A DNA stretch of 64,000 nucleotides. Origin: a bacterium (GTDB taxonomy: Bacteria > Actinomycetota > Acidimicrobiia > Spongiisociales > UBA5794). The stretch spans positions 1 through 64,000 of the forward strand of contig JAAETI010000912.1 in NCBI GenBank assembly GCA_024228555.1, read 5' to 3'. The position numbers and the translations under genes are program-made. This document shows, piece after piece, positions 1 through 64,000 of this stretch. The notes beneath the pieces are model-generated. The model was not told the DNA's origin, made no database searches, and saw only the letters and a program-made list of their open reading frames with translations. How positions within the stretch are numbered: position 1 is the stretch's first letter; each line of letters begins with the position of its first letter.

Positions 1-28
1 AACCGGCAATCTAGGTGTGACATCCGCG

Positions 29-565
29 TTATCTAGAAACTACGTTGGGTGGCCGTCCCGTCAGGCCGTGGCAATGCTTGTACTTGAGCCCCGAACCGCA
101 CGGACAACGGTCGTTGCGACCGACCTTCCGGGTGCCGTCGCCGCGCTGTGCGGCTAGCTTCGATGCCAGCTCGACTCGCCGTGCCAGTGCCTCAAGCTCG
201 ACCTCCCTAAGACGGAACTGCTCGCTTCTGCTGCGAAGCCTCTCCTCTGCTGACGCCACTGTCTGTTCCCGGCTCGCAACCTGAGCCTCTCGACCGTCGA
301 GTTGCTTGCGTATCTGCTGCGCTAACACCGGAGAGCCGTCGACCGCCGTCTCGTCCACACTTGCCAGCTCACGATCGATCAACGCAAGGATGGCCCGACC
401 CATCGAGGTCCCAGCAGCGGCGCAGTATCGTTTCCAAGTTGACCACTTGGCTGGCGACACCGGTACTCGCACCATCTGGAACTGCTCTTCCCGCCCGAAC
501 TCGGTGAGCAATCGCCGGTCAAGGTTCGCCAGGGCACCACGATCGAGGTCCATCAGGTGCTCCAA
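29..565 (-). CDS. SEC-C motif (zinc-binding) domain protein, 178 aa
   Basis: C-terminal [19 protein letters not shown] matches the SEC-C motif; central coiled-coil-like region. Confidence 0.7.
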
Positions 566-739
566 CGTTTACGTGTATACATCCGCAACTGTGTTGCACG
601 TGCGTGTGGTGTTGACAGGGGTACGGCGCGAATCGCGCTTGCGATCTCAGATGAGCTATCGAGGGAGGTACTGGCTTGCGGTTGTTGCTCTGACATGGGG
701 TTCCTCCTATGAAAGTTGCCTATGTGGCTCATCTTGGGG

Positions 740-1190
740 AACGACCCTGTCACCAGAGTCTCATTCGACTGTTCGGATCATCCGCCCGAGGTTGATCTCG
801 CCCGCCCCGCAGCAACAACAGCGCCACCCACGCCCTTGCGGAGGGGCTTTTCCGGCCCGGGTGCGCATATGTCGACGTTGTCGTGAATCTCCCCCGGAAT
901 GCGGGACACGCCGGGCACTCGGACAGAACAGCGCGTCCCATATTCCGGTCTGAGATCCTGATCAGAGGGTTGATGGGACTCTGGTGAAACCCTGATCGAC
1001 GGGTGAGGGCGGCAATCCTGTGCATTGGGACTGACGGCTGGATCGTCCTGTCGCTAGCGCTCTCTAGCACCCTGTCACAGACCCTGTCATCCCATTGCCA
1101 TTGTGGAACTGGATCGGCTCCGGAACCAACCGACGCTTCTGAGACCCTGATGACAGGGTTGCTGACACTCTGTTGAGAGGGTCCTGCGCC
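740..1190. repeat. Intergenic region with repeated CCCTGTCA / CCCTGATCA / GACTCTGGTGA boxes in both orientations
   Basis: gaccctgtcaccagagtctc (~743-762) partly inverted at gactctggtgaaaccctgatc (~977-997); caccctgtcacagaccctgtcatccc (~1071-1095); gagaccctgatgacagggtt (~1141-1160). Confidence 0.5.
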
Positions 1191-1219
1191 ACGATGACCG
1201 CAAACGAGCAGGCGGAATC

Positions 1220-2350
1220 GTGGCCAGAGCAGGTTGGATCGAAGATCGAGGCGATCGTGGGCTCCGGTGGCGTGCCAGGTATCGAGGTCCTGACGGACTG
1301 GTGCGTTCCAGGAGCTTCGCAACCAGGGTCCGTGCCCAAAGGTGGCTAACCGACCAGCAAAGCAAGATCGATCAGGCAGCTTGGGTCAATCCGGATCTGG
1401 GGCGAATCCTATGGGCCGACTACTCCAACCAGCTGCTCGCCGGCAGGACCCACGTCGCAGCCCGCACCGTCGAGACCGAACGTCGTTGTCACGAGCGTGC
1501 CGCCGAGCTCATCGGCGACGTGCAACTCATCCAACTGACTCCCGATCTGTTGCGCAAAGCAACCACACAACTCGCCAGCCGCTACGCACCGGAGACTGTT
1601 GCACGCACGATGCGTTGGGTCCGACTCACACTCAACCAGGCGGTCCGGGACCGCCGCATCACAGCCTCACCCGCCGACGGGATACGGCTACCTCGGAGCC
1701 ACCCAACCGAGATGCGCCTCCTCGACCCCACCGAGGTCGCCGACCTCGCAGATTCGCTCCCCGACCGGTACTCATCCCTCGCCACCACAGCGGCCTACAC
1801 CGGCATGCGCTGGGGCGAACTGGCCGGGCTACAGCTAGGCGACCTCGACTTGCCGCGCCGCCGGCTGACCGTACGACGAACACTCGTCGAGGCAACCGGG
1901 CATACCCCACAGCTCGGCCCACCCAAGTCGAAGGCCTCCGAACGCTCCATCGCACTCCCCCGCTTCGTCGCCGAAACCCTCACACGGCATCTCGAGTCGT
2001 ACCCGCCCGTCGACGACATGATTTGGACCACCGAACAGGGGGCGGTGCTTCGCCGCGGCTCCTTCGGGCGCATATGGCGCAAAGCCGTCACCGAATCCGT
2101 CGGGCCACCGTGTCGGATCCACGACCTGCGTCACACTCACGCCGCTTGGCTCATCGCAGACGGTGAGCATCCGAAGGCGATCCAGACCCGTCTCGGCCAC
2201 GGCTCCATCGCGGTCACCATGGACCGCTACGGGCATCTGATGGACGGACTCGACGACCAGATCGCCCTCCATCTCGAAACCAGAGCCCGATCTGTCGCGC
2301 CCCCAGCGCGCCCCGAACGCAGTAGGGACCCTCCCGGCATCGGGCTCTAA
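1220..2350 (+). CDS. Site-specific tyrosine recombinase / phage-type integrase
   Basis: C-terminal catalytic motifs TGMRWGE, HDLRHTHAAWL, LGHGSIAVTMDRYGH; next to tRNA-Glu 3' end. Confidence 0.92.
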   Translation: MARAGWIEDRGDRGLRWRARYRGPDGLVRSRSFATRVRAQRWLTDQQSKIDQAAWVNPDLGRILWADYSNQLLAGRTHVAARTVETERRCHERAAELIGDVQLIQLTPDLLRKATTQLASRYAPETVARTMRWVRLTLNQAVRDRRITASPADGIRLPRSHPTEMRLLDPTEVADLADSLPDRYSSLATTAAYTGMRWGELAGLQLGDLDLPRRRLTVRRTLVEATGHTPQLGPPKSKASERSIALPRFVAETLTRHLESYPPVDDMIWTTEQGAVLRRGSFGRIWRKAVTESVGPPCRIHDLRHTHAAWLIADGEHPKAIQTRLGHGSIAVTMDRYGHLMDGLDDQIALHLETRARSVAPPARPERSRDPPGIGL

Positions 2351-2356
2351 ACGCGC

Positions 2357-2383
2357 AGAAACCCCCGCAGAGCGGAGGTTTCT
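2357..2383. terminator. Probable bidirectional terminator hairpin between integrase and tRNA-Glu
   Basis: agaaacc...ggtttct inverted repeat in the convergent intergenic gap. Confidence 0.5.
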
Positions 2384-2390
2384 AGCTTCG

Positions 2391-2463
2391 TAGCCCCGAC
2401 CAGATTTGAACTGGCGTTACCGCCTTGAGAGGGCGGCGTCCTAGGCCGCTAGACGACGGGGCC
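2391..2463 (-). tRNA. tRNA-Glu (anticodon CTC)
   Basis: Reverse complement folds as a cloverleaf: ggccccg acceptor, anticodon arm ccgcc-ctctcaa-ggcgg, T-arm gccag-ttcaaat-ctggt. Confidence 0.93.
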
Positions 2464-2496
2464 AAGACGACCGAGTTTAACAAACTCGGTTTGTCG

Positions 2497-2568
2497 CTCG
2501 GGGGGGAGGACTTGAACCCCCAATTACAGGACCAGAACCTGCTGTGTTGCCAATTACACCACCCCCGA
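2497..2568 (-). tRNA. tRNA-Gln (anticodon CTG)
   Basis: Reverse complement folds as a cloverleaf: acceptor tcggggg/cccccga, anticodon arm gcagg-ttctggt-cctgt, T-arm ggggg-ttcaagt-cctcc. Confidence 0.93.
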
Positions 2569-2625
2569 ATGAGGCGCCGGAAGGATACGGGTAACCGCCG
2601 AGAATGGCAACCCGAGAGCCGCCGA

Positions 2626-4071
2626 CTAAACCATGCGGCTCGCTGCTGTGGCCAACCGATCCAATGAACGCTCTCGACCCAGCGCTGCGATCGACTCAAA
2701 TAGCGGCGGACTCACCGACGATCCCGAGATGGCAACCCGCAACGGTTGGAACCCCTTGCGAGCAGAAAGCTCTCGCTCGGCAAGCATTGCCCGCAGGGCC
2801 GCTTCGACGGCTTCGACACTCCACTCTCCCACTGCCGTCAGATGCTCGGTTGCCCCAGCAACTGCCTCGGCCGCACCGTCTTTGGTCATCACCTTGTTCC
2901 ACGAAGTCTCGTCGTACTCGATATCGCCAAACAAGAACCGCACTTGTGCGGGGACCTCGTTGAGCAACTTGGCTCGCTCCTGAACCAGCGGCGCAATCTC
3001 ACCCAAAGTGTCCAACTCGTCGGCGGCAAGCTCTCGTCCCAGATCCACCTCGACGAGGGAACGCACGCCATCGACAAAGTCTGCGGCCGGCATCTCTCTG
3101 ATGTACACACCGTTCATCCACAACAGCTTGTCGGTGTCGAAAATCGCCGGGTTCTTCGAAACTGTCGCCAGATCAAACCGCTTCACCATCTCGTCAAGAG
3201 CGATGACGGTGTCATCGTCGCCTGGCGACCAGCCGAGTAGCGCCAGATAGTTGAGCATGGCATCGGCCAGGTAGCCCTCATCGCGGTAAGCCTTGATCGC
3301 CGTGTGGCCGTGCCGCTTCGACAGCTTCTTGCCATCGGGCCCCATCAGCAACGACAGGTGGACGTACGTCGCCCTGTGCGCACCCATTGCTTCTGTCAGC
3401 AGCACGTGCTTGGGGGTAGATGACAGCAGGTCCTCTCCCCTGATCACATGGGTGATCCCGAAGTCGACATCGTCGACAGTGCTGGCCAAGTGATAGGTGG
3501 GTGTTCCGTTGGAGCGCAGAATCACAAAGTCCTCGACCTGAGCGTGGTCGAACGTAACCGTTTCACGCACCACATCATCAAAGACAGTTGACCCGGGCCG
3601 GGGTACTGCAAAGCGAACTGTGGCTGACTCCCCCGCCGCTACCCGTGCCGCGGCATCGGCGGCACTCGGCTCCAAGCTACCGTCATAGGCCGGTGACTTG
3701 CCCGCAGCCATTGCCTCTTTGCGGAAGGTGTCCAACTGCTCCGGAGTCGCAAAGCTGTAGTAGGCCTTGCCGTCTGCAACGAGTCCGGCGACCACCTCCT
3801 GGTACCTGCTGAGCCGTGCGCTCTGGCGATACGTCTCCATCGGCCCGCCGGCCTCGATGCCCTCGTCCCAATCCAAGCCGAGCCACCGCAGGCTCTCCAG
3901 AATGTCGGCACGGAACTCGTCGGTACTGCGCGCCTCATCGGTGTCATCGCTGCGCAGGATGAACGTCCCCCCGTTGTTGCGGGCGAACAGGTAGTTGTAC
4001 AACGCAGTCCTGCCCCCGCCGACGTGGAGAAAGCCGGTTGGGGATGGCGCAAAGCGCACTCGTACGGTCAT
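2626..4071 (-). CDS. gltX: Glutamyl-tRNA synthetase
   Basis: RFAPSPTGFLHVGGGRTALYN (HIGH-like) and KLSKRHG (KMSKS-like) motifs; full length 481 aa. Confidence 0.96.
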   Translation of the reverse strand: MTVRVRFAPSPTGFLHVGGGRTALYNYLFARNNGGTFILRSDDTDEARSTDEFRADILESLRWLGLDWDEGIEAGGPMETYRQSARLSRYQEVVAGLVADGKAYYSFATPEQLDTFRKEAMAAGKSPAYDGSLEPSAADAAARVAAGESATVRFAVPRPGSTVFDDVVRETVTFDHAQVEDFVILRSNGTPTYHLASTVDDVDFGITHVIRGEDLLSSTPKHVLLTEAMGAHRATYVHLSLLMGPDGKKLSKRHGHTAIKAYRDEGYLADAMLNYLALLGWSPGDDDTVIALDEMVKRFDLATVSKNPAIFDTDKLLWMNGVYIREMPAADFVDGVRSLVEVDLGRELAADELDTLGEIAPLVQERAKLLNEVPAQVRFLFGDIEYDETSWNKVMTKDGAAEAVAGATEHLTAVGEWSVEAVEAALRAMLAERELSARKGFQPLRVAISGSSVSPPLFESIAALGRERSLDRLATAASRMV

Positions 4072-4832
4072 CGCGCCACCACCGTGTTCATCAGGACTCC
4101 AATCCGTTCGATTTCGACCTCGACCTTGTCGCCAGCCGTGATCGGGCCAACGCCCGCTGGCGTACCGGTCAGAATCACATCACCAGGCAGCAGTGTCATG
4201 ATGCTGCTGGCGTATGACAGCAACTCCGAGACCCCAAACACCATGTCGGCGGTCGAGCCGGACTGGCGCAGCTCGCCGTTGACCCGGCAAGTCACTTGAA
4301 GCCCCTCCAACGGATCCAGGTTCGTGTCGATTGCCGGCCCCAACGGGCAGAACGTGTCGAACCCTTTGGCGCGTGTCCATTGCCCATCAGAACGCTGCAA
4401 ATCACGAGCGGTGACGTCGTTGGCTGCGGTCAGACCCAGGATGTACGAGCCGGCGTCCTCGATCCTGACGTCGCGCGCAACCTTCCCAACCACAATCGCC
4501 ATCTCGGCCTCGTGATGAACGTTGCTGCTCTCCTTGGGTATCCGAATCGCCTGCAGCGGCCCGATTACCGATGTCGGAGGCTTGAGGAACAAGAGCGGTT
4601 CCTCGGGGATTTTGTTGTCGAATTCCTTGGCGTGGTCAACGTAGTTGCGCCCCACTGCAATGACCTTCGTTGGGATCACAGGAGCGAGCAGTTTCACCTC
4701 GTCCCAAGCCACAACGGTTTCGGTGGGCTCCCAGGCAACAAACGGGCTGCCCAGGTGGAGCCGGATACCTTCGGGCTCAACGGCGCCGTAGGTGATGTCG
4801 TCGACGCGGCTGTCGACCCTGACGATCTTCAT
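4068..4832 (-). CDS. Fumarylacetoacetate hydrolase family protein
   Basis: VGRNYVDHAKEF, HHEAEMAIVVGK, LTAANDVTARDLQ, GDVILTGTPAGVG motifs. Confidence 0.93.
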   Translation of the reverse strand: MKIVRVDSRVDDITYGAVEPEGIRLHLGSPFVAWEPTETVVAWDEVKLLAPVIPTKVIAVGRNYVDHAKEFDNKIPEEPLLFLKPPTSVIGPLQAIRIPKESSNVHHEAEMAIVVGKVARDVRIEDAGSYILGLTAANDVTARDLQRSDGQWTRAKGFDTFCPLGPAIDTNLDPLEGLQVTCRVNGELRQSGSTADMVFGVSELLSYASSIMTLLPGDVILTGTPAGVGPITAGDKVEVEIERIGVLMNTVVAR

Positions 4833-4841
4833 TAGGACTCC

Positions 4842-5423
4842 TCAGTGAGTGATGAGTGCGGTGCCCTGCGCCATTTGGCTACGCGCCTCGCCCGCGGTCA
4901 AGCGGAGGGTGTCGGCACTCAGCAAGGCAATAAAGCTGTGGAGATTGGCGGGATGATGACCGGCAGCAGCAAACCAGTTGACCCGCTTCGCAGCCAGATC
5001 AGCTGTCATCTCAGCCGGAACGCCTTCGTTGTCGTACCCGAGGAGGACGAGCACCATTTCGATGTCTTTCCCCGTGGGTGCCCTTCCGAACAGTGACGAT
5101 CGGGCCGAGGCAATCGCAGCGACAGCAACATCGACGTTCGACCGATGCTCGCCATCGGCAAGAACGAGATCCCGAGCCGCTACCAAAGACCGTGCATACC
5201 CCGAGTCAGGGCCCGTGGTGCCAAACCCGGCACCCCATTGCATGTCTTCGGGCCTGTGCAACTCTCCGGGACGATCGGGAACCCAGCTCCGCGCCGGATC
5301 CGGCCTCTTGCGCGGCCGCGGCAGGTCTGAGATCTCGAGTTCGATGTTCGGCTGTTGTCCCACGTCATCCTTCCAAGCGACGAGCAATGGTACCCGCTCG
5401 CCGCACGACGACATGCTCCTCAA
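4842..5423 (-). CDS. Hypothetical protein, 193 aa
   Basis: Open frame in a consistent operon orientation; no family recognised. Confidence 0.5.
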   Translation of the reverse strand: MRSMSSCGERVPLLVAWKDDVGQQPNIELEISDLPRPRKRPDPARSWVPDRPGELHRPEDMQWGAGFGTTGPDSGYARSLVAARDLVLADGEHRSNVDVAVAAIASARSSLFGRAPTGKDIEMVLVLLGYDNEGVPAEMTADLAAKRVNWFAAAGHHPANLHSFIALLSADTLRLTAGEARSQMAQGTALITH

Positions 5424-5464
5424 CCAGCAGCGGCGATCAAGGCCAACCCGTGGGCTCGAGGGGG

Positions 5465-5607
5465 CGAACTCGGCAAAGCCGAGTTCGTTGGCAGTTCCTT
5501 TGGAACTGCGGCTTGCCGGACGCTGCCGACCGCGGCGAGTTTGCGAAGCAAAGTCGCAAGGAACTCACCTCGGTGGGTTCCCACTCGCTCGAATCCTGAT
5601 TCGAGCG
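5465..5607. repeat. Cluster of five consecutive small hairpins (inverted repeats)
   Basis: cgaactcggc-aaa-gccgagttcg; gcagttcc-ttt-ggaactgc; gcgagtttgc-gaa-gcaaagtcgc (1 mismatch); ggaactcacc-tc-ggtgggttcc (1 wobble); cgctcgaatc-ct-gattcgagcg. Confidence 0.85.
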
Positions 5608-5611
5608 AAGC

Positions 5612-6541
5612 TCAGACGTACTCCAGCCAGTCCTGGTGCTTGTCGAGTTTGCCGCTGACGAGATCGGCGTACAGACGCTGAGCGACCCTGGTCACCGGTC
5701 CCGGTGTCCCGTCGCCAACGGGGCGATCATCGATCTCACGGACCGGCGTCACCTCGGCGGCGGTGCCGGTGAAGAACACCTCATCGCCGTAGTACAGGTC
5801 GGATCGGTCGAGGGTCTTCTCGACAATCTCATATCCCTCTTCTGCGAGCAACATCATCACGGCGTTGCGGGTGAGGCCATCGAGGCAGCCAACGGCAATC
5901 GGCGGGGTATAGACAACGCCACCGCGTACCAAGAAGAGATTCTCTCCGCTCCCCTCGCTGATGACCCCGTCTTGGTTCAGCATCACAGCCTCGTCGTATC
6001 CGCTCTGCACGGCTTCCATCTTGGCCAAGATGCTGTTGATGTAGGTGCCAGTCGCCTTGGCGTTGGGAAAGGCTGTGTTCGGGAAGCGACGCCATGACGC
6101 CACCTTCACCCGAATACCATTGCGGACTCCCTCCTCGCCAAGGTAGGCGCCCCACTTCCAGGCGATTATGGCCGTCCGCACCCGGGCCCCGGCTGGATTC
6201 AGCCCGATCGCACCAAGCTCCAGGAAGCTGATCGGCCTGACATAGCCAGACTCCAGGCCGTTAACTCTCAGGATCTCCTTGGCCGCCTCGACCAATTCGG
6301 GCACGGACCAATCCAACTTCATGTTGTAGGCCTTCGCCGACTGATGCAGGCGTGCCATATGGTCCGTCAGCCGAAATACCTCGGTTCCCTGTGGCGTCTC
6401 GTAAGCGCGGATGCCTTCGAAGATCCCCGTTCCATAGTGCAGGGCATGCGAAAGCACGTGAACATTGGCGTCGGCCCATGGGACCATTTCGCCGTCAAAC
6501 CAGATGTATTTGGTGGGTTCCATAGCCCCATCTTGCCACAC
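5612..6541 (-). CDS. ilvE: Branched-chain amino acid aminotransferase
   Basis: IWFDGEMVPW, HYGTGIFEGIRAY, GYDEAVMLNQDGVISEGSGENLFLV motifs. Confidence 0.94.
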   Translation of the reverse strand: MWQDGAMEPTKYIWFDGEMVPWADANVHVLSHALHYGTGIFEGIRAYETPQGTEVFRLTDHMARLHQSAKAYNMKLDWSVPELVEAAKEILRVNGLESGYVRPISFLELGAIGLNPAGARVRTAIIAWKWGAYLGEEGVRNGIRVKVASWRRFPNTAFPNAKATGTYINSILAKMEAVQSGYDEAVMLNQDGVISEGSGENLFLVRGGVVYTPPIAVGCLDGLTRNAVMMLLAEEGYEIVEKTLDRSDLYYGDEVFFTGTAAEVTPVREIDDRPVGDGTPGPVTRVAQRLYADLVSGKLDKHQDWLEYV

Positions 6542-6599
6542 CCGAATAGCGCCGGCTCAGAAAGACCGTGACACCCAGGTTGTTTGCAGCCGTCCCACC

Positions 6600-8522
6600 C
6601 TATTTGAGGTAGCGGTCGTGCCACTCGACCATGATCTCGAACCGTTCCACACGATGCTTGGGAGTCCCACTCCGTGAGAGCTCGTGACCCTCCGGCGCAG
6701 GGAACCGAACCATTTCGCTTGGCACCTGATTCAACTGCAATTTGGCGAACAACTGCTCGCCCTGCTCAATCGGCGTTCGGAAATCACCTTCGGAGTGCAG
6801 AATCAGCGTCGGCGTAGTAATTGCATCGGCTGCCGAAAGCGGTCCGGACTGCCACAACGTTTCGAGGTCATCCATGCCGTCTCCGAGATACGTCCGAGTG
6901 AACCAAGGTCCGATGTCAGACGTACCCGCAAATGAGGAGAAAGTGAACAGGCCCCGTTCCGCGATGGCAGACTTAAAACGCTGGTCCCGAGAAATCACCC
7001 GTGCGGTGGCGTAGCCACCGTACGAGCCACCCATCACCCCGAGCCGTTCTCCGTCAAGACGAGGGAACGCAGCCAACGCCGTTTCCATGGTTGCCAGCAG
7101 ATCGACCATGTCGGGAGAGTCATCTTCGTGCCACGTTCCGACGATCGCCCGAACGTGATCGGACCCGTACCCCTGCGACCCACGCGGGTTGGTGGCGACG
7201 ACGCCGTAGCCTGCTCCCGCAAACACCTGGAACTCATCAAAGAACCAATAGCCGTATGCGGACGCCGGGCCACCATGGATATTGAACAGCACCGGTACCT
7301 CGTCGTCACCGGGAGGCATGTACACCCAACCTTCGACCTCGACCCCGTCATGGGTGATAGCAAACCACTCCGGTTCCACCAGATCCGTCGCCTCGACAAA
7401 TCCGCCGTTCAGCTTGGTCAGCTGCTTTTCAGTTCCGTCAACGAGCATGTAGAGCTCGCCGGGATTCGTCGGCGACGATGCCGTAAAAGCGATTCGGTTG
7501 CCAGTACCGTTCGGGCTGGCGCCGGTGATGGCCCGCTTGCCGCCCAACAGCTCTTTGGTGGCACCATCGAAACTCATCGTGTGGAGGGCAACGCAGCCGT
7601 GATCCTCCACCGTGATGACGGAACTGCCGTCACCTAGGAACTGTGGACCCGCCGGCGAGACAGTCGGTGCCAGCGGGGATGTATTGCGATCGAGATGACC
7701 GGTGAGATTCGTCAACGAACCGTCATGTTCGATCCGATAGAGCGGGGCAACATCAGGGTGACCCCACTGGTCGGTGATTCCATCGGCGTAGAGGTTGCCG
7801 GCCGGGTCGTAGCTGGCGCCACCCCACAGACCCAGTTCAGTACGCGCCTGAGGCTCACCACCATCAACCGACAGAGTCCAAATCTGCGACCCGGGTTCCA
7901 GCCCGCGCCGTTCGTGCCGTTGCGAACCAAAGGCGATCAGCTCACCGGACGGATGCCAGCAGATCCCCGATTCGTCGAAGTCGCCATCGGTCAACTGGCT
8001 GCTCTCGCCGGATTCGGCGTCGACGATGTGAATGTGTTTGCGGCGGTCGGACACCCATCCCATGTTGTCGAACCGATAGGGAAGACGGGTGACTCGCCGC
8101 GCCTGACGCTTGCGCTCGTCCGGCTCGAGATCGGCGAGTTCGGGGATCCACTCCGCAGCAACCACCGCGATCCTGTCACCGGTCGGTGCCCACTCGGCTT
8201 CGGACACCCCAAGCGGGAAGTCGGTCAGGATCTCGGCCTCGCCCCCTGCCATATCCAGCACAGCAAGCTGCGGCGTGGCGTCATCGGCGGTGGCCTTGCG
8301 AATGAACCCAAGCTTGCTGCCGTCGGGAGACCAGCGCGGCGCCATGTCCGTCGGACCGCTGGTCAAGGCTCTGGCTTGGCTACCGTCCCACAGCCAGATC
8401 CGTCGCACGTACTTGTCGTCATCCATATCAAGTCGGACAACCGAAAAAGCGATTCGGATGCCGTCCGGATGGAGACGGGGATCGGACGGAACGGCCAACT
8501 CACCTAGCTGTTTGGGACGCAT
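6600..8522 (-). CDS. S9 family (prolyl oligopeptidase-like) serine peptidase with beta-propeller
   Basis: N-terminal WD/TolB-like repeats; GGSYGGYATA nucleophile elbow; C-terminal HSEGDFRTPIEQGEQLF. Confidence 0.93.
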   Translation of the reverse strand: MRPKQLGELAVPSDPRLHPDGIRIAFSVVRLDMDDDKYVRRIWLWDGSQARALTSGPTDMAPRWSPDGSKLGFIRKATADDATPQLAVLDMAGGEAEILTDFPLGVSEAEWAPTGDRIAVVAAEWIPELADLEPDERKRQARRVTRLPYRFDNMGWVSDRRKHIHIVDAESGESSQLTDGDFDESGICWHPSGELIAFGSQRHERRGLEPGSQIWTLSVDGGEPQARTELGLWGGASYDPAGNLYADGITDQWGHPDVAPLYRIEHDGSLTNLTGHLDRNTSPLAPTVSPAGPQFLGDGSSVITVEDHGCVALHTMSFDGATKELLGGKRAITGASPNGTGNRIAFTASSPTNPGELYMLVDGTEKQLTKLNGGFVEATDLVEPEWFAITHDGVEVEGWVYMPPGDDEVPVLFNIHGGPASAYGYWFFDEFQVFAGAGYGVVATNPRGSQGYGSDHVRAIVGTWHEDDSPDMVDLLATMETALAAFPRLDGERLGVMGGSYGGYATARVISRDQRFKSAIAERGLFTFSSFAGTSDIGPWFTRTYLGDGMDDLETLWQSGPLSAADAITTPTLILHSEGDFRTPIEQGEQLFAKLQLNQVPSEMVRFPAPEGHELSRSGTPKHRVERFEIMVEWHDRYLK

Positions 8523-8607
8523 AGCTTCCTCTCATTTCTGTGCCAGACACTCTATAGCTAGCCCTTGTGGTCTCAACCGCCGGCCAGTCACGGCTAGCCT
8601 CCGGCGA

Positions 8608-9054
8608 ATGCGGAAGTTTGTTGCAGCGGGGTTTGGCGTCGGGTTTATCCCGCGCCGGTTGTGGAACGGCGACAACGGTGCAGGTACCTTTGGTGCTGCG
8701 GTGGCCGCACTCATCGGATGGGCACTATGGGCCGCACCGTGGTGGATTGATCTTGCGGTCGCCTTGGTGGCAATCGCTGTCTCGCTGTGGGCATCGGCGC
8801 CCTTTGCCGCGAACCACTCCGACCCCAATTGGGTTGTAATCGACGAGGTGGCGGGCACCCTCATCGCCCTCGTCGGGCTGCAAGGCTTTGGGTGGTTGGT
8901 CGCCCTGGTCGTCGCCAGGCTCGGTGACATCTACAAGGTTCTGCCCGGCGTCCCCCAGGCAGAACGACTCCCTGGAGCGGTTGGGATCACCGCCGATGAC
9001 GTTGTCGCTGGACTCTACGGTCTTGCCGCGGGATGGATCGTCACCCTGCTGTGA
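8608..9054 (+). CDS. pgpA: Phosphatidylglycerophosphatase A-like
   Basis: GFGVGFIPRR, NGAGTFGAA, DPNWVVIDEVAGTLIAL, DDVVAGLYG; start set at ATG 8608 inside the longer supplied ORF. Confidence 0.8.
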   Translation: MRKFVAAGFGVGFIPRRLWNGDNGAGTFGAAVAALIGWALWAAPWWIDLAVALVAIAVSLWASAPFAANHSDPNWVVIDEVAGTLIALVGLQGFGWLVALVVARLGDIYKVLPGVPQAERLPGAVGITADDVVAGLYGLAAGWIVTLL

Positions 9055-9066
9055 CCATCAGCAGAT

Positions 9067-9414
9067 CTACTGCTGGAAGAAGAAGTACCAGGCGCCAACA
9101 CCGAGGATTGCGCTGTAGATCATCCACTTCACGGCACTCCTGATGACACCGAACACAAACCCAATAACGGCGAGCACGCCAATCACCAACAGAATCTTGG
9201 TGAAGGTCTGATTCGACGAAGCAGCTTCCAGCAGACCTTCCGGGATCTCGTTCACAACCGCACTAGGGAGCGAGTCGACGATGTCTTCAGGGATCTTGTC
9301 CAATACGCCATCACTGAGCTGCTGGATGACATCATCTGAAAGCTCGTCAACCAACTCGGGGGGCAACTCGTCGATGTCGACCTGGGCAAGCGGCAGGTGT
9401 CGGGTGGTATTCAT
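9067..9414 (-). CDS. Small membrane protein with tandem octapeptide-like repeats
   Basis: LPPELVDE LSDDVIQQ LSDGVLDK IPEDIVDS LPSAVVNE IPEGLLEA followed by two hydrophobic segments. Confidence 0.6.
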   Translation of the reverse strand: MNTTRHLPLAQVDIDELPPELVDELSDDVIQQLSDGVLDKIPEDIVDSLPSAVVNEIPEGLLEAASSNQTFTKILLVIGVLAVIGFVFGVIRSAVKWMIYSAILGVGAWYFFFQQ

Positions 9415-9459
9415 GACGGCAGCATAAACCTGACGCCGCGAAATGGAGTGTTGGATTGG

Positions 9460-10092
9460 CTAGGCGCGGCCCAGCCACAACAAGAGGAGATCCGGATCGA
9501 CTTCGGAGACCACAGGGTGTAGACCAGTTGGCAATCCCATACGATTGACGATCACGATCCGAAGCCCGGCAGCGGCCGCAGCGTCCGCCCCAACCGCGGT
9601 GTCCTCGACCGCCACCGAAGATGCCGCGTCGATTCTGAGCAATTCGACCGCTGTGGAGTACAGATCGGGAGCGGGTTTGCCGTTGTCGACCTCGTCACCA
9701 GCGACGGTGACCTCGAAGTAGCGATCCAGCCCGAGGATCTCCATTTTGAGGTTGAGGTGAACCCGCGAACTCGAAGACGCCACGCCGAGCGGTACCCCCA
9801 CCATCGCCAGTGCCTGAACCGTGTTGATGGCGTCCCCAAATCCAGTTAGATCGGTGCGGAATGCGTCGAGTAGGCAGCGGTCAACCTCCTGCAGAACATC
9901 CGACAGCGACGGCAGCGCAGCTCGCTCCAGAAAGTGCAGATAGGTGTCGCTGTCGGTTCTCCCGGTGCAAGCCAATACATCCGCGTCGTCGATGACCACA
10001 CCGTGCGGCGCAAGCGTCTCCTGCCACGCATGCCAAGAGAGCGGCTCGCTGTCGGCAAGAACACCATCAAAATCAAAGACAACGCCATTCAC
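9460..10092 (-). CDS. HAD-superfamily hydrolase (beta-phosphoglucomutase-like)
   Basis: VFDFDGVLADSEPLS, GVASSSSRVH, KPAPDLY, VEDTAVGADAAAAAG motifs. Confidence 0.92.
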   Translation of the reverse strand: MNGVVFDFDGVLADSEPLSWHAWQETLAPHGVVIDDADVLACTGRTDSDTYLHFLERAALPSLSDVLQEVDRCLLDAFRTDLTGFGDAINTVQALAMVGVPLGVASSSSRVHLNLKMEILGLDRYFEVTVAGDEVDNGKPAPDLYSTAVELLRIDAASSVAVEDTAVGADAAAAAGLRIVIVNRMGLPTGLHPVVSEVDPDLLLLWLGRA

Positions 10093-10541
10093 CGCACGGC
10101 CGCCTTGGCGATGCGGTCAATCTTCTTGCTCAACTCGCTTGCCACCAACGTATGGACAAGGCGCCCAAATGGTCGGGAAGCCTCCATCCGCTGACTGAGA
10201 CGGACTTTGGTGACTATGGCGTCGGCGGTCACCTGGGGATGGATCGCCAGCTCAAACCGAACAACGCCTTCCGATTTATCGCTCTCGAGCAGACATCGCA
10301 CACTGCTACCTGCATCCCAAGCGTCGATATTGACCCGCCAGGTCTTGCCGAAACGGCCGCGCCGCACAAACACGGTCTGGCCTGGTTTGGGCAGTTCCGT
10401 GCCCATATACCCAACCATGGCTACCCCGGCCCACTCGGCGACGCGAGATGGGTCCGCGATCAACGCCCAGACCCGGGCGGGGTCGGCGGTGACCATACGC
10501 TCTGCAACCACGACGATTTGTTGACGGTTCCCGTCGCCCAC
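10089..10541 (-). CDS. SRPBCC family protein (polyketide cyclase/START-like)
   Basis: ERMVTADPARVWALIADPSRVAEW N-terminus typical of the family. Confidence 0.75.
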   Translation of the reverse strand: MGDGNRQQIVVVAERMVTADPARVWALIADPSRVAEWAGVAMVGYMGTELPKPGQTVFVRRGRFGKTWRVNIDAWDAGSSVRCLLESDKSEGVVRFELAIHPQVTADAIVTKVRLSQRMEASRPFGRLVHTLVASELSKKIDRIAKAAVR

Positions 10542-10546
10542 CAGGG

Positions 10547-11998
10547 TCAGCCTCCCTGTGCTTTGCTCCGGATCAAGCTCGAAACAACCTTGGGATCGGC
10601 TTTGCCTCGCGTTGCCTTCATCACCTGGCCGACGAGGAATCCGATCGGCTTCATGTCCCCGTCACGCAGTCGTTCCAGCACATCGGGATTCTCGGCGAGG
10701 ATCTTTTGGACTTCAGCGTCAAGCGCTCCTTCATCCGAGATCTGGGTGAGATCATGAGCCGAGGCGACATCGCCCGGCGCACCTTCGCCCGCCAGCACAT
10801 AGCCGAGTACATCTTTGGCTGCCGTGCTCGACAAACCACCCGCTTCAACCATCTGACCCAGTTCGTGTAGATGCTCGGGGGCGAGGGCGGTGTCGCCAAG
10901 CTCGACCTCATTGCGACGGAGGTAGGCGACCACCTCCCCTGTCAACCAATTGCCGACCTGTTTGGCATCGGCACCGAGGCTGGCCGCCGCATCAAACATC
11001 TCTGCAAGGTCAATGGCTTCCACCATCGTCGCAGCCGCCTGCCGTTCCACACCGGCATCGGCCAGGCGACGGCGACGGGACGCGGGCAGTTCGGGGAGTG
11101 AAGCGGCGACACGGTCGCGCCACTCATCGTCCACCCGCAAAGGGACCAGATCAGGTTCTTGGAAGTAGCGATAGTCCTCGGACTCCTCCTTGGACCGCAT
11201 CCCAGCCGTCGTTCCCGAACCCTCATCCCAATGCCGGGTCTCCTGCTTCACCGTGCCTCCACCCTCGAGGAGGGCAATTTGGCGTTGGATCTCATAAGCC
11301 GAAGCCCGGTGCAGTGAACGCAATGAGTTCATGTTCTTCACCTCGGCGCGGGTCCCGAATTCCTCCTGCCCGACGGGCCGAACGGAGATGTTGGCATCGA
11401 AGCGCATACTCCCCTCCTCGAGCCGAACGTCAGAAACGCCAAGGCTGCGAACCACGCGCTGCAACTCAGCGGCGTACGCCCGCGCCTGCTCGGGAGAACG
11501 AATATCCGGCTCGCTGACGATCTCGACAAGCGGAACCCCGGCCCGGTTGAAGTCGAGCAAGGAATGGTCGGCGTCATGGATACGACCGGTTTCGCTGCCA
11601 TGCACACTCTTGCCCGTGTCTTCTTCCATATGGACACGAGTGATCCCGATGGTGACTTCTTCGCCGTCCACATCGATGTCGAGGTGACCGTTGATGCACA
11701 GCGGAATGTCGTACTGCGAGATCTGGTAGTTCTTCGGTAGGTCGGGGTAGAAGTAGTTCTTCCTGTGAAACAGCGAATGCTCGACCAGCTCGCAGTCGAA
11801 GGCAGCACCAATACGCAGTATCCCTTCGATTGCCTCCTGGTTCGGAACTGGCAATGCCCCTGGCAACGCCAGACACACCGGACAGACCATCGTGTTCGGC
11901 TCAGCCGTGAAATCGACCGCACAACCACAGAACATCTTGGACTTGGTCTGCAACTCGACGTGGATCTCAATGCCGATAACGGCTTCCCAATCAGTCAT
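10547..11998 (-). CDS. gatB: Asp-tRNA(Asn)/Glu-tRNA(Gln) amidotransferase subunit B
   Basis: [40 protein letters not shown]-terminal YqeY/GatB domain. Confidence 0.97.
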
Positions 11999-13476
11999 GC
12001 GGGCAACACCTCCGAGGTCGCCAATGCCGGTCGCGCATCGAAACCGGCGAGTCGCTCCACCTCTGCGGCAACGCGGAACAGTTGCGCCTCATGCAGGGCG
12101 GGCGCCATGATCTGGAACCCGATTGGCAAACCACCATCGTCGAGACCGATTGGTACCGATCCAGACGGGTCACCGGCAAGGTTGCTGGCGATGGTGCAGA
12201 CGTCTGCGTAATACATGCTCAGCGGGTCCTCAGTACGCTCCCCGATTGGGAAGGCCGTCGTCGGGCTGGTCGGCGAAACCAGGACATCAACCTTCTCATA
12301 TGCGGCTGCAAAGTCATTGCGCACCAGCGTTCGCACCTTCTGTGCCTGGCCATAGAAAGCGTCGTAGTAGCCAGCCGACAACGCATACGTTCCGAGCAGA
12401 ATGCGACGGGTGACCTCAGGCCCAAAACCTTCGGCGCGCGTCTGCGCCATCATGTCTTCAGTGGTCTCTCCATCGACCCGAAGCCCGTAGCGAACGCCAT
12501 CAAACCGAGCCAGATTGGCCGACGCCTCGGCGGGGGCAATGAGGTAGTAGGCAGAAAGGGCGTATTCGCTTGCGGGGAGGGAAACCTCACTCACCACCGC
12601 GCCAGCGTCGGCCAGTGCTTTGTACATCGCGGCGCAGGCCTGATCCACCTGGGGGTCGATTCCGTCACCGGACAGCTCCTTGACGATACCGATGCGCATC
12701 CCGGCAACACCGGCGTCGAGCAGGCTGGATATGTCCGGGGTATCCCCGCGGTAGCTGGTGGCATCACGGATGTCGAAGCCTGCGATGGCCTCGAGCATGG
12801 TGGCCGCATCGGTGACGGTTCTCGTAAACGGACCGATCTGATCCAGCGATGATGCAAAAGCAATGAGCCCATAGCGACTGACCACGCCATAGGTCGGCTT
12901 GACGCCGACCAGACCACAAAGCGAAGCCGGCTGGCGGATTGAGCCTCCGGTGTCGCTGCCGAGAGCGGCGAGAGCCGAGCCGGCGGCGACCACAGCAGCC
13001 GAACCACCCGACGAACCACCGGGTACCCGATCGGTATCCCAAGGATTCCTGGTCGGGCCGAACGCCGAGTTCTCTGTCGAGGACCCCATGGCGTACTCGT
13101 CGAGATTCGTCTTGCCCATAATGACGGCGTGATGTTCCTGCAGCTTGGCAACGACGGTCGCATCGTACGGGGGAACATATCCGGCGAGGATCCTTGATCC
13201 TGCCGTGGTTTCCATGCCTCTGGTGCTCATGTTGTCCTTGAGCGCAATCGGGATTCCCTGCAGCGGCCCACGGTCTTCGCCAGCCGCAAACGCGGCGTCG
13301 GCCGCATCGGCCCCCGCCCGTGCCCTGTCTTGGTCGAGGGTCAGGTAGGCATGCAGATGCGCTTCGGTTACCGCCGCCCTGGTGATGGCGGCGTCAACAA
13401 GATCACGGGCCGTGAATTCGCCACTGCGAAGACCCGCTCCGGCGTCTGCAATGGACAGGTCGGCAAGGTCCGTCAT
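11995..13476 (-). CDS. gatA: Asp-tRNA(Asn)/Glu-tRNA(Gln) amidotransferase subunit A
   Basis: Amidase signature [32 protein letters not shown]. Confidence 0.97.
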
Positions 13477-13763
13477 GACTCCCCCAGGATCCGGGGGACA
13501 CGGAAGAATTCACCGTCTCGTTGCGGAGCTTGTTCGAGCACCTCGTCACGATCGAGTGATGGCCTCACCTCATCCAGACGAAAAGCGTTCGTCATCGGCA
13601 GCGGGTGTGAGGTTGGGGTGACACCATCGGTGGGCAGGGCACCAACCCGTTCGGCGTGTTCGAGGATGTCTACGAGTTGAGCGCCGTACCCCACTAGCTC
13701 CTCCTCGGAGAGGGCCAGTCTCGCCAACTTTGCAACTTTTGCGATATCAATTTCTACAGGCAT
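13473..13763 (-). CDS. gatC: Asp-tRNA(Asn)/Glu-tRNA(Gln) amidotransferase subunit C
   Basis: [14 protein letters not shown]...DILEHAERV; overlaps gatA. Confidence 0.93.
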
Positions 13764-13808
13764 GCGCCGGAGACTACTGCGCCGTGGGCACCATCACAGC
13801 CACGGCCG

Positions 13809-14909
13809 CTAGTCATCGCCCAAGAGGTCAGCCAGCTCCTTAGACGAGTCTTCAGCCCCATCAACCAGGAGCTCCCGCAGCACCGCGTATGCCTTGTCCA
13901 CGTTGGCGAGGGGCACAGACTCCGCAGCCTGGTGAGCCAGCCCAGGGTCACCGGGCCCGTAGTTGATGGCGTCAATTCCTCGCATGGCAAGACGGGCGAC
14001 GTCGGTCCACCCTTGCTTGGCAGAACGCTCCGCCCCTGCGATCGCCACCAGACGATCCAGATGCGGGTTGTCTTGAACGACGGCTCCTGCGGGGGCGCGG
14101 TCCTGTATGACAACCCGGTCGGCGCCGGCGGCGATCTCGTGCAGCCGGCGCTCGGCTTGCTCGATCGAGTAGATCGGCGGGAATCGATAGTTCAGGTTGA
14201 TGCGAAGACTGGATGGCAACACGTTGTTGGCAATTCCACCGTGGGCCTGGGTCACCGAGAAGACCTCATGAAACTCGAGCCCATCGATGTCGACCAGCTC
14301 TGGCTGTCGCTCGTGCATCGCAGCCAGCCACGCCCCCGCCTTCGTAACGGCATTCTGACCCAACCAGGGCCGAGCACTGTGGGCGGCTTTGCCATCGAAG
14401 ATCACATCGGCGTTCATCGCTCCGTTGCACCCGAGCTCTACACCCAGATCGGTCGGTTCCAAAACGATCGCAAACTCGCTGTCAGCCAACCAAGATGCCT
14501 TATCGAGGACTTCCTCGAGACCGTTCTCGTCCGCAGGGCCCTCTTCCTTGTCATAGAAGACCGCGACCACGTCGTAGGGGCCGCTGCGCACCGCATCGTC
14601 CTCGAGTAGATGGATCATGACGGCCAGCCCCGACTTCATGTCAGCAGTACCCACGCCCGCCATACGACCGTTCTCGACGATCGGTTCGCCATTGTCCTGG
14701 ATCGGAACCGTATCAAAGTGGCCGAACAGCGAGATGAGCGGTCGGCCTGTTTGCTGGCCAACGACGAGCGCGTTACCAATCCGGGTCACATGCTGCATCG
14801 TCCAGATCGGCAACAGACGCTCCGCGACTGCTGTGCACAACCGCCCCTCGTTGCCTGTGACGGAATGAATCGAAACCAACTCGGCAAGTGTCTCGTGGAG
14901 CGGGTTCAT
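13809..14909 (-). CDS. dapE: Succinyl-diaminopimelate desuccinylase (M20)
   Basis: SLFGHFDTVP, GVGTADMKSGLAVM, DKEEGPADENGLE; ATG 14909 overlaps the dapD stop. Confidence 0.92.
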   Translation of the reverse strand: MNPLHETLAELVSIHSVTGNEGRLCTAVAERLLPIWTMQHVTRIGNALVVGQQTGRPLISLFGHFDTVPIQDNGEPIVENGRMAGVGTADMKSGLAVMIHLLEDDAVRSGPYDVVAVFYDKEEGPADENGLEEVLDKASWLADSEFAIVLEPTDLGVELGCNGAMNADVIFDGKAAHSARPWLGQNAVTKAGAWLAAMHERQPELVDIDGLEFHEVFSVTQAHGGIANNVLPSSLRINLNYRFPPIYSIEQAERRLHEIAAGADRVVIQDRAPAGAVVQDNPHLDRLVAIAGAERSAKQGWTDVARLAMRGIDAINYGPGDPGLAHQAAESVPLANVDKAYAVLRELLVDGAEDSSKELADLLGDD

Positions 14910-15724
14910 ACCGGCACCTCGAAGACCCGCAACGCCTCGTTCAGTGAGGTTTTGCGATCCGTCGACGACGAGCGGCGCCCGATGATGAGAGCGCATTGCA
15001 GATCATACGAACCGGACGGGAATTCCTTGGGCCGAGTGCCTGGCACGACAATGGCCCCAGCCGGGACCCGCCCCCGGTATTCGACGGGCTCCGCACCGGT
15101 GATGTCGATGATGGGGGTAGATAAGGTGATCGTGGTGTTCGCCCCGAGCACGGCCGCCTCCTCGATAACGGTTCCCTCCACGACAATCGAGCGGCTCCCA
15201 ATGAAGGCACCGTCCTCGATGATCACCGGACGGGCACCGGGCGGCTCGAGCACCCCTCCGATTCCGACCCCGCCGCTGAGATGCACATCGCGGCCAATCT
15301 GGGCACACGACCCAACCGTCGCCCACGTATCGACCATGGTCCCTTCACCTACGTAGGCACCAATGTTGATATAACCCGGCATGACCACAACACCCGGCTC
15401 GCAGAAGGCTCCGTAGCGGACGGTCCCCGGGGGAACGACACGAATGCCGGCCTCGGCAAGACCGTGCTTGACCGGGATCTTGTCGTGGTACTCGAACGGC
15501 CCGCTGTGGGTCGTCTCCAGCTGGGCGATCCGGAAGTAGAGCATGATCGCTTCCTTCACCCATATATTGACCTTCCAGTCTCCGTCGACCTTCTCGGCAA
15601 CACGCACCTCACCCCTATCGAGAGCAGCGATCGTTCGCTCGATTGCCGCAACCGCTCCATCGAGCAGGCTGAGATCCTCGTACGCCGCTTCGATCAACTT
15701 GCGATCGTTCATCAACTCAGACAC
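14906..15724 (-). CDS. dapD: 2,3,4,5-tetrahydropyridine-2,6-dicarboxylate N-succinyltransferase
   Basis: Hexapeptide-repeat left-handed beta-helix (VVMPGYINIGAYVGEGTMVDTWATVGSCAQIG); GTG 15724 is the plausible start. Confidence 0.93.
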   Translation of the reverse strand: MSELMNDRKLIEAAYEDLSLLDGAVAAIERTIAALDRGEVRVAEKVDGDWKVNIWVKEAIMLYFRIAQLETTHSGPFEYHDKIPVKHGLAEAGIRVVPPGTVRYGAFCEPGVVVMPGYINIGAYVGEGTMVDTWATVGSCAQIGRDVHLSGGVGIGGVLEPPGARPVIIEDGAFIGSRSIVVEGTVIEEAAVLGANTTITLSTPIIDITGAEPVEYRGRVPAGAIVVPGTRPKEFPSGSYDLQCALIIGRRSSSTDRKTSLNEALRVFEVPV

Positions 15725-16857
15725 TGAACCAACACCTCCACAGCGTGTTCGCACTCCTCCAATGTGGGGACCAACGCCAGCCGTAGATATCCCTCACCGC
15801 CCGGTCCAAAGAAACGCCCCGGCGACACAACCACTCCCGATTCCAGCAACAGACCACTGGTCGCCAAATCGTCGTCGACTCGTATCCACAGATAGAGACC
15901 GGCATGGGAGGCGACTACCTCCATACCCAGCCTTTCGAATGCGGGGCGGAGGATGGCTCGTTTGGCAGCGAATATCTCGCGCCGAACGGCGGCATGTTCA
16001 TCATCGTTCCAGGCCGCGGCTGCCGCGGCCTGGACGAATTCGGGCGATGCGGTACCCGTAGCCGTTCGCAGCTTCTTGAGCGCCCCGATCGCGTCAGCAT
16101 CGCCGACGATGGCCCCCGATCGGTATCCGGTCATCCCTGATCTCTTCGACAGCGACAGGAACGACAACACACCCGATGCTCCTGGTCCCGCTACCTGCAA
16201 CGAAGACGCAGGACCCTCGGGATAGACATCCGGCTCGTATACGTCTGCGTAGCATTCGTCGGACAACAGCAGCGCATCATTGGCACGCGCAACGGCCAGC
16301 AGATCCTCGAGATCCCGACGGGAGGTAACCGCACCGGTCGGGTTGTGCGGGGTGCAAATCCAAGCAAGCCGCGCCTGTGCCCAGACGTCGGCGGGGACAT
16401 CGCCTGCCCTGAGCACGAAGTCCCCGCGCAGTGTGACCGGGTGCGTCCTCGCCCCAGCGAATAGAGCTCCTCGTTCATACACCGGGTAGCCGGGACTGCC
16501 GTAGATGACAACGTCATCGGGAGCGACAAAGGCAAGCGGTGTGTTGAAGACTGCCTCCTTCGACCCTGAGGTCGGAATCACCTGTGTCTCGGGATTGACA
16601 GCCACTCCGAACCGGCGTTGCAGATAGTCGGCGATAGCCCGGCGCAGCTCACCAATACCGGCAGTGATCGGGTATTGAGAGACCGCGGGTACTGCTGCCT
16701 TCAGCGCTGCAGGGATGAATTGCGGGGTTGGCTCCCGCGGATCCCCGATAGAGAAGTCGATAACAGTGAGGCCTGCTTCGCGCATCGCTCGCGCCCGCTC
16801 GTGGACCACAGCAATGGGATATGAGCCGAGTTGCTCGAGAACAGGATTGAATCGCAT
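15712..16857 (-). CDS. dapC: Succinyldiaminopimelate transaminase (class I/II PLP aminotransferase)
   Basis: FNPVLEQLGSYPIAVV, HNPTGAV, SLSKRSGMTGYRSG; context with dapD/dapE. Confidence 0.9.
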   Translation of the reverse strand: MRFNPVLEQLGSYPIAVVHERARAMREAGLTVIDFSIGDPREPTPQFIPAALKAAVPAVSQYPITAGIGELRRAIADYLQRRFGVAVNPETQVIPTSGSKEAVFNTPLAFVAPDDVVIYGSPGYPVYERGALFAGARTHPVTLRGDFVLRAGDVPADVWAQARLAWICTPHNPTGAVTSRRDLEDLLAVARANDALLLSDECYADVYEPDVYPEGPASSLQVAGPGASGVLSFLSLSKRSGMTGYRSGAIVGDADAIGALKKLRTATGTASPEFVQAAAAAAWNDDEHAAVRREIFAAKRAILRPAFERLGMEVVASHAGLYLWIRVDDDLATSGLLLESGVVVSPGRFFGPGGEGYLRLALVPTLEECEHAVEVLVQCLS

Positions 16858-16898
16858 GGCGCCACGCTAACCGAATTTCCGTTCCCTTCCCGCGCCTT

Positions 16899-17306
16899 AT
16901 GATCCCCCCTGTGAATCGATATCGCGTCACCTACACACTCTTGGGTCTAGCTCTCGCCGCAGTTGCGATCGGGGCCATCGTCTTTGCGCCATCCGGCGGA
17001 CTCACCGACGTGCCCGAAGCACTCGAATCGTATTCGCCGGAGAATGAGTCGACCGTGCTCCGTCAAATCCAGATCGAAATCGACCTGCCGGTGAACTACG
17101 AGATCGTCTTGGTCGTTGACGGAGTCACCATCCCTGACTCAGAGATCGAAGTCATCGAGGAGACCGGGAAGTTCACGTGGCGCCCAAGCGACACCACCAT
17201 CATTCCGGAGTGGACCGTCGGGCTGCATACAGTTTGGGTTCGCTGGGATCGCACCAGTGGTCTGCCGGATCCCGATGAATGGATATGGACCTTCCGCGTC
17301 CAGTAG
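16899..17306 (+). CDS. Hypothetical membrane-anchored protein with Ig-like/CopC-like domain
   Basis: N-terminal TM segment, then beta-rich region ending TVGLHTVWVRWDR...WIWTFRVQ. Confidence 0.55.
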   Translation: MIPPVNRYRVTYTLLGLALAAVAIGAIVFAPSGGLTDVPEALESYSPENESTVLRQIQIEIDLPVNYEIVLVVDGVTIPDSEIEVIEETGKFTWRPSDTTIIPEWTVGLHTVWVRWDRTSGLPDPDEWIWTFRVQ

Positions 17307-17315
17307 GAACCGGGA

Positions 17316-20246
<2,931 letters not shown>

Positions 20247-20250
<4 letters not shown>

Positions 20251-21311
20251 CGGATCGCCTCGCTGATCGTCCCCCCGCCCAACACCTCATCACCCGCATA
20301 GAACACAGCTGCTTGGCCCGGTGCGACCGCAAGCTGGGGTTTCTCAAACAGCACATGCCAACCATCGCCGTCGTTGTCGAGACTCGCCGGAACCGGTTCA
20401 GATCGGTAGCGAATCTTGACTGCAATGGCCCGCTCCAGTGGTGGACCGTCCGCGATGAACGAGACGTCCTCAACACGACAACCGGTCGCCAGAAGCTCCT
20501 CGCGGGTGCCCAGGACCACCGTCGACGTCTCAGGCTTGATATCGACGACGTACCGACGATCGCCAAGGGCGACCCCGAGGCCGCGCCGTTGACCGATTGT
20601 GAAGTCAACCATTCCTTGGTGCTCAGCCAGATGAGTGCCGTCGCTCATCACCAGCGGACCGGGGCGGGCTGCCTCCGGAAAGCGAGACCTGATGAAGTCG
20701 CGGTACGAGCCGTCCCCCACAAAACACAGGTCCTGGCTATCTGGCTTGTCGGCCGTACGTAGCCCCAGCTTTGTCGCATACTCTCGTACCTTGATCTTGG
20801 TCATCTCGCCCACAGGGAGCCGCACCTTGGCAAGATCTCGTTGCCTGAGCATGTGCAACACGTAGGACTGATCCTTGCTGCCGTCCACCGCACGAATCAG
20901 GTGGTACCCCGATGCATCCTTTCGGATGCGGGCATGATGTCCAGTGACCAGCACGTCGCAACCAAGAGCTGCCGTCCGCTCCAGCAGCACACTGAACCGG
21001 ACCCTGCGATTGCATTCAATACACGGGTTCGGCGTCTTCCCAGCGGCATACATTTTACCGAAATGATCGACAACCTTCTCGGTGAACTCGTCGACGTAGT
21101 CGAGAACGTAATACGGAACTTCAAGTTGAGCGGCCACACGGCGTGCATCTTCGGAATCTGACACCGTGCAACAGCCGGCCAGCGGCATCTCGCCGTTCTC
21201 GCTCTCCCACTGCTTGAGCGTCACGCCGATAACGTCATAGCCTTCATCCTGCATCAGTGCAGCCGCCACGGAGCTGTCGACACCACCCGACATCGCAACG
21301 AGTGCCTTCAT
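20247..21311 (-). CDS. mnmA: tRNA 2-thiouridine(34) synthase
   Basis: VAMSGGVDSSVAAAL, TPNPCIECNR, DQSYVLHML, DLCFVGDG. Confidence 0.96.
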
Positions 21312-22444
21312 CGCAGACTGCCAACGGTCGTGGCTATCTGGCGAGCCGCAACCAACCCATCGTCAGATTCGCTCGACCAGCCAAAACTGATTCGAACACA
21401 TTCAGCGGCGGCCACCTCCGCCATCCCCATGGCGTCGAGAACGTGCGAGACCTCGATTGCCCCGCTGCTGCAGGCTGATCCCGCCGCCGCGGCCAGTCCG
21501 TCCTGGTCGAGGCGAATCAGAAGTGTCTCCGCGGCAACACCGGGGATGCGAAAGTGACTGTGCTGGACGAGGCGCTCCCCCGATTCCCCCGTTATCTCGA
21601 GATCTGGGATCGCGGCACGCAGAGTCGCCTCAAACTGGTCTCGGACCGATTCAATCCGGTTGTGAAGATCGTCGCGCTCGCTCGCCGTCTTGTCCATGGC
21701 CGCAACCATGCCGACTATCGAGGCAACGTTGTGGGTGCCGGACCGTCGTCCCAACTCCTGGCCTCCACCGTGGACGACAGGCTCCAACTTGATCTCGCGG
21801 GGAACATAGAGGAGACCGACACCTTGAGGTCCGCCAAACTTGTGGCCGGCTAGCGAGATCATGTCACAACCGGTCGTATCAACCGTGATGGGTTCAGTAA
21901 TGAATGCCTGCACTGCGTCCGTATGCATCAGAGCCGACGGTGATTCCTCATGCACTGCAGCCGCGACCTCTTTGATCGGAAAGACGACGCCGGTCTCGTT
22001 GTTGGCCGTCATCACCGAGACGACAGCAGTGTCGCTGTCCACGCACGCCACGATCTCGGCTACATCGATGGCACCGTCGGGGTCGACACCGACCCGGGCA
22101 ACGCGGCAGCCCAACATCTCCACAAACGCGGCAGACTGCAGCACCGCATCGTGTTCGACTGCGGTCGTGACCACGGAGCGACGTCCGCCTTCAGCGAGAG
22201 CGCTGCCCACAACCGCAAGATTGTCGGCCTCGGTCCCGCCGCCGGTGAAAACGATCTCCAGGGGGTGTGCCGCTCCCAAGATCGCAGCGGCTTTCTCTCT
22301 AGCTTCCTCTAGCGCGTTCTTGGCACGCCGCGACACACCGTGGATCCCTGACGGATTACCGAAGGAATCGTCGAGAAGCGGAGCCATGGCAGCCCGGGTT
22401 TCGGGACGTACTTTGGTTGTGGCGGCGTGGTCGAGGTAGATCAT
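21308..22444 (-). CDS. Cysteine desulfurase (IscS/NifS family)
   Basis: MIYLDHAATTKVRPE, SLAGHKFGGPQGVGLLYV, GSACSSGAIEVSHVLDAMG; ATG 22444. Confidence 0.94.
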   Translation of the reverse strand: MIYLDHAATTKVRPETRAAMAPLLDDSFGNPSGIHGVSRRAKNALEEAREKAAAILGAAHPLEIVFTGGGTEADNLAVVGSALAEGGRRSVVTTAVEHDAVLQSAAFVEMLGCRVARVGVDPDGAIDVAEIVACVDSDTAVVSVMTANNETGVVFPIKEVAAAVHEESPSALMHTDAVQAFITEPITVDTTGCDMISLAGHKFGGPQGVGLLYVPREIKLEPVVHGGGQELGRRSGTHNVASIVGMVAAMDKTASERDDLHNRIESVRDQFEATLRAAIPDLEITGESGERLVQHSHFRIPGVAAETLLIRLDQDGLAAAAGSACSSGAIEVSHVLDAMGMAEVAAAECVRISFGWSSESDDGLVAARQIATTVGSLR

Positions 22445-22502
22445 GAGTATTCCAGTCTGGCAGACGTGAGTAGCCTCCAGAGCGGCCGTATCGAGGAGAG
22501 TC

Positions 22503-23519
22503 ATGAGAGCTTTACAGCTAGTTGCCCCTGGTCTGCCTTTGGAACTCAGGGAGATCGCAACACCGCAGCCGGGCGCCGACGATGTTGTCGTCGATGTCGT
22601 CGCTTCGGGCATCTGCCGCTCCGATGTTCACTATCGCTCTGGTTTTCCCAAGGTCGGGCCACTGCCGCTGACTCTTGGCCACGAAGTCGCCGGCACCGTT
22701 GCTGCGGCGGGTCCGCAGGTCGCTGGATTCCAACCAGGTGACCGGGTCTGCGTGCACTATCAAGTCGGCTGCGGGTCGTGCGACTACTGCAAGAGGGGAT
22801 TCGAGCAGTTCTGCCGCGATGGCAAGATGATCGGGAACGGACGTGCCGGCGGCTTTGCCGACCAGATCATGATTCCGCAACGGAACGTGATCAGGGTCCC
22901 CGATGCCGTCCTTCTGGACCACGCCGCGGTGATGATGTGTTCGTCGGCAACCTCGCTCCACGCGCTGCGGAAGGGGCGGCTCGCAGAAGGCGAGTCGGTA
23001 GCGGTGTTCGGGGTCGGTGGTCTCGGCATGTCGGCCATCCAACTTGCTTTGATCGAGGGAGCGGAGACGGTCTTTGCCGTCGACTTCAACGAGACAAAGC
23101 TGGCTCGCGCCAAGGAGCTCGGTGCCGTCCCCGTCAACGCCAACCTCGGTGCGGTGACCGAGATCCTAGAGAATGGGGGTGCAGATGTTGCCCTCGATCT
23201 GGTCGGCTCCGCAGCAGTCATGCAGCAATGCCTGGCAGCATTGGCACCGATGGGAAGGGCAGTTGCGGTCGGGTTAACGCCAGACACATTCCAGGTCGGT
23301 CCGTACACCGACCTGGTATCGGGCGAGTCAGAGCTCATCGGCGCCTCCGACCACCTGGCCTCCGAGATCGTCGAACTACTCGGCCACGCCGCCTCAGGCC
23401 GGCTGGTGCTCGACGACATCGTCGAACGCTCAGTCTCACTGACGGCCGAGTCTGTGAATGCAGCCCTCGACGACCTCGAGCGGTTCGGAAACACCATCCG
23501 GACCGTGATTGCGCCCTAG
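22503..23519 (+). CDS. Zinc-dependent medium-chain alcohol dehydrogenase
   Basis: GHEVAGTV, GCGSCDYCKRGFEQFC, VFGVGGLGMSAIQLA. Confidence 0.93.
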   Translation: MRALQLVAPGLPLELREIATPQPGADDVVVDVVASGICRSDVHYRSGFPKVGPLPLTLGHEVAGTVAAAGPQVAGFQPGDRVCVHYQVGCGSCDYCKRGFEQFCRDGKMIGNGRAGGFADQIMIPQRNVIRVPDAVLLDHAAVMMCSSATSLHALRKGRLAEGESVAVFGVGGLGMSAIQLALIEGAETVFAVDFNETKLARAKELGAVPVNANLGAVTEILENGGADVALDLVGSAAVMQQCLAALAPMGRAVAVGLTPDTFQVGPYTDLVSGESELIGASDHLASEIVELLGHAASGRLVLDDIVERSVSLTAESVNAALDDLERFGNTIRTVIAP

Positions 23520-23525
23520 ACGGGC

Positions 23526-24671
23526 TTAGGGAGCTTCGGCAAGGATCTCTTCGAGAAACGCCATGACTGCCGCGTTGTATCGTTCTGCATCCACATTCCA
23601 CAGCTCGACCCGTCTCGCACCGTCGAATCTCTCGTAGGTGACCAGCTCCGGCAACGCTTCAGCGAAGTTGTTGGCTGTACCCACTGGAGCTACATCGTCC
23701 TCCGTTCCCTGGAACAGCAGAATGGGGATGTCGAACTGATCGATGCGGTCCATTTGATTGAGCTTTGCCCATGCGAGCCCAAAACGGATCCTGGCAACAC
23801 CTTTGGCAGCGCTTGTGATGACAACCGGGATACCACGATCCTCTGCAATACGATCGACCACCGCACCCAGATCCAACACCGGTGAGTCCAGAACCACACC
23901 GAGCACCTCACCGGCCGAGTCCGATTCATGGAGGTGGTTCATCACGATGGTCGCACCCATCCCGTAGCCATAGAGGATGAATCCTTTGGCTCCACGATTG
24001 CGCGCATATGTGATGGCGGCTTCGACGTCCTGCCACTCATCGAGCCCCCAGCGATAGAATCCGGTGCCGTCGGCGGCAACTCCGTCGTTGCGATAGCTAA
24101 TAACGAGGCTCGGCAGTTCGAAGTCGTTGACCACTGGCAAGATCCGCAGTGCCTGTCGACGCTCATCAAGACCTTCGCCGTGAACAAAGATCGCCCACAG
24201 GTCGCCCCGCCCCGGAATCGACCACGCCGGATTCGCGCCAAGCTCTGCGGGAACACGGACATCGTCGTAGTCGATGGCAAACGCATCATCTGGGTTGGCA
24301 CCGACGGCATAGGCATCGAACGTGACCATCTCGCCGGCAATAAACCGACCCTCGAGAGTACGAAACGATCGCTCCACAGTCTCAGCATCCTGCGAGATGA
24401 TCCCCGTTATCTGGCCGTAACCACCGGTCCCATTGCTAACCCCCCAAATGCCAAGCTGTTCGGTGGTCTCATTTCGAGGAAGGACGATCCGACCGGCCCC
24501 TACGAGCTGGATCTCAAATACGGGGCCCGACTCAACTTCCTGGGGCGTCAGCAGATCGTTGGCGATGACGGTCGACCCGCGAAAGGCGCCAATACTCAGG
24601 CCTGCGATAAGACCAATGGCAACCGCCGCGGCGATACGTCTCGCCCAGTATCCGAATCTGCTCTCTTCCAC
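23526..24671 (-). CDS. Membrane-anchored alpha/beta hydrolase
   Basis: N-terminal TM; GFILYGYGMGATIVMNHL nucleophile region; LLFQGTEDDVAPVGTANNFAEAL. Confidence 0.78.
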   Translation of the reverse strand: MEESRFGYWARRIAAAVAIGLIAGLSIGAFRGSTVIANDLLTPQEVESGPVFEIQLVGAGRIVLPRNETTEQLGIWGVSNGTGGYGQITGIISQDAETVERSFRTLEGRFIAGEMVTFDAYAVGANPDDAFAIDYDDVRVPAELGANPAWSIPGRGDLWAIFVHGEGLDERRQALRILPVVNDFELPSLVISYRNDGVAADGTGFYRWGLDEWQDVEAAITYARNRGAKGFILYGYGMGATIVMNHLHESDSAGEVLGVVLDSPVLDLGAVVDRIAEDRGIPVVITSAAKGVARIRFGLAWAKLNQMDRIDQFDIPILLFQGTEDDVAPVGTANNFAEALPELVTYERFDGARRVELWNVDAERYNAAVMAFLEEILAEAP

Positions 24672-24717
24672 CGGACGAGGCTACCGCGCTTTCTCCGCAA
24701 TCAAGCTTTTGCAGCGG

Positions 24718-25485
24718 TCACTTGCCGGAGAAGTCTGGCTTCTCCTTGTTCACAAACGCCAGTATCCCTGTCTTGGCATCATCTGTGGCGAAGACTTCCT
24801 CGAAAGCCTCACGCTCGACACCAAGGGCAGACTCGATGGACAGCCCGTAGCCGGCACCCATCGCCTTCTTGACCGCCCAATAAGCACGGGTTGGCCCCAT
24901 GGTGAACTGGGCAGCGTCGGCAAGCGCGGTTTCTAGCAGCGCTTCGGGAGCAACCACCTTGTCGGCAAGTCCCAGCACTTCGGCTTCGTCTGCCCCGATG
25001 TGGCGGCCCGAAAAGATGAGTGCTTTCGCCTTTTGGAAACCAATGATTCGGGCGAGACGCTGGGTGCCCCCGGCACCGGGAATGATGCCGAGAAGTATCT
25101 CGGGCTGGCCGACCTTGGCGTCATCGGCCAGATACCTGAAGTCGGCGCCCATCGCCAGTTCGAGTCCACCACCAAGCGCATAACCTGAGATGGCCGCAAT
25201 CGTCGGCTTCTGCAATCCCTCGAGCCGAAAGATCACCGCACCCAGCCCTGACGCCTGGGGCTCGGAGTCCTCACTATCAAAGGCGTCCACAAACCTGGTG
25301 ATGTCGGCCCCGGCTGCAAAATGTTTGGTGCCGTTGATAACCACCGCACGGATCGCGGGGTCCTCCGCTTGGGTGATAGCAGCATCGATATCGGCAATGA
25401 GCTCACTGTCTAGTGCATTGACCGGGGGACGATTCAAGGTGATCTGCGCCACCGCACCGCTGACTGCATAGTCAACCAGACTCAT
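24718..25485 (-). CDS. Enoyl-CoA hydratase/isomerase family protein
   Basis: ITLNRPPVNALD, KHFAAGADI, ISGYALGGGLELAMGADFR, GIIPGAGGTQRL. Confidence 0.94.
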   Translation of the reverse strand: MSLVDYAVSGAVAQITLNRPPVNALDSELIADIDAAITQAEDPAIRAVVINGTKHFAAGADITRFVDAFDSEDSEPQASGLGAVIFRLEGLQKPTIAAISGYALGGGLELAMGADFRYLADDAKVGQPEILLGIIPGAGGTQRLARIIGFQKAKALIFSGRHIGADEAEVLGLADKVVAPEALLETALADAAQFTMGPTRAYWAVKKAMGAGYGLSIESALGVEREAFEEVFATDDAKTGILAFVNKEKPDFSGK

Positions 25486-25519
25486 GTCATGCCTCTCTTG
25501 TTGCCGGATCTACCTGAGA

Positions 25520-26482
25520 CTACTCCGAGGCTACTCCCAGCCCGCTGAGAAGCCGTGCAGCTGCACTCCATGGGTCGATCTTCCGCTCTCCCACTTCAGC
25601 AGTCAGACCCGCCCAAACCGCTTGCGGCACCGCTGAACGGACCTGCTGCCGCATGCCAACCAGCAACGCCGATTCCATCTCATTGACGAGACGGGTGCTC
25701 CGTTCTTCGGCAAGTTGGCCCGAGCCCTCGATGTGAAGACGATGCGCTTCGATTGCCGCCCACAGCAGATCGATGCCGTCACCGGTCGAGGCGACGGTCG
25801 GGATGATCGGCACCGACCAGGACCGCACCCCACCCAGCTCGAGCATCTGGGTCAGGTCGCGCACCGTCTCGCTGACACCGGACCGATCTGCCTTGTTGAC
25901 TACGAAGATGTCGCCAATCTCCAGCAACCCCGCCTTTGCGGCCTGCACGCTGTCCCCCCAACCTGGGTTGACCACAACGACGGTGGTGTCTGCGTTGCCA
26001 GCGATCTCCACCTCGGCTTGGCCGACACCGACGGTCTCAACGACTACCTCGCCAAAGCCCAACCCGTCGAGAGTGGCCACGACCCGCGGCGTCGCCGCGG
26101 AAATACCTCCGAGGTGGCCACGACTCGCCATAGAACGGATGTAGACACCGTCATCGTCGATGTGGTCTTGCATCCGGACTCTGTCGCCGAGCACGGCACC
26201 ACCGCTGAAGGGGCTAGACGGGTCAACCGCAACGACTGCGACTTCGGATCCGCGGTTGCGAATCCGCGTGATGAGACGATCGGTCAGAGTGGACTTGCCG
26301 GCACCCGGCGCCCCGGTCAGACCGGTTGTCCATGCACTCCCTCCACGGGGAAACACCTGTCCCAGAATTGCAGCCGCGGCATCGCCACCGTTCTCCACAA
26401 TCGTGATAAGACGTGCCAAGGAACGGCGGTCACCGGCCGTAGCTTTCGGGATGAGGATTGCGGGGTCAGAGATTCGAGCCAT
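25520..26482 (-). CDS. meaB: Methylmalonyl-CoA mutase-associated GTPase MeaB-like
   Basis: GLTGAPGAGKSTLTDRL, VAVDPSSPFSGGAVLGDRVRM, VETVGVGQAEVEIA, VNKADRSG. Confidence 0.94.
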   Translation of the reverse strand: MARISDPAILIPKATAGDRRSLARLITIVENGGDAAAAILGQVFPRGGSAWTTGLTGAPGAGKSTLTDRLITRIRNRGSEVAVVAVDPSSPFSGGAVLGDRVRMQDHIDDDGVYIRSMASRGHLGGISAATPRVVATLDGLGFGEVVVETVGVGQAEVEIAGNADTTVVVVNPGWGDSVQAAKAGLLEIGDIFVVNKADRSGVSETVRDLTQMLELGGVRSWSVPIIPTVASTGDGIDLLWAAIEAHRLHIEGSGQLAEERSTRLVNEMESALLVGMRQQVRSAVPQAVWAGLTAEVGERKIDPWSAAARLLSGLGVASE

Positions 26483-26522
26483 CGTCGCTGGAGCCTAACC
26501 CGTCGACGAACCAGACCTCGGG

Positions 26523-27386
26523 TTAGACAGAAACCACCGAAGTCACACCGGGCACCCGATCCTGGAGAATCCGCTCGATGCCGGAAGTGAGCGTCATCGT
26601 TGACAACGGGCATCCCCCGCAGGCACCGACCAGCTGCAAAGAAACCTTGCCACCCTCGGTTCCAAGCAAGATCAAGTCCCCACCATCGGCCTGCAGCGCA
26701 GGACGGATGTACTCAAGGGTCTCGTTGAGGAGATCCTGGTCGATTATCTCGGCACCCGGCTCATCGAACTTCTGGTCCGTGGGTGAAGCCACTTCAATGA
26801 TGGAACTCTGTGCGTCGCTCATGTCTTCTTCAATCTCGGTGGATGGCGATTCATTCCCGATTCGCACTATCAGTGTAGGGGAAAATGTGGTGCCGATTCC
26901 CAGTTCGGCGGCACCCTCCATAATCTCGGCATCCGAGAGGCGGGAAGTGAGGAGCAGCGCCTTCTCAGGATCATGGACCCGATACAGGTGATACCACTGG
27001 CGGACCGGACTCAAGGGAACTCTGGCTCCGCCGACGTCGGCGAACCGCTCGACATCGAAGGGAAACCTGGCCTCCACACCGTCGATCACCAGGGCCATGT
27101 CTCCAATTATGTCGATAGGGACTGATTCGCCCGCTGCCGACCATTCGGACCGCAGAAACCACTGTGACCGCCACGGGTCAGTTGACACTGGCTCGCTGAA
27201 CTCGCCCAGCATTGCTTCGACTGCATAGCGAGAAGAGCCGTCGACGACGATGTCGAGATCACCAACCGTCACATCAAGACCGTTGAGCCGCAACATGGCG
27301 CTGCCCCCGAGCACATAGGGAATCCCGACATGCTCAAAGCGCATGGCGAGATCCGCAAGCACAGACCGGATCGGTTGAGAAAGCAT
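26523..27386 (-). CDS. Nucleotidyltransferase-like domain fused in frame to C-terminal NifU (NFU) domain
   Basis: N-terminus VLGGSAMLRLNGLDVTVGDLDIVV; C-terminus ALQADGGDLILLGTEGGKVSLQLVGACGGCPLSTMTLTSGIERIL; one continuous frame; internal ATG at 26822. Confidence 0.75.
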   Translation of the reverse strand: MLSQPIRSVLADLAMRFEHVGIPYVLGGSAMLRLNGLDVTVGDLDIVVDGSSRYAVEAMLGEFSEPVSTDPWRSQWFLRSEWSAAGESVPIDIIGDMALVIDGVEARFPFDVERFADVGGARVPLSPVRQWYHLYRVHDPEKALLLTSRLSDAEIMEGAAELGIGTTFSPTLIVRIGNESPSTEIEEDMSDAQSSIIEVASPTDQKFDEPGAEIIDQDLLNETLEYIRPALQADGGDLILLGTEGGKVSLQLVGACGGCPLSTMTLTSGIERILQDRVPGVTSVVSV

Positions 27387-27388
27387 GG

Positions 27389-28702
27389 TCACCTCGGTCG
27401 CCACCGTGGTGGCCGGAACAGCGGCGAATCGTACACGGCCGCCCCAGATCCGATAATCACAACGCCCTGCTGCGATCTGCGGAATGTCCACTCACCTGCA
27501 TTCAGGGTCACCGGGTCGAATCCAGGGGCTGCTACCTGAAACGGCCCGTCGGCGTCGACAAAGATCTGAGCTCTTTCCACCTCAAGCCCAACCCGAGCCG
27601 TATCGGGGAGCATCGATCCTGCGTCTTGGGGGGCAAGCCCGTAGTAGAGATCGAGAATGTCCTGGTAGGTCGCCCCTGCGGTCCCCATAGCCATCGCCCC
27701 CCATTGACTCATGCCTACGCCATGACCCCAGCCCTCGCCAACGACGGTGAGCGTCCCTGGTTCACCAGATTCCCCAGGTGGCAGCAACTCGTACAAAGAG
27801 CCTTTGGGTGGTTCGAAGTCAACATCAAATGAGTACGACAAGACGGTCTGCGGCCAGCGACTACCACTCGACCTGGTAGCCGGCATCAGACCCGGATACA
27901 GGTCGGGGCCGTACACATTGAAGATGGCGCGGAAGCGGGTCGCGGTAACCGCGGTCACACCCAGCTCCGTCTGTACCTCCACTGCCTCCGGCCCGTTGCC
28001 CTCTCCTGGGCTGCGCAGCCTCACGTCGTCGATCGCATCACCGAAGCTGTAACCACCTCTCGCAAAAACCCTCGCAAAGGTGTCAGCAGTGACGGTGAGT
28101 TCCCAGCGTTCGTATGGCGTGTATTCGAGTTCGGGGGAATCGACCGCTTGCAGGTACGGAACCCCGCCGCCACCCCAGATGTCCTGGACCGATCGAGTGC
28201 GTTTGCCGGCGCTCGATGAGTACAGCGCCTGCGCCGGCCGGTCTTCGTAGATCAGGATCTCACCACCAGTGGCGACGACGGCATCGGCCCAATCGACAGC
28301 CGCACCGCTCGGACCGCGATACACCTGGCAGTACTGAGATGCACATATGTCGTAGTCGTACCTCGTCCCATTGATGCTCCGACCACGGGACAAAGTCCAA
28401 GCCAGATAGGTCCGGGCGGCCACCGCCTGAGCTTGCAAGGTTGCTGCCGGCCACGATGCCGGAACCTCCAAGATCCCCATCAAGTATTGGTCAACGGTGG
28501 AGGTCTCAACCGCGGCAAGACCGGCTGGGTACGCGGTGATCTCGAGGGTTCCTTGGTAGCCGCCGCGACCCATCTCCAGAGTCGTCCCGGCCTCTGGGTT
28601 CAAGGCGACCGATTCGACAGGCTGGGAGACAACAATCTTTGATGCGGGTTGAGCAGGCTGGGCTACCAGCATGGCAAAGACAAGCGCAACGACAGCAGAG
28701 AT
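27389..28702 (-). CDS. SpoIID/LytB domain-containing protein (start uncertain)
   Basis: VPASWPAATLQAQAVAARTYLAW, GKRTRSVQDIWGG, GEGWGHGVGMSQWGAMAM; the usable 5' region begins only after the murA stop. Confidence 0.85.
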   Translation of the reverse strand: MSAVVALVFAMLVAQPAQPASKIVVSQPVESVALNPEAGTTLEMGRGGYQGTLEITAYPAGLAAVETSTVDQYLMGILEVPASWPAATLQAQAVAARTYLAWTLSRGRSINGTRYDYDICASQYCQVYRGPSGAAVDWADAVVATGGEILIYEDRPAQALYSSSAGKRTRSVQDIWGGGGVPYLQAVDSPELEYTPYERWELTVTADTFARVFARGGYSFGDAIDDVRLRSPGEGNGPEAVEVQTELGVTAVTATRFRAIFNVYGPDLYPGLMPATRSSGSRWPQTVLSYSFDVDFEPPKGSLYELLPPGESGEPGTLTVVGEGWGHGVGMSQWGAMAMGTAGATYQDILDLYYGLAPQDAGSMLPDTARVGLEVERAQIFVDADGPFQVAAPGFDPVTLNAGEWTFRRSQQGVVIIGSGAAVYDSPLFRPPRWRPR

Positions 28703-28716
28703 GGGGTCTCCCTCCC

Positions 28717-29970
28717 TTACCGATCGATGTCGGCACCGAGCGAGCGCAGGATGTCGACAAAGCCGTCGTAGCCTCGATCGATGTGCTCGGCGTCGCCGAT
28801 GATCGTCTCCCCCTCTGCCGACAGACCTGCGATTGTCAGCGCAGCCGCCGCCCGGATATCGCACCCGTCTACTTCACATCCGCTGAGGTCGGTGACACCG
28901 CGGATAACAACGTGCTGCCCATCGGCATGAACGTCGGCACCCATACGATTGAGCTCACCGATGTATCTGAACCGGGCGGCATAGACGTTCTCGGTCAGAA
29001 TGGAGGTGCCCTTGGCGCGAGCTAGAAAGGCGACCATTTGCGGGTGCATGTCAGTGTGGAAACCGGGGTACGGCAGCGTGGCGATATCTTGGGCGATGGG
29101 ACGTTCCGGGCCAACAACGGAGAACCAGGTGTCGCCGCGCACCACACCACAGCCTGCAGCCTCCATCTTGCGAAGCTCCATCCTGAGGAAGTCCGGGTTG
29201 CAGCCACGCACTTCGAGGGTGCCACCCGTAGCTGCAGCCGCCAGCGCATAGGTACCGGCGACCAGTCTGTCGGCGACAACCGTGTGGTCGGTGGGATGCA
29301 GTGTGGGAACCCCGGTGATCTCGATGGTCGAGGTGCCCGCCCCTTCGACCTCGGCGCCCATCGCATTGAGCAATGCGGCGAGATCGGCAAGCTCGGGTTC
29401 ACGAGCGGCGTTGCCGATGACCGTGCGACCTTTGGCGAGAACGGCTGCAAGCAAGAGGTTCTCTGTCGCCCCAACACTCGGAAACTCGAGGAAGATCTCG
29501 GTCCCGCTGAGGCCGTTGGGGGCTGATCCTTCGAGGACGCCATGGCGCAACTCGAATTCGGCCCCCATCTGCTCGAGACCTTCGAGATGCATGCCGATGG
29601 GCCGAGATCCGAAGTCGTCGCCGCCGGGCAAGGCAACGCGAGCAGTTCCCATCCTGGCGAGAAGTGCGCCGAGGATCAGGATCGAAGCTCTCATCCGCCG
29701 GACGAGATCGAGTGGAGCCTCTGGGTTGAGTTCCTCGGGAACGTCAACCTCGATGACCGAGCCACGCCGGACGCAGGTGGCGCCCACGTGGTCAAGAACC
29801 TCACCCATGATGTCGACGTCGAGTATCCCCGGTACATTGTCGAGGCGGTACCGTCCCGGTGCCAGCAGCATCGCAACCATGTGTTTGAGAACAGCATTCT
29901 TCGCACCGTGAACGGTGACCTGTCCCGAAATCGGGTTTCCCCCGACAACTCGTATCGAATCCATGGACAC
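28717..29970 (-). CDS. murA: UDP-N-acetylglucosamine 1-carboxyvinyltransferase
   Basis: GGNPISGQVTVHGAKNAVLKHMVA, RRMRASILILGALLARMG, YPGFHTDMHPQM. Confidence 0.95.
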   Translation of the reverse strand: MSMDSIRVVGGNPISGQVTVHGAKNAVLKHMVAMLLAPGRYRLDNVPGILDVDIMGEVLDHVGATCVRRGSVIEVDVPEELNPEAPLDLVRRMRASILILGALLARMGTARVALPGGDDFGSRPIGMHLEGLEQMGAEFELRHGVLEGSAPNGLSGTEIFLEFPSVGATENLLLAAVLAKGRTVIGNAAREPELADLAALLNAMGAEVEGAGTSTIEITGVPTLHPTDHTVVADRLVAGTYALAAAATGGTLEVRGCNPDFLRMELRKMEAAGCGVVRGDTWFSVVGPERPIAQDIATLPYPGFHTDMHPQMVAFLARAKGTSILTENVYAARFRYIGELNRMGADVHADGQHVVIRGVTDLSGCEVDGCDIRAAAALTIAGLSAEGETIIGDAEHIDRGYDGFVDILRSLGADIDR

Positions 29971-30066
29971 AGGCTAGGCACAAGCGTGCGTAATCAAAGG
30001 GAACCTGCCGAGAGTTTCTGCGCGGTAGAAATTCGCTAGCCTCGAACCGACATACGAAAGAGAGCC

Positions 30067-30516
30067 ATGCGAGTAGCAATCGGTGCGGATCACGCAGGAT
30101 TCGAGTTGAAGGAAGCGCTCAAGCAGGAGATCGCGGCAGCCGGCCATTCGGTGCTCGATCTCGGAACCGACTCCACAGAATCGGTTGACTACCCCGACTA
30201 CTCGGCGGCCGTAGGTCGAGCCATCCTCGCCGGACGCGCCGACCGGGGCATCGTGGTCTGCGGCTCCGGAGCCGGCGCCGCCATCGCCGCGAACAAGCTC
30301 GACGGGATCCGCTGCGCCCAGGCCGCTGACACCTATACCGCCCATCAGGCCGTTGAGCACGACGACATCAACGTGCTGGCACTGGCCGCTCGAGTGACCG
30401 GGGGTGCGGTCGCATCCGAAATCGTTACGGCATATCTGGGAGCCAAGTTCATTCGAGATGAACGGTTCATCCGACGTCTCAACAAGGTGCTCGAGATCGA
30501 GAGAACTCATACCTAG
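30067..30516 (+). CDS. rpiB: Ribose-5-phosphate isomerase B (housekeeping-type paralog)
   Basis: MRVAIGADHAGFELKEALK, VDYPDYSAAVG, GIVVCGSGAGAAIAANK; no N-terminal extension. Confidence 0.93.
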   Translation: MRVAIGADHAGFELKEALKQEIAAAGHSVLDLGTDSTESVDYPDYSAAVGRAILAGRADRGIVVCGSGAGAAIAANKLDGIRCAQAADTYTAHQAVEHDDINVLALAARVTGGAVASEIVTAYLGAKFIRDERFIRRLNKVLEIERTHT

Positions 30517-30595
30517 GGCCAGATCGGCTATTTTCTGCAAGGCGAGGCCACAGCAACCCTGTGACAACCACAAGAGACAACGGAGCTAATACCTG

Positions 30596-31474
30596 ATGGC
30601 GCGATCAAAGCTGCGGGCGGCCGGTGGGGTCGTCTACCGGGATGGAGATCCTGACAGTGGCCCCGAGTTCCTCGTCGTACACCGCCAGCGGTACCACGAC
30701 TGGTCTCTCCCCAAGGGCAAGCTCGATCGTGGGGAGGACTATGAGCAAGCTGCGATGCGAGAGATCCAGGAGGAGACCGGACTCAAGTGCGAGCGTCGCG
30801 ACTACCTAGGAGCCATCACCTACGAGACGCAGCGGGGACGCCTCAAAATCGTCAAGTACTGGCTCACCAAGAAGCGCAAGGGCAAGTTTGTGCCGAACAA
30901 GGAAGTCGACAACGTCGAATGGGTGGGGCTCCACGGGGCACAGGCACTGCTCACCTACAACCGGGACGCCCGGCTTGTCGCCAGCGCTCACTCGTTGCTC
31001 ACCAACAAGAAGTCGACCCGGGTATATCTGATCCGACATGGGAATGCCGGTGTTCGCTCCAAGTGGAAGGGACCCGACAAGAAGCGGCCGTTGACGGAAC
31101 GAGGGCAGCAGCAGTCCATCGGGATGGCAGAAATGCTGGCCCGCTATCCGGTCACTGAGGTGTATGCGAGCCCCGCCCTCCGGTGTGTCGAATCAGTCGC
31201 AACGATTGCCGACAACACCGAGAACGAAGTCAAGACCAGCAAGAAGCTCAAAGAGTTCACCCCGCTCGAGGACATCTACAAGTTTCTCGGGAAACTCGAC
31301 TCGGGTGCGGTCGTAATCTGCTCGCACAAGGACTGGATAGGACCTCTCATCAAGGATCTCGATCGGCGCAAGGTTCGGCTACGGGGTAGCCGCAAATGGC
31401 CAAAGGCATCGATGTGGGTGCTCGACATGGTTGACGGCGAGGTCAAGTCGGGCTTCTACGGAGGCCGCGCCTAG
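30596..31474 (+). CDS. NUDIX hydrolase fused to histidine phosphatase domain (MutT1-like architecture)
   Basis: NUDIX box GKLDRGEDYEQAAMREIQEETGL; RHGNAG in the C-terminal half. Confidence 0.92.
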   Translation: MARSKLRAAGGVVYRDGDPDSGPEFLVVHRQRYHDWSLPKGKLDRGEDYEQAAMREIQEETGLKCERRDYLGAITYETQRGRLKIVKYWLTKKRKGKFVPNKEVDNVEWVGLHGAQALLTYNRDARLVASAHSLLTNKKSTRVYLIRHGNAGVRSKWKGPDKKRPLTERGQQQSIGMAEMLARYPVTEVYASPALRCVESVATIADNTENEVKTSKKLKEFTPLEDIYKFLGKLDSGAVVICSHKDWIGPLIKDLDRRKVRLRGSRKWPKASMWVLDMVDGEVKSGFYGGRA

Positions 31475-32121
31475 CCAAACCAGTCTGCCGTCGTCGCGGC
31501 GAGCTCTGCGATCACCTCATCTTGGCTCCGACCCATCTTCTTCGGAACCTTGAAAGAGTGGTCGCCACCCTCGATGATCTCGGCATGGGCTCGCGGCAGC
31601 CGCACCGCCAGGGGAACAATCAGGTCGGGCGGGCCGAGCCGATCCCGGCTCCCAGTCAGAAAGAGCTGCGGAGTGTCGATGTTGTGGAGGTGGCTCGTGT
31701 CACGTGGTTCCGGCTTTCCCAACGGAACCAATGGATAACCAAAGTAGACAAGACCGGTAGCCGCCCAGCCCTCGTCACCGGCCAAGTGCGAGCCGACCCG
31801 ACCTCCCATTGACTTGCCGCCCAAGATGACGTCGTCGCAGTAGGTTCGCAGCCGGTCGGCGGCGGCAAGATGCACAGCCAGCAGTTTGGGGAGGCGATCC
31901 GGGGCCTTTCTGCCCGCCTCGGTATACGCGTAGTTGAACGTCATGGCGGTGTAGCCGCGCCCGGCAAGCGCTTCCCGCAAGGTCACCATGAAGACATGGT
32001 CTTGGCCGGCACCGGCACCGTGGGCGAGTAGCAGCCCGACCCCGTTGCTGCTTTTGGGAACGGAGAGACGGGCTGTCACCTTCTCACCGCTCCCCCACTT
32101 GATGACCAGTCGACGAGCCAT
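31471..32121 (-). CDS. Alpha/beta-hydrolase fold protein (dienelactone hydrolase-like)
   Basis: LLLAHGAGAGQDHVFM, LGGKSMGGRVGSHLAG, GGDHSFKVPKK; ATG 32121. Confidence 0.85.
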   Translation of the reverse strand: MARRLVIKWGSGEKVTARLSVPKSSNGVGLLLAHGAGAGQDHVFMVTLREALAGRGYTAMTFNYAYTEAGRKAPDRLPKLLAVHLAAADRLRTYCDDVILGGKSMGGRVGSHLAGDEGWAATGLVYFGYPLVPLGKPEPRDTSHLHNIDTPQLFLTGSRDRLGPPDLIVPLAVRLPRAHAEIIEGGDHSFKVPKKMGRSQDEVIAELAATTADWFG

Positions 32122-32157
32122 ACGACGAGGGTAACGGATGGGCACCGATGCGGTAGC

Positions 32158-32859
32158 TTGGACGCCATGAGCGTTCACATCTATCCCAATCCACAGGATC
32201 TCGCCGTCGCCGCCGCCGACTACATCGCGGCATGCGTGGCCAAGACGGCACGACAGGTCAGCTTGGGTCTGGCCGGCGGCGGCACGCCGGCCGCTGCCTA
32301 CCGCGAATTGGCGCAGCGTGACGTGGACTGGAGCAACGTTGTCATGTGGCTCGGAGACGAACGATGGGTCCCCCACGACCATGCAGAGTCCAACACACGC
32401 ATGGCCCACGCAACACTTGTCGACAAGGTTGTCGGCAGGCTGATCGCCCCCAACACCGCATTTGGTGATCCAAACGATGCGGCAGCCGCCTATGCGGAAT
32501 CGATAATGGAAGTATTCCATGACGGCCGCCCCGACCTTGTACTACTCGGAATCGGTGATGACGGTCACACCGCATCGCTCTTTCCCGGAACTGCTGCCCT
32601 CGAGTCCGAGTCGGGTGTCTACGTCGCCAACTGGGTGGCCGATAAGGACACCTGGCGTCTCACTGCGACGATGACAACACTGTGGCAGGCCCGTGAGCTT
32701 GTGTTTCTTGTCCAAGGAGAGAGCAAGGCGGCGATCCTGGCCCAAATCCTTGATAACGAACATCCCTACCCGGCACAACGGGTCGCTGCGGGTGCGGTGC
32801 GAGTGCGTTGGCTAGTCGATGAGGGAGCCGCCTCCCAGCTCCGCTCAGTCCCCCGCTGA
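32158..32859 (+). CDS. pgl: 6-phosphogluconolactonase
   Basis: LGLAGGGTPAAAYREL, WLGDERWVPHDHAESN, LLGIGDDGHTASLFPGT. Confidence 0.93.
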   Translation: MDAMSVHIYPNPQDLAVAAADYIAACVAKTARQVSLGLAGGGTPAAAYRELAQRDVDWSNVVMWLGDERWVPHDHAESNTRMAHATLVDKVVGRLIAPNTAFGDPNDAAAAYAESIMEVFHDGRPDLVLLGIGDDGHTASLFPGTAALESESGVYVANWVADKDTWRLTATMTTLWQARELVFLVQGESKAAILAQILDNEHPYPAQRVAAGAVRVRWLVDEGAASQLRSVPR

Positions 32860-33597
32860 GGAACTGCTGAGTCGGATAAACCGAAGCTCGACCTCAGGCC
32901 CGGTGAGGACCAGAGTGTCGCCTTGGAGCGAGTATTCGACCACGGTCTCGAAAGTCCTCATATACGCCGCCTCGCTGCTCGCCACGTCCAACAGCGGCTC
33001 TCCAAGGTCGTCGTTGCACGTGAGCTGAGTGATCGTGGCCGCACCCTCTCCCCATGCCCACACCCCATTGCCGAGCACCACAGGCATGTAGTAGCCGTTG
33101 CACCCTGCCGAGCCCTGAGCGGCGTCATCGCCAATCTCTAGGGTGATCGGGTAGCCCTCGACAACGACAGCTCCGGCGTCCAATTGCCATGTACCGTGAA
33201 CCGGGCTGGCTACCGCGACCACCCCGCCGCGCACGGTCTCCAGGAAAGCCGCCACCACCGGGTCATCGGATTCGATGACCTCGGTTGATTCGACAATCCG
33301 CCGGTTGAGGACATCGAGGTCACATTCGAGTTCGGCGGCCCGCGCATCCAGTTCTTGCCCCCGCGTGTTGAGCGCAATCAGCGAAGCCGGCAGCGCTTCG
33401 GGATCAGTTGCGCCTAGATCGGTCTCGGCGAGCGTGTAGACGTAGTCGTTGACCAACTCAATGCCCACCGGAATCAGTCGTTCGCAGCTGTCCACCTCGG
33501 CTGGTTCTTCAAGGTTCACAACGGGACCGGTACAGGCCGCCAGGAAAACAAACAGCGGCAGAACCCCCATCCAGGATGCTCTGCCGCTGCTGATCAT
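32845..33597 (-). CDS. Lipoprotein with META/HslJ-like domain
   Basis: Lipobox-like VFLAACTG; GTWQLDAG...GSAGCNGYY...ITQLTCND. Confidence 0.72.
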   Translation of the reverse strand: MISSGRASWMGVLPLFVFLAACTGPVVNLEEPAEVDSCERLIPVGIELVNDYVYTLAETDLGATDPEALPASLIALNTRGQELDARAAELECDLDVLNRRIVESTEVIESDDPVVAAFLETVRGGVVAVASPVHGTWQLDAGAVVVEGYPITLEIGDDAAQGSAGCNGYYMPVVLGNGVWAWGEGAATITQLTCNDDLGEPLLDVASSEAAYMRTFETVVEYSLQGDTLVLTGPEVELRFIRLSSSSAGD

Positions 33598-33615
33598 TTC
33601 TGTGACTCTAAACCG

Positions 33616-33975
33616 TTACTCGAAGAAGCCACTCTCTTCGAGACCCTCGATCATGAACTGACCGAACAGACCGTCCGAGGTGAGATTGCCGATGCGAGCT
33701 TCGAACAGCTCCTCCATCTCGGCATCGCTACAACCGAGATCGGTGGCTTGACTCTCCAGGTCCTCGAACTTCTTCTCCATGTCAACAAGTGACTGGGGCT
33801 CTTCTTCGAGCTCGCCCAACTCATCAATCGACAATTCGTCGAATTCGTCGATAACTTCCTGGAAAATCTCGATGGCCTCATCGGCAACGGCCTCACAGGA
33901 GCCTCCGCCGGAATCGCCACCGCATGAAGCGGCGACCAAGCCAAGCACGGCGATCAGAACGAACAATCTGCGCAT
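33616..33975 (-). CDS. Small acidic lipoprotein, hypothetical
   Basis: LVAASCGGD lipobox; Glu/Asp-rich remainder. Confidence 0.6.
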   Translation of the reverse strand: MRRLFVLIAVLGLVAASCGGDSGGGSCEAVADEAIEIFQEVIDEFDELSIDELGELEEEPQSLVDMEKKFEDLESQATDLGCSDAEMEELFEARIGNLTSDGLFGQFMIEGLEESGFFE

Positions 33976-34039
33976 TGTGGTGTCTTTCTTCTAGCTTGTA
34001 GATCTCCCCCGCGGTGGCTATGCCACGGCAGCGGGAACC

Positions 34040-34333
34040 CTACAGCTTGTCGGCAGGATCCGGTGGATAGTTAATGTCTACATCGTCCACGATTCCAACG
34101 ATCACCGCACGGATAGGTCCGGTGTCCAGCCCGAATATCTGCCGGGCCGAGTTCCCCTCGTCGAGGATCAGCACCGTCTCGCCGACCCCGGCACCTACAA
34201 CATCGACTGCGATGGTGTACCCGTCGATATAGCCGTCCGCATCAATGAGATCGCAGATCATCAGCTTCCGCGAATCAAAGAATGCGCTGTTGATCGTAGA
34301 AACGACAGTCCCCGATACGGTGCCCACCTTCAT
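34040..34333 (-). CDS. BMC-P pentameric vertex protein (EutN/CcmL family), copy 3
   Basis: MKVGTVSGTVVSTINS...LLICD-like...AVDVVGAGVGETVLILDEGNSAR...AVIVGIVDDVDI. Confidence 0.92.
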   Translation of the reverse strand: MKVGTVSGTVVSTINSAFFDSRKLMICDLIDADGYIDGYTIAVDVVGAGVGETVLILDEGNSARQIFGLDTGPIRAVIVGIVDDVDINYPPDPADKL

Positions 34334-34602
34334 CTGGTCACATCCACCTGATCGACGATGCCAACGATGGCGTGATCGACGGGAACGAACCTGACGGGCA
34401 TAGCTTCCGCCGCCTCACGCGAACTCACGAAATAGACCAACTCGCCGGGACCCGCCATTTGCACGGCATCGGCGGCTACCACCTTTGTGCCGACCGGGTT
34501 CTGATGCTTGTCGAGTGGCTGCACGATCAGGAATCTGACGCCCTCCAAGCCTTCTGACTTCACCGTGGCGACCACCGTGCCTTCGACTCTGGCTAACTGC
34601 AT
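34330..34602 (-). CDS. BMC-P pentameric vertex protein (EutN/CcmL family), copy 2
   Basis: MQLARVEGTVVATVKSEGLEGVRFLIVQPLD...VAADAVQMAGPGELVYFVSSREA...AIVGIVDQVDV. Confidence 0.93.
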   Translation of the reverse strand: MQLARVEGTVVATVKSEGLEGVRFLIVQPLDKHQNPVGTKVVAADAVQMAGPGELVYFVSSREAAEAMPVRFVPVDHAIVGIVDQVDVTR

Positions 34603-34603
34603 G

Positions 34604-35248
34604 TCACTGCCTCCGTTCCAGCGACCGCAGAACCAAACGACGCCGGAAACGCAGATCCGATCGCAGATTGAAAGCCATCTCGTCGTGGAGTTGGGCGATC
34701 ACCCGTGCCTCCAACAGGTGTCCGGCGTCGGCGCTCCACTGCTCGGCTGCCTCCGTGGCGGCCTCGACATCTGCGACACCTCCCGAGAACAACACGTAGC
34801 CCTTGCCACCAAGCCCATCGGCCATCTGCACCGCACTCAACTCGACGTAGGCCGCCTTCACGCCGGCGTCGGCTGCTTGAAGAACCGTGGCTATCCGGTC
34901 CGTTTCGACGATGCCGAGCGATTCCCCGCTGATCCAGGCCGCCTCGTCTCCGCCGGCGATGGCAGCGGTGACCGCAGGGTGGATGTCCGGTAGGAAGACG
35001 GAGTCGAGGACCGAAGGTCCACCCACGCCAAGACCTACTTCGAGTGCCTCGTCGACGCTTGCCGTGTCCCCGCTGACCAGCACGAGGTATTTGCCGGGGT
35101 GCACGGTTCCGGCGTAGATCGAACCAAGCGGTGACGCCTTGACCATTGCATCTCCGGCGGTTATCCCCACAGCGATCGAGGTGAACTCGATCATGGCCAC
35201 TGCGGGATCGAACCCGGGGCTGTCGCTGGTCAAGACATCATCAGACAT
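34604..35248 (-). CDS. BMC-T trimeric (tandem BMC domain) shell protein
   Basis: Two BMC-like repeats (IAVGITAGDAMVKAS...GKYLVLVSGD; SLGIVETDRIATVLQAADAGVKAAYVEL...GGKGYVLFSG). Confidence 0.88.
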   Translation of the reverse strand: MSDDVLTSDSPGFDPAVAMIEFTSIAVGITAGDAMVKASPLGSIYAGTVHPGKYLVLVSGDTASVDEALEVGLGVGGPSVLDSVFLPDIHPAVTAAIAGGDEAAWISGESLGIVETDRIATVLQAADAGVKAAYVELSAVQMADGLGGKGYVLFSGGVADVEAATEAAEQWSADAGHLLEARVIAQLHDEMAFNLRSDLRFRRRLVLRSLERRQ

Positions 35249-36698
35249 AGTTCAGCGCACCAACCACCGTGACACGTCGCACTCTCGAGAACGTACGGGG
35301 TCGGGTAAGGCCTTCGCCGGTAGGCGATGCAATCGAGAACGAGGTGAACCCCTCACCGCCCTCGCCAAGACCAGCGTGATTAGGGCCATTGGCAACAAAG
35401 ATGCTGCAGTTCATAGCCCGCGCCATCTTGGTGATCGTGGCGACATTCGTTGAATGAATCGAAGCGGTATGACGGAACCCATGTTCCGAACGGACCGCAA
35501 GATTGATGGCAACGTCGACATCCTTGACACGCACGACCGGCATCACCGGCATCATCTGCTCGGTCCAAACCAGGGAGTGATCTACCGGCACCTCGGCAAG
35601 CAGCAGCCTGATCGATGAATCGACGCTGACCCCGATCGCAGCAAGAATGGTGTGGGCGTCCTTGCCGATCCACTCTCCATTGATCAGGCCGGGCTTCGAC
35701 GGCTCACCCATCTGCTTGAAGATGACTCGCTCGAGTCTCTTCAGCTCGTGCTCCTTCAAGCGATAGGCGCCCGCTGCAGTCATTGCCTGGATGAGACGAT
35801 CGGCGACCGTATCAACGACGATGGTCGTCTTCTCGTCAACGCAGATGATGTTGTTGTCGAACGAAGCACCGTTGACGATGTCTCGTCCGGCCTTGGAGAT
35901 GTCGGCGGTTTGGTCGACGACAGCAGGCGGATTGCCCGGACCGGCCGTTATAGCCTTCTTCTGCGTCTTCAACGCCTCCTTGACAACACCAGGGCCCCCG
36001 GTGACCAACAGCACCCGTACGTCCGGGTGATACATCACCTCACGAGCGCTCTCTAACGTCGGATTGGGGATTGCCGTGATCAGATCAGGTGGCCCACCTG
36101 CGGACTCGATCGCCCGGTTGAGTAGCTTGATGTTCTCAACAGACACCCTCTTTGCACTCGGATGCACGTTGAACACAACAGCGTTGCCGGCAGCAATCAT
36201 TGCAATCGAGTTGTTGATGATCGTCGACGTTGGGTTGGTCGTGGGTGCGATCGAACCGATCACCCCGTACGGCGCCCACTCGGTGACCATCATCCCATCG
36301 TCACCGGTCACAGCGTGAGGCTCGAGGTCCTCCGTCCCCGGCGTACCAATAGTGACGACACGGTTCTTGATGATCTTGTCGTCGGCGCGACCAAGACCCG
36401 TTTCCTCACGGGCCATGTACGCAAGACGTTCACCTTCACGAAGCATTGCACTGCGCATGGCTTCGACAATCGTGCGCCGCCCATCGAGACCCATGTCGCG
36501 GTATCTCCCAAAGGCCCGTCGAGCTGCCGCGACAGCGGTGTCGATGGTTGGGTAGATACCGTCGCCGAGCTGCTCTTGGTACGCAGCCAATTCGTCACTG
36601 GCCGCCAAGGTGGGACCGGCTCGATCCGCCGAGCCGGCAGCCGCAACACGACCCTTGACCCGCTCGATGATGGCTTGGACATCATGATCACTCAGCAT
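35241..36698 (-). CDS. CoA-acylating aldehyde dehydrogenase (PduP/EutE-like) with N-terminal encapsulation-peptide-like helix
   Basis: NPTSTIINNSIAMIAAGNAVVFNVHPSAK, VTGGPGVVKEAL, AGPGNPPAVVD, FDNNIICVDEK; N-terminus MLSDHDVQAIIERVKGRV plus linker. Confidence 0.92.
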   Translation of the reverse strand: MLSDHDVQAIIERVKGRVAAAGSADRAGPTLAASDELAAYQEQLGDGIYPTIDTAVAAARRAFGRYRDMGLDGRRTIVEAMRSAMLREGERLAYMAREETGLGRADDKIIKNRVVTIGTPGTEDLEPHAVTGDDGMMVTEWAPYGVIGSIAPTTNPTSTIINNSIAMIAAGNAVVFNVHPSAKRVSVENIKLLNRAIESAGGPPDLITAIPNPTLESAREVMYHPDVRVLLVTGGPGVVKEALKTQKKAITAGPGNPPAVVDQTADISKAGRDIVNGASFDNNIICVDEKTTIVVDTVADRLIQAMTAAGAYRLKEHELKRLERVIFKQMGEPSKPGLINGEWIGKDAHTILAAIGVSVDSSIRLLLAEVPVDHSLVWTEQMMPVMPVVRVKDVDVAINLAVRSEHGFRHTASIHSTNVATITKMARAMNCSIFVANGPNHAGLGEGGEGFTSFSIASPTGEGLTRPRTFSRVRRVTVVGALNYV

Positions 36699-36708
36699 GG
36701 CTCAGCGC

Positions 36709-36996
36709 TCACTTCTGATACTTGGTGTCGCCATTGACTTCCCACGTGTCGACAATCGCCATGATCACCGCATCACAAGGTTTGTCCTTGGTCAGCGCGG
36801 TCTGGCGGGCCGAACTGCCCGAGGCGTACATGACGACTTCGTCGACGCCGGCACCGACTGCGTCGACAGCAACGACGTAGCTCCCTGTTTCCTCGTTGTC
36901 GACGCCGAGCTGGCGCACGACGAGGAACTTCATACCTTCGAGCAATTCCTCCTTGCGGCTCGCCACAAGGGTTCCTGCCACCCTTCCCAGATGCAT
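36709..36996 (-). CDS. BMC-P pentameric vertex protein (EutN/CcmL family), copy 1
   Basis: MHLGRVAGTLVASRKEELLEGMKFLVVRQL...AVDAVGAGVDEVVMYASGSSARQT...AVIMAIVDTWEV. Confidence 0.93.
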   Translation of the reverse strand: MHLGRVAGTLVASRKEELLEGMKFLVVRQLGVDNEETGSYVVAVDAVGAGVDEVVMYASGSSARQTALTKDKPCDAVIMAIVDTWEVNGDTKYQK

Positions 36997-37070
36997 GGAT
37001 TACCTCCTATGCCGAGATCGGAGCCACGCCACACTGCGGCGTCATCCGACCGTCGGTTGGCTTGGGTGGG

Positions 37071-37373
37071 TTACCCGAACTCCTGCTCAGCCTCCTCGGC
37101 GCGGCCAAGCGGCAGCACCAAATCGAGATTGAGGTGAGGACGTGCGATAACGTGAGTAGCGATAACCTCGCCGACCTTCTCGGCACCGCGCACACCGGCG
37201 TCAACCGCGGCCTTTACCGCGGCCACGTCGCCACGAACCACTGCGGTCACATAACCGCCGCCGGTCTTCTCATAACCCACGAGTTCGACTTTGGCAGCCT
37301 TCACCATTGCATCTGAGGCTTCGACCATCGCCGCAAAACCTCGAGCTTCAATCATTCCAAGAGCTTCAGCCAT
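37071..37373 (-). CDS. BMC-H hexameric shell protein
   Basis: [60 protein letters not shown]. Confidence 0.96.
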
Positions 37374-37400
37374 ATGAAGCGTCTCCTTTCGTTACGTGTA

Positions 37401-38030
37401 CTAAGACTTCTCGCGTCCGGTGACGCCCTCGATTGCCGCGGCAGCAGCCCGCCAGCCGACATCGATGTCCTTCTCTTCACCTGCCAGATACATGCGGCCC
37501 ATTGAACCGTATGACCGGACTTCGAGGATGTTGATGTCCGCCGCCTTCTCTGCCTCGTTGGCGGCAAGCGCCGAATAGACCGCAGGCTCGCACTCGAGAA
37601 GGTAGAGAGTTTGGCCGGGAATGATCATGTGTCCATGACGGTCCCTGTTGACCAGCTGAGCATGGTGGTCATCGATACGACGAATGATCTGACTGGACAG
37701 AAGCCGAGGTTTGATGCGGTCCTCCTCGGTGAGGCCAATCGCATCGAGGATCGCTTCACCCGCCGCCCTTGTCTCTGCCTGATCGGGCGAATGTAGTTCG
37801 AGTACACCAAAGTAGCGCTCAATGATTTGCATCCCTGGCCACACCTTGGTCGCCTTGAGGGCAATGTCGGTGAGCCTGTTGATCTCGATGCCCGGCGCAA
37901 CCTCGACCCACAACGATGCGTCATAGGCCAGGGGTAAGAACCCTTTGGCGACCGTGCCCAAGAACGCCGCGTACTGCGGCTGCAGGCTGTCCAAGAACGC
38001 GTATGACCTGAGCTCAATACCCGTCGCCAT
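37401..38030 (-). CDS. Tandem-BMC-domain (BMC-T-like) shell protein
   Basis: Two ~100-aa BMC-like halves ([108 protein letters not shown]); ATG 38030 with upstream aaggag. Confidence 0.82.
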
Positions 38031-38847
38031 TTGAATCTCCTTCGTCTCCGCTAACAATCTGCACGCCCGCCGAGGCACCGATCCGGCTCGCTCCCGCCGC
38101 AATCATGTCCTCGACATCCTCGAGAGTCCGCACCCCACCGGAAGCCTTGACTCCCATATCGGGCCCAACAGTTTCCCGCATCAATGCCACGTCGTAGACA
38201 GTGGCACCGCTCGAACCAAATCCGGTTGAGGTCTTCACGAAGTCTGCTTTCGCCTCCTTCGCCAGCGACGATGCGACGACCTTCTCCTCGTCAGTCAACA
38301 ACGCTGTCTCCAAAATGACCTTGCACAGCCCGCCGACTTCGTGAGCTGCCTCGGCAACCTGGGCAATGTCCTCACGTACTTGGTCGTAGTTGCCAGATTT
38401 CAGCGCTCCTACGTTGAGGACCATATCAACCTCTCTGGCCCCCTCCCGGAGAGCGCGGCGGGCTTCCATAGCCTTGATCGCCGTCGTCGTTGCCCCCAGC
38501 GGGAACCCGATGACCGTGCAGGTAACTACCCCTGAGCCACGCAAGCTTTCAGCAGCCCGCTTCACCCATGTCGGGTTGATGCAAACCGAGGCAAACTTGA
38601 ACTCGCGGGCCTCCGCACACAGCACATCGATTTCCTCAGCGTCTGCGTCGGGTTTGAGCAGCGTGTGGTCGATATAGCGGGCAAGGTCCATCGGCACGTC
38701 AGCCGCATCGCCATGGAAGCTGACCCTGTCGGCTCCATTGGCAACTACGTTTCGTACCGCTTCCGGCGATTCGCAGACGTCATAGCGCATGGTCAATGCT
38801 GTAAGCACTTCTTGTGTTACTGCCTCAATTAGGTTTTCCCTGTCCAT
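38014..38847 (-). CDS. deoC: Deoxyribose-phosphate aldolase with ~70 aa N-terminal extension (encapsulation-peptide-like helix)
   Basis: [59 protein letters not shown]; extension [18 protein letters not shown]. Confidence 0.94.
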
Positions 38848-38854
38848 TTGTCTC

Positions 38855-39478
38855 CTACGCCTTTGAGTAGCGTTGCTCGATCTCGTTAATCATGTTCACC
38901 CGCCTGGCATGGCGATCTCCACCCCATGGTGTCGCCAGCCATTCTTGGACAATCTGCCACGCCAATACTTCCCCGATGAGTCCCGCACCAAGGGTCAGCA
39001 CGTTGGCGTGATTGTGCTCGCGGCTATTGCGGGCGCTCGACAGGTCGTAGCAAAGGGCGGCGCGGACGCCGGGGACCTTGTTGGCAACCATCGATGATCC
39101 AATGCCGGCGCCATCGACAACAATCCCCCACTCCGCCTTGCCGGCGGCGACCGCACTTGCGACCGCGTGGGCGAAATCGGGATAGTCGACCGACGATGAA
39201 GAGTCGGTTCCACAGTCAAGAACACCATGGCCTTGCTCACGGAGCCGAAACGCCAATCGTTCCTTGAGGGGATAGCCGCCGTGGTCGGCGCCGATTGCGA
39301 TCGTGTGGTCAACGGAGCGCCGGCTGTCCGCGACCGGCTGCGGTGCCGAGGTCGATATCGAAGCGTCTTCGCCGCTGGCGTCGCCGATAACACCGTCGAC
39401 GATACGGGCAACCATCTCGCGCACGTCTTCGGTGTCCGGGCGGCCGGGGATTCGACTCTGCGGTGGGGGTGCCATCAA
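38855..39478 (-). CDS. rpiB: Ribose-5-phosphate isomerase B paralog with N-terminal encapsulation-peptide-like extension
   Basis: [46 protein letters not shown]; extension [20 protein letters not shown] before the core. Confidence 0.92.
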
Positions 39479-39572
39479 GTCATCCTAGAAGAGTGGATGG
39501 CCGTTGCCACGTCGCCATGTGCTTTGAAGCGATCGCGGAGTTGTTTGGTGCCCACCGTCGTATGATTGGCCC

Positions 39573-40235
39573 ATGACCGACACCGATCCAGCCTTCCTCT
39601 GGGAAACCGAAGCCCTCCGATCCGGTGCGCAACGCACAACCGAGGTAGAACTCGACGATGCTGCGGCCGAACCTCGCTCAGGAAAGGACGAGCCCGCTTC
39701 TGGCAACTGGGTTACCTTGCGTATAGCCAGCCAGTCCACGGGAATCCCTGTCGAGACGCTGCGTAAGTGGGCACGACGAGCCACGATCCCCACATACCTC
39801 ACCCCAACCGCCGCCGGAACGAATATCCGGATGGTTGACCTCGATGGCATAGTCGCCCGAGCCGCCGATCTCGGCCGCCCGCTGCACCCTCCCCCAACTG
39901 AAGCCGAACCACCGCCAGTTACTCGAGCGTCTGCCCCTGTCCCGGAAGGCACGATGATCGTGCCGGTTGATGCGTGGAACAAGATGCTCAATCAGCTCGG
40001 CAACCTTCACGAGGCAGGGCAACACCTTGCCGAGGCCAGGGAGCGAGCAGCCAAGGCCGAAACAGAAGCCAAGTTCCTCAGAGAACGACTCGCCGAACTT
40101 CGCCAGGATCCGGTGCCCCCTGCTCCGCAGCCGACCGGCAACGATCCAGTGATATCGGCCGATGTTGCGGCCGAGCCACCGGAGAAAGTCTGGCACTACC
40201 TCATACGTCGAGTCCGAGACAGGGGTGATGCCTGA
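39573..40235 (+). CDS. HTH (MerR/excisionase-like) DNA-binding protein divergent from the BMC operon
   Basis: VTLRIASQSTGIPVETLRKWARRATIPTYLTPTAAGTNIRMVDLDGI resembles a MerR-like winged HTH; C-terminal coiled-coil. Confidence 0.65.
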   Translation: MTDTDPAFLWETEALRSGAQRTTEVELDDAAAEPRSGKDEPASGNWVTLRIASQSTGIPVETLRKWARRATIPTYLTPTAAGTNIRMVDLDGIVARAADLGRPLHPPPTEAEPPPVTRASAPVPEGTMIVPVDAWNKMLNQLGNLHEAGQHLAEARERAAKAETEAKFLRERLAELRQDPVPPAPQPTGNDPVISADVAAEPPEKVWHYLIRRVRDRGDA

Positions 40236-40272
40236 TTCCCTCTCTGGGTCTACCGGTATTAGCCTCGCTCTT

Positions 40273-41181
40273 ATGACCGCCCCCGCGATCTCCGCACACA
40301 ACCTCGGCCACGCCTACGGTGACGTCGTCGCCCTGCATCACCTCGATGTCGAGGTGCCTACCGGACGGATCGGATTGGTCGGAGCCAACGGTGCCGGCAA
40401 GACGACACTCATCAAGATCCTGCTCGGCATTCTCCACCCGACAACCGGAGGTGTGCAGGTTCTGGGCAACGACCCCGCCGAGGATGTCGTCGCAGTGCGC
40501 AACCGCATTGGCTACATGCCGGAGGGTTTCTGTCTACCGGCTGCGCAGAGCGCTGCCGACTTCGTCTCGTATGCGGCTGAGCTCGCAGGAATCCCACCTC
40601 AAGAGTCGCGGCAGCGAGCTTCTGACATCCTGACGATGGTCGGTCTCCACGAAGAACGGTTCCGATATCTCGGCGACTTCTCCACCGGTATGAAGCAAAG
40701 GGCCATGTTGGCGCAAGCGATAGTGCACGATCCCGAGATTGTGTTTCTCGACGAGCCAACCGCTGGACTGGACCCCGCGGGTCGCGAGGAGATGCTCGAA
40801 CTGATCAGTCGCCTCGGTGGTTTTGGCATCAACGTGCTGGTCTCGTCACACGTCCTACCCGACATCGAACGGACGTGTGATTGGGTGGTCATGCTCGACG
40901 GCGGCCAAGTGTTGCGCAATGGACCCTTATCCGGCCTCACCGAGACCAACATTGTCGAACTCGAGGTCATTGACAACGTCGACCTCCTGACTGCGGAGTT
41001 GACCCGGCTCGGCGCAACCGTTGAAACACACGGCAATGTGATCGTCCTCAACACCGTCGATGCCGATCCGTTTGTGCTGGCGCGCGATGCGCTTGCCACC
41101 ACTGGTGCGCCACTGCGGCGGATGGGTGCGCGCTCAACGACTCTCGAAGACATCTTCCTCGGGGAGGCGCCCGATGGCTGA
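40273..41181 (+). CDS. ABC transporter ATP-binding protein
   Basis: [17 protein letters not shown] Walker A, FSTGMKQRAMLAQAI signature, IVFLDEPTAGLDPAG Walker B. Confidence 0.95.
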   Translation: MTAPAISAHNLGHAYGDVVALHHLDVEVPTGRIGLVGANGAGKTTLIKILLGILHPTTGGVQVLGNDPAEDVVAVRNRIGYMPEGFCLPAAQSAADFVSYAAELAGIPPQESRQRASDILTMVGLHEERFRYLGDFSTGMKQRAMLAQAIVHDPEIVFLDEPTAGLDPAGREEMLELISRLGGFGINVLVSSHVLPDIERTCDWVVMLDGGQVLRNGPLSGLTETNIVELEVIDNVDLLTAELTRLGATVETHGNVIVLNTVDADPFVLARDALATTGAPLRRMGARSTTLEDIFLGEAPDG

Positions 41182-42061
41182 ACCAACCGGTGCCGTATTC
41201 GATCTCGGCTACAAGCCATACGAAGGCGAACGCCTCGGACGTTCCGGTGCAATCCGGGCAATGGTCAAAGACGGCGTCCGCCGCGTGATGGGGCTGCGCC
41301 GCAAGGCGCGCAGGAAGGTCTATCCGTGGACGCTGGTCGTGTTCGCTGTCGTGCCCGCCGCCGTGTTTGTGGGCCTTGCGTTCATTTGGGGTTCCTTTGC
41401 CCCCGATGCGGACAGTCCCTTTGGCGGGATCGCCGAGTACCTGGGCTGGAGCGGCGCCATGGTCATGCTCTTTGTTGCATTGGCCGCACCTGAACTTCTG
41501 ATTCCCGATCGTGAAGAGGGCGTGCTTGCGGTATACAGTTCCCGGCCGCTCACCGCAGGGGACTACATCGCAGCGAGGATCGGAGCACTGTTCTCCGTCG
41601 TCGCTTCATTCATGCTTCTCCCCAACCTCTTGATGTATGTCGGCTTGGCTGCACTGGACTCACGAGGTCTTGGGGCGGCGCTGCTTGGTGATGTCGACGA
41701 TCTTGCAAGAGTGTTGGCGACCATGCTCGCCTACATCGTTGGGTATGGAGCGCCGGCTTTGCTGATCGCCACCTACCTGAAGAGGACCGGCCCGGCTGCG
41801 GGAACCTACTTGGCGGTGATGTTCGGCTCGGCTGCCTTTGCCGAGGCGTTCCAACGCATCGACTTCGTTGGAGCCCGCTTCGGAACCATGCTCTCGCTAT
41901 TGCAGCACCCCGAAATCATACGTAATTGGGTCTTCGATCAGCCGCAGGAAGCAGCCCCCACCGCCGCCGGGTTCGAGCCGTGGGCTTCGGCAATTGCGAT
42001 CGCGGTGATGGGAGTAGCAACCATCTACCTAATGCATCGACGCTATCGGCGGGAGCTATGA
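41174..42061 (+). CDS. ABC transporter permease (ABC-2 type)
   Basis: Multiple TM segments; overlaps the preceding ATPase. Confidence 0.85.
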   Translation: MAEPTGAVFDLGYKPYEGERLGRSGAIRAMVKDGVRRVMGLRRKARRKVYPWTLVVFAVVPAAVFVGLAFIWGSFAPDADSPFGGIAEYLGWSGAMVMLFVALAAPELLIPDREEGVLAVYSSRPLTAGDYIAARIGALFSVVASFMLLPNLLMYVGLAALDSRGLGAALLGDVDDLARVLATMLAYIVGYGAPALLIATYLKRTGPAAGTYLAVMFGSAAFAEAFQRIDFVGARFGTMLSLLQHPEIIRNWVFDQPQEAAPTAAGFEPWASAIAIAVMGVATIYLMHRRYRREL

Positions 42062-42999
42062 CCACCAGCCCTGCCCTAGTTGATAACCCCACTGTCGAAA
42101 TCAATGCAGTTTCCAAGTGGTTTGGACAGAAGGTGGCCGTCTCCGACGTCACGTGCTCTTTTGGCCCGGGCCTGACCGGACTGCTTGGACCAAACGGCGC
42201 AGGCAAGACAACCCTGCTGCGGATGCTGACCGGGCTGATCCGCCCCTCCCAGGGCGAGGTCCTCGTCAAGGGACAGGAACCTCGCACCCAAGTGGACAGC
42301 TACAAGGAGCTCGGCTTCGTGCCGGAGGAGAGCGCGCTCTACAACATGCTGACCGGCCAGGAGTATGTGACGTACGGAGCGCGACTGTCAGGCGTCTCTG
42401 ATCCCGAACGAGCGGCCAAGGCTGCACTCGAAGAGGTCGGGCTCACTGCAGATGCGGACCGGCCTGTCGGTGGCTTCTCCAAGGGAATGCGGCAGCGCAC
42501 AAAAGTCGCGGTCGCCCTCGTCCACAACCCGGAGATATTGATCCTCGATGAGCCGCTGAACGGAACCGACCCAGTACAGCGGGCCCACCTCATCAGCCTC
42601 TTCCAGGCACTCACCGAGCGTGGCAATACAGTGATCGTGTCGTCCCACGTTCTCCAAGAGGTAGAACGGATGACCGATCGTGTTATCGCGATCGTGGACG
42701 GCAAGCTGGCTGCCGCCGGTGACATCGCCGCCATCCGACGCGCCATGTCGGACATCCCGTATCGGGTTGTCATCGAATGCGACAAGACCCGCACGTTGGG
42801 TGCGGCACTCCTCGACCATGAAGGGGTCTTCAGCGTCACTGTCGATGAACGCTCGCTACACATCGAGACCTCGGACCTCGCCGGGTTGGGAAGCATCATC
42901 GCCGGACTTGCTGTTACCCATGACGTTCGCCTATCTCGGTTCGCTCCGGAGGACGAATCGCTCGAAAGCGTGTTCCGCTATCTGGTGGGTGGCCGATGA
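42058..42999 (+). CDS. ABC transporter ATP-binding protein
   Basis: [45 protein letters not shown]. Confidence 0.95.
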   Translation: MTTSPALVDNPTVEINAVSKWFGQKVAVSDVTCSFGPGLTGLLGPNGAGKTTLLRMLTGLIRPSQGEVLVKGQEPRTQVDSYKELGFVPEESALYNMLTGQEYVTYGARLSGVSDPERAAKAALEEVGLTADADRPVGGFSKGMRQRTKVAVALVHNPEILILDEPLNGTDPVQRAHLISLFQALTERGNTVIVSSHVLQEVERMTDRVIAIVDGKLAAAGDIAAIRRAMSDIPYRVVIECDKTRTLGAALLDHEGVFSVTVDERSLHIETSDLAGLGSIIAGLAVTHDVRLSRFAPEDESLESVFRYLVGGR

Positions 43000-43778
43000 G
43001 CGCCTTTCTTGCGATCCTCCGAGTCACGGTTCGTCAGACGTTGCGTCTCAAGCGCGCCATCGGACTCGGCCTGCTTTCGCTCTCTGCGGCGTTCACCTAT
43101 CTCCTGACCGCTCTTGGCTCGACCGCGTCGAGCAATACCGCCGAATTCAATCAGGAGCAGGCTTTTGACATCTTCCTCGGGATGACAGTCGGCACTTTTA
43201 TGAACATCATTGTTCCTGTCATCACCTTGATCATCGCCACCTCGGTACTCGGCGACGAGAGAAGGGATAACACAATGTCGTTCTTGGTGTTGCGTCCGAT
43301 CAGCCGCTTCACTATCGGTACGGCCAAGGTAGCTGCCGGCTTCCTCGAGAGCTTTGCCTTGACCGCTGTAGGCGCTCTCGCTCTTGGGATACTCGCCGCA
43401 ATGCGGATGGACACCTACGAGTACGTGGTGCCGATGCTGGTTGGCACGGCGATAGCGACCGCCTCCTACTCCGCCATCTTTGTACCCCTGGGCTACCTGC
43501 TCAAACGGGCAACGCTGATCGGCCTCACATACGTGTTTATCTGGGAGAACGGCATCGGCGCCGCCGTACCCGCCGTCGCCGGCCTCTCCCCGTGGCGAAT
43601 CGGAGTCAGCGCCATGGCAGGTATGGCTCCGGACCAGTTCCTTCGTGAACTGCCCGAGTTTGCGATCGGCTCGATAACACCCGGCGCTGGCGGTGCCGCT
43701 GCCAAAGCTTTGGTGCTGCTACTCCTCTCCGCGACCGCTGTCGGCTCGATCCTCCGCCGACGTGATCTAGCCAACTAG
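42996..43778 (+). CDS. ABC transporter permease (ABC-2 type)
   Basis: Six-TM-like hydrophobic profile; VLGDERRDNTMSFLVLRPISR. Confidence 0.85.
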   Translation: MSAFLAILRVTVRQTLRLKRAIGLGLLSLSAAFTYLLTALGSTASSNTAEFNQEQAFDIFLGMTVGTFMNIIVPVITLIIATSVLGDERRDNTMSFLVLRPISRFTIGTAKVAAGFLESFALTAVGALALGILAAMRMDTYEYVVPMLVGTAIATASYSAIFVPLGYLLKRATLIGLTYVFIWENGIGAAVPAVAGLSPWRIGVSAMAGMAPDQFLRELPEFAIGSITPGAGGAAAKALVLLLLSATAVGSILRRRDLAN

Positions 43779-43825
43779 CCACCACGATCCCCCCCATTCG
43801 GGACTTTTGCGGCTAGCTTGCCGGG

Positions 43826-45478
43826 GTGCGCAAGGAAACCTCACTCGGAAAAAGGATGGGGACAGCGGCGCTGATCGTCTCCGGTGGCGTGCTGATCTCA
43901 AGGGTTCTCGGGCAACTGCGCGAGGTCATCTTTGCGGGGCTGCTGGGAGCGTCTGCCTCCACCGACGAATATGTTGCCGCATTTCGGATCCCCGATTTCC
44001 TCAACTATCTCCTCGCCGGTGGGTTCCTATCAATCACGTTTATCCCCATCCTGTCTCGGTATCTCGCCGATGATGATGAGGAAGGCGGATGGGAGGCTCT
44101 CAGCGCCATCATCCGCCCCGTCGCCATTGCCATCGTCGGTCTCGTCGCCATTGGTTGGGTGGCGGCCCCGCACGTCGTCGAATTGGTCTTCCCCAGCTTC
44201 AGTCCTGAGCAAATCGACAACACCATCCGCTTCACCCGGATCATTCTGCCGGCGCAGGTCTTCTTCGTGCTCGGTGCGCTCTTCAGCGCAGTGCAATACA
44301 CAAAAGGCGTGTTCACCATCCCGACACTTGCGCCGATTATCTACAACCTGGGAATCATCATCGGCGGGGTGGCCTTTGCAATCCGCAGCGATGAACCGTC
44401 CGCCGAGGGCTTCATCTGGGGAGCGCTCATCGGTGCTTTCATCGGCAACTTCGCCCTGCAATGGTGGGGCGCTCATCGCCTCGGGATGCGGCTCACCATG
44501 CGATTGCCGTGGCGGCAACCTGTCCTCAGGGAGTACCTGCTCATAGCCTTCCCATTGATGATCGGGCAGTCAATCGTCATCCTCGACGAGACGTTCATGA
44601 CAGTGTTCGGGCAATTTGTGGATGAAGGGGCGGCCACCGAGCTGAACTACGCCCGTCGCACCATGTTGGTGCCGGTCGGTGTCATCGCCCAGGCCGCCGG
44701 CGTTGCCGCCTACCCATTCCTGGCCCGCCTCTTTGCCGAGGGACGCATTTTCGAGATGAAGAACACCGTCGACAAGGCAATGCGGTACGTCATCATCCTT
44801 TCGATGGCGGCAACGGCTCTCGTCGCCGCCATGACTGTGCCCATCGTGCGCGCTCTGTTCGAACGAGGAGAGTTCACAGAGCAAAGCACCCTGGGGACCG
44901 CAGAGGCGTTGTTCTTCTATGCGTTTGCCGTTCCGGTGTGGGGAGGGCTGCAACTCCTCAACCGGGCGTTCTACGCCCGCCGCGAAATGTGGACACCGGT
45001 TGTCATCGGAACGGCTGCCACAATCGCGGCTATCCCGCTGTATGTGATCTTGCAGAACACCTTCGGGCTGAGAGGTGTTGCGCTCGCCTCAACAATCGCT
45101 TTGTCGATCTACACCGGCATCCTCGCCTCGGTCTGGTATGGCGATGGCGATGGCCCCGGTCGCGCCGCCTTGCTGGCGTCACAGGTCGGCCGTGCGATCC
45201 CTCTCGCCATCTTGGCCGGGTTCGCCGCGTTTGGAGTCACCTACGGAATCGGCAAGGTCGTCGATTTCAGCGCCTTGGGTTCTCTGGTTACAACGCTGGT
45301 CTCGGTCATGTCGGTGCTTCTTGGCACTGTGGTGTTCGTCGGCGTCGCCGTCCTGCTGGGCGCCTTTCTGCACGACTGGCTCATGTCGCGCTACCAGCGA
45401 CCTTCCGCCGAAGAGGTCCCCGACCCCAAGGCTCCGGTCGACAAGGCTCCGGTCGACAAGGCTCCGGTCGACGACTGA
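43826..45478 (+). CDS. murJ: Lipid II flippase MurJ/MviN family
   Basis: GVLISRVLGQLREVIFAGLLG...DEYVAAFRIPDFLNYLLAGG; GTG start. Confidence 0.93.
   Translation: MRKETSLGKRMGTAALIVSGGVLISRVLGQLREVIFAGLLGASASTDEYVAAFRIPDFLNYLLAGGFLSITFIPILSRYLADDDEEGGWEALSAIIRPVAIAIVGLVAIGWVAAPHVVELVFPSFSPEQIDNTIRFTRIILPAQVFFVLGALFSAVQYTKGVFTIPTLAPIIYNLGIIIGGVAFAIRSDEPSAEGFIWGALIGAFIGNFALQWWGAHRLGMRLTMRLPWRQPVLREYLLIAFPLMIGQSIVILDETFMTVFGQFVDEGAATELNYARRTMLVPVGVIAQAAGVAAYPFLARLFAEGRIFEMKNTVDKAMRYVIILSMAATALVAAMTVPIVRALFERGEFTEQSTLGTAEALFFYAFAVPVWGGLQLLNRAFYARREMWTPVVIGTAATIAAIPLYVILQNTFGLRGVALASTIALSIYTGILASVWYGDGDGPGRAALLASQVGRAIPLAILAGFAAFGVTYGIGKVVDFSALGSLVTTLVSVMSVLLGTVVFVGVAVLLGAFLHDWLMSRYQRPSAEEVPDPKAPVDKAPVDKAPVDD
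45431..45475 (+). repeat. Three 15-bp tandem repeats (gctccggtcgacaag) encoding APVDK repeats at the MurJ C-terminus
   Basis: Direct reading: 45431-45445, 45446-45460, 45461-45475 (last copy ends gacgac). Confidence 0.95.
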
Positions 45479-45535
45479 CCGTCAGATCTGCGACAAATGA
45501 AGGAACATGCGTGGCGTCGTTTGCGTTGATCCAGC

Positions 45536-46558
45536 GTGAGAGCACATCGGACGACATTGGCGGCGACCGCCGCGGGCATCCTGCTCGTAGCGCTGTTTGC
45601 GGCGGTACTTCTCACCAGTTCACCACAGGACAATCCACCTCCGTCGGTGCTGCGGGCCGATCCCAACCTGACCTACGACCCGGTCGAGGCCAACGAGCAA
45701 CTGCCCGCCGGGTTTCGCCAGTTGCTCCGGCGCGACCAGATTGCACCTATCTACGACCCCGAGTTCGTCGCACCAGACGCCGTCGACTGGCCAGGCGAAA
45801 TGCTGGTTATCGGCATCGCTCTAGATGACGCAGCCAAGGCCTACCCGATCACACCTCTCAACCAGAGGGAAATGGTGATCGATTCCCTCAACGGCATCCC
45901 CCTCCTCGTCACCTGGTGACCGCTGTGTGCAACGGCGATGGTCCATCGCCGCGAACTGAACGGGGAAGAGATCGTCCTCGGCAATCAAGGTGCGCTGTGG
46001 GGCTCGGCCATGACCTGGTGGGATCACGAAACCGGCTCGATATGGAGTCAGCCGATCGGCGAGGCAATCGCAGGGCCCCTCAAGGGTGAACATCTCGAGT
46101 TGCTTGCGTCGACTCTCACGACATGGGATGCATGGCGTACCGCCCACCCGGAAACACAAGCACTTGATATCGAGGGTTGGCGCACCGCTTTCGACTTGTC
46201 CGACATGGCAGTCGTCGTCGATCTGGGGACGGAATCGACCGCATACGACATCCCGGCGCTGCGCCAAGTTGGAGTCGTCAACGATCAGGTGGCGGGGGTT
46301 GACATCGCCGTCGTCATTGATCCCAACGAGGACTCGCGCTGGGTTGTGTTCAGCAGGCGTCTCGACGATGCCGTTGTCGATCTAGACCTCACTGCGGAGG
46401 GACTCGTCGATCGGGATACCGGGAGTGTCTTCGATCCGTTTCTCGGGGTTGGTAGATCGGGACCTCTGGGGGATCAAACCCTCGATCGACTACCGGCGTT
46501 CACATCGTTTCCCGAGGACTACTTCACGTTCTTCCCAGAAGGGACTCTGTGGCCCTAG
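45536..46558 (+). CDS. DUF3179-like protein; candidate selenoprotein with in-frame TGA (Sec) at 45917-45919
   Basis: Supplied ORFs 45536-45919 and 45938-46558 share one frame, separated only by TGA; reads GIPLLVTW-(U)-PLCATAMVHRR...NQGALWGSAMTWWDHETGSIWSQPIGEAIAGPL; TGA occupies the first Cys of the expected CPLC. Confidence 0.75.
45933..45951 (+). promoter_or_regulatory. Candidate bacterial SECIS hairpin
   Basis: cggcgatg-gtc-catcgccg: 8-bp perfect stem; apical loop begins 21 nt after the TGA, first loop base G, GGUC at the apex. Confidence 0.6.
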
Positions 46559-46599
46559 GAGTGTGTTGAGCAAGTCCCGTGCAGGCTCGCCCCTGCCGA

Positions 46600-46986
46600 A
46601 GAGCCGGAACTGGGATTGCTCGAGACACCTTTCTCCCGTCAGGATCTCCTGCAAGGATCGCGACCGGTCCCGGGGCTGGCGTGAAGGCTGAAGTCCTGAA
46701 GCACCTCAACCCGCATGTCGAGGGGCGCTGTCTCTGCCATGCCGACGCGTTCTTTGCCAACCAAGATCAGCGGACCTCGGTGTGGATCGACAATCAACAT
46801 CGTCTCTTCAAACCGCGGGTCAAACCCGGTCAGATACGCGAGGTTGACACTGTGCTCCCGATCGGCGAACACCACCAATCGTTCGTAGCCTGCGGCCGCC
46901 ATCTGGGTCCGCAGTCGCGCCAACCGGCTCTGGTACACCTCGTGAGGGATATGCGGCATGGCGTCCGGCATCCCAAAGTCGGGCAT
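46600..46986 (-). pseudogene. Truncated/frameshifted remnant of an M24 (Xaa-Pro aminopeptidase/creatinase-like) N-terminal domain
   Basis: SRLARLRTQMAAAGYERLVVFADREHSVNLAYLTGFDPRFEETMLIV...ILVGKERVGMAE then frame loss; LQEILTGE in the adjacent frame; no catalytic domain before the DUF3179 gene. Confidence 0.65.
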
Positions 46987-47026
46987 CCCAGCTAGGCCAG
47001 ACGGGGGCTGCGCATCACACTTCTCC

Positions 47027-48706
47027 CTATGGGAACGACGGTGTCCAGTATTCCACGCTCTGTCCGCGTTCGAGGGTGGCAAAGGAATTGGCGGCAACGT
47101 CGAAATACTCGTCGACGCCGCCATCTGGCCAAGTAACTCGCACCACAGCCTTGCCGGATTCGCCAAGCCCGAAGTGGAGCCAACCAATCTGATCGCCGGC
47201 GTGGCCGCCACCAATTGTGACCTCTCTCACAACGACAAGCTCCCCGATCTCGACCTCGATCCATGAGCTAATCGCATCGGGATTAGTCCCAGGTTGGGTG
47301 AGCTGGATGGCAATCCAGTTACCTATCTCCGCTGGTTTGCTTGAACCGCCCGACCCAAGGTTGCGCCAGACCTGTACGTTCTCGATCCGGTTGACGACGA
47401 GGATGTCGAGGAGCCCATCGAGATTGAAGTCATGGACCGCCGCTCCCCGGCTGCGCGCCAAGCTGGCAACTCCAGCCACCGCAGCGTTCTCTTCAAAGGT
47501 GCCGTCCGGCTGACCAAGGAGAAGATTGTTGGGGTCCGCCATCGCATACTCCGGCATCGCTTCAACATTGCCCTTGGTGATGAACAGGTCGAGGAAGCCG
47601 TCGTTGTTTACGTCCTGGAACTCTGGATGCCAGGCGGTCGACGGGAGAACATCGTCACCAAGAAAGGGACGATGTGCGGTGACTCCACGCCGGATCGCGA
47701 TGTCGCCGTAGTCGGGTTGCTCGGCACCTTCCTCGAGTGTCTGCAGCTTGTTGTCACCCTGGCTGGTTATGAAGAACTCCGGGTAGCCGTCACCGGTCAC
47801 GTCCTGGCTGGCGAGACCCATACCCCACAGCTGGATATCGTTCCACCCGTCGGCCTCGGTGTACAACCTCGGTTCTTCCCCTGCCCTGATTCGCCACATC
47901 TGCTCGGACCCATCGACGTAGTAGTGGCGATCATTGGCCACCCGCAGATCTCGTCCTCCCGAGCGATCCCAGTCGGCAAACAACACCGACAACGTGCACC
48001 ACCCCGGCAACAGTGCCGTTGCCGACTCGTACCTGGCTCCGCCGGGACGCAGCAAGGCGTTGTCGGCGCAGGATGCGGCTTGCTCCCTGTCGACCGGCCA
48101 ATCGAGGTAGTTGCCAAACGCCAGAGTTGGCAAGGTGTTCCCAGATTCCCACTTGGCGCTAAATGCGGCGGTCCACTCCTCACCACCATCGACACTCCAC
48201 ACTTCGTTGGCCCTCTCGAAACGGCAGTCACCAAGGCCACGTAGCATCACGTTCTCACCAAGACGGAGTACCGCAAGGTCAAGATACCCATCGGAATCGA
48301 CGTCGATTGGGTACGCACCAAGGACTGCCTCTAGGTCAGTCACTGGATTTGAGATCGGAGAGAATCGCAGATCGCCGCCGACCGGGCTCTCGTTGACATA
48401 CAGCGTGGCAGCGTTGGACCCACCGGCAAGGAACAGATCGGAACGGCCGTCGTCGTTGCAATCGAAGGTTGCCACCCCACCGCCGACAAAGAACTCAAAG
48501 CCACCGGCATAGGCGTGGTCTATGCCCGACGTCATCGTCTCCTCGACAAACACCGGTGCCGGCAACGCCGTATCTGGTGTCACTGCTCCGGTGCGACCCA
48601 GATACACAAAGGCTGCACCGGCCACAAGCGCCAGCACAACGAGGACGACGACAACTGTCCCTATCCGTAACCCAGAGCCGTCATCAACCACCGCCGGCCC
48701 CCGCAT
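47027..48706 (-). CDS. FG-GAP/VCBS repeat protein with C-terminal ASPIC/UnbV domain (CRTAC1-like)
   Basis: FDCNDDGRSDLFLAGGSN, DVTGDGYPEFFITSQGDN, DVNNDGFLDLFITKGN, NLDGLLDILVVNR; C-terminal ASPIC/UnbV-like region. Confidence 0.88.
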   Translation of the reverse strand: MRGPAVVDDGSGLRIGTVVVVLVVLALVAGAAFVYLGRTGAVTPDTALPAPVFVEETMTSGIDHAYAGGFEFFVGGGVATFDCNDDGRSDLFLAGGSNAATLYVNESPVGGDLRFSPISNPVTDLEAVLGAYPIDVDSDGYLDLAVLRLGENVMLRGLGDCRFERANEVWSVDGGEEWTAAFSAKWESGNTLPTLAFGNYLDWPVDREQAASCADNALLRPGGARYESATALLPGWCTLSVLFADWDRSGGRDLRVANDRHYYVDGSEQMWRIRAGEEPRLYTEADGWNDIQLWGMGLASQDVTGDGYPEFFITSQGDNKLQTLEEGAEQPDYGDIAIRRGVTAHRPFLGDDVLPSTAWHPEFQDVNNDGFLDLFITKGNVEAMPEYAMADPNNLLLGQPDGTFEENAAVAGVASLARSRGAAVHDFNLDGLLDILVVNRIENVQVWRNLGSGGSSKPAEIGNWIAIQLTQPGTNPDAISSWIEVEIGELVVVREVTIGGGHAGDQIGWLHFGLGESGKAVVRVTWPDGGVDEYFDVAANSFATLERGQSVEYWTPSFP

Positions 48707-50567
48707 AGTGGACGACCGCTAGCTCCCATGCAGCCCGACCTACAGCGGAGCCAACGACACGACCCTCCAAGTCATCGGCGGCTACGTGGATACCGCCGTA
48801 GAGCCGGGAGCGGCCCGCTTGATCAGCCGCATCAAAGTAGGTGCCCCATTGAAGGACGATGTCGTCTTCCGGCCCCGACTCGAATTCGAAGGAGTCGGCG
48901 GGGATCGTCCATTCACCAAGCCCACCGGGGAAGAACGGATCGCCGGTGTACGCGGTGAGAACCTCGGCCGCCGCCCGACTGAACGCACTGTGGCCCGACA
49001 CATACGCCGCAAACGAAGGGGTTACGAACGTCGGCAACTGATACGGCACCCAATCGACGGCCAGGATCCACTCGACGCCACCGATCTCTGTCTCAGGGTC
49101 GTCAGGGTTGCCTGCCCATGCCAACAGTGCGATCTCTCCCTCGTGGCCCGCAAGCGCAACATGGCGTCCGCCCGCCCCTGTGCTCTCCTCGGTGATGATT
49201 TCGATCAGCCCGTCCACGAGGGGCAGGCCATCGGGGTGGTGCGACGGAAGACTGGGATCGCTCGACTGTCCGAGTCCACCCATGTAGCGGATCATCGAGA
49301 TCGGACGCACATAGTCGTAGAACCCCTTGGTCCCCCAGGCGACAATGGCCGCGTCGTGGGTAGCACCGTTGAGGGCGAAGTACAGCTTGACGTCCCATTC
49401 GAGACGATCGACCACATCACCGGATCCGCCGATTCTCAGATCAGGGTCAATCAGATCGGAGACTTCATTCGCCAGCGTGTTCCAATGCCCAGGCGGGGTT
49501 TCGGAATCGGGACCGTCAGCCCAGAACTCGGCAACCGCCCTGGCAAACTCAGCCTGGTTGACGGGGTTCTCGGCATAGCTCTGGCCGGTCGCCGGATTGG
49601 CTGGATGCCCCGTGCCGTCGTTGGCTCCGAGCGAGTTTGCGCCAAGGGTGCGTGGCGAGATATCGATCGTCACCTCAGCTCGCGGGTCAAGAAGGCTGCT
49701 GATCTGAATGACCTCTACAACGGATTCTTTGAATACGGAATCAGTCTCGGGGTCGCCAAGGTGGGGCGGGGGCCCTGGGTCAACAGGAACGCCATCAGCC
49801 TTGGAAGCCGGAATGGCAAACCCGGTCACATATCCCCAGTGCGGTCCGATGAACTCCTGCGTGCCGTCGACTACGGGGATCCCGTTCTGCGAGATCATGT
49901 TTTCGATCTGTAGCGGCTGCCACCGATTCGGATCGACCATATCAGTCCCCGACTCGTTGACAATCAGCGCCTCGTTCACGGGAGCATATGACCCATCGAC
50001 GTAACCATCATCCTCCCGAGAGCCATCGGTCAGACCGTGCTCGATAATCGCCGCTGCGATCCGGTTCCCAATGGCAGCGGGGCTATCGCCCTCGATCGTT
50101 GTCACGTTGAGCGGGTAGCACATCGATTCCATCAGAGCGTCGAACTCCGGGATCGAGTCAGAACCGCCGGCGGCCTCGACGTATCGATGCTCCGCTACTC
50201 GATAGGCGGCGTAACTGATCGCCTCATCGCGGGCAGCTGCAACATCACCAGCGCTGTGCTTCTCTGCAAAGAACGCCCCAACTGCGTCGGGGTCATAGAC
50301 AGCCCAGGCATCCCACATTGCCGCAGAGACATGGAAGAGATTGCGGGCGTGCACGGTCGGTGCAGGAAGATCGCGCCGCACTGCGTTCAAGACTGACTCG
50401 TCCCAGCGACGGGCGACCGACCACGAATCGCCTCCACTCGGGTGGCAAGCCGCCGAGCTATCACTGGTCCTTGTGAGTAGAAGCCAGCCGCCAAGGACGG
50501 CGACGAGGACAAGTCCGAGAAACAAGAGCGACGCTTTGGATCTGCCGGTTGGCATCAGGGCGTTCAT
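48684..50567 (-). CDS. Vanadium-dependent haloperoxidase / PAP2-like protein
   Basis: All three vanadate/phosphate-site motifs: KGFYDYVRP (Kx6RP), YVSGHSAF (SGH), SRLYGGIH (SRxxxGxH). Confidence 0.87.
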   Translation of the reverse strand: MNALMPTGRSKASLLFLGLVLVAVLGGWLLLTRTSDSSAACHPSGGDSWSVARRWDESVLNAVRRDLPAPTVHARNLFHVSAAMWDAWAVYDPDAVGAFFAEKHSAGDVAAARDEAISYAAYRVAEHRYVEAAGGSDSIPEFDALMESMCYPLNVTTIEGDSPAAIGNRIAAAIIEHGLTDGSREDDGYVDGSYAPVNEALIVNESGTDMVDPNRWQPLQIENMISQNGIPVVDGTQEFIGPHWGYVTGFAIPASKADGVPVDPGPPPHLGDPETDSVFKESVVEVIQISSLLDPRAEVTIDISPRTLGANSLGANDGTGHPANPATGQSYAENPVNQAEFARAVAEFWADGPDSETPPGHWNTLANEVSDLIDPDLRIGGSGDVVDRLEWDVKLYFALNGATHDAAIVAWGTKGFYDYVRPISMIRYMGGLGQSSDPSLPSHHPDGLPLVDGLIEIITEESTGAGGRHVALAGHEGEIALLAWAGNPDDPETEIGGVEWILAVDWVPYQLPTFVTPSFAAYVSGHSAFSRAAAEVLTAYTGDPFFPGGLGEWTIPADSFEFESGPEDDIVLQWGTYFDAADQAGRSRLYGGIHVAADDLEGRVVGSAVGRAAWELAVVHYAGAGGG

Positions 50568-50612
50568 CGTAGCCTTGCTGCAACGTGGGCATGCGGCCGC
50601 CGGCCGGCAGGG

Positions 50613-51851
50613 CTAGTTGGCAGCATTGGCCGGATCGTCGATAAGTTCTGCCAAAGCCAGCTCAGATGCACCGACCAGCGTGGCGTTCTGCCCGACGACG
50701 CTCTCTTTGATTTGCACCATCTTCCGCGAAGCGTGCAGCGCCCGGGACGCACCTTCGTTTACAGAGTGCTCCAGGTACTCGAATAACCGGTGATAGAGCC
50801 CTCCGAGCACAATCACCTCCGGGTTGAAGAGATTCACGATGTTGGAGATGCCGACACCGAGCCAGTGTCCGGTGTCGCTGATTGCCTGCAACGTATCCGC
50901 ATCGCCGCCGGCAGCCAGCTTGACGACTGCATCCACCGCCTCGAGACCGCTGACCGCGGACAGGGATTCGACACGCCCCAGCAGCGCCTTCTCACCCGCC
51001 TCCGTCTCCCAGCAACCAGTTGCCCCGCAGCGACATTCATGCCCGTCTGGGTTCACAAACATGTGTCCCACTTCTCCTGCGTAGCCGGCTGAACCCAGCA
51101 GCGGAACACCGTCGATGATCAATCCGCAACCGATGCCAACCTCAGCACCGATATAGACAATGTGGCTGACCTGGCCAAGGCCGCCTCTGCGATGCTCGCC
51201 GAGCGCACCGAGATCTGCGTCGTTGGCAACGTGGACGGGCACATTGAGATCGAGAGTGTCTGCAAGCATCTCCCCTAGCGGCAGTTCTCTCCACCCCAGG
51301 TTGGGGGCAAGGTGAACAAGACCATCGTGCCGCCGCACAATCCCGACGATGGCAGCCCCCATCCCCACAAGGTTGTATTGCGCCGGCAACGCACTCAACA
51401 GCGGGCGGGCCATTTCGGCAATGTCATTCACGGTCGTCTGAGGGTGGAACTGGCCGCGAGATCTAGCAATCCTGATTTGGTTGAAGACGTGACCGCCCAA
51501 CCCAACCGTCGCAACCGCCATCGAATCAACCGAAACCTCTACGGCAAGGACCACGGCGCCCTCAGGAACAACCTGGGCTACCGGCGATGGCCGACCGGGA
51601 CCAGACCTTGTTGTGCCACGCGCCTCGGCAACAAGACCCAGGTCCGACAACTCACCGATGAGGTCGGCAATCGTCGAACGATTGAGGCCGCTAAAAGCAG
51701 TCAACTGGGATCGGGTGGCCGCTCCGCCGAGGTGAAGGTGCTCGAGCACCGTGGCCAGGTTGTGGCGGCGCAACTGATCTGCGGCGACGCCGCGCGGTGA
51801 CCCATTCGCCGGGCCCGCTTTGCCATTGACCAAACTCAACCCGACCTCCAC
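50613..51851 (-). CDS. ROK family transcriptional regulator (XylR/NagC-like)
   Basis: N-terminal wHTH (ATRSQLTAFSGLNRSTIADLIGELSDLGL) plus ROK kinase fold with HECRCGATGCWET. Confidence 0.93.
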   Translation of the reverse strand: MEVGLSLVNGKAGPANGSPRGVAADQLRRHNLATVLEHLHLGGAATRSQLTAFSGLNRSTIADLIGELSDLGLVAEARGTTRSGPGRPSPVAQVVPEGAVVLAVEVSVDSMAVATVGLGGHVFNQIRIARSRGQFHPQTTVNDIAEMARPLLSALPAQYNLVGMGAAIVGIVRRHDGLVHLAPNLGWRELPLGEMLADTLDLNVPVHVANDADLGALGEHRRGGLGQVSHIVYIGAEVGIGCGLIIDGVPLLGSAGYAGEVGHMFVNPDGHECRCGATGCWETEAGEKALLGRVESLSAVSGLEAVDAVVKLAAGGDADTLQAISDTGHWLGVGISNIVNLFNPEVIVLGGLYHRLFEYLEHSVNEGASRALHASRKMVQIKESVVGQNATLVGASELALAELIDDPANAAN

Positions 51852-51857
51852 GTGGTT

Positions 51858-51881
51858 TTGTTGGATTGTCCACTATATAAC
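51858..51881. promoter_or_regulatory. Putative ROK operator/promoter repeat copy 1
   Basis: ttgttggattgtccactatataac; matches copy 2 at 52013. Confidence 0.5.
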
Positions 51882-52012
51882 GTTGCCGACGTGCATGCCG
51901 AGCCGACGGGACAAGCATGGCCAGACGGTGAGACCGATCGCAGTACATCGAAGGCCCAACGAATCGGGCCCATCACCATCTCAACCGTCTCAACGCGACA
52001 TCACATCAACAT

Positions 52013-52036
52013 TTGTTGCATTGTCGAACATATAAG
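52013..52036. promoter_or_regulatory. Putative ROK operator/promoter repeat copy 2
   Basis: ttgttgcattgtcgaacatataag; matches copy 1. Confidence 0.5.
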
Positions 52037-52175
52037 GCGTATGCTCTGCAAATACGCTCACGCCCCGGTAGTGGGATGAGGGTAAGGGTGACGTCAGTCA
52101 CCCGACTGATTGGCTAAAAACTAGCTAGGGTGCAAAAAGTCCCACTTGGGATACCACTCAGGAGGAGGAACCAGG

Positions 52176-53252
52176 GTGTTCAACCGTAAATTGGTGGCAC
52201 TGCTCGCCGTACTCGCCATGCTGTTCGCAGCTTGTGGCGGAGACGATGACACAGACACCGCAGAAGGTGGAGACGGTGGCGGGGACGAACTCGTCGTCGG
52301 CGTTTCCTGGAATAACTACAACGAAGAGCGTTGGGCCAAGTCCGATGAGCCGGCCATCAAAGCCGCTCTCGATGCTGAAGGCATCAAGTACATCTCTGCC
52401 GACGCAGGTTCATCTGCCGAGCAGCAGATTGCCGACGTCGAGCAGCTGATCGCACAAGGCGCAAATGCACTGATCATCCTTGCCCAGGACGGCACAGCAA
52501 TTCTCCCGGCGGTGCAGAGCGCACTCAGCCAGGGCATTCCAGTAGTCGCCTATGACCGTCTCATCGAGGATCCGGGAGCCCTATACATCACCTTCGACAA
52601 CGTCGAAGTTGGCCGTATGCAGGCTCGCGCAATCTTTGAGCTGGTCCCCGCAGGCAACTATGTCTTCATCAAGGGCAACCAGGCAGACGCAAACGCAGAC
52701 TTTCTGCGTGGCGGTCAGCAAGAGATCTTGCAGGCAGCCATCGATGCGGGCGACATTGTCAACGTTGGTGAGCAGTACACAGATAACTGGGATCCAGCAA
52801 TTGCGCAGACCAACATGGAACAGATCCTTACCCAGAACAACAATGCCGTTGATGCGGTCGTTGCTTCCAACGACGGCACCGCCGGTGGTGTTGTTGCTGC
52901 ACTGACAGCACAGGGTATGGAGGGTATTCCGGTCTCCGGTCAGGACGGCGATGCTGCCGCTCTCAACCGTGTGGCCCTCGGTACCCAGTCCGTCTCAGTC
53001 TGGAAGGACGCTCGTGAGCTTGGTAAGGCTGCCGGTGAGGCTGCCGCAGCTCTCGCAAAGGGAACCGCTCTAGGCGACGTCTCCGGCACAGTCATCTTTG
53101 ACTCGCCGGGTGGCAACACCATGACGTCCATCTTGTTGGAGCCAATCCCGATCACCAACGCCAACCTCAGTGTTGTGCTGGATGCTGATTGGATTGACGA
53201 AGCAACCCTCTGCCAGGGTGTTGCGTCCGGTGCCGTGGATGGCTGTCCATAA
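52176..53252 (+). CDS. xylF: Sugar ABC transporter substrate-binding protein (xylose-binding XylF-like)
   Basis: Lipobox LFAACGGD; periplasmic-binding fold with ALIILAQDGTAILPAVQSA, PVVAYDRLI, VVASNDGTAGGVVAAL; GTG 52176 preceded by ggaggagg. Confidence 0.88.
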   Translation: MFNRKLVALLAVLAMLFAACGGDDDTDTAEGGDGGGDELVVGVSWNNYNEERWAKSDEPAIKAALDAEGIKYISADAGSSAEQQIADVEQLIAQGANALIILAQDGTAILPAVQSALSQGIPVVAYDRLIEDPGALYITFDNVEVGRMQARAIFELVPAGNYVFIKGNQADANADFLRGGQQEILQAAIDAGDIVNVGEQYTDNWDPAIAQTNMEQILTQNNNAVDAVVASNDGTAGGVVAALTAQGMEGIPVSGQDGDAAALNRVALGTQSVSVWKDARELGKAAGEAAAALAKGTALGDVSGTVIFDSPGGNTMTSILLEPIPITNANLSVVLDADWIDEATLCQGVASGAVDGCP

Positions 53253-53282
53253 AGACAACGGACCAATGACTATCTGACAATG

Positions 53283-53312
53283 AAGCGCCGCCCCCGTATC
53301 GGGGCGGCGCTT
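53283..53312 (+). terminator. GC-rich hairpin between xylF and permease gene (terminator/attenuator)
   Basis: aagcgccgcccc...ggggcggcgctt followed by tg. Confidence 0.75.
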
Positions 53313-53325
53313 TGTCATCCAAACG

Positions 53326-54660
53326 TTGAGGAGGATGCTTGTGACTGACGTTCCCCCGGGAGGGGCGGAACAAATCGAAGAGGCTGTCGAGACCGAGCCG
53401 CGATCATTTGCATCGCTACTCCGCACTCTCGACATAGACAGCCGTCTTCTTGGAATGATCGCCGCGTTGCTGGTGATCTGGATCGGGATTCACATCATGT
53501 CGGGGGGCACTTTCCTGACCCCACGCAACCTATGGAATCTCTCGGTTCAAACTGCGGCCGTTGCCGTGATGGCGACCGGCATGGTCTTGATCATCGTGAC
53601 CCGCAACATCGACCTTTCTGTGGGGTCGATGCTCGCTGTCATCGGAATGGCGATGGCGCTGCTCCAAGCCGAGATCCTTCCTGACATCATCGGGTTTGGA
53701 CATCCACTCATGTGGGTCATCGCGGTGGCAGCCGGGATCATCCTCGGTGCGTTCATCGGTGGCTTCCAAGGATTCATCGTCGCGTATGTTGGCGTTCCCT
53801 CCTTTATCGTCACCCTCGGCGGTCTGCTCGTCTGGCGTGGTGTTGCGTGGTGGATGGCCAGCGGCCGCACCATTGCTCCCATGGACGAGACATACCAGCT
53901 GCTCGGCGGTGGCGCCCGCGGCAACATCGGCGGAGGCTGGAGCTGGATCGTCGGCATTCTCGCCTCGATCGGAATCATCTGGATGATGATCAACCGGCGT
54001 CGTACCCGTCTCAATTTCGGGTTCAACGTTCGCCCTGTTTGGGCAGACGCCCTTATCGGCGCCATCAGCGTCGGTGTCGTTCTCGGTGGCATCGCCTACC
54101 TCAACCGCTACTACCTCCCCGAGCTGCTTGCGAGGGCGCGATTCGAGGACGCCGGTCAGGTTTACCCCGAAGGCGGCGTAAACATCTCGCAGGGTTTGGC
54201 GGTCCCCGTTCTCATCGCCATTGGGGTGACACTGGCGATGACATTCATCTCAACGAGGGTCTCGTTTGGGCGCTACGTCTTTGCCATCGGCGGCAACCCC
54301 GAAGCGGCAGAACTCGGCGGTATCAAGACCCGCTGGACCATCGTAAAGACCTTCGCCCTCATGGGTGTTCTCGTTGCCATCGGCGCTGCCATCCAGACCG
54401 CAAGGCTCAATGCCGCAGTCAGCGGTCTTGGCCAGCTCACAGAGCTCTATGTGATCGCTGCTGCAGTGATCGGAGGCACATCGCTCGCCGGTGGCGTTGG
54501 CACCATCCCCGGCGCCGTACTCGGGGCTCTGGTCATGCAGTCACTGCAGTCCGGCATGGTTCTGCTCGGAGTTGACGCTCCCCTGCAGGACATCGTTGTC
54601 GGCGTCGTGCTCGTAATCGCCGTCGCCATAGACAGCTTCTACAGGAAGAGGTCAGTTTGA
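53326..54660 (+). CDS. xylH: Sugar ABC transporter permease (XylH-like)
   Basis: [70 protein letters not shown] 53341 is an alternative start. Confidence 0.9.
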
Positions 54661-55454
54661 TGACTACAGAAACCAAACAAGAGACACCTCTCGTCGACAT
54701 GCGCGATATGCGTGTTGCTTTCGGCGGTGTCCACGCGGTTGATGGGGTCAACATCACGCTCTTCCCCGGTGAGGTTGTGGCCGTCGTCGGTGGCAACGGT
54801 GCTGGCAAGACAACTCTGATCAAGACCTTGTCCGGAGCCCACAAGGCCGACTCGGGAACCATATTGATCAACGGCGAACCAGCCCAGATCGAGACACCGC
54901 GCGACGCCAAGCAATACGCAATCGAGACGATCTATCAGACTCTTGCGCTTGCGGAGAACATCGATGCGCCATCGAACATGTTCCTTGGTCGCGAGCTAAA
55001 GACTCGGTTCGGGCTTCTCGACGACTCCGCAATGGAAAGTGCGGCGCGGTCGGTGATGGGCCGGCTCAATCCGAAGTTCCAGAACTTCAAGGTGCCCGTG
55101 AAGTCGCTATCTGGTGGTCAGCGGCAGTCAGTGGCAATTGCCAGAGCTGTGCACTTCAACGCCAAGATCCTGATCATGGACGAGCCAACAGCTGCGCTGG
55201 GACCGCTGGAGACCTCACAGGTCACCGAACTGATCCAACAGCTGAAGGCGGAGGGAATCGGTATCTTCCTCATCAGCCACGACATCCACGATGTGTTCGA
55301 TCTGGCCGACCGGATCGCCGTCATGATGCAAGGCAAGATGGTGGGAATCGTCAACAAGACCGAAGTCACCAAAGACGAGGTGCTCGCCATGATCATCATG
55401 GGCAAGCTCCCCGGTGAAGCAACCCAGAGCGATATCGAGCATCTACACGATTGA
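54657..55454 (+). CDS. Sugar ABC transporter ATP-binding protein (single NBD)
   Basis: [45 protein letters not shown]. Confidence 0.95.
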
Positions 55455-55465
55455 GGTAACTCAGG

Positions 55466-55507
55466 CAAGAGAGGACGGGCTCCCTGATCGGAGCCCGTCC
55501 TCTCTTT
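55466..55507 (+). terminator. Strong rho-independent terminator
   Basis: agagaggacgggctcc-ctgatc-ggagcccgtcctctct, 16-bp perfect stem extendable by aa/tt. Confidence 0.85.
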
Positions 55508-55521
55508 CGCTTGGTCTTGGG

Positions 55522-55938
55522 TCAGCTTGGCGGGTAGACACCGGCAGCTTTGGAGGCCTCGGTCTGCCAGAAGATGTCCGAGATCTCCTGGATCAAAGCG
55601 ATGAGACCCTCCGACACCGCAGGATCCATAGACTTCTTCGCATCGCCCGCAGCCTTCGTCGCCCGCCAGAAGAGATCATGCAGATTGGGAAATTGCTCGA
55701 GATGAGGTGGCTTGAAGAAGTCAGCCCAGAGCACATTCAGATGGTGCTTGACCAACTCGGCACCCTCTTCCTTGATCGAGATACAGCGGGCTCGGAACAC
55801 GTCATCGTCTGATTCGTGGTATTTGGTACAGCAGTTCAGCACCGACTTTGCTTCGATCATTGCCTGCGCTGGGTCATAAACGCCGCAGAAAAGATCACAG
55901 TGTGCGTGAGCCACCCGGGTGGGTCGGAAGAGTCCCAC
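55522..55938 (-). CDS. sodN: Nickel-dependent superoxide dismutase (SodN) with variant Ni-hook HCDLFCGVY
   Basis: Short leader [12 protein letters not shown] then [21 protein letters not shown]; helical C-terminus; divergent SodX-type protease. Confidence 0.9.
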
Positions 55939-56042
55939 AGGTCACCTCCTCAGTTATCTTGCCATTCCTGCTGCGACGATACACCTGACAAATAGCTCCG
56001 AAGTACGGTCGCTGCCATACACTCAGCTGCGGAAAGGACGTC

Positions 56043-56528
56043 ATGGCACCAAAGAAGACCCGTCTTGCCTTGGCTGCAGCACTCGCGGCGTTCAGCTACG
56101 CCGGGCTCCACGGCAAGCTGCGCAGATACGAGATCGCCGAATCGTCCATGCAACCATCGCTCCAGCCCGGCGACTACGTAATCGCACAGGCCCGCACCGG
56201 CACTGTCGAGCGCGGGCACGTGGTGATCATCGCCCGCCGCGACGGCCTCGAATTAGTGAAACGGGTCGTCGGTCTGCCACTGGAAACCGTCACCATCAGC
56301 AATGGGCAGGTCAACCTGAACGGGGCGCTACTAGCCGAGCCGTGGGCAGATGGCCCAACTCGGCCGGACGGCGAATGGCAAACCGGGACCAACGAGATCT
56401 TCGTCCTCGGCGACAACCGGGCGCTCTCGATCAGCGACAGCCGCGTAATTGGCCCTGTGCCGCTCGATAAAGCAGCGTGGAGGGTTGTTGCCCGCTACTG
56501 GCCTCCGGCGGGGGTCGGCAGGATCTAG
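56043..56528 (+). CDS. sodX: S26 signal-peptidase-like protein, probable Ni-SOD maturation protease (SodX)
   Basis: ESSMQPSLQPGDYVI, RGHVVIIARRDGLELVKRVVGLP, EIFVLGDNRALSISDSR; divergent from sodN. Confidence 0.87.
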   Translation: MAPKKTRLALAAALAAFSYAGLHGKLRRYEIAESSMQPSLQPGDYVIAQARTGTVERGHVVIIARRDGLELVKRVVGLPLETVTISNGQVNLNGALLAEPWADGPTRPDGEWQTGTNEIFVLGDNRALSISDSRVIGPVPLDKAAWRVVARYWPPAGVGRI

Positions 56529-57127
56529 CCGGGCTTGACCGCAAGGAAGACCAGGTCAAGCGCATCGCCTACAACATCGTCCTTCTCAACATGGCGCACG
56601 ACCTTGGCATTCTCGATAATCCCGAATCCGGCGAAGTCCGCCGCCACGTCGGCCTCATCGAACAACACTTCGATCATCGGCGGTCCTCCAAACCCGTGCT
56701 CGAGATTGTCACGGTGGTGGGCAACCACAAACACCCGCCCACCAGAAACGAGCGCCCGTCGCGCCTTGTGATGAATCGCCTTCCGCATCGCTTCCGGACT
56801 TTGGAAATAGGCCAGCACGACGAGATCAAACGACTCGGCCTCCGGTTCCCACACCACAACGTCCGCAGCGATGAACTCGACTTCAACACCGGCGGCAGCA
56901 GCCATCTGTGCCGCCTGATCCGTCGCTACATCGGATACATCCACTGCAGTCACGGCGTGCCCTTGCCGTGCCAGCCAGATCGCATTGCGGCCCTGCCCCG
57001 ACCCGAGATCAAGCACCCGACGCGGCGACAGGTCCCCCAACCGGTCGGCCACGAACTCGTTGGGGTCAACACCCCACACCGCTCCGCGTTGCCCGTAGCG
57101 CTCGTTCCAGAGGTCACGTTGTGTCAT
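56525..57127 (-). CDS. Class I SAM-dependent methyltransferase
   Basis: RVLDLGSGQGRNAIWLARQGHAVTAVDVS; ATG 57127. Confidence 0.92.
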   Translation of the reverse strand: MTQRDLWNERYGQRGAVWGVDPNEFVADRLGDLSPRRVLDLGSGQGRNAIWLARQGHAVTAVDVSDVATDQAAQMAAAAGVEVEFIAADVVVWEPEAESFDLVVLAYFQSPEAMRKAIHHKARRALVSGGRVFVVAHHRDNLEHGFGGPPMIEVLFDEADVAADFAGFGIIENAKVVRHVEKDDVVGDALDLVFLAVKPG

Positions 57128-57813
57128 AGGGGGATCTCCAGGTGTTTCGAGGCTTCGCGAAAGCTCAGGCCGGATAGCTGGTCGCGGTTCTTGATCAGAA
57201 AGTCGGTGACTCGGTCGGGGGATGTCTTTGCGTATTCCCGCAGCGACCACCCGATAGCCTTGCGGATGAAGAACTCCTTCTCGCCGGCCCGGCGCATGCA
57301 ATGATCGAATAGCAACTCGCAATCGGTCTCTGCCTTGTGTTTGAGATGGGAAATCAGGCTGGTTCTCCGCAGCCACATATCGTCATCGTCAATCCAGCGC
57401 TCGATACTTGGTTGCGTGGCCTCCCGCTCCTGCAAGAAGGCAATGCCGACACAGTGCACGGCGACGGCGTCGACAAAATCCCACCAAGCTCCCTCAACGA
57501 TCAACCGCCGATACAGATCGAGATTCTTGGCAACAACGAATTGGCGATTCTGCTCGGCGATGCGGATGGCCAGATACTTCTCCTCACGATGTGGGCGCTC
57601 CCACAACGCAGTGACGTATCGACGGTACGTGACGTTGTCGGTGACCGGGAATTGAGCCTTCATCGCACGGTACACCTCGGTACGGCCCTTCTTCTGAACC
57701 CCGTAGAACGGCATGTCGGTCTTCATGTACGCCGCCATGCCGACAGCCTTCTCTGCATCGGCGCGACTCGCCAACTCATCGGCGACCAAAGCGATCAACT
57801 GCTTCATGGGCAC
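57124..57813 (-). CDS. DNA alkylation repair protein (AlkD-like HEAT repeat)
   Basis: MAAYMKTDMPFYGVQKKGR; EKEFFIRKAIGWSLREYAKTSPDRV. Confidence 0.92.
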   Translation of the reverse strand: MPMKQLIALVADELASRADAEKAVGMAAYMKTDMPFYGVQKKGRTEVYRAMKAQFPVTDNVTYRRYVTALWERPHREEKYLAIRIAEQNRQFVVAKNLDLYRRLIVEGAWWDFVDAVAVHCVGIAFLQEREATQPSIERWIDDDDMWLRRTSLISHLKHKAETDCELLFDHCMRRAGEKEFFIRKAIGWSLREYAKTSPDRVTDFLIKNRDQLSGLSFREASKHLEIPL

Positions 57814-57891
57814 AACGGTAGTCCCGGCACCAAGTTGACCCGGCAGCCCGCAATGCGTGTTGTCCCCGGGCCAGGCCTACACTCCGGCCTC

Positions 57892-58986
57892 GTGAATATA
57901 CGAATCCCCCTCTTTGCCCTGGTTGTCTTTGCCTTGTTCGCCGCCGCCTGCGGTGGTGACGATGCGACACCTACAACCGAAGAACTCGCCACATTGGCAC
58001 CCGTCGAGACGTCGGCTGCCGAAACGACCGCGGCGACCACAACCACCCCCGCCACCTCAACGACAACAACACTTCCGCCGTCGCCTCTGAACGGTATGGG
58101 CGTCGAGGATGAGTCCTTGCTGGACCGTCGCGCCGTTGCAGTCAAAATCGACAATCACTGGGAAGCACGACCCCAGTCCGGAATCGAACAGGCCGATGCG
58201 GTCTATGAACTACTGGTGGAAGGTGGCTTGACCCGATTCATCGCCGTGTTCCACCACTCGGACACCGAGTACCTGGGACCGGTCCGCTCCGGTCGCCCAA
58301 CCGACCCGACACTCGTGAAATACATCGGAGCTCCACTTCAAATCTCTGGGGCGCAGCCCTGGGTCAGCGGGGTCATTGCGGGTTATGGAGTCAAGCTGCT
58401 CGGCGACAACGGCAACACAACGTTCCGCATCCAAACCAAGAGCGCTCCGCATAACCTGTACGGCTCCACGCTGCTGATGCGCGACGAGGCGGACCGGCGT
58501 GACTACCCAGATGACCCTCCAGAGCAACCGATCTTCAATTTTGGAGAGCCGACCCCCGGCGAGCCCGACGCAACGGACATCACGTTCGATTGGTCGGACC
58601 GCCCGGTCGTTCGCTGGGAATGGACCGGTTCGGAGTACCTGCGGTTCAATGCAGACACTCCTCACAACTGGCGCACCGCACCCGTCGAGGACGAAGAGCC
58701 GACCGACGAACAGATCGCGGCGGACACCCTTGTTGTCATCACCGCAACCAAGTACTGGGCTAGTTCATCGAGCGGAGCTGGGTCTGCTGTACCTGCTCTC
58801 GATACTGTCGGATCCGGCAGCGCCTATGTGTTCTACGGAGGCGTTGTGATCGAAGGTCAATGGGCTCGCGAGTCGGTCGATGAGCGATTCGAACTAACGC
58901 TGGAGGACGGATCGGCCATCACCATCCCGGCCGGACGGCTTTGGATCTCGATCTTTCCCAACAACCAACAGGTCACCTGGGAATGA
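57892..58986 (+). CDS. DUF3048 domain lipoprotein (YerB-like)
   Basis: Lipobox FAAACGGD; Thr-rich linker; AVKIDNHWEARPQSGIEQADAVYELLVEGGLTRFIAVF; GTG 57892. Confidence 0.88.
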   Translation: MNIRIPLFALVVFALFAAACGGDDATPTTEELATLAPVETSAAETTAATTTTPATSTTTTLPPSPLNGMGVEDESLLDRRAVAVKIDNHWEARPQSGIEQADAVYELLVEGGLTRFIAVFHHSDTEYLGPVRSGRPTDPTLVKYIGAPLQISGAQPWVSGVIAGYGVKLLGDNGNTTFRIQTKSAPHNLYGSTLLMRDEADRRDYPDDPPEQPIFNFGEPTPGEPDATDITFDWSDRPVVRWEWTGSEYLRFNADTPHNWRTAPVEDEEPTDEQIAADTLVVITATKYWASSSSGAGSAVPALDTVGSGSAYVFYGGVVIEGQWARESVDERFELTLEDGSAITIPAGRLWISIFPNNQQVTWE

Positions 58987-60380
58987 GCGACACCCCGTTT
59001 GGTATTGCCGACATCGCAACGGCGGTTACCAACGGTTCGGTTACCGCGGTCGAGGTCATCGCCGACTACCTCGAGCGCACCGAGAGGACCCAAGAAGTCA
59101 CGAATGCGTTCACGCTGATCGAAACTGATGCGGCAACCACAGCAGCCTCCGAGATCGACAGGCGGATAGCAGCCGGTGACCCCGTAGGTCCGCTGGCGGG
59201 TGTACCCGTTGCGATCAAGGACCTGCTCGACCACGCCGGTCGACCCAATACCGCAGGCAGCAGCTTTCCCGCTCCGGTTCCAACTGAGACTGCTCCCGCC
59301 GTTGCACGGCTCGAGGATGCTGGGGCTGTCATCATCGGCCGGACCGGGCTCCATGAATATGCGTTTGGGTTCTCGTCCGAGAACCACTGGTACGGTGCGG
59401 TGCACAATCCCTGGGATGAGAACCTCTCCCCCGGCGGCTCATCAGGTGGGTCCGGTGCCGCCGTCGCCTCCGGCGCCGCAGCTGCCGCACTCGGAACCGA
59501 TACCGGAGGATCGGTACGCGTCCCCGCCGCCCTGTGCGGCGTGGTCGGGCTGAAGGTGACCCATGGTCGAGTGCCCCTAACGGGAGTATTCCCGCTGGCC
59601 CCATCGTTGGATACGGTCGGGCCGCTGGCAAGGACTGTCGCGGGGACATCCGCGATCTACCGGGCCATCGCTGGCTTCGATCGCACCGATCCTTGGTCTG
59701 CTCCCCAGCTGGTTCGGGCTCCGCAAGGCCCATTGAGAATTGCAGAAACGGTCATTGGGGTACCCCATCCCTGGGTTGACCTTCGTCAGACGGAGTCTGT
59801 TGCTGCGGCGTTTGCGGCAACTGTCGACGCACTGCGCAATGCAGGTGCCCGGATCGTTGATCTCGATCTTCCCGACGTGGTACCAGGACCACAGATCGAA
59901 GCGTCGGTTTATCCCGAAGTTGCCGTGATTCACGATGAGCGCTGGCACACCAGCCCTGACACCTACGGTCCCGATGTGTCGCAACGTCTCGGTGAGGTAT
60001 TCGAGATCGACCCGACACGGTACGTGTCCGCCCAAGAATGGCGGGGCCGAATCCGCCATGACATTGAAGCATCGCTACAAGAATGCTCCTTCCTCATGAC
60101 TCCTGCAGTGGCCGCAAACGTCAAACCGATCGGCGAGGAGATGATCAACGTTGCCGGCAAATCTGTGTCCTACCGCCCGTATCTTTCTCGCTACTCCGCC
60201 TTGGTCAACCACACAGGTCTGCCCGCAATCGTTCTTCCCTTGGACATGGACGGTGTGCCTCCACCGAGCGTACAGTTCATCGCTGGGGCCTGGGAAGAGC
60301 ACCGCCTCCTCGAGATGGGTTTGGCTCTCGAACAGCACGGAATCAGCCGATGGCGGCAACCCATCGCAACGGCCGATTGA
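58983..60380 (+). CDS. Amidase (amidase signature family)
   Basis: [57 protein letters not shown] 58983 overlaps the upstream stop. Confidence 0.94.
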   Translation: MSDTPFGIADIATAVTNGSVTAVEVIADYLERTERTQEVTNAFTLIETDAATTAASEIDRRIAAGDPVGPLAGVPVAIKDLLDHAGRPNTAGSSFPAPVPTETAPAVARLEDAGAVIIGRTGLHEYAFGFSSENHWYGAVHNPWDENLSPGGSSGGSGAAVASGAAAAALGTDTGGSVRVPAALCGVVGLKVTHGRVPLTGVFPLAPSLDTVGPLARTVAGTSAIYRAIAGFDRTDPWSAPQLVRAPQGPLRIAETVIGVPHPWVDLRQTESVAAAFAATVDALRNAGARIVDLDLPDVVPGPQIEASVYPEVAVIHDERWHTSPDTYGPDVSQRLGEVFEIDPTRYVSAQEWRGRIRHDIEASLQECSFLMTPAVAANVKPIGEEMINVAGKSVSYRPYLSRYSALVNHTGLPAIVLPLDMDGVPPPSVQFIAGAWEEHRLLEMGLALEQHGISRWRQPIATAD

Positions 60381-60519
60381 TCCAGCGGGATTGTTGCTGA
60401 AAACGTTCGCAGAAGTGCATAGACTGCACAATCGGTTCGACGCCATTTGGTGGCTCGATCCGGACAAGCCAATAGCAACCTGGGGCCGCCAGCGCAGCCG
60501 CATTTAGGAGCTTCCACTC

Positions 60520-62391
60520 ATGCAGGAAGAGACTCTCTCTCCACCGAAACCACCCGAGAAACTTGATCGTGTGGTCATTCGATTCGCCGGTGACTCCGGC
60601 GACGGTATGCAGCTTGCGGGTACCCGCTTTATGGAAAGCTCAGCTGCTTTCGGCAACGACCTAGCAACCTTCCCCGACTATCCGGCTGAGATCAGGGCAC
60701 CGCAGGGGACGCTCGCCGGAGTGTCATCGTTCCAGGTTCACATTGCCGACTGGGATATCCTCACCCACGGCGACGAGGCCGATGTGTTGGTCGCAATGAA
60801 CCCCGCCGCCCTCAAGGCCAACCTCCGTGAGGTCGTCGCCGGCGGTCTCATCCTGGCCAACGAGGATGCATTTGACGATCGCAATCTCGAGAAGGCCGGC
60901 TACGAGAGCAACCCTCTAACCGACGACTCGCTAAGCAACTACCACGTGATGACTGCTCCAATGGAGAAGCTCACAAAGCTCGCTGTTGCCGGGACCGGCG
61001 TCAAAGGCCGTTCTGTACTGCGCTCGAAGAACTTCTTCGCTCTCGGCTTGATATCGTGGATGTTCAATCGCCCCACCGAATCAGTCTACGGCTGGATCGA
61101 AGAGAAGTTTGGTGCAGACACCCCTGTCGGCCAGGCGAATGTTGAAGCGTTCCGTGCGGGATTCAACTTCGGTAACACCACCGAGGAGTTCCATCACACC
61201 TTTGAGGTCGCCCCCGCCAAGTTGCCCGCAGGCACCTACACCAACATCACGGGGAACCAGGCGCTGGCCTGGGGTTTGGTGGCTGCCGCCAAGTCAGCAG
61301 GGCTAACACTCTTCCTGGGTTCCTACCCGATCACACCTGCCACGTCCATCCTCGAGGAAGTCGCTCGCCTCAAGCACTTTGGAGCCAAGACGTTCCAGGC
61401 CGAGGACGAAATCGCAGGAGTCGGAGTATCGCTCGGTGCCGCTTTCGCCGGTCACCTCGCCGTGACCACAACGTCAGGCCCTGGCGTTGCGCTGAAGAGC
61501 GAGACCCTGAGCTTGGCCCTCATGACCGAGCTGCCGCTCATCCTCGTTGATGTGCAAAGGGCCGGTCCCTCGACAGGGTTGCCGACCAAGGTGGAGCAGT
61601 CGGACCTGATGATGGCGCTCTACGGTCGGCACGGCGAAGCCCCTCTACCGGTGCTTGCCGCCGCATCACCCAGCGATGCATTTGAGGTGGCGATGGAAGC
61701 CGCCCGCATCGCCCTGACCTACATGACCCCTGTGATCTTGTTGTCTGATGGCTACCTGGCGAATGGAGCCGAGCCATGGCGACTCCCCGACTTCGACGAC
61801 CTGCCGTCAATCGACATCACACATACGACCAAGCCCAATGGGCCCGACGGTGTGTTCTACCCGTATGCGCGGGACGAAGTCACCGGAGCTCGGCCGTGGG
61901 CCGTACCGGGGACACCTGGGCTGGAGCATCGGATCGGTGGTCTAGAAAAGGCGGCTTTGACCGGCAACGTTTCTCACGACCCCGACAACCACGAGATGAT
62001 GACCGCGGCGCGAGCCGCCAAGGTGGCCGGCATTGCCAACGACATCCCCGAGGTCGAAGTCTTCGGCCCCGAAGAGGCCAAGGTGCTCGTTGTGAGCTGG
62101 GGGTCGACATTCGGCGGGGTGCGAGCCGGCGTGAAGAACGCTACCACCGCGGGATATCCGGCGGCGCACGTTCACCTGCGGTATTTGAACCCATTGCCCC
62201 GCAACCTCGGGGACGTCCTTGCTCGCTACGACAAGGTGCTTATTCCCGAACTCAACCTTGGCCAATTGGCAATGGTGCTGCGGGCCAAGTTCCTGGTTCC
62301 TGCCATCACACTGAGCAAGGTGCAGGGTGCTCCGTTCATGGCCAATGACGTAACCGACAAGATCATCGAACTACTCGAGGACAAGTCATGA
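60520..62391 (+). CDS. korA: 2-oxoacid:acceptor (ferredoxin) oxidoreductase subunit alpha
   Basis: Fused gamma domain (VVIRFAGDSGDGMQLAG) and alpha domain (GSYPITPATSILEEVA; TTSGPGVALKSE). Confidence 0.93.
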   Translation: MQEETLSPPKPPEKLDRVVIRFAGDSGDGMQLAGTRFMESSAAFGNDLATFPDYPAEIRAPQGTLAGVSSFQVHIADWDILTHGDEADVLVAMNPAALKANLREVVAGGLILANEDAFDDRNLEKAGYESNPLTDDSLSNYHVMTAPMEKLTKLAVAGTGVKGRSVLRSKNFFALGLISWMFNRPTESVYGWIEEKFGADTPVGQANVEAFRAGFNFGNTTEEFHHTFEVAPAKLPAGTYTNITGNQALAWGLVAAAKSAGLTLFLGSYPITPATSILEEVARLKHFGAKTFQAEDEIAGVGVSLGAAFAGHLAVTTTSGPGVALKSETLSLALMTELPLILVDVQRAGPSTGLPTKVEQSDLMMALYGRHGEAPLPVLAAASPSDAFEVAMEAARIALTYMTPVILLSDGYLANGAEPWRLPDFDDLPSIDITHTTKPNGPDGVFYPYARDEVTGARPWAVPGTPGLEHRIGGLEKAALTGNVSHDPDNHEMMTAARAAKVAGIANDIPEVEVFGPEEAKVLVVSWGSTFGGVRAGVKNATTAGYPAAHVHLRYLNPLPRNLGDVLARYDKVLIPELNLGQLAMVLRAKFLVPAITLSKVQGAPFMANDVTDKIIELLEDKS

Positions 62392-63404
62392 CGACTACAG
62401 AAACACGATTCACCCGTTCGGATTTCCAGTCGAATCAAGAGGTCAAGTGGTGCCCGGGCTGCGGTGACTACACAATCCTCGCCTCGGTGCAGACCTTCCT
62501 GGCCTCCCTCGATGTCGATCGTGAGAAGCACGTGTTCATCTCCGGCATCGGTTGCTCTTCCCGCTTCCCCTACTACATGAACACCTATGGCATGCACTCG
62601 ATCCATGGGAGGGCACCGGCCATCGCAACCGGGGTGGCGCTGGCCAATCCCGAGCTGACCGTGTGGGTCATCACCGGCGACGGTGACGGTCTCTCCATCG
62701 GTGGCAACCACATCATTCATGCCCTGCGCCGCAATGTGAACCTGAACGTTCTGCTGTTCAACAACCAGATCTACGGTCTCACCAAGGGTCAGTACTCGCC
62801 AACCAGCGAGGCGGGCAAAAAGACAAAGACCAGCCCGCTGGGCTCCCTGGATCATCCGTTCAACCCCGTTAGCCTTGCGCTCGGTGCCGAAGCCACCTTC
62901 GTCGCCAGGACCATCGACATGGATCGGACCCACAGCACCCAAATGCTGCAGGCGGCCTACGAACACCACGGGACTTCGTTTGTCGAGATCTATCAGAACT
63001 GCAATGTATTCAACGACAAGGCATTCCAGATCCTGACCGGTCGCCAAGAACGCGACGCCAACCGCATCTACCTGAAGGAAGGCGAACCCATTGTCTTTGG
63101 CAAGGAAGACGAAATGGGCGTCGTTGTCGGTGTCGAGGGCGCCCAGATTGTGCGTGTCGAAGATGTCGGCATCGAAGCCATCGCTGTGCATGATCCCGCT
63201 CGCCCCAATCCCGGGGTGGCGTTTGCGTTGAGCCGGCTTGCCCACGGCCCCTCTGGCCCCACCCCGATCGGGATCTTCCGCAGGATCCAACGCTCCAGCT
63301 ATGGCGATCTTCTCGTCAGCCAGATCGACGATGCCAAAGCCCGCAACAGCTCGGCGTCGATCTCGGACCTGGTGCAACAGCACGGAACCTGGACCGTCGA
63401 ATAA
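62388..63404 (+). CDS. korB: 2-oxoacid:acceptor (ferredoxin) oxidoreductase subunit beta
   Basis: KWCPGCGDYTIL, GIGCSSRFPYYMNTYGMHSIHGRAPAIATGV, ITGDGDGLSIGGNH, LLFNNQIYGLTKGQYSPTS. Confidence 0.95.
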   Translation: MTTTETRFTRSDFQSNQEVKWCPGCGDYTILASVQTFLASLDVDREKHVFISGIGCSSRFPYYMNTYGMHSIHGRAPAIATGVALANPELTVWVITGDGDGLSIGGNHIIHALRRNVNLNVLLFNNQIYGLTKGQYSPTSEAGKKTKTSPLGSLDHPFNPVSLALGAEATFVARTIDMDRTHSTQMLQAAYEHHGTSFVEIYQNCNVFNDKAFQILTGRQERDANRIYLKEGEPIVFGKEDEMGVVVGVEGAQIVRVEDVGIEAIAVHDPARPNPGVAFALSRLAHGPSGPTPIGIFRRIQRSSYGDLLVSQIDDAKARNSSASISDLVQQHGTWTVE

Positions 63405-63424
63405 CTCCGTTAGGGTCGTCTCCC

Positions 63425-63937
63425 ATGGACGACGTGCACATCGACTTTCGCAAGTGGGGTGGAGCGCGCCATTGGCAGTTTGTCATGCACCGACTCGGCG
63501 AAGACGAGCACGGGCTCTGGTTGTGGTCGCCGCAGGGCGCCGACATGCAGCGCGGCGACGAGCCGATCCGGCAGTCCAAATCCGTCAATGTGAAGCTCAT
63601 CCCAGATAGCAAGTGGTGGACCGCGATCTGGGCTTGGCAGCACCCCCAAAATCTCTATATCGACATCATCACCCCACCGTCGTGGAACGGAACCACCGTG
63701 ACCATGATCGACATTGACCTCGATGTCGTGCGCTGGACCGATGGCACGACAGAGGTCCTCGACGAGGACGAATTCGCCGTACACCAGGTGAAATACGACT
63801 ACCCGGAACACTTGATTGATACGGCACGCGCGACCGCTGCTCGGTTGGCGATGGCGGTCGAAGCCCGTCACGAACCCTTTGGGGATGTTGGTGATTCATG
63901 GATGGCCAGAGCAGTGGATCGCGCAAACCATGGCTGA
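63425..63937 (+). CDS. DUF402 domain-containing protein
   Basis: WWTAIWAWQHPQNLYIDIITPPSWNGTTVTMIDIDLDVVRW...LDEDEF. Confidence 0.83.
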   Translation: MDDVHIDFRKWGGARHWQFVMHRLGEDEHGLWLWSPQGADMQRGDEPIRQSKSVNVKLIPDSKWWTAIWAWQHPQNLYIDIITPPSWNGTTVTMIDIDLDVVRWTDGTTEVLDEDEFAVHQVKYDYPEHLIDTARATAARLAMAVEARHEPFGDVGDSWMARAVDRANHG

Positions 63938-64000
63938 GCGTCTCGTTTCGATAGTCATCCCGGTGCGCAACGAGGCGGCAGGGATCCGGGCGACGATCGA
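63930..64000 (+). CDS. Glycosyltransferase family 2-like, truncated by window end
   Basis: MAERLVSIVIPVRNEAAGIRATI start typical of GT2. Confidence 0.65.
   Translation, partial: MAERLVSIVIPVRNEAAGIRATI

Follow-up and report, generated by a model that had tools for sequence, protein, structure and literature searches.

A dispersed double-hairpin element, probably a family of miniature mobile DNA, behind ilvE in an Acidimicrobiia genome

The stretch of DNA analysed here (the window; 64,000 nucleotides) carries ilvE, which encodes a class IV aminotransferase (Aminotran_4), a conserved gene downstream of it, and an array of small hairpins in the interval between the two (Table 1). All five hairpins listed in a preliminary description of this array are present where it placed them, but the fifth is one base longer at each end. 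The array does lie between ilvE and the ORF of 193 aa named there, but the call of that ORF (start 5423) is probably too long, as its relatives and a ribosome-binding-like site favour a GTG start near 5364. The downstream gene (window 4842-5423; start VGQQPNIELE..) has no assigned function or Pfam match and adjoins ilvE across the order. The distance from ilvE to this gene is about 250 nt here and much shorter in same-genus relatives.

The hairpins are real and chance is excluded. The folding energy of the interval corresponds to z = -5.2 and -5.5 against dinucleotide shuffles, and the genome search for further hairpin clusters that had been proposed detected seven tight clusters in a 420-kb genome sample and none in shuffles, a density that cannot stand for the genome average, as the sample comes partly from contigs picked for holding a match. 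At Rfam gathering scores two tRNAs were the only matches in the window, and the array did not match a known RNA.

Table 1. Features of the hairpin array behind ilvE and of its neighbours, in window positions.
Feature	Position	Strand	Remarks
Downstream conserved gene	4842..5364	-	no Pfam match; GTG start near 5364 probable
Hairpin 1	5465-5487		10 bp, loop AAA
Hairpin 2	5491-5509		8 bp, loop TTT
Hairpin 3	5535-5557		one mismatch, loop GAA
Hairpin 4	5560-5581		one wobble, loop TC
Hairpin 5	5585-5608	-	11 bp; second dispersed family, TTCGnnCGAAnCAGGnTTCGnnCGA; begins 2 nt past ilvE stop
Copy 1, double-hairpin element, H1-CAA-H2 on minus strand	5465..5509	-	covariance model R1 57.1 bits, E 6.8e-11 in own genome
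Copy 1 H2 (read on +)	5465-5487		CGAACTCGGC-AAA-GCCGAGTTCG
Copy 1 linker TTG (minus strand: CAA)	5488..5490	+	paired-hairpin scan
Copy 1 H1 (read on +)	5491-5509		GCAGTTCC-TTT-GGAACTGC
Spacer between the two inverted copies	5510..5535	.	26 nt
Copy 2, H1-CAA-H2, inverted relative to copy 1	5536..5581	+	covariance model R1 48 bits, E 1.4e-8
Copy 2 H1	5536-5556		GCGAAGC tip, one mismatch
Copy 2 linker CAA	5557..5559	+	paired-hairpin scan
Copy 2 H2	5560-5581		loop TC, one wobble
ilvE (class IV aminotransferase, Aminotran_4)	5612..6541	-	array sits behind its 3' end

The stems had been described as unrelated, and from the differing arms it had been concluded that this is no simple repeat. Neither statement could be upheld, as four of the five hairpins have a (C/G)GAACT / AGTTC(C/G)-like core and pair as H1-CAA-H2 units, and the array is a repeat after all, with co-varying arms. 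The recurring unit, H1-CAA-H2 or H2-TTG-H1 on the other strand, has two stems of 7-11 bp with triloops and an invariant linker of 3 nt, is 39-51 bp long, and runs as G-H2-TTG-H1 along the direction of the preceding gene. In the paired-hairpin scan the CAA/TTG linker was found in 10 units in each reading, and any other 3-mer in two at most. Hairpins 3 and 4 form one unit; hairpins 1 and 2 form another, in the opposite orientation. A whole-genome DNA search with the interval detected a sister array on contig C394 (80% over 125 nt), which has the same modules in the same order, with the stems kept, the loops changed, and a spacer that is similar in length and diverged in sequence, as well as partial copies at further sites in this genome.

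Pairing has been maintained while the arms changed. In nine ungapped copies 97% of the cells are paired, a figure biased upward by the choice of these copies with a hairpin finder, and in 12 of 19 pairs both partners have changed, a result that none of 500 shuffles reached. A separate pattern search that allowed mismatches anywhere gave, for the pairs of H1, 31 compensated changes against 14 broken or wobble pairs (1 GU, 3 AC and 10 other). At three loci (L096, L111 and L124, near 1500, 1548 and 2495) the upstream stop codon apparently lies inside the element, within GGGTAA, GGCTGA and GGGTAG respectively.

The family of hairpin 5 was detected by pattern search in 24 copies in 41 genomes (control 0); this search required CAGG, and the constant loop therefore carries no evidential weight. 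By our own gene calls, 10 of 14 loci have the hairpin starting 1-6 nt past a stop codon, and in genome G001 one is present behind ilvE where the double hairpin is missing.

The distribution of the double hairpin was determined with a covariance model (R1), on which the copy totals given for this genome rest. About 45 full copies were found in the genome itself (G000) at E<=4e-4; of 60 genomes of the order, 30 had matches, and the number per genome ranged from 0 to 48 or more. Across the phylum sample two of 297 genomes matched at E<=1e-4, this one and one other of the same order. Among named records, the motif occurs in Acidimicrobiia MAGs, in one MAG labelled Acidobacteriota and in Haloferax, where the single match is taken for chance. 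Searches of phages, plasmids and viral contigs gave no match to the element, and phage or plasmid cargo was dropped as an explanation. In five same-genus relatives ilvE is followed at short distance by the same gene, without the double hairpin; divergence of the intergenic DNA prevents exact insertion borders from being drawn here. A structured RNA, one of the possibilities raised in the preliminary description, is not supported as a conserved part of the ilvE transcript in view of these five empty loci, whereas another, a family of miniature palindromic elements, is borne out by copies dispersed in the genome and the order with compensating changes in their arms. The array is best read, from these comparisons of sequence, as a probable lineage-specific pile-up of miniature dispersed DNA elements behind ilvE.

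With respect to genes the copies are polar. Almost all of those in G000 are intergenic (44 of 45), and with genes called by a codon-usage finder made for this analysis, it is the 3' end of the neighbouring gene that faces H2 in 33 of 41 cases (27 protein and 6 tRNA genes), 18 of them within 15 nt; on the H1 side a gene 3' end lies within 15 nt in three cases. Copies that follow tRNA genes join them at an exact point, discriminator base, then C, then G-H2, across many isotypes and species. For tRNA-Ile, three same-genus loci are without the element where G000 carries one, and many relatives have an ordinary AAACCCC..GGGGTTT hairpin in its place. The flanks of non-redundant copies, in every genome group, have G at -1 in 57 of 60 and G at -7 in 45 of 60 (p about 3e-12), as do 8/8 and 7/8 of the new copies, and both window copies carry this pattern. 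Direct repeats of 2-7 nt are not in excess at the element ends, and the target duplication that characterises a MITE is thus not seen. Near-identical copies of 39-41 nt occur in unrelated flanks in G037, G017 and G018, where both 30-nt flanks have <50% identity in 72 of 106 near-identical pairs.

Other repeats were observed around the copies. In G037 (flanks of, for example, L182 and L192-L195) and G018 (L234 and L236) the copies lie amid short motifs in tandem, gatgcctgatgcc and ctgtctgctgtctg among them, another layer of repeats in these genomes. Tandem repeats of 80 bp that bear the element are found in G000 at C517:1-147, adjoining tRNA-Met, and at C142:1-117; both are at contig ends, and the two contigs may adjoin each other. 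Isolated 3' halves of tRNA-Ile (positions about 28-76) occur at G013:C42:20371-20418, G030:C80:197-243 and G015:C15:67-115 (L179-L181), following a similar acccc(c)tga stretch. As they are probably att sites of tRNA-Ile-targeting islands, they were dropped as a clue to the mechanism.

The loops follow a rule of their own. Nearly all copies have triloops, in a scan that allowed loops of 2-5. Copies within one genome share descent and so the loop counts are not fully independent, but 84 of 126 distinct hairpins have GNA or TNC loops (that is, GNA on one strand), as do 93 of 106 H1 loops in a search that left the loop free and 14 of 18 new hairpins. The rule is weaker in G000 than in G037 and G017, but it is still followed there by 16 of 34 hairpins, against 12% expected (p=4e-7) and against 5 of 30 background triloop hairpins; one of the four element loops in the window (GAA) obeys it. 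Of the 126 hairpins, 117 are closed by a C.G pair. In copies amplified recently, no other position varies nearly as much as the loop centre, and the stems, the linker and the outer loop bases are nearly fixed.

Loops of the GNA type are the rule for exceptionally stable DNA mini-hairpins, and d(GCGAAGC) melts at 78 C (PMC4686876). The promoter hairpins of phage N4 extrude at physiological supercoiling and need a C:G closing pair together with the loop bases G and A (PMC4496689), and the C:G closing pair with a G..A triloop is what the Acidimicrobiia element has. The N4 early promoter hairpins likewise have a short stem and the G..A loop on one strand; they are however phage promoters for the virion RNA polymerase, whereas the element is dispersed, chromosomal and located behind genes (PMC4496689). 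With Vienna DNA parameters the GNA strand had no advantage in folding energy. Wobble pairs are few (5 GU against 6 AC in 1480 pairs), but so they are in ordinary 3' hairpins of this genome (6 against 11); GU scarcity alone therefore does not show a role at the DNA level, and the test was dropped as proof of one.

The element is a dispersed, patchy, polar, junction-specific double hairpin with GNA loops, and we infer that it acts and spreads as DNA. The reading we prefer, at a probability of roughly 0.6, is that of a new and probably mobile family of miniature hairpin elements at the DNA level, copies of which landed behind ilvE in this lineage; a side role as a gene-end boundary is possible. 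C-GNA-G mini-hairpins would extrude from supercoiled or single-stranded DNA, and a putative recombinase or nuclease would recognise them and join the element next to G-N5-G. Just behind stop codons and tRNA ends, insertions would be tolerated as nearly harmless, and they may double as boundaries or terminators at the ends of genes. Checks for Y1_Tnp and RVT_1 across genomes of the order brought up no mobilising enzyme. A reverse transcriptase was rejected as the mover, as RVT_1 is present in G000 yet missing from the copy-rich G017, G018, G030 and G037. The RVT_1 matches in G000 number six (C835, C411, C472, C135 and C32), with zero in same-genus relatives. A more specific version can be put forward only tentatively: the element would belong to a new class of miniature mobile DNA in bacteria and move as a single strand in folded form, a non-Y1 enzyme would recognise two C-GNA-G mini-hairpins and insert the element at G-N5-G by gene ends, and the hairpin tip would be remade at each copying with a free or mutable centre base.

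The main rival is an RNA terminator or stabiliser at gene ends, in which the tandem hairpins serve as an intrinsic terminator without a U-tract or block 3' exonucleases on mRNAs and tRNA precursors, and which spread by selection and gene conversion. The fixed polarity behind genes is equally expected of a functional terminator and counts against the mobile reading: the element lies directly 3' of stop codons and tRNA ends in sense orientation, and behind tRNA-Ile it occupies the place of the conventional hairpin (G000, G013, G030 and G046 compared). We nevertheless regard this explanation as unlikely. The GC-rich hairpin with a T-tract that defines an intrinsic terminator is not found in the element, where H2 is followed by TTG and a second hairpin, and the terminator-like sites in the region are about as many as chance gives (7, against 4.8 in shuffles), none of them a whole element hairpin. 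A gene-end RNA would also have to be missing from the orthologous ilvE end of five relatives, and it leaves the preference for G at -7, beyond the hairpins, unaccounted for. The TNC/GNA rule on either strand is no RNA rule that we know of. A terminator role has been proposed for hairpin clusters that are likewise runs of short adjacent hairpins past stop codons, but these are a computational class without a sequence family and most of the predicted hairpins have loops of 5-8 nt (PMC8355165).

REP sequences and REPINs are likewise extragenic palindromic repeats in inverted pairs with compensatory changes, and are probably miniature mobile DNA (PMC3116915, PMC3733652). The element resembles them in being small, extragenic (as counted above), palindromic, dispersed and present in many copies, with inverted pairs separated by a short spacer in the window and on C394. 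Mobilisation by a RAYT, a Y1 transposase of the IS200/IS605 family, is however very improbable and largely refuted by the absence of both the RAYT and a clear GTAG/CGTC tag, the element instead being a pair of neighbouring triloop hairpins joined by an invariant 3-nt linker. G000 lacks Y1_Tnp (PF01797), as do 59 of the 60 genomes, all copy-rich ones included; its sole carrier, G015, is not element-rich. GTAG/CTAC lies within 8 nt in 11/87 cases upstream, partly as TAG stop codons, and 0/87 downstream; for CGTC/GACG the numbers are 7/87 and 4/87 (control 2-3 each). Rather improbable, too, is a history without active mobility, in which template-switch correction preserved old palindromes in perfect form, and ordinary segmental duplication, together with horizontal transfer alongside neighbouring genes or tRNA-targeting islands, spread them. 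The favoured G-N5-G junction argues against it, as do near-identical copies whose flanks are unrelated and whose ends are fixed. In its favour, compensated arms that lack intermediates agree with quasi-palindrome correction, local tandem duplication accounts for some copies (C243, C517 and G028), and the tRNA-Ile 3' halves beside copies resemble island att sites.

Double-hairpin elements of mitochondria were reportedly described in a study from 2000, and GC-rich palindromes are said, by Yin et al. in 1981, to flank tRNA genes of Neurospora mitochondria (both cited in PMC7218506). The Neurospora palindromes, in the part of the account available, are like some of our copies next to tRNA genes, but they are mitochondrial. 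The mitochondrial double hairpins, and the repetitive hairpin elements of sponge mtDNA (PMC2800124), are in the available parts of these sources likewise tiny, with one or two hairpins, dispersed between genes, patchy, optional between relatives and without a known enzyme; they belong to eukaryote organelles, and those parts do not report the CAA/TTG linker, the GNA rule, the G-N5-G junction or gene-end polarity. The family described here appears to share their build, with two adjacent hairpins, a short linker and dispersed, optional copies; the likeness is one of build and homology is not claimed. No report of such elements in Acidimicrobiia was found in the open-access literature, and a prior description in subscription papers is possible; the double-hairpin element was previously unnamed.

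The element accounts for much of the intergenic clutter near the ends of tRNA and protein genes in Acidimicrobiia genomes. Whether structure is kept up at the level of DNA or of RNA is a long-standing question for REP-like repeats, and the GNA rule and the variability of the loop centre are handles on this upkeep and on the copying of bacterial palindromic repeats. If mobile, the element would be a bacterial counterpart of the mitochondrial double-hairpin elements, in a group where the enzyme can be searched for by co-occurrence.
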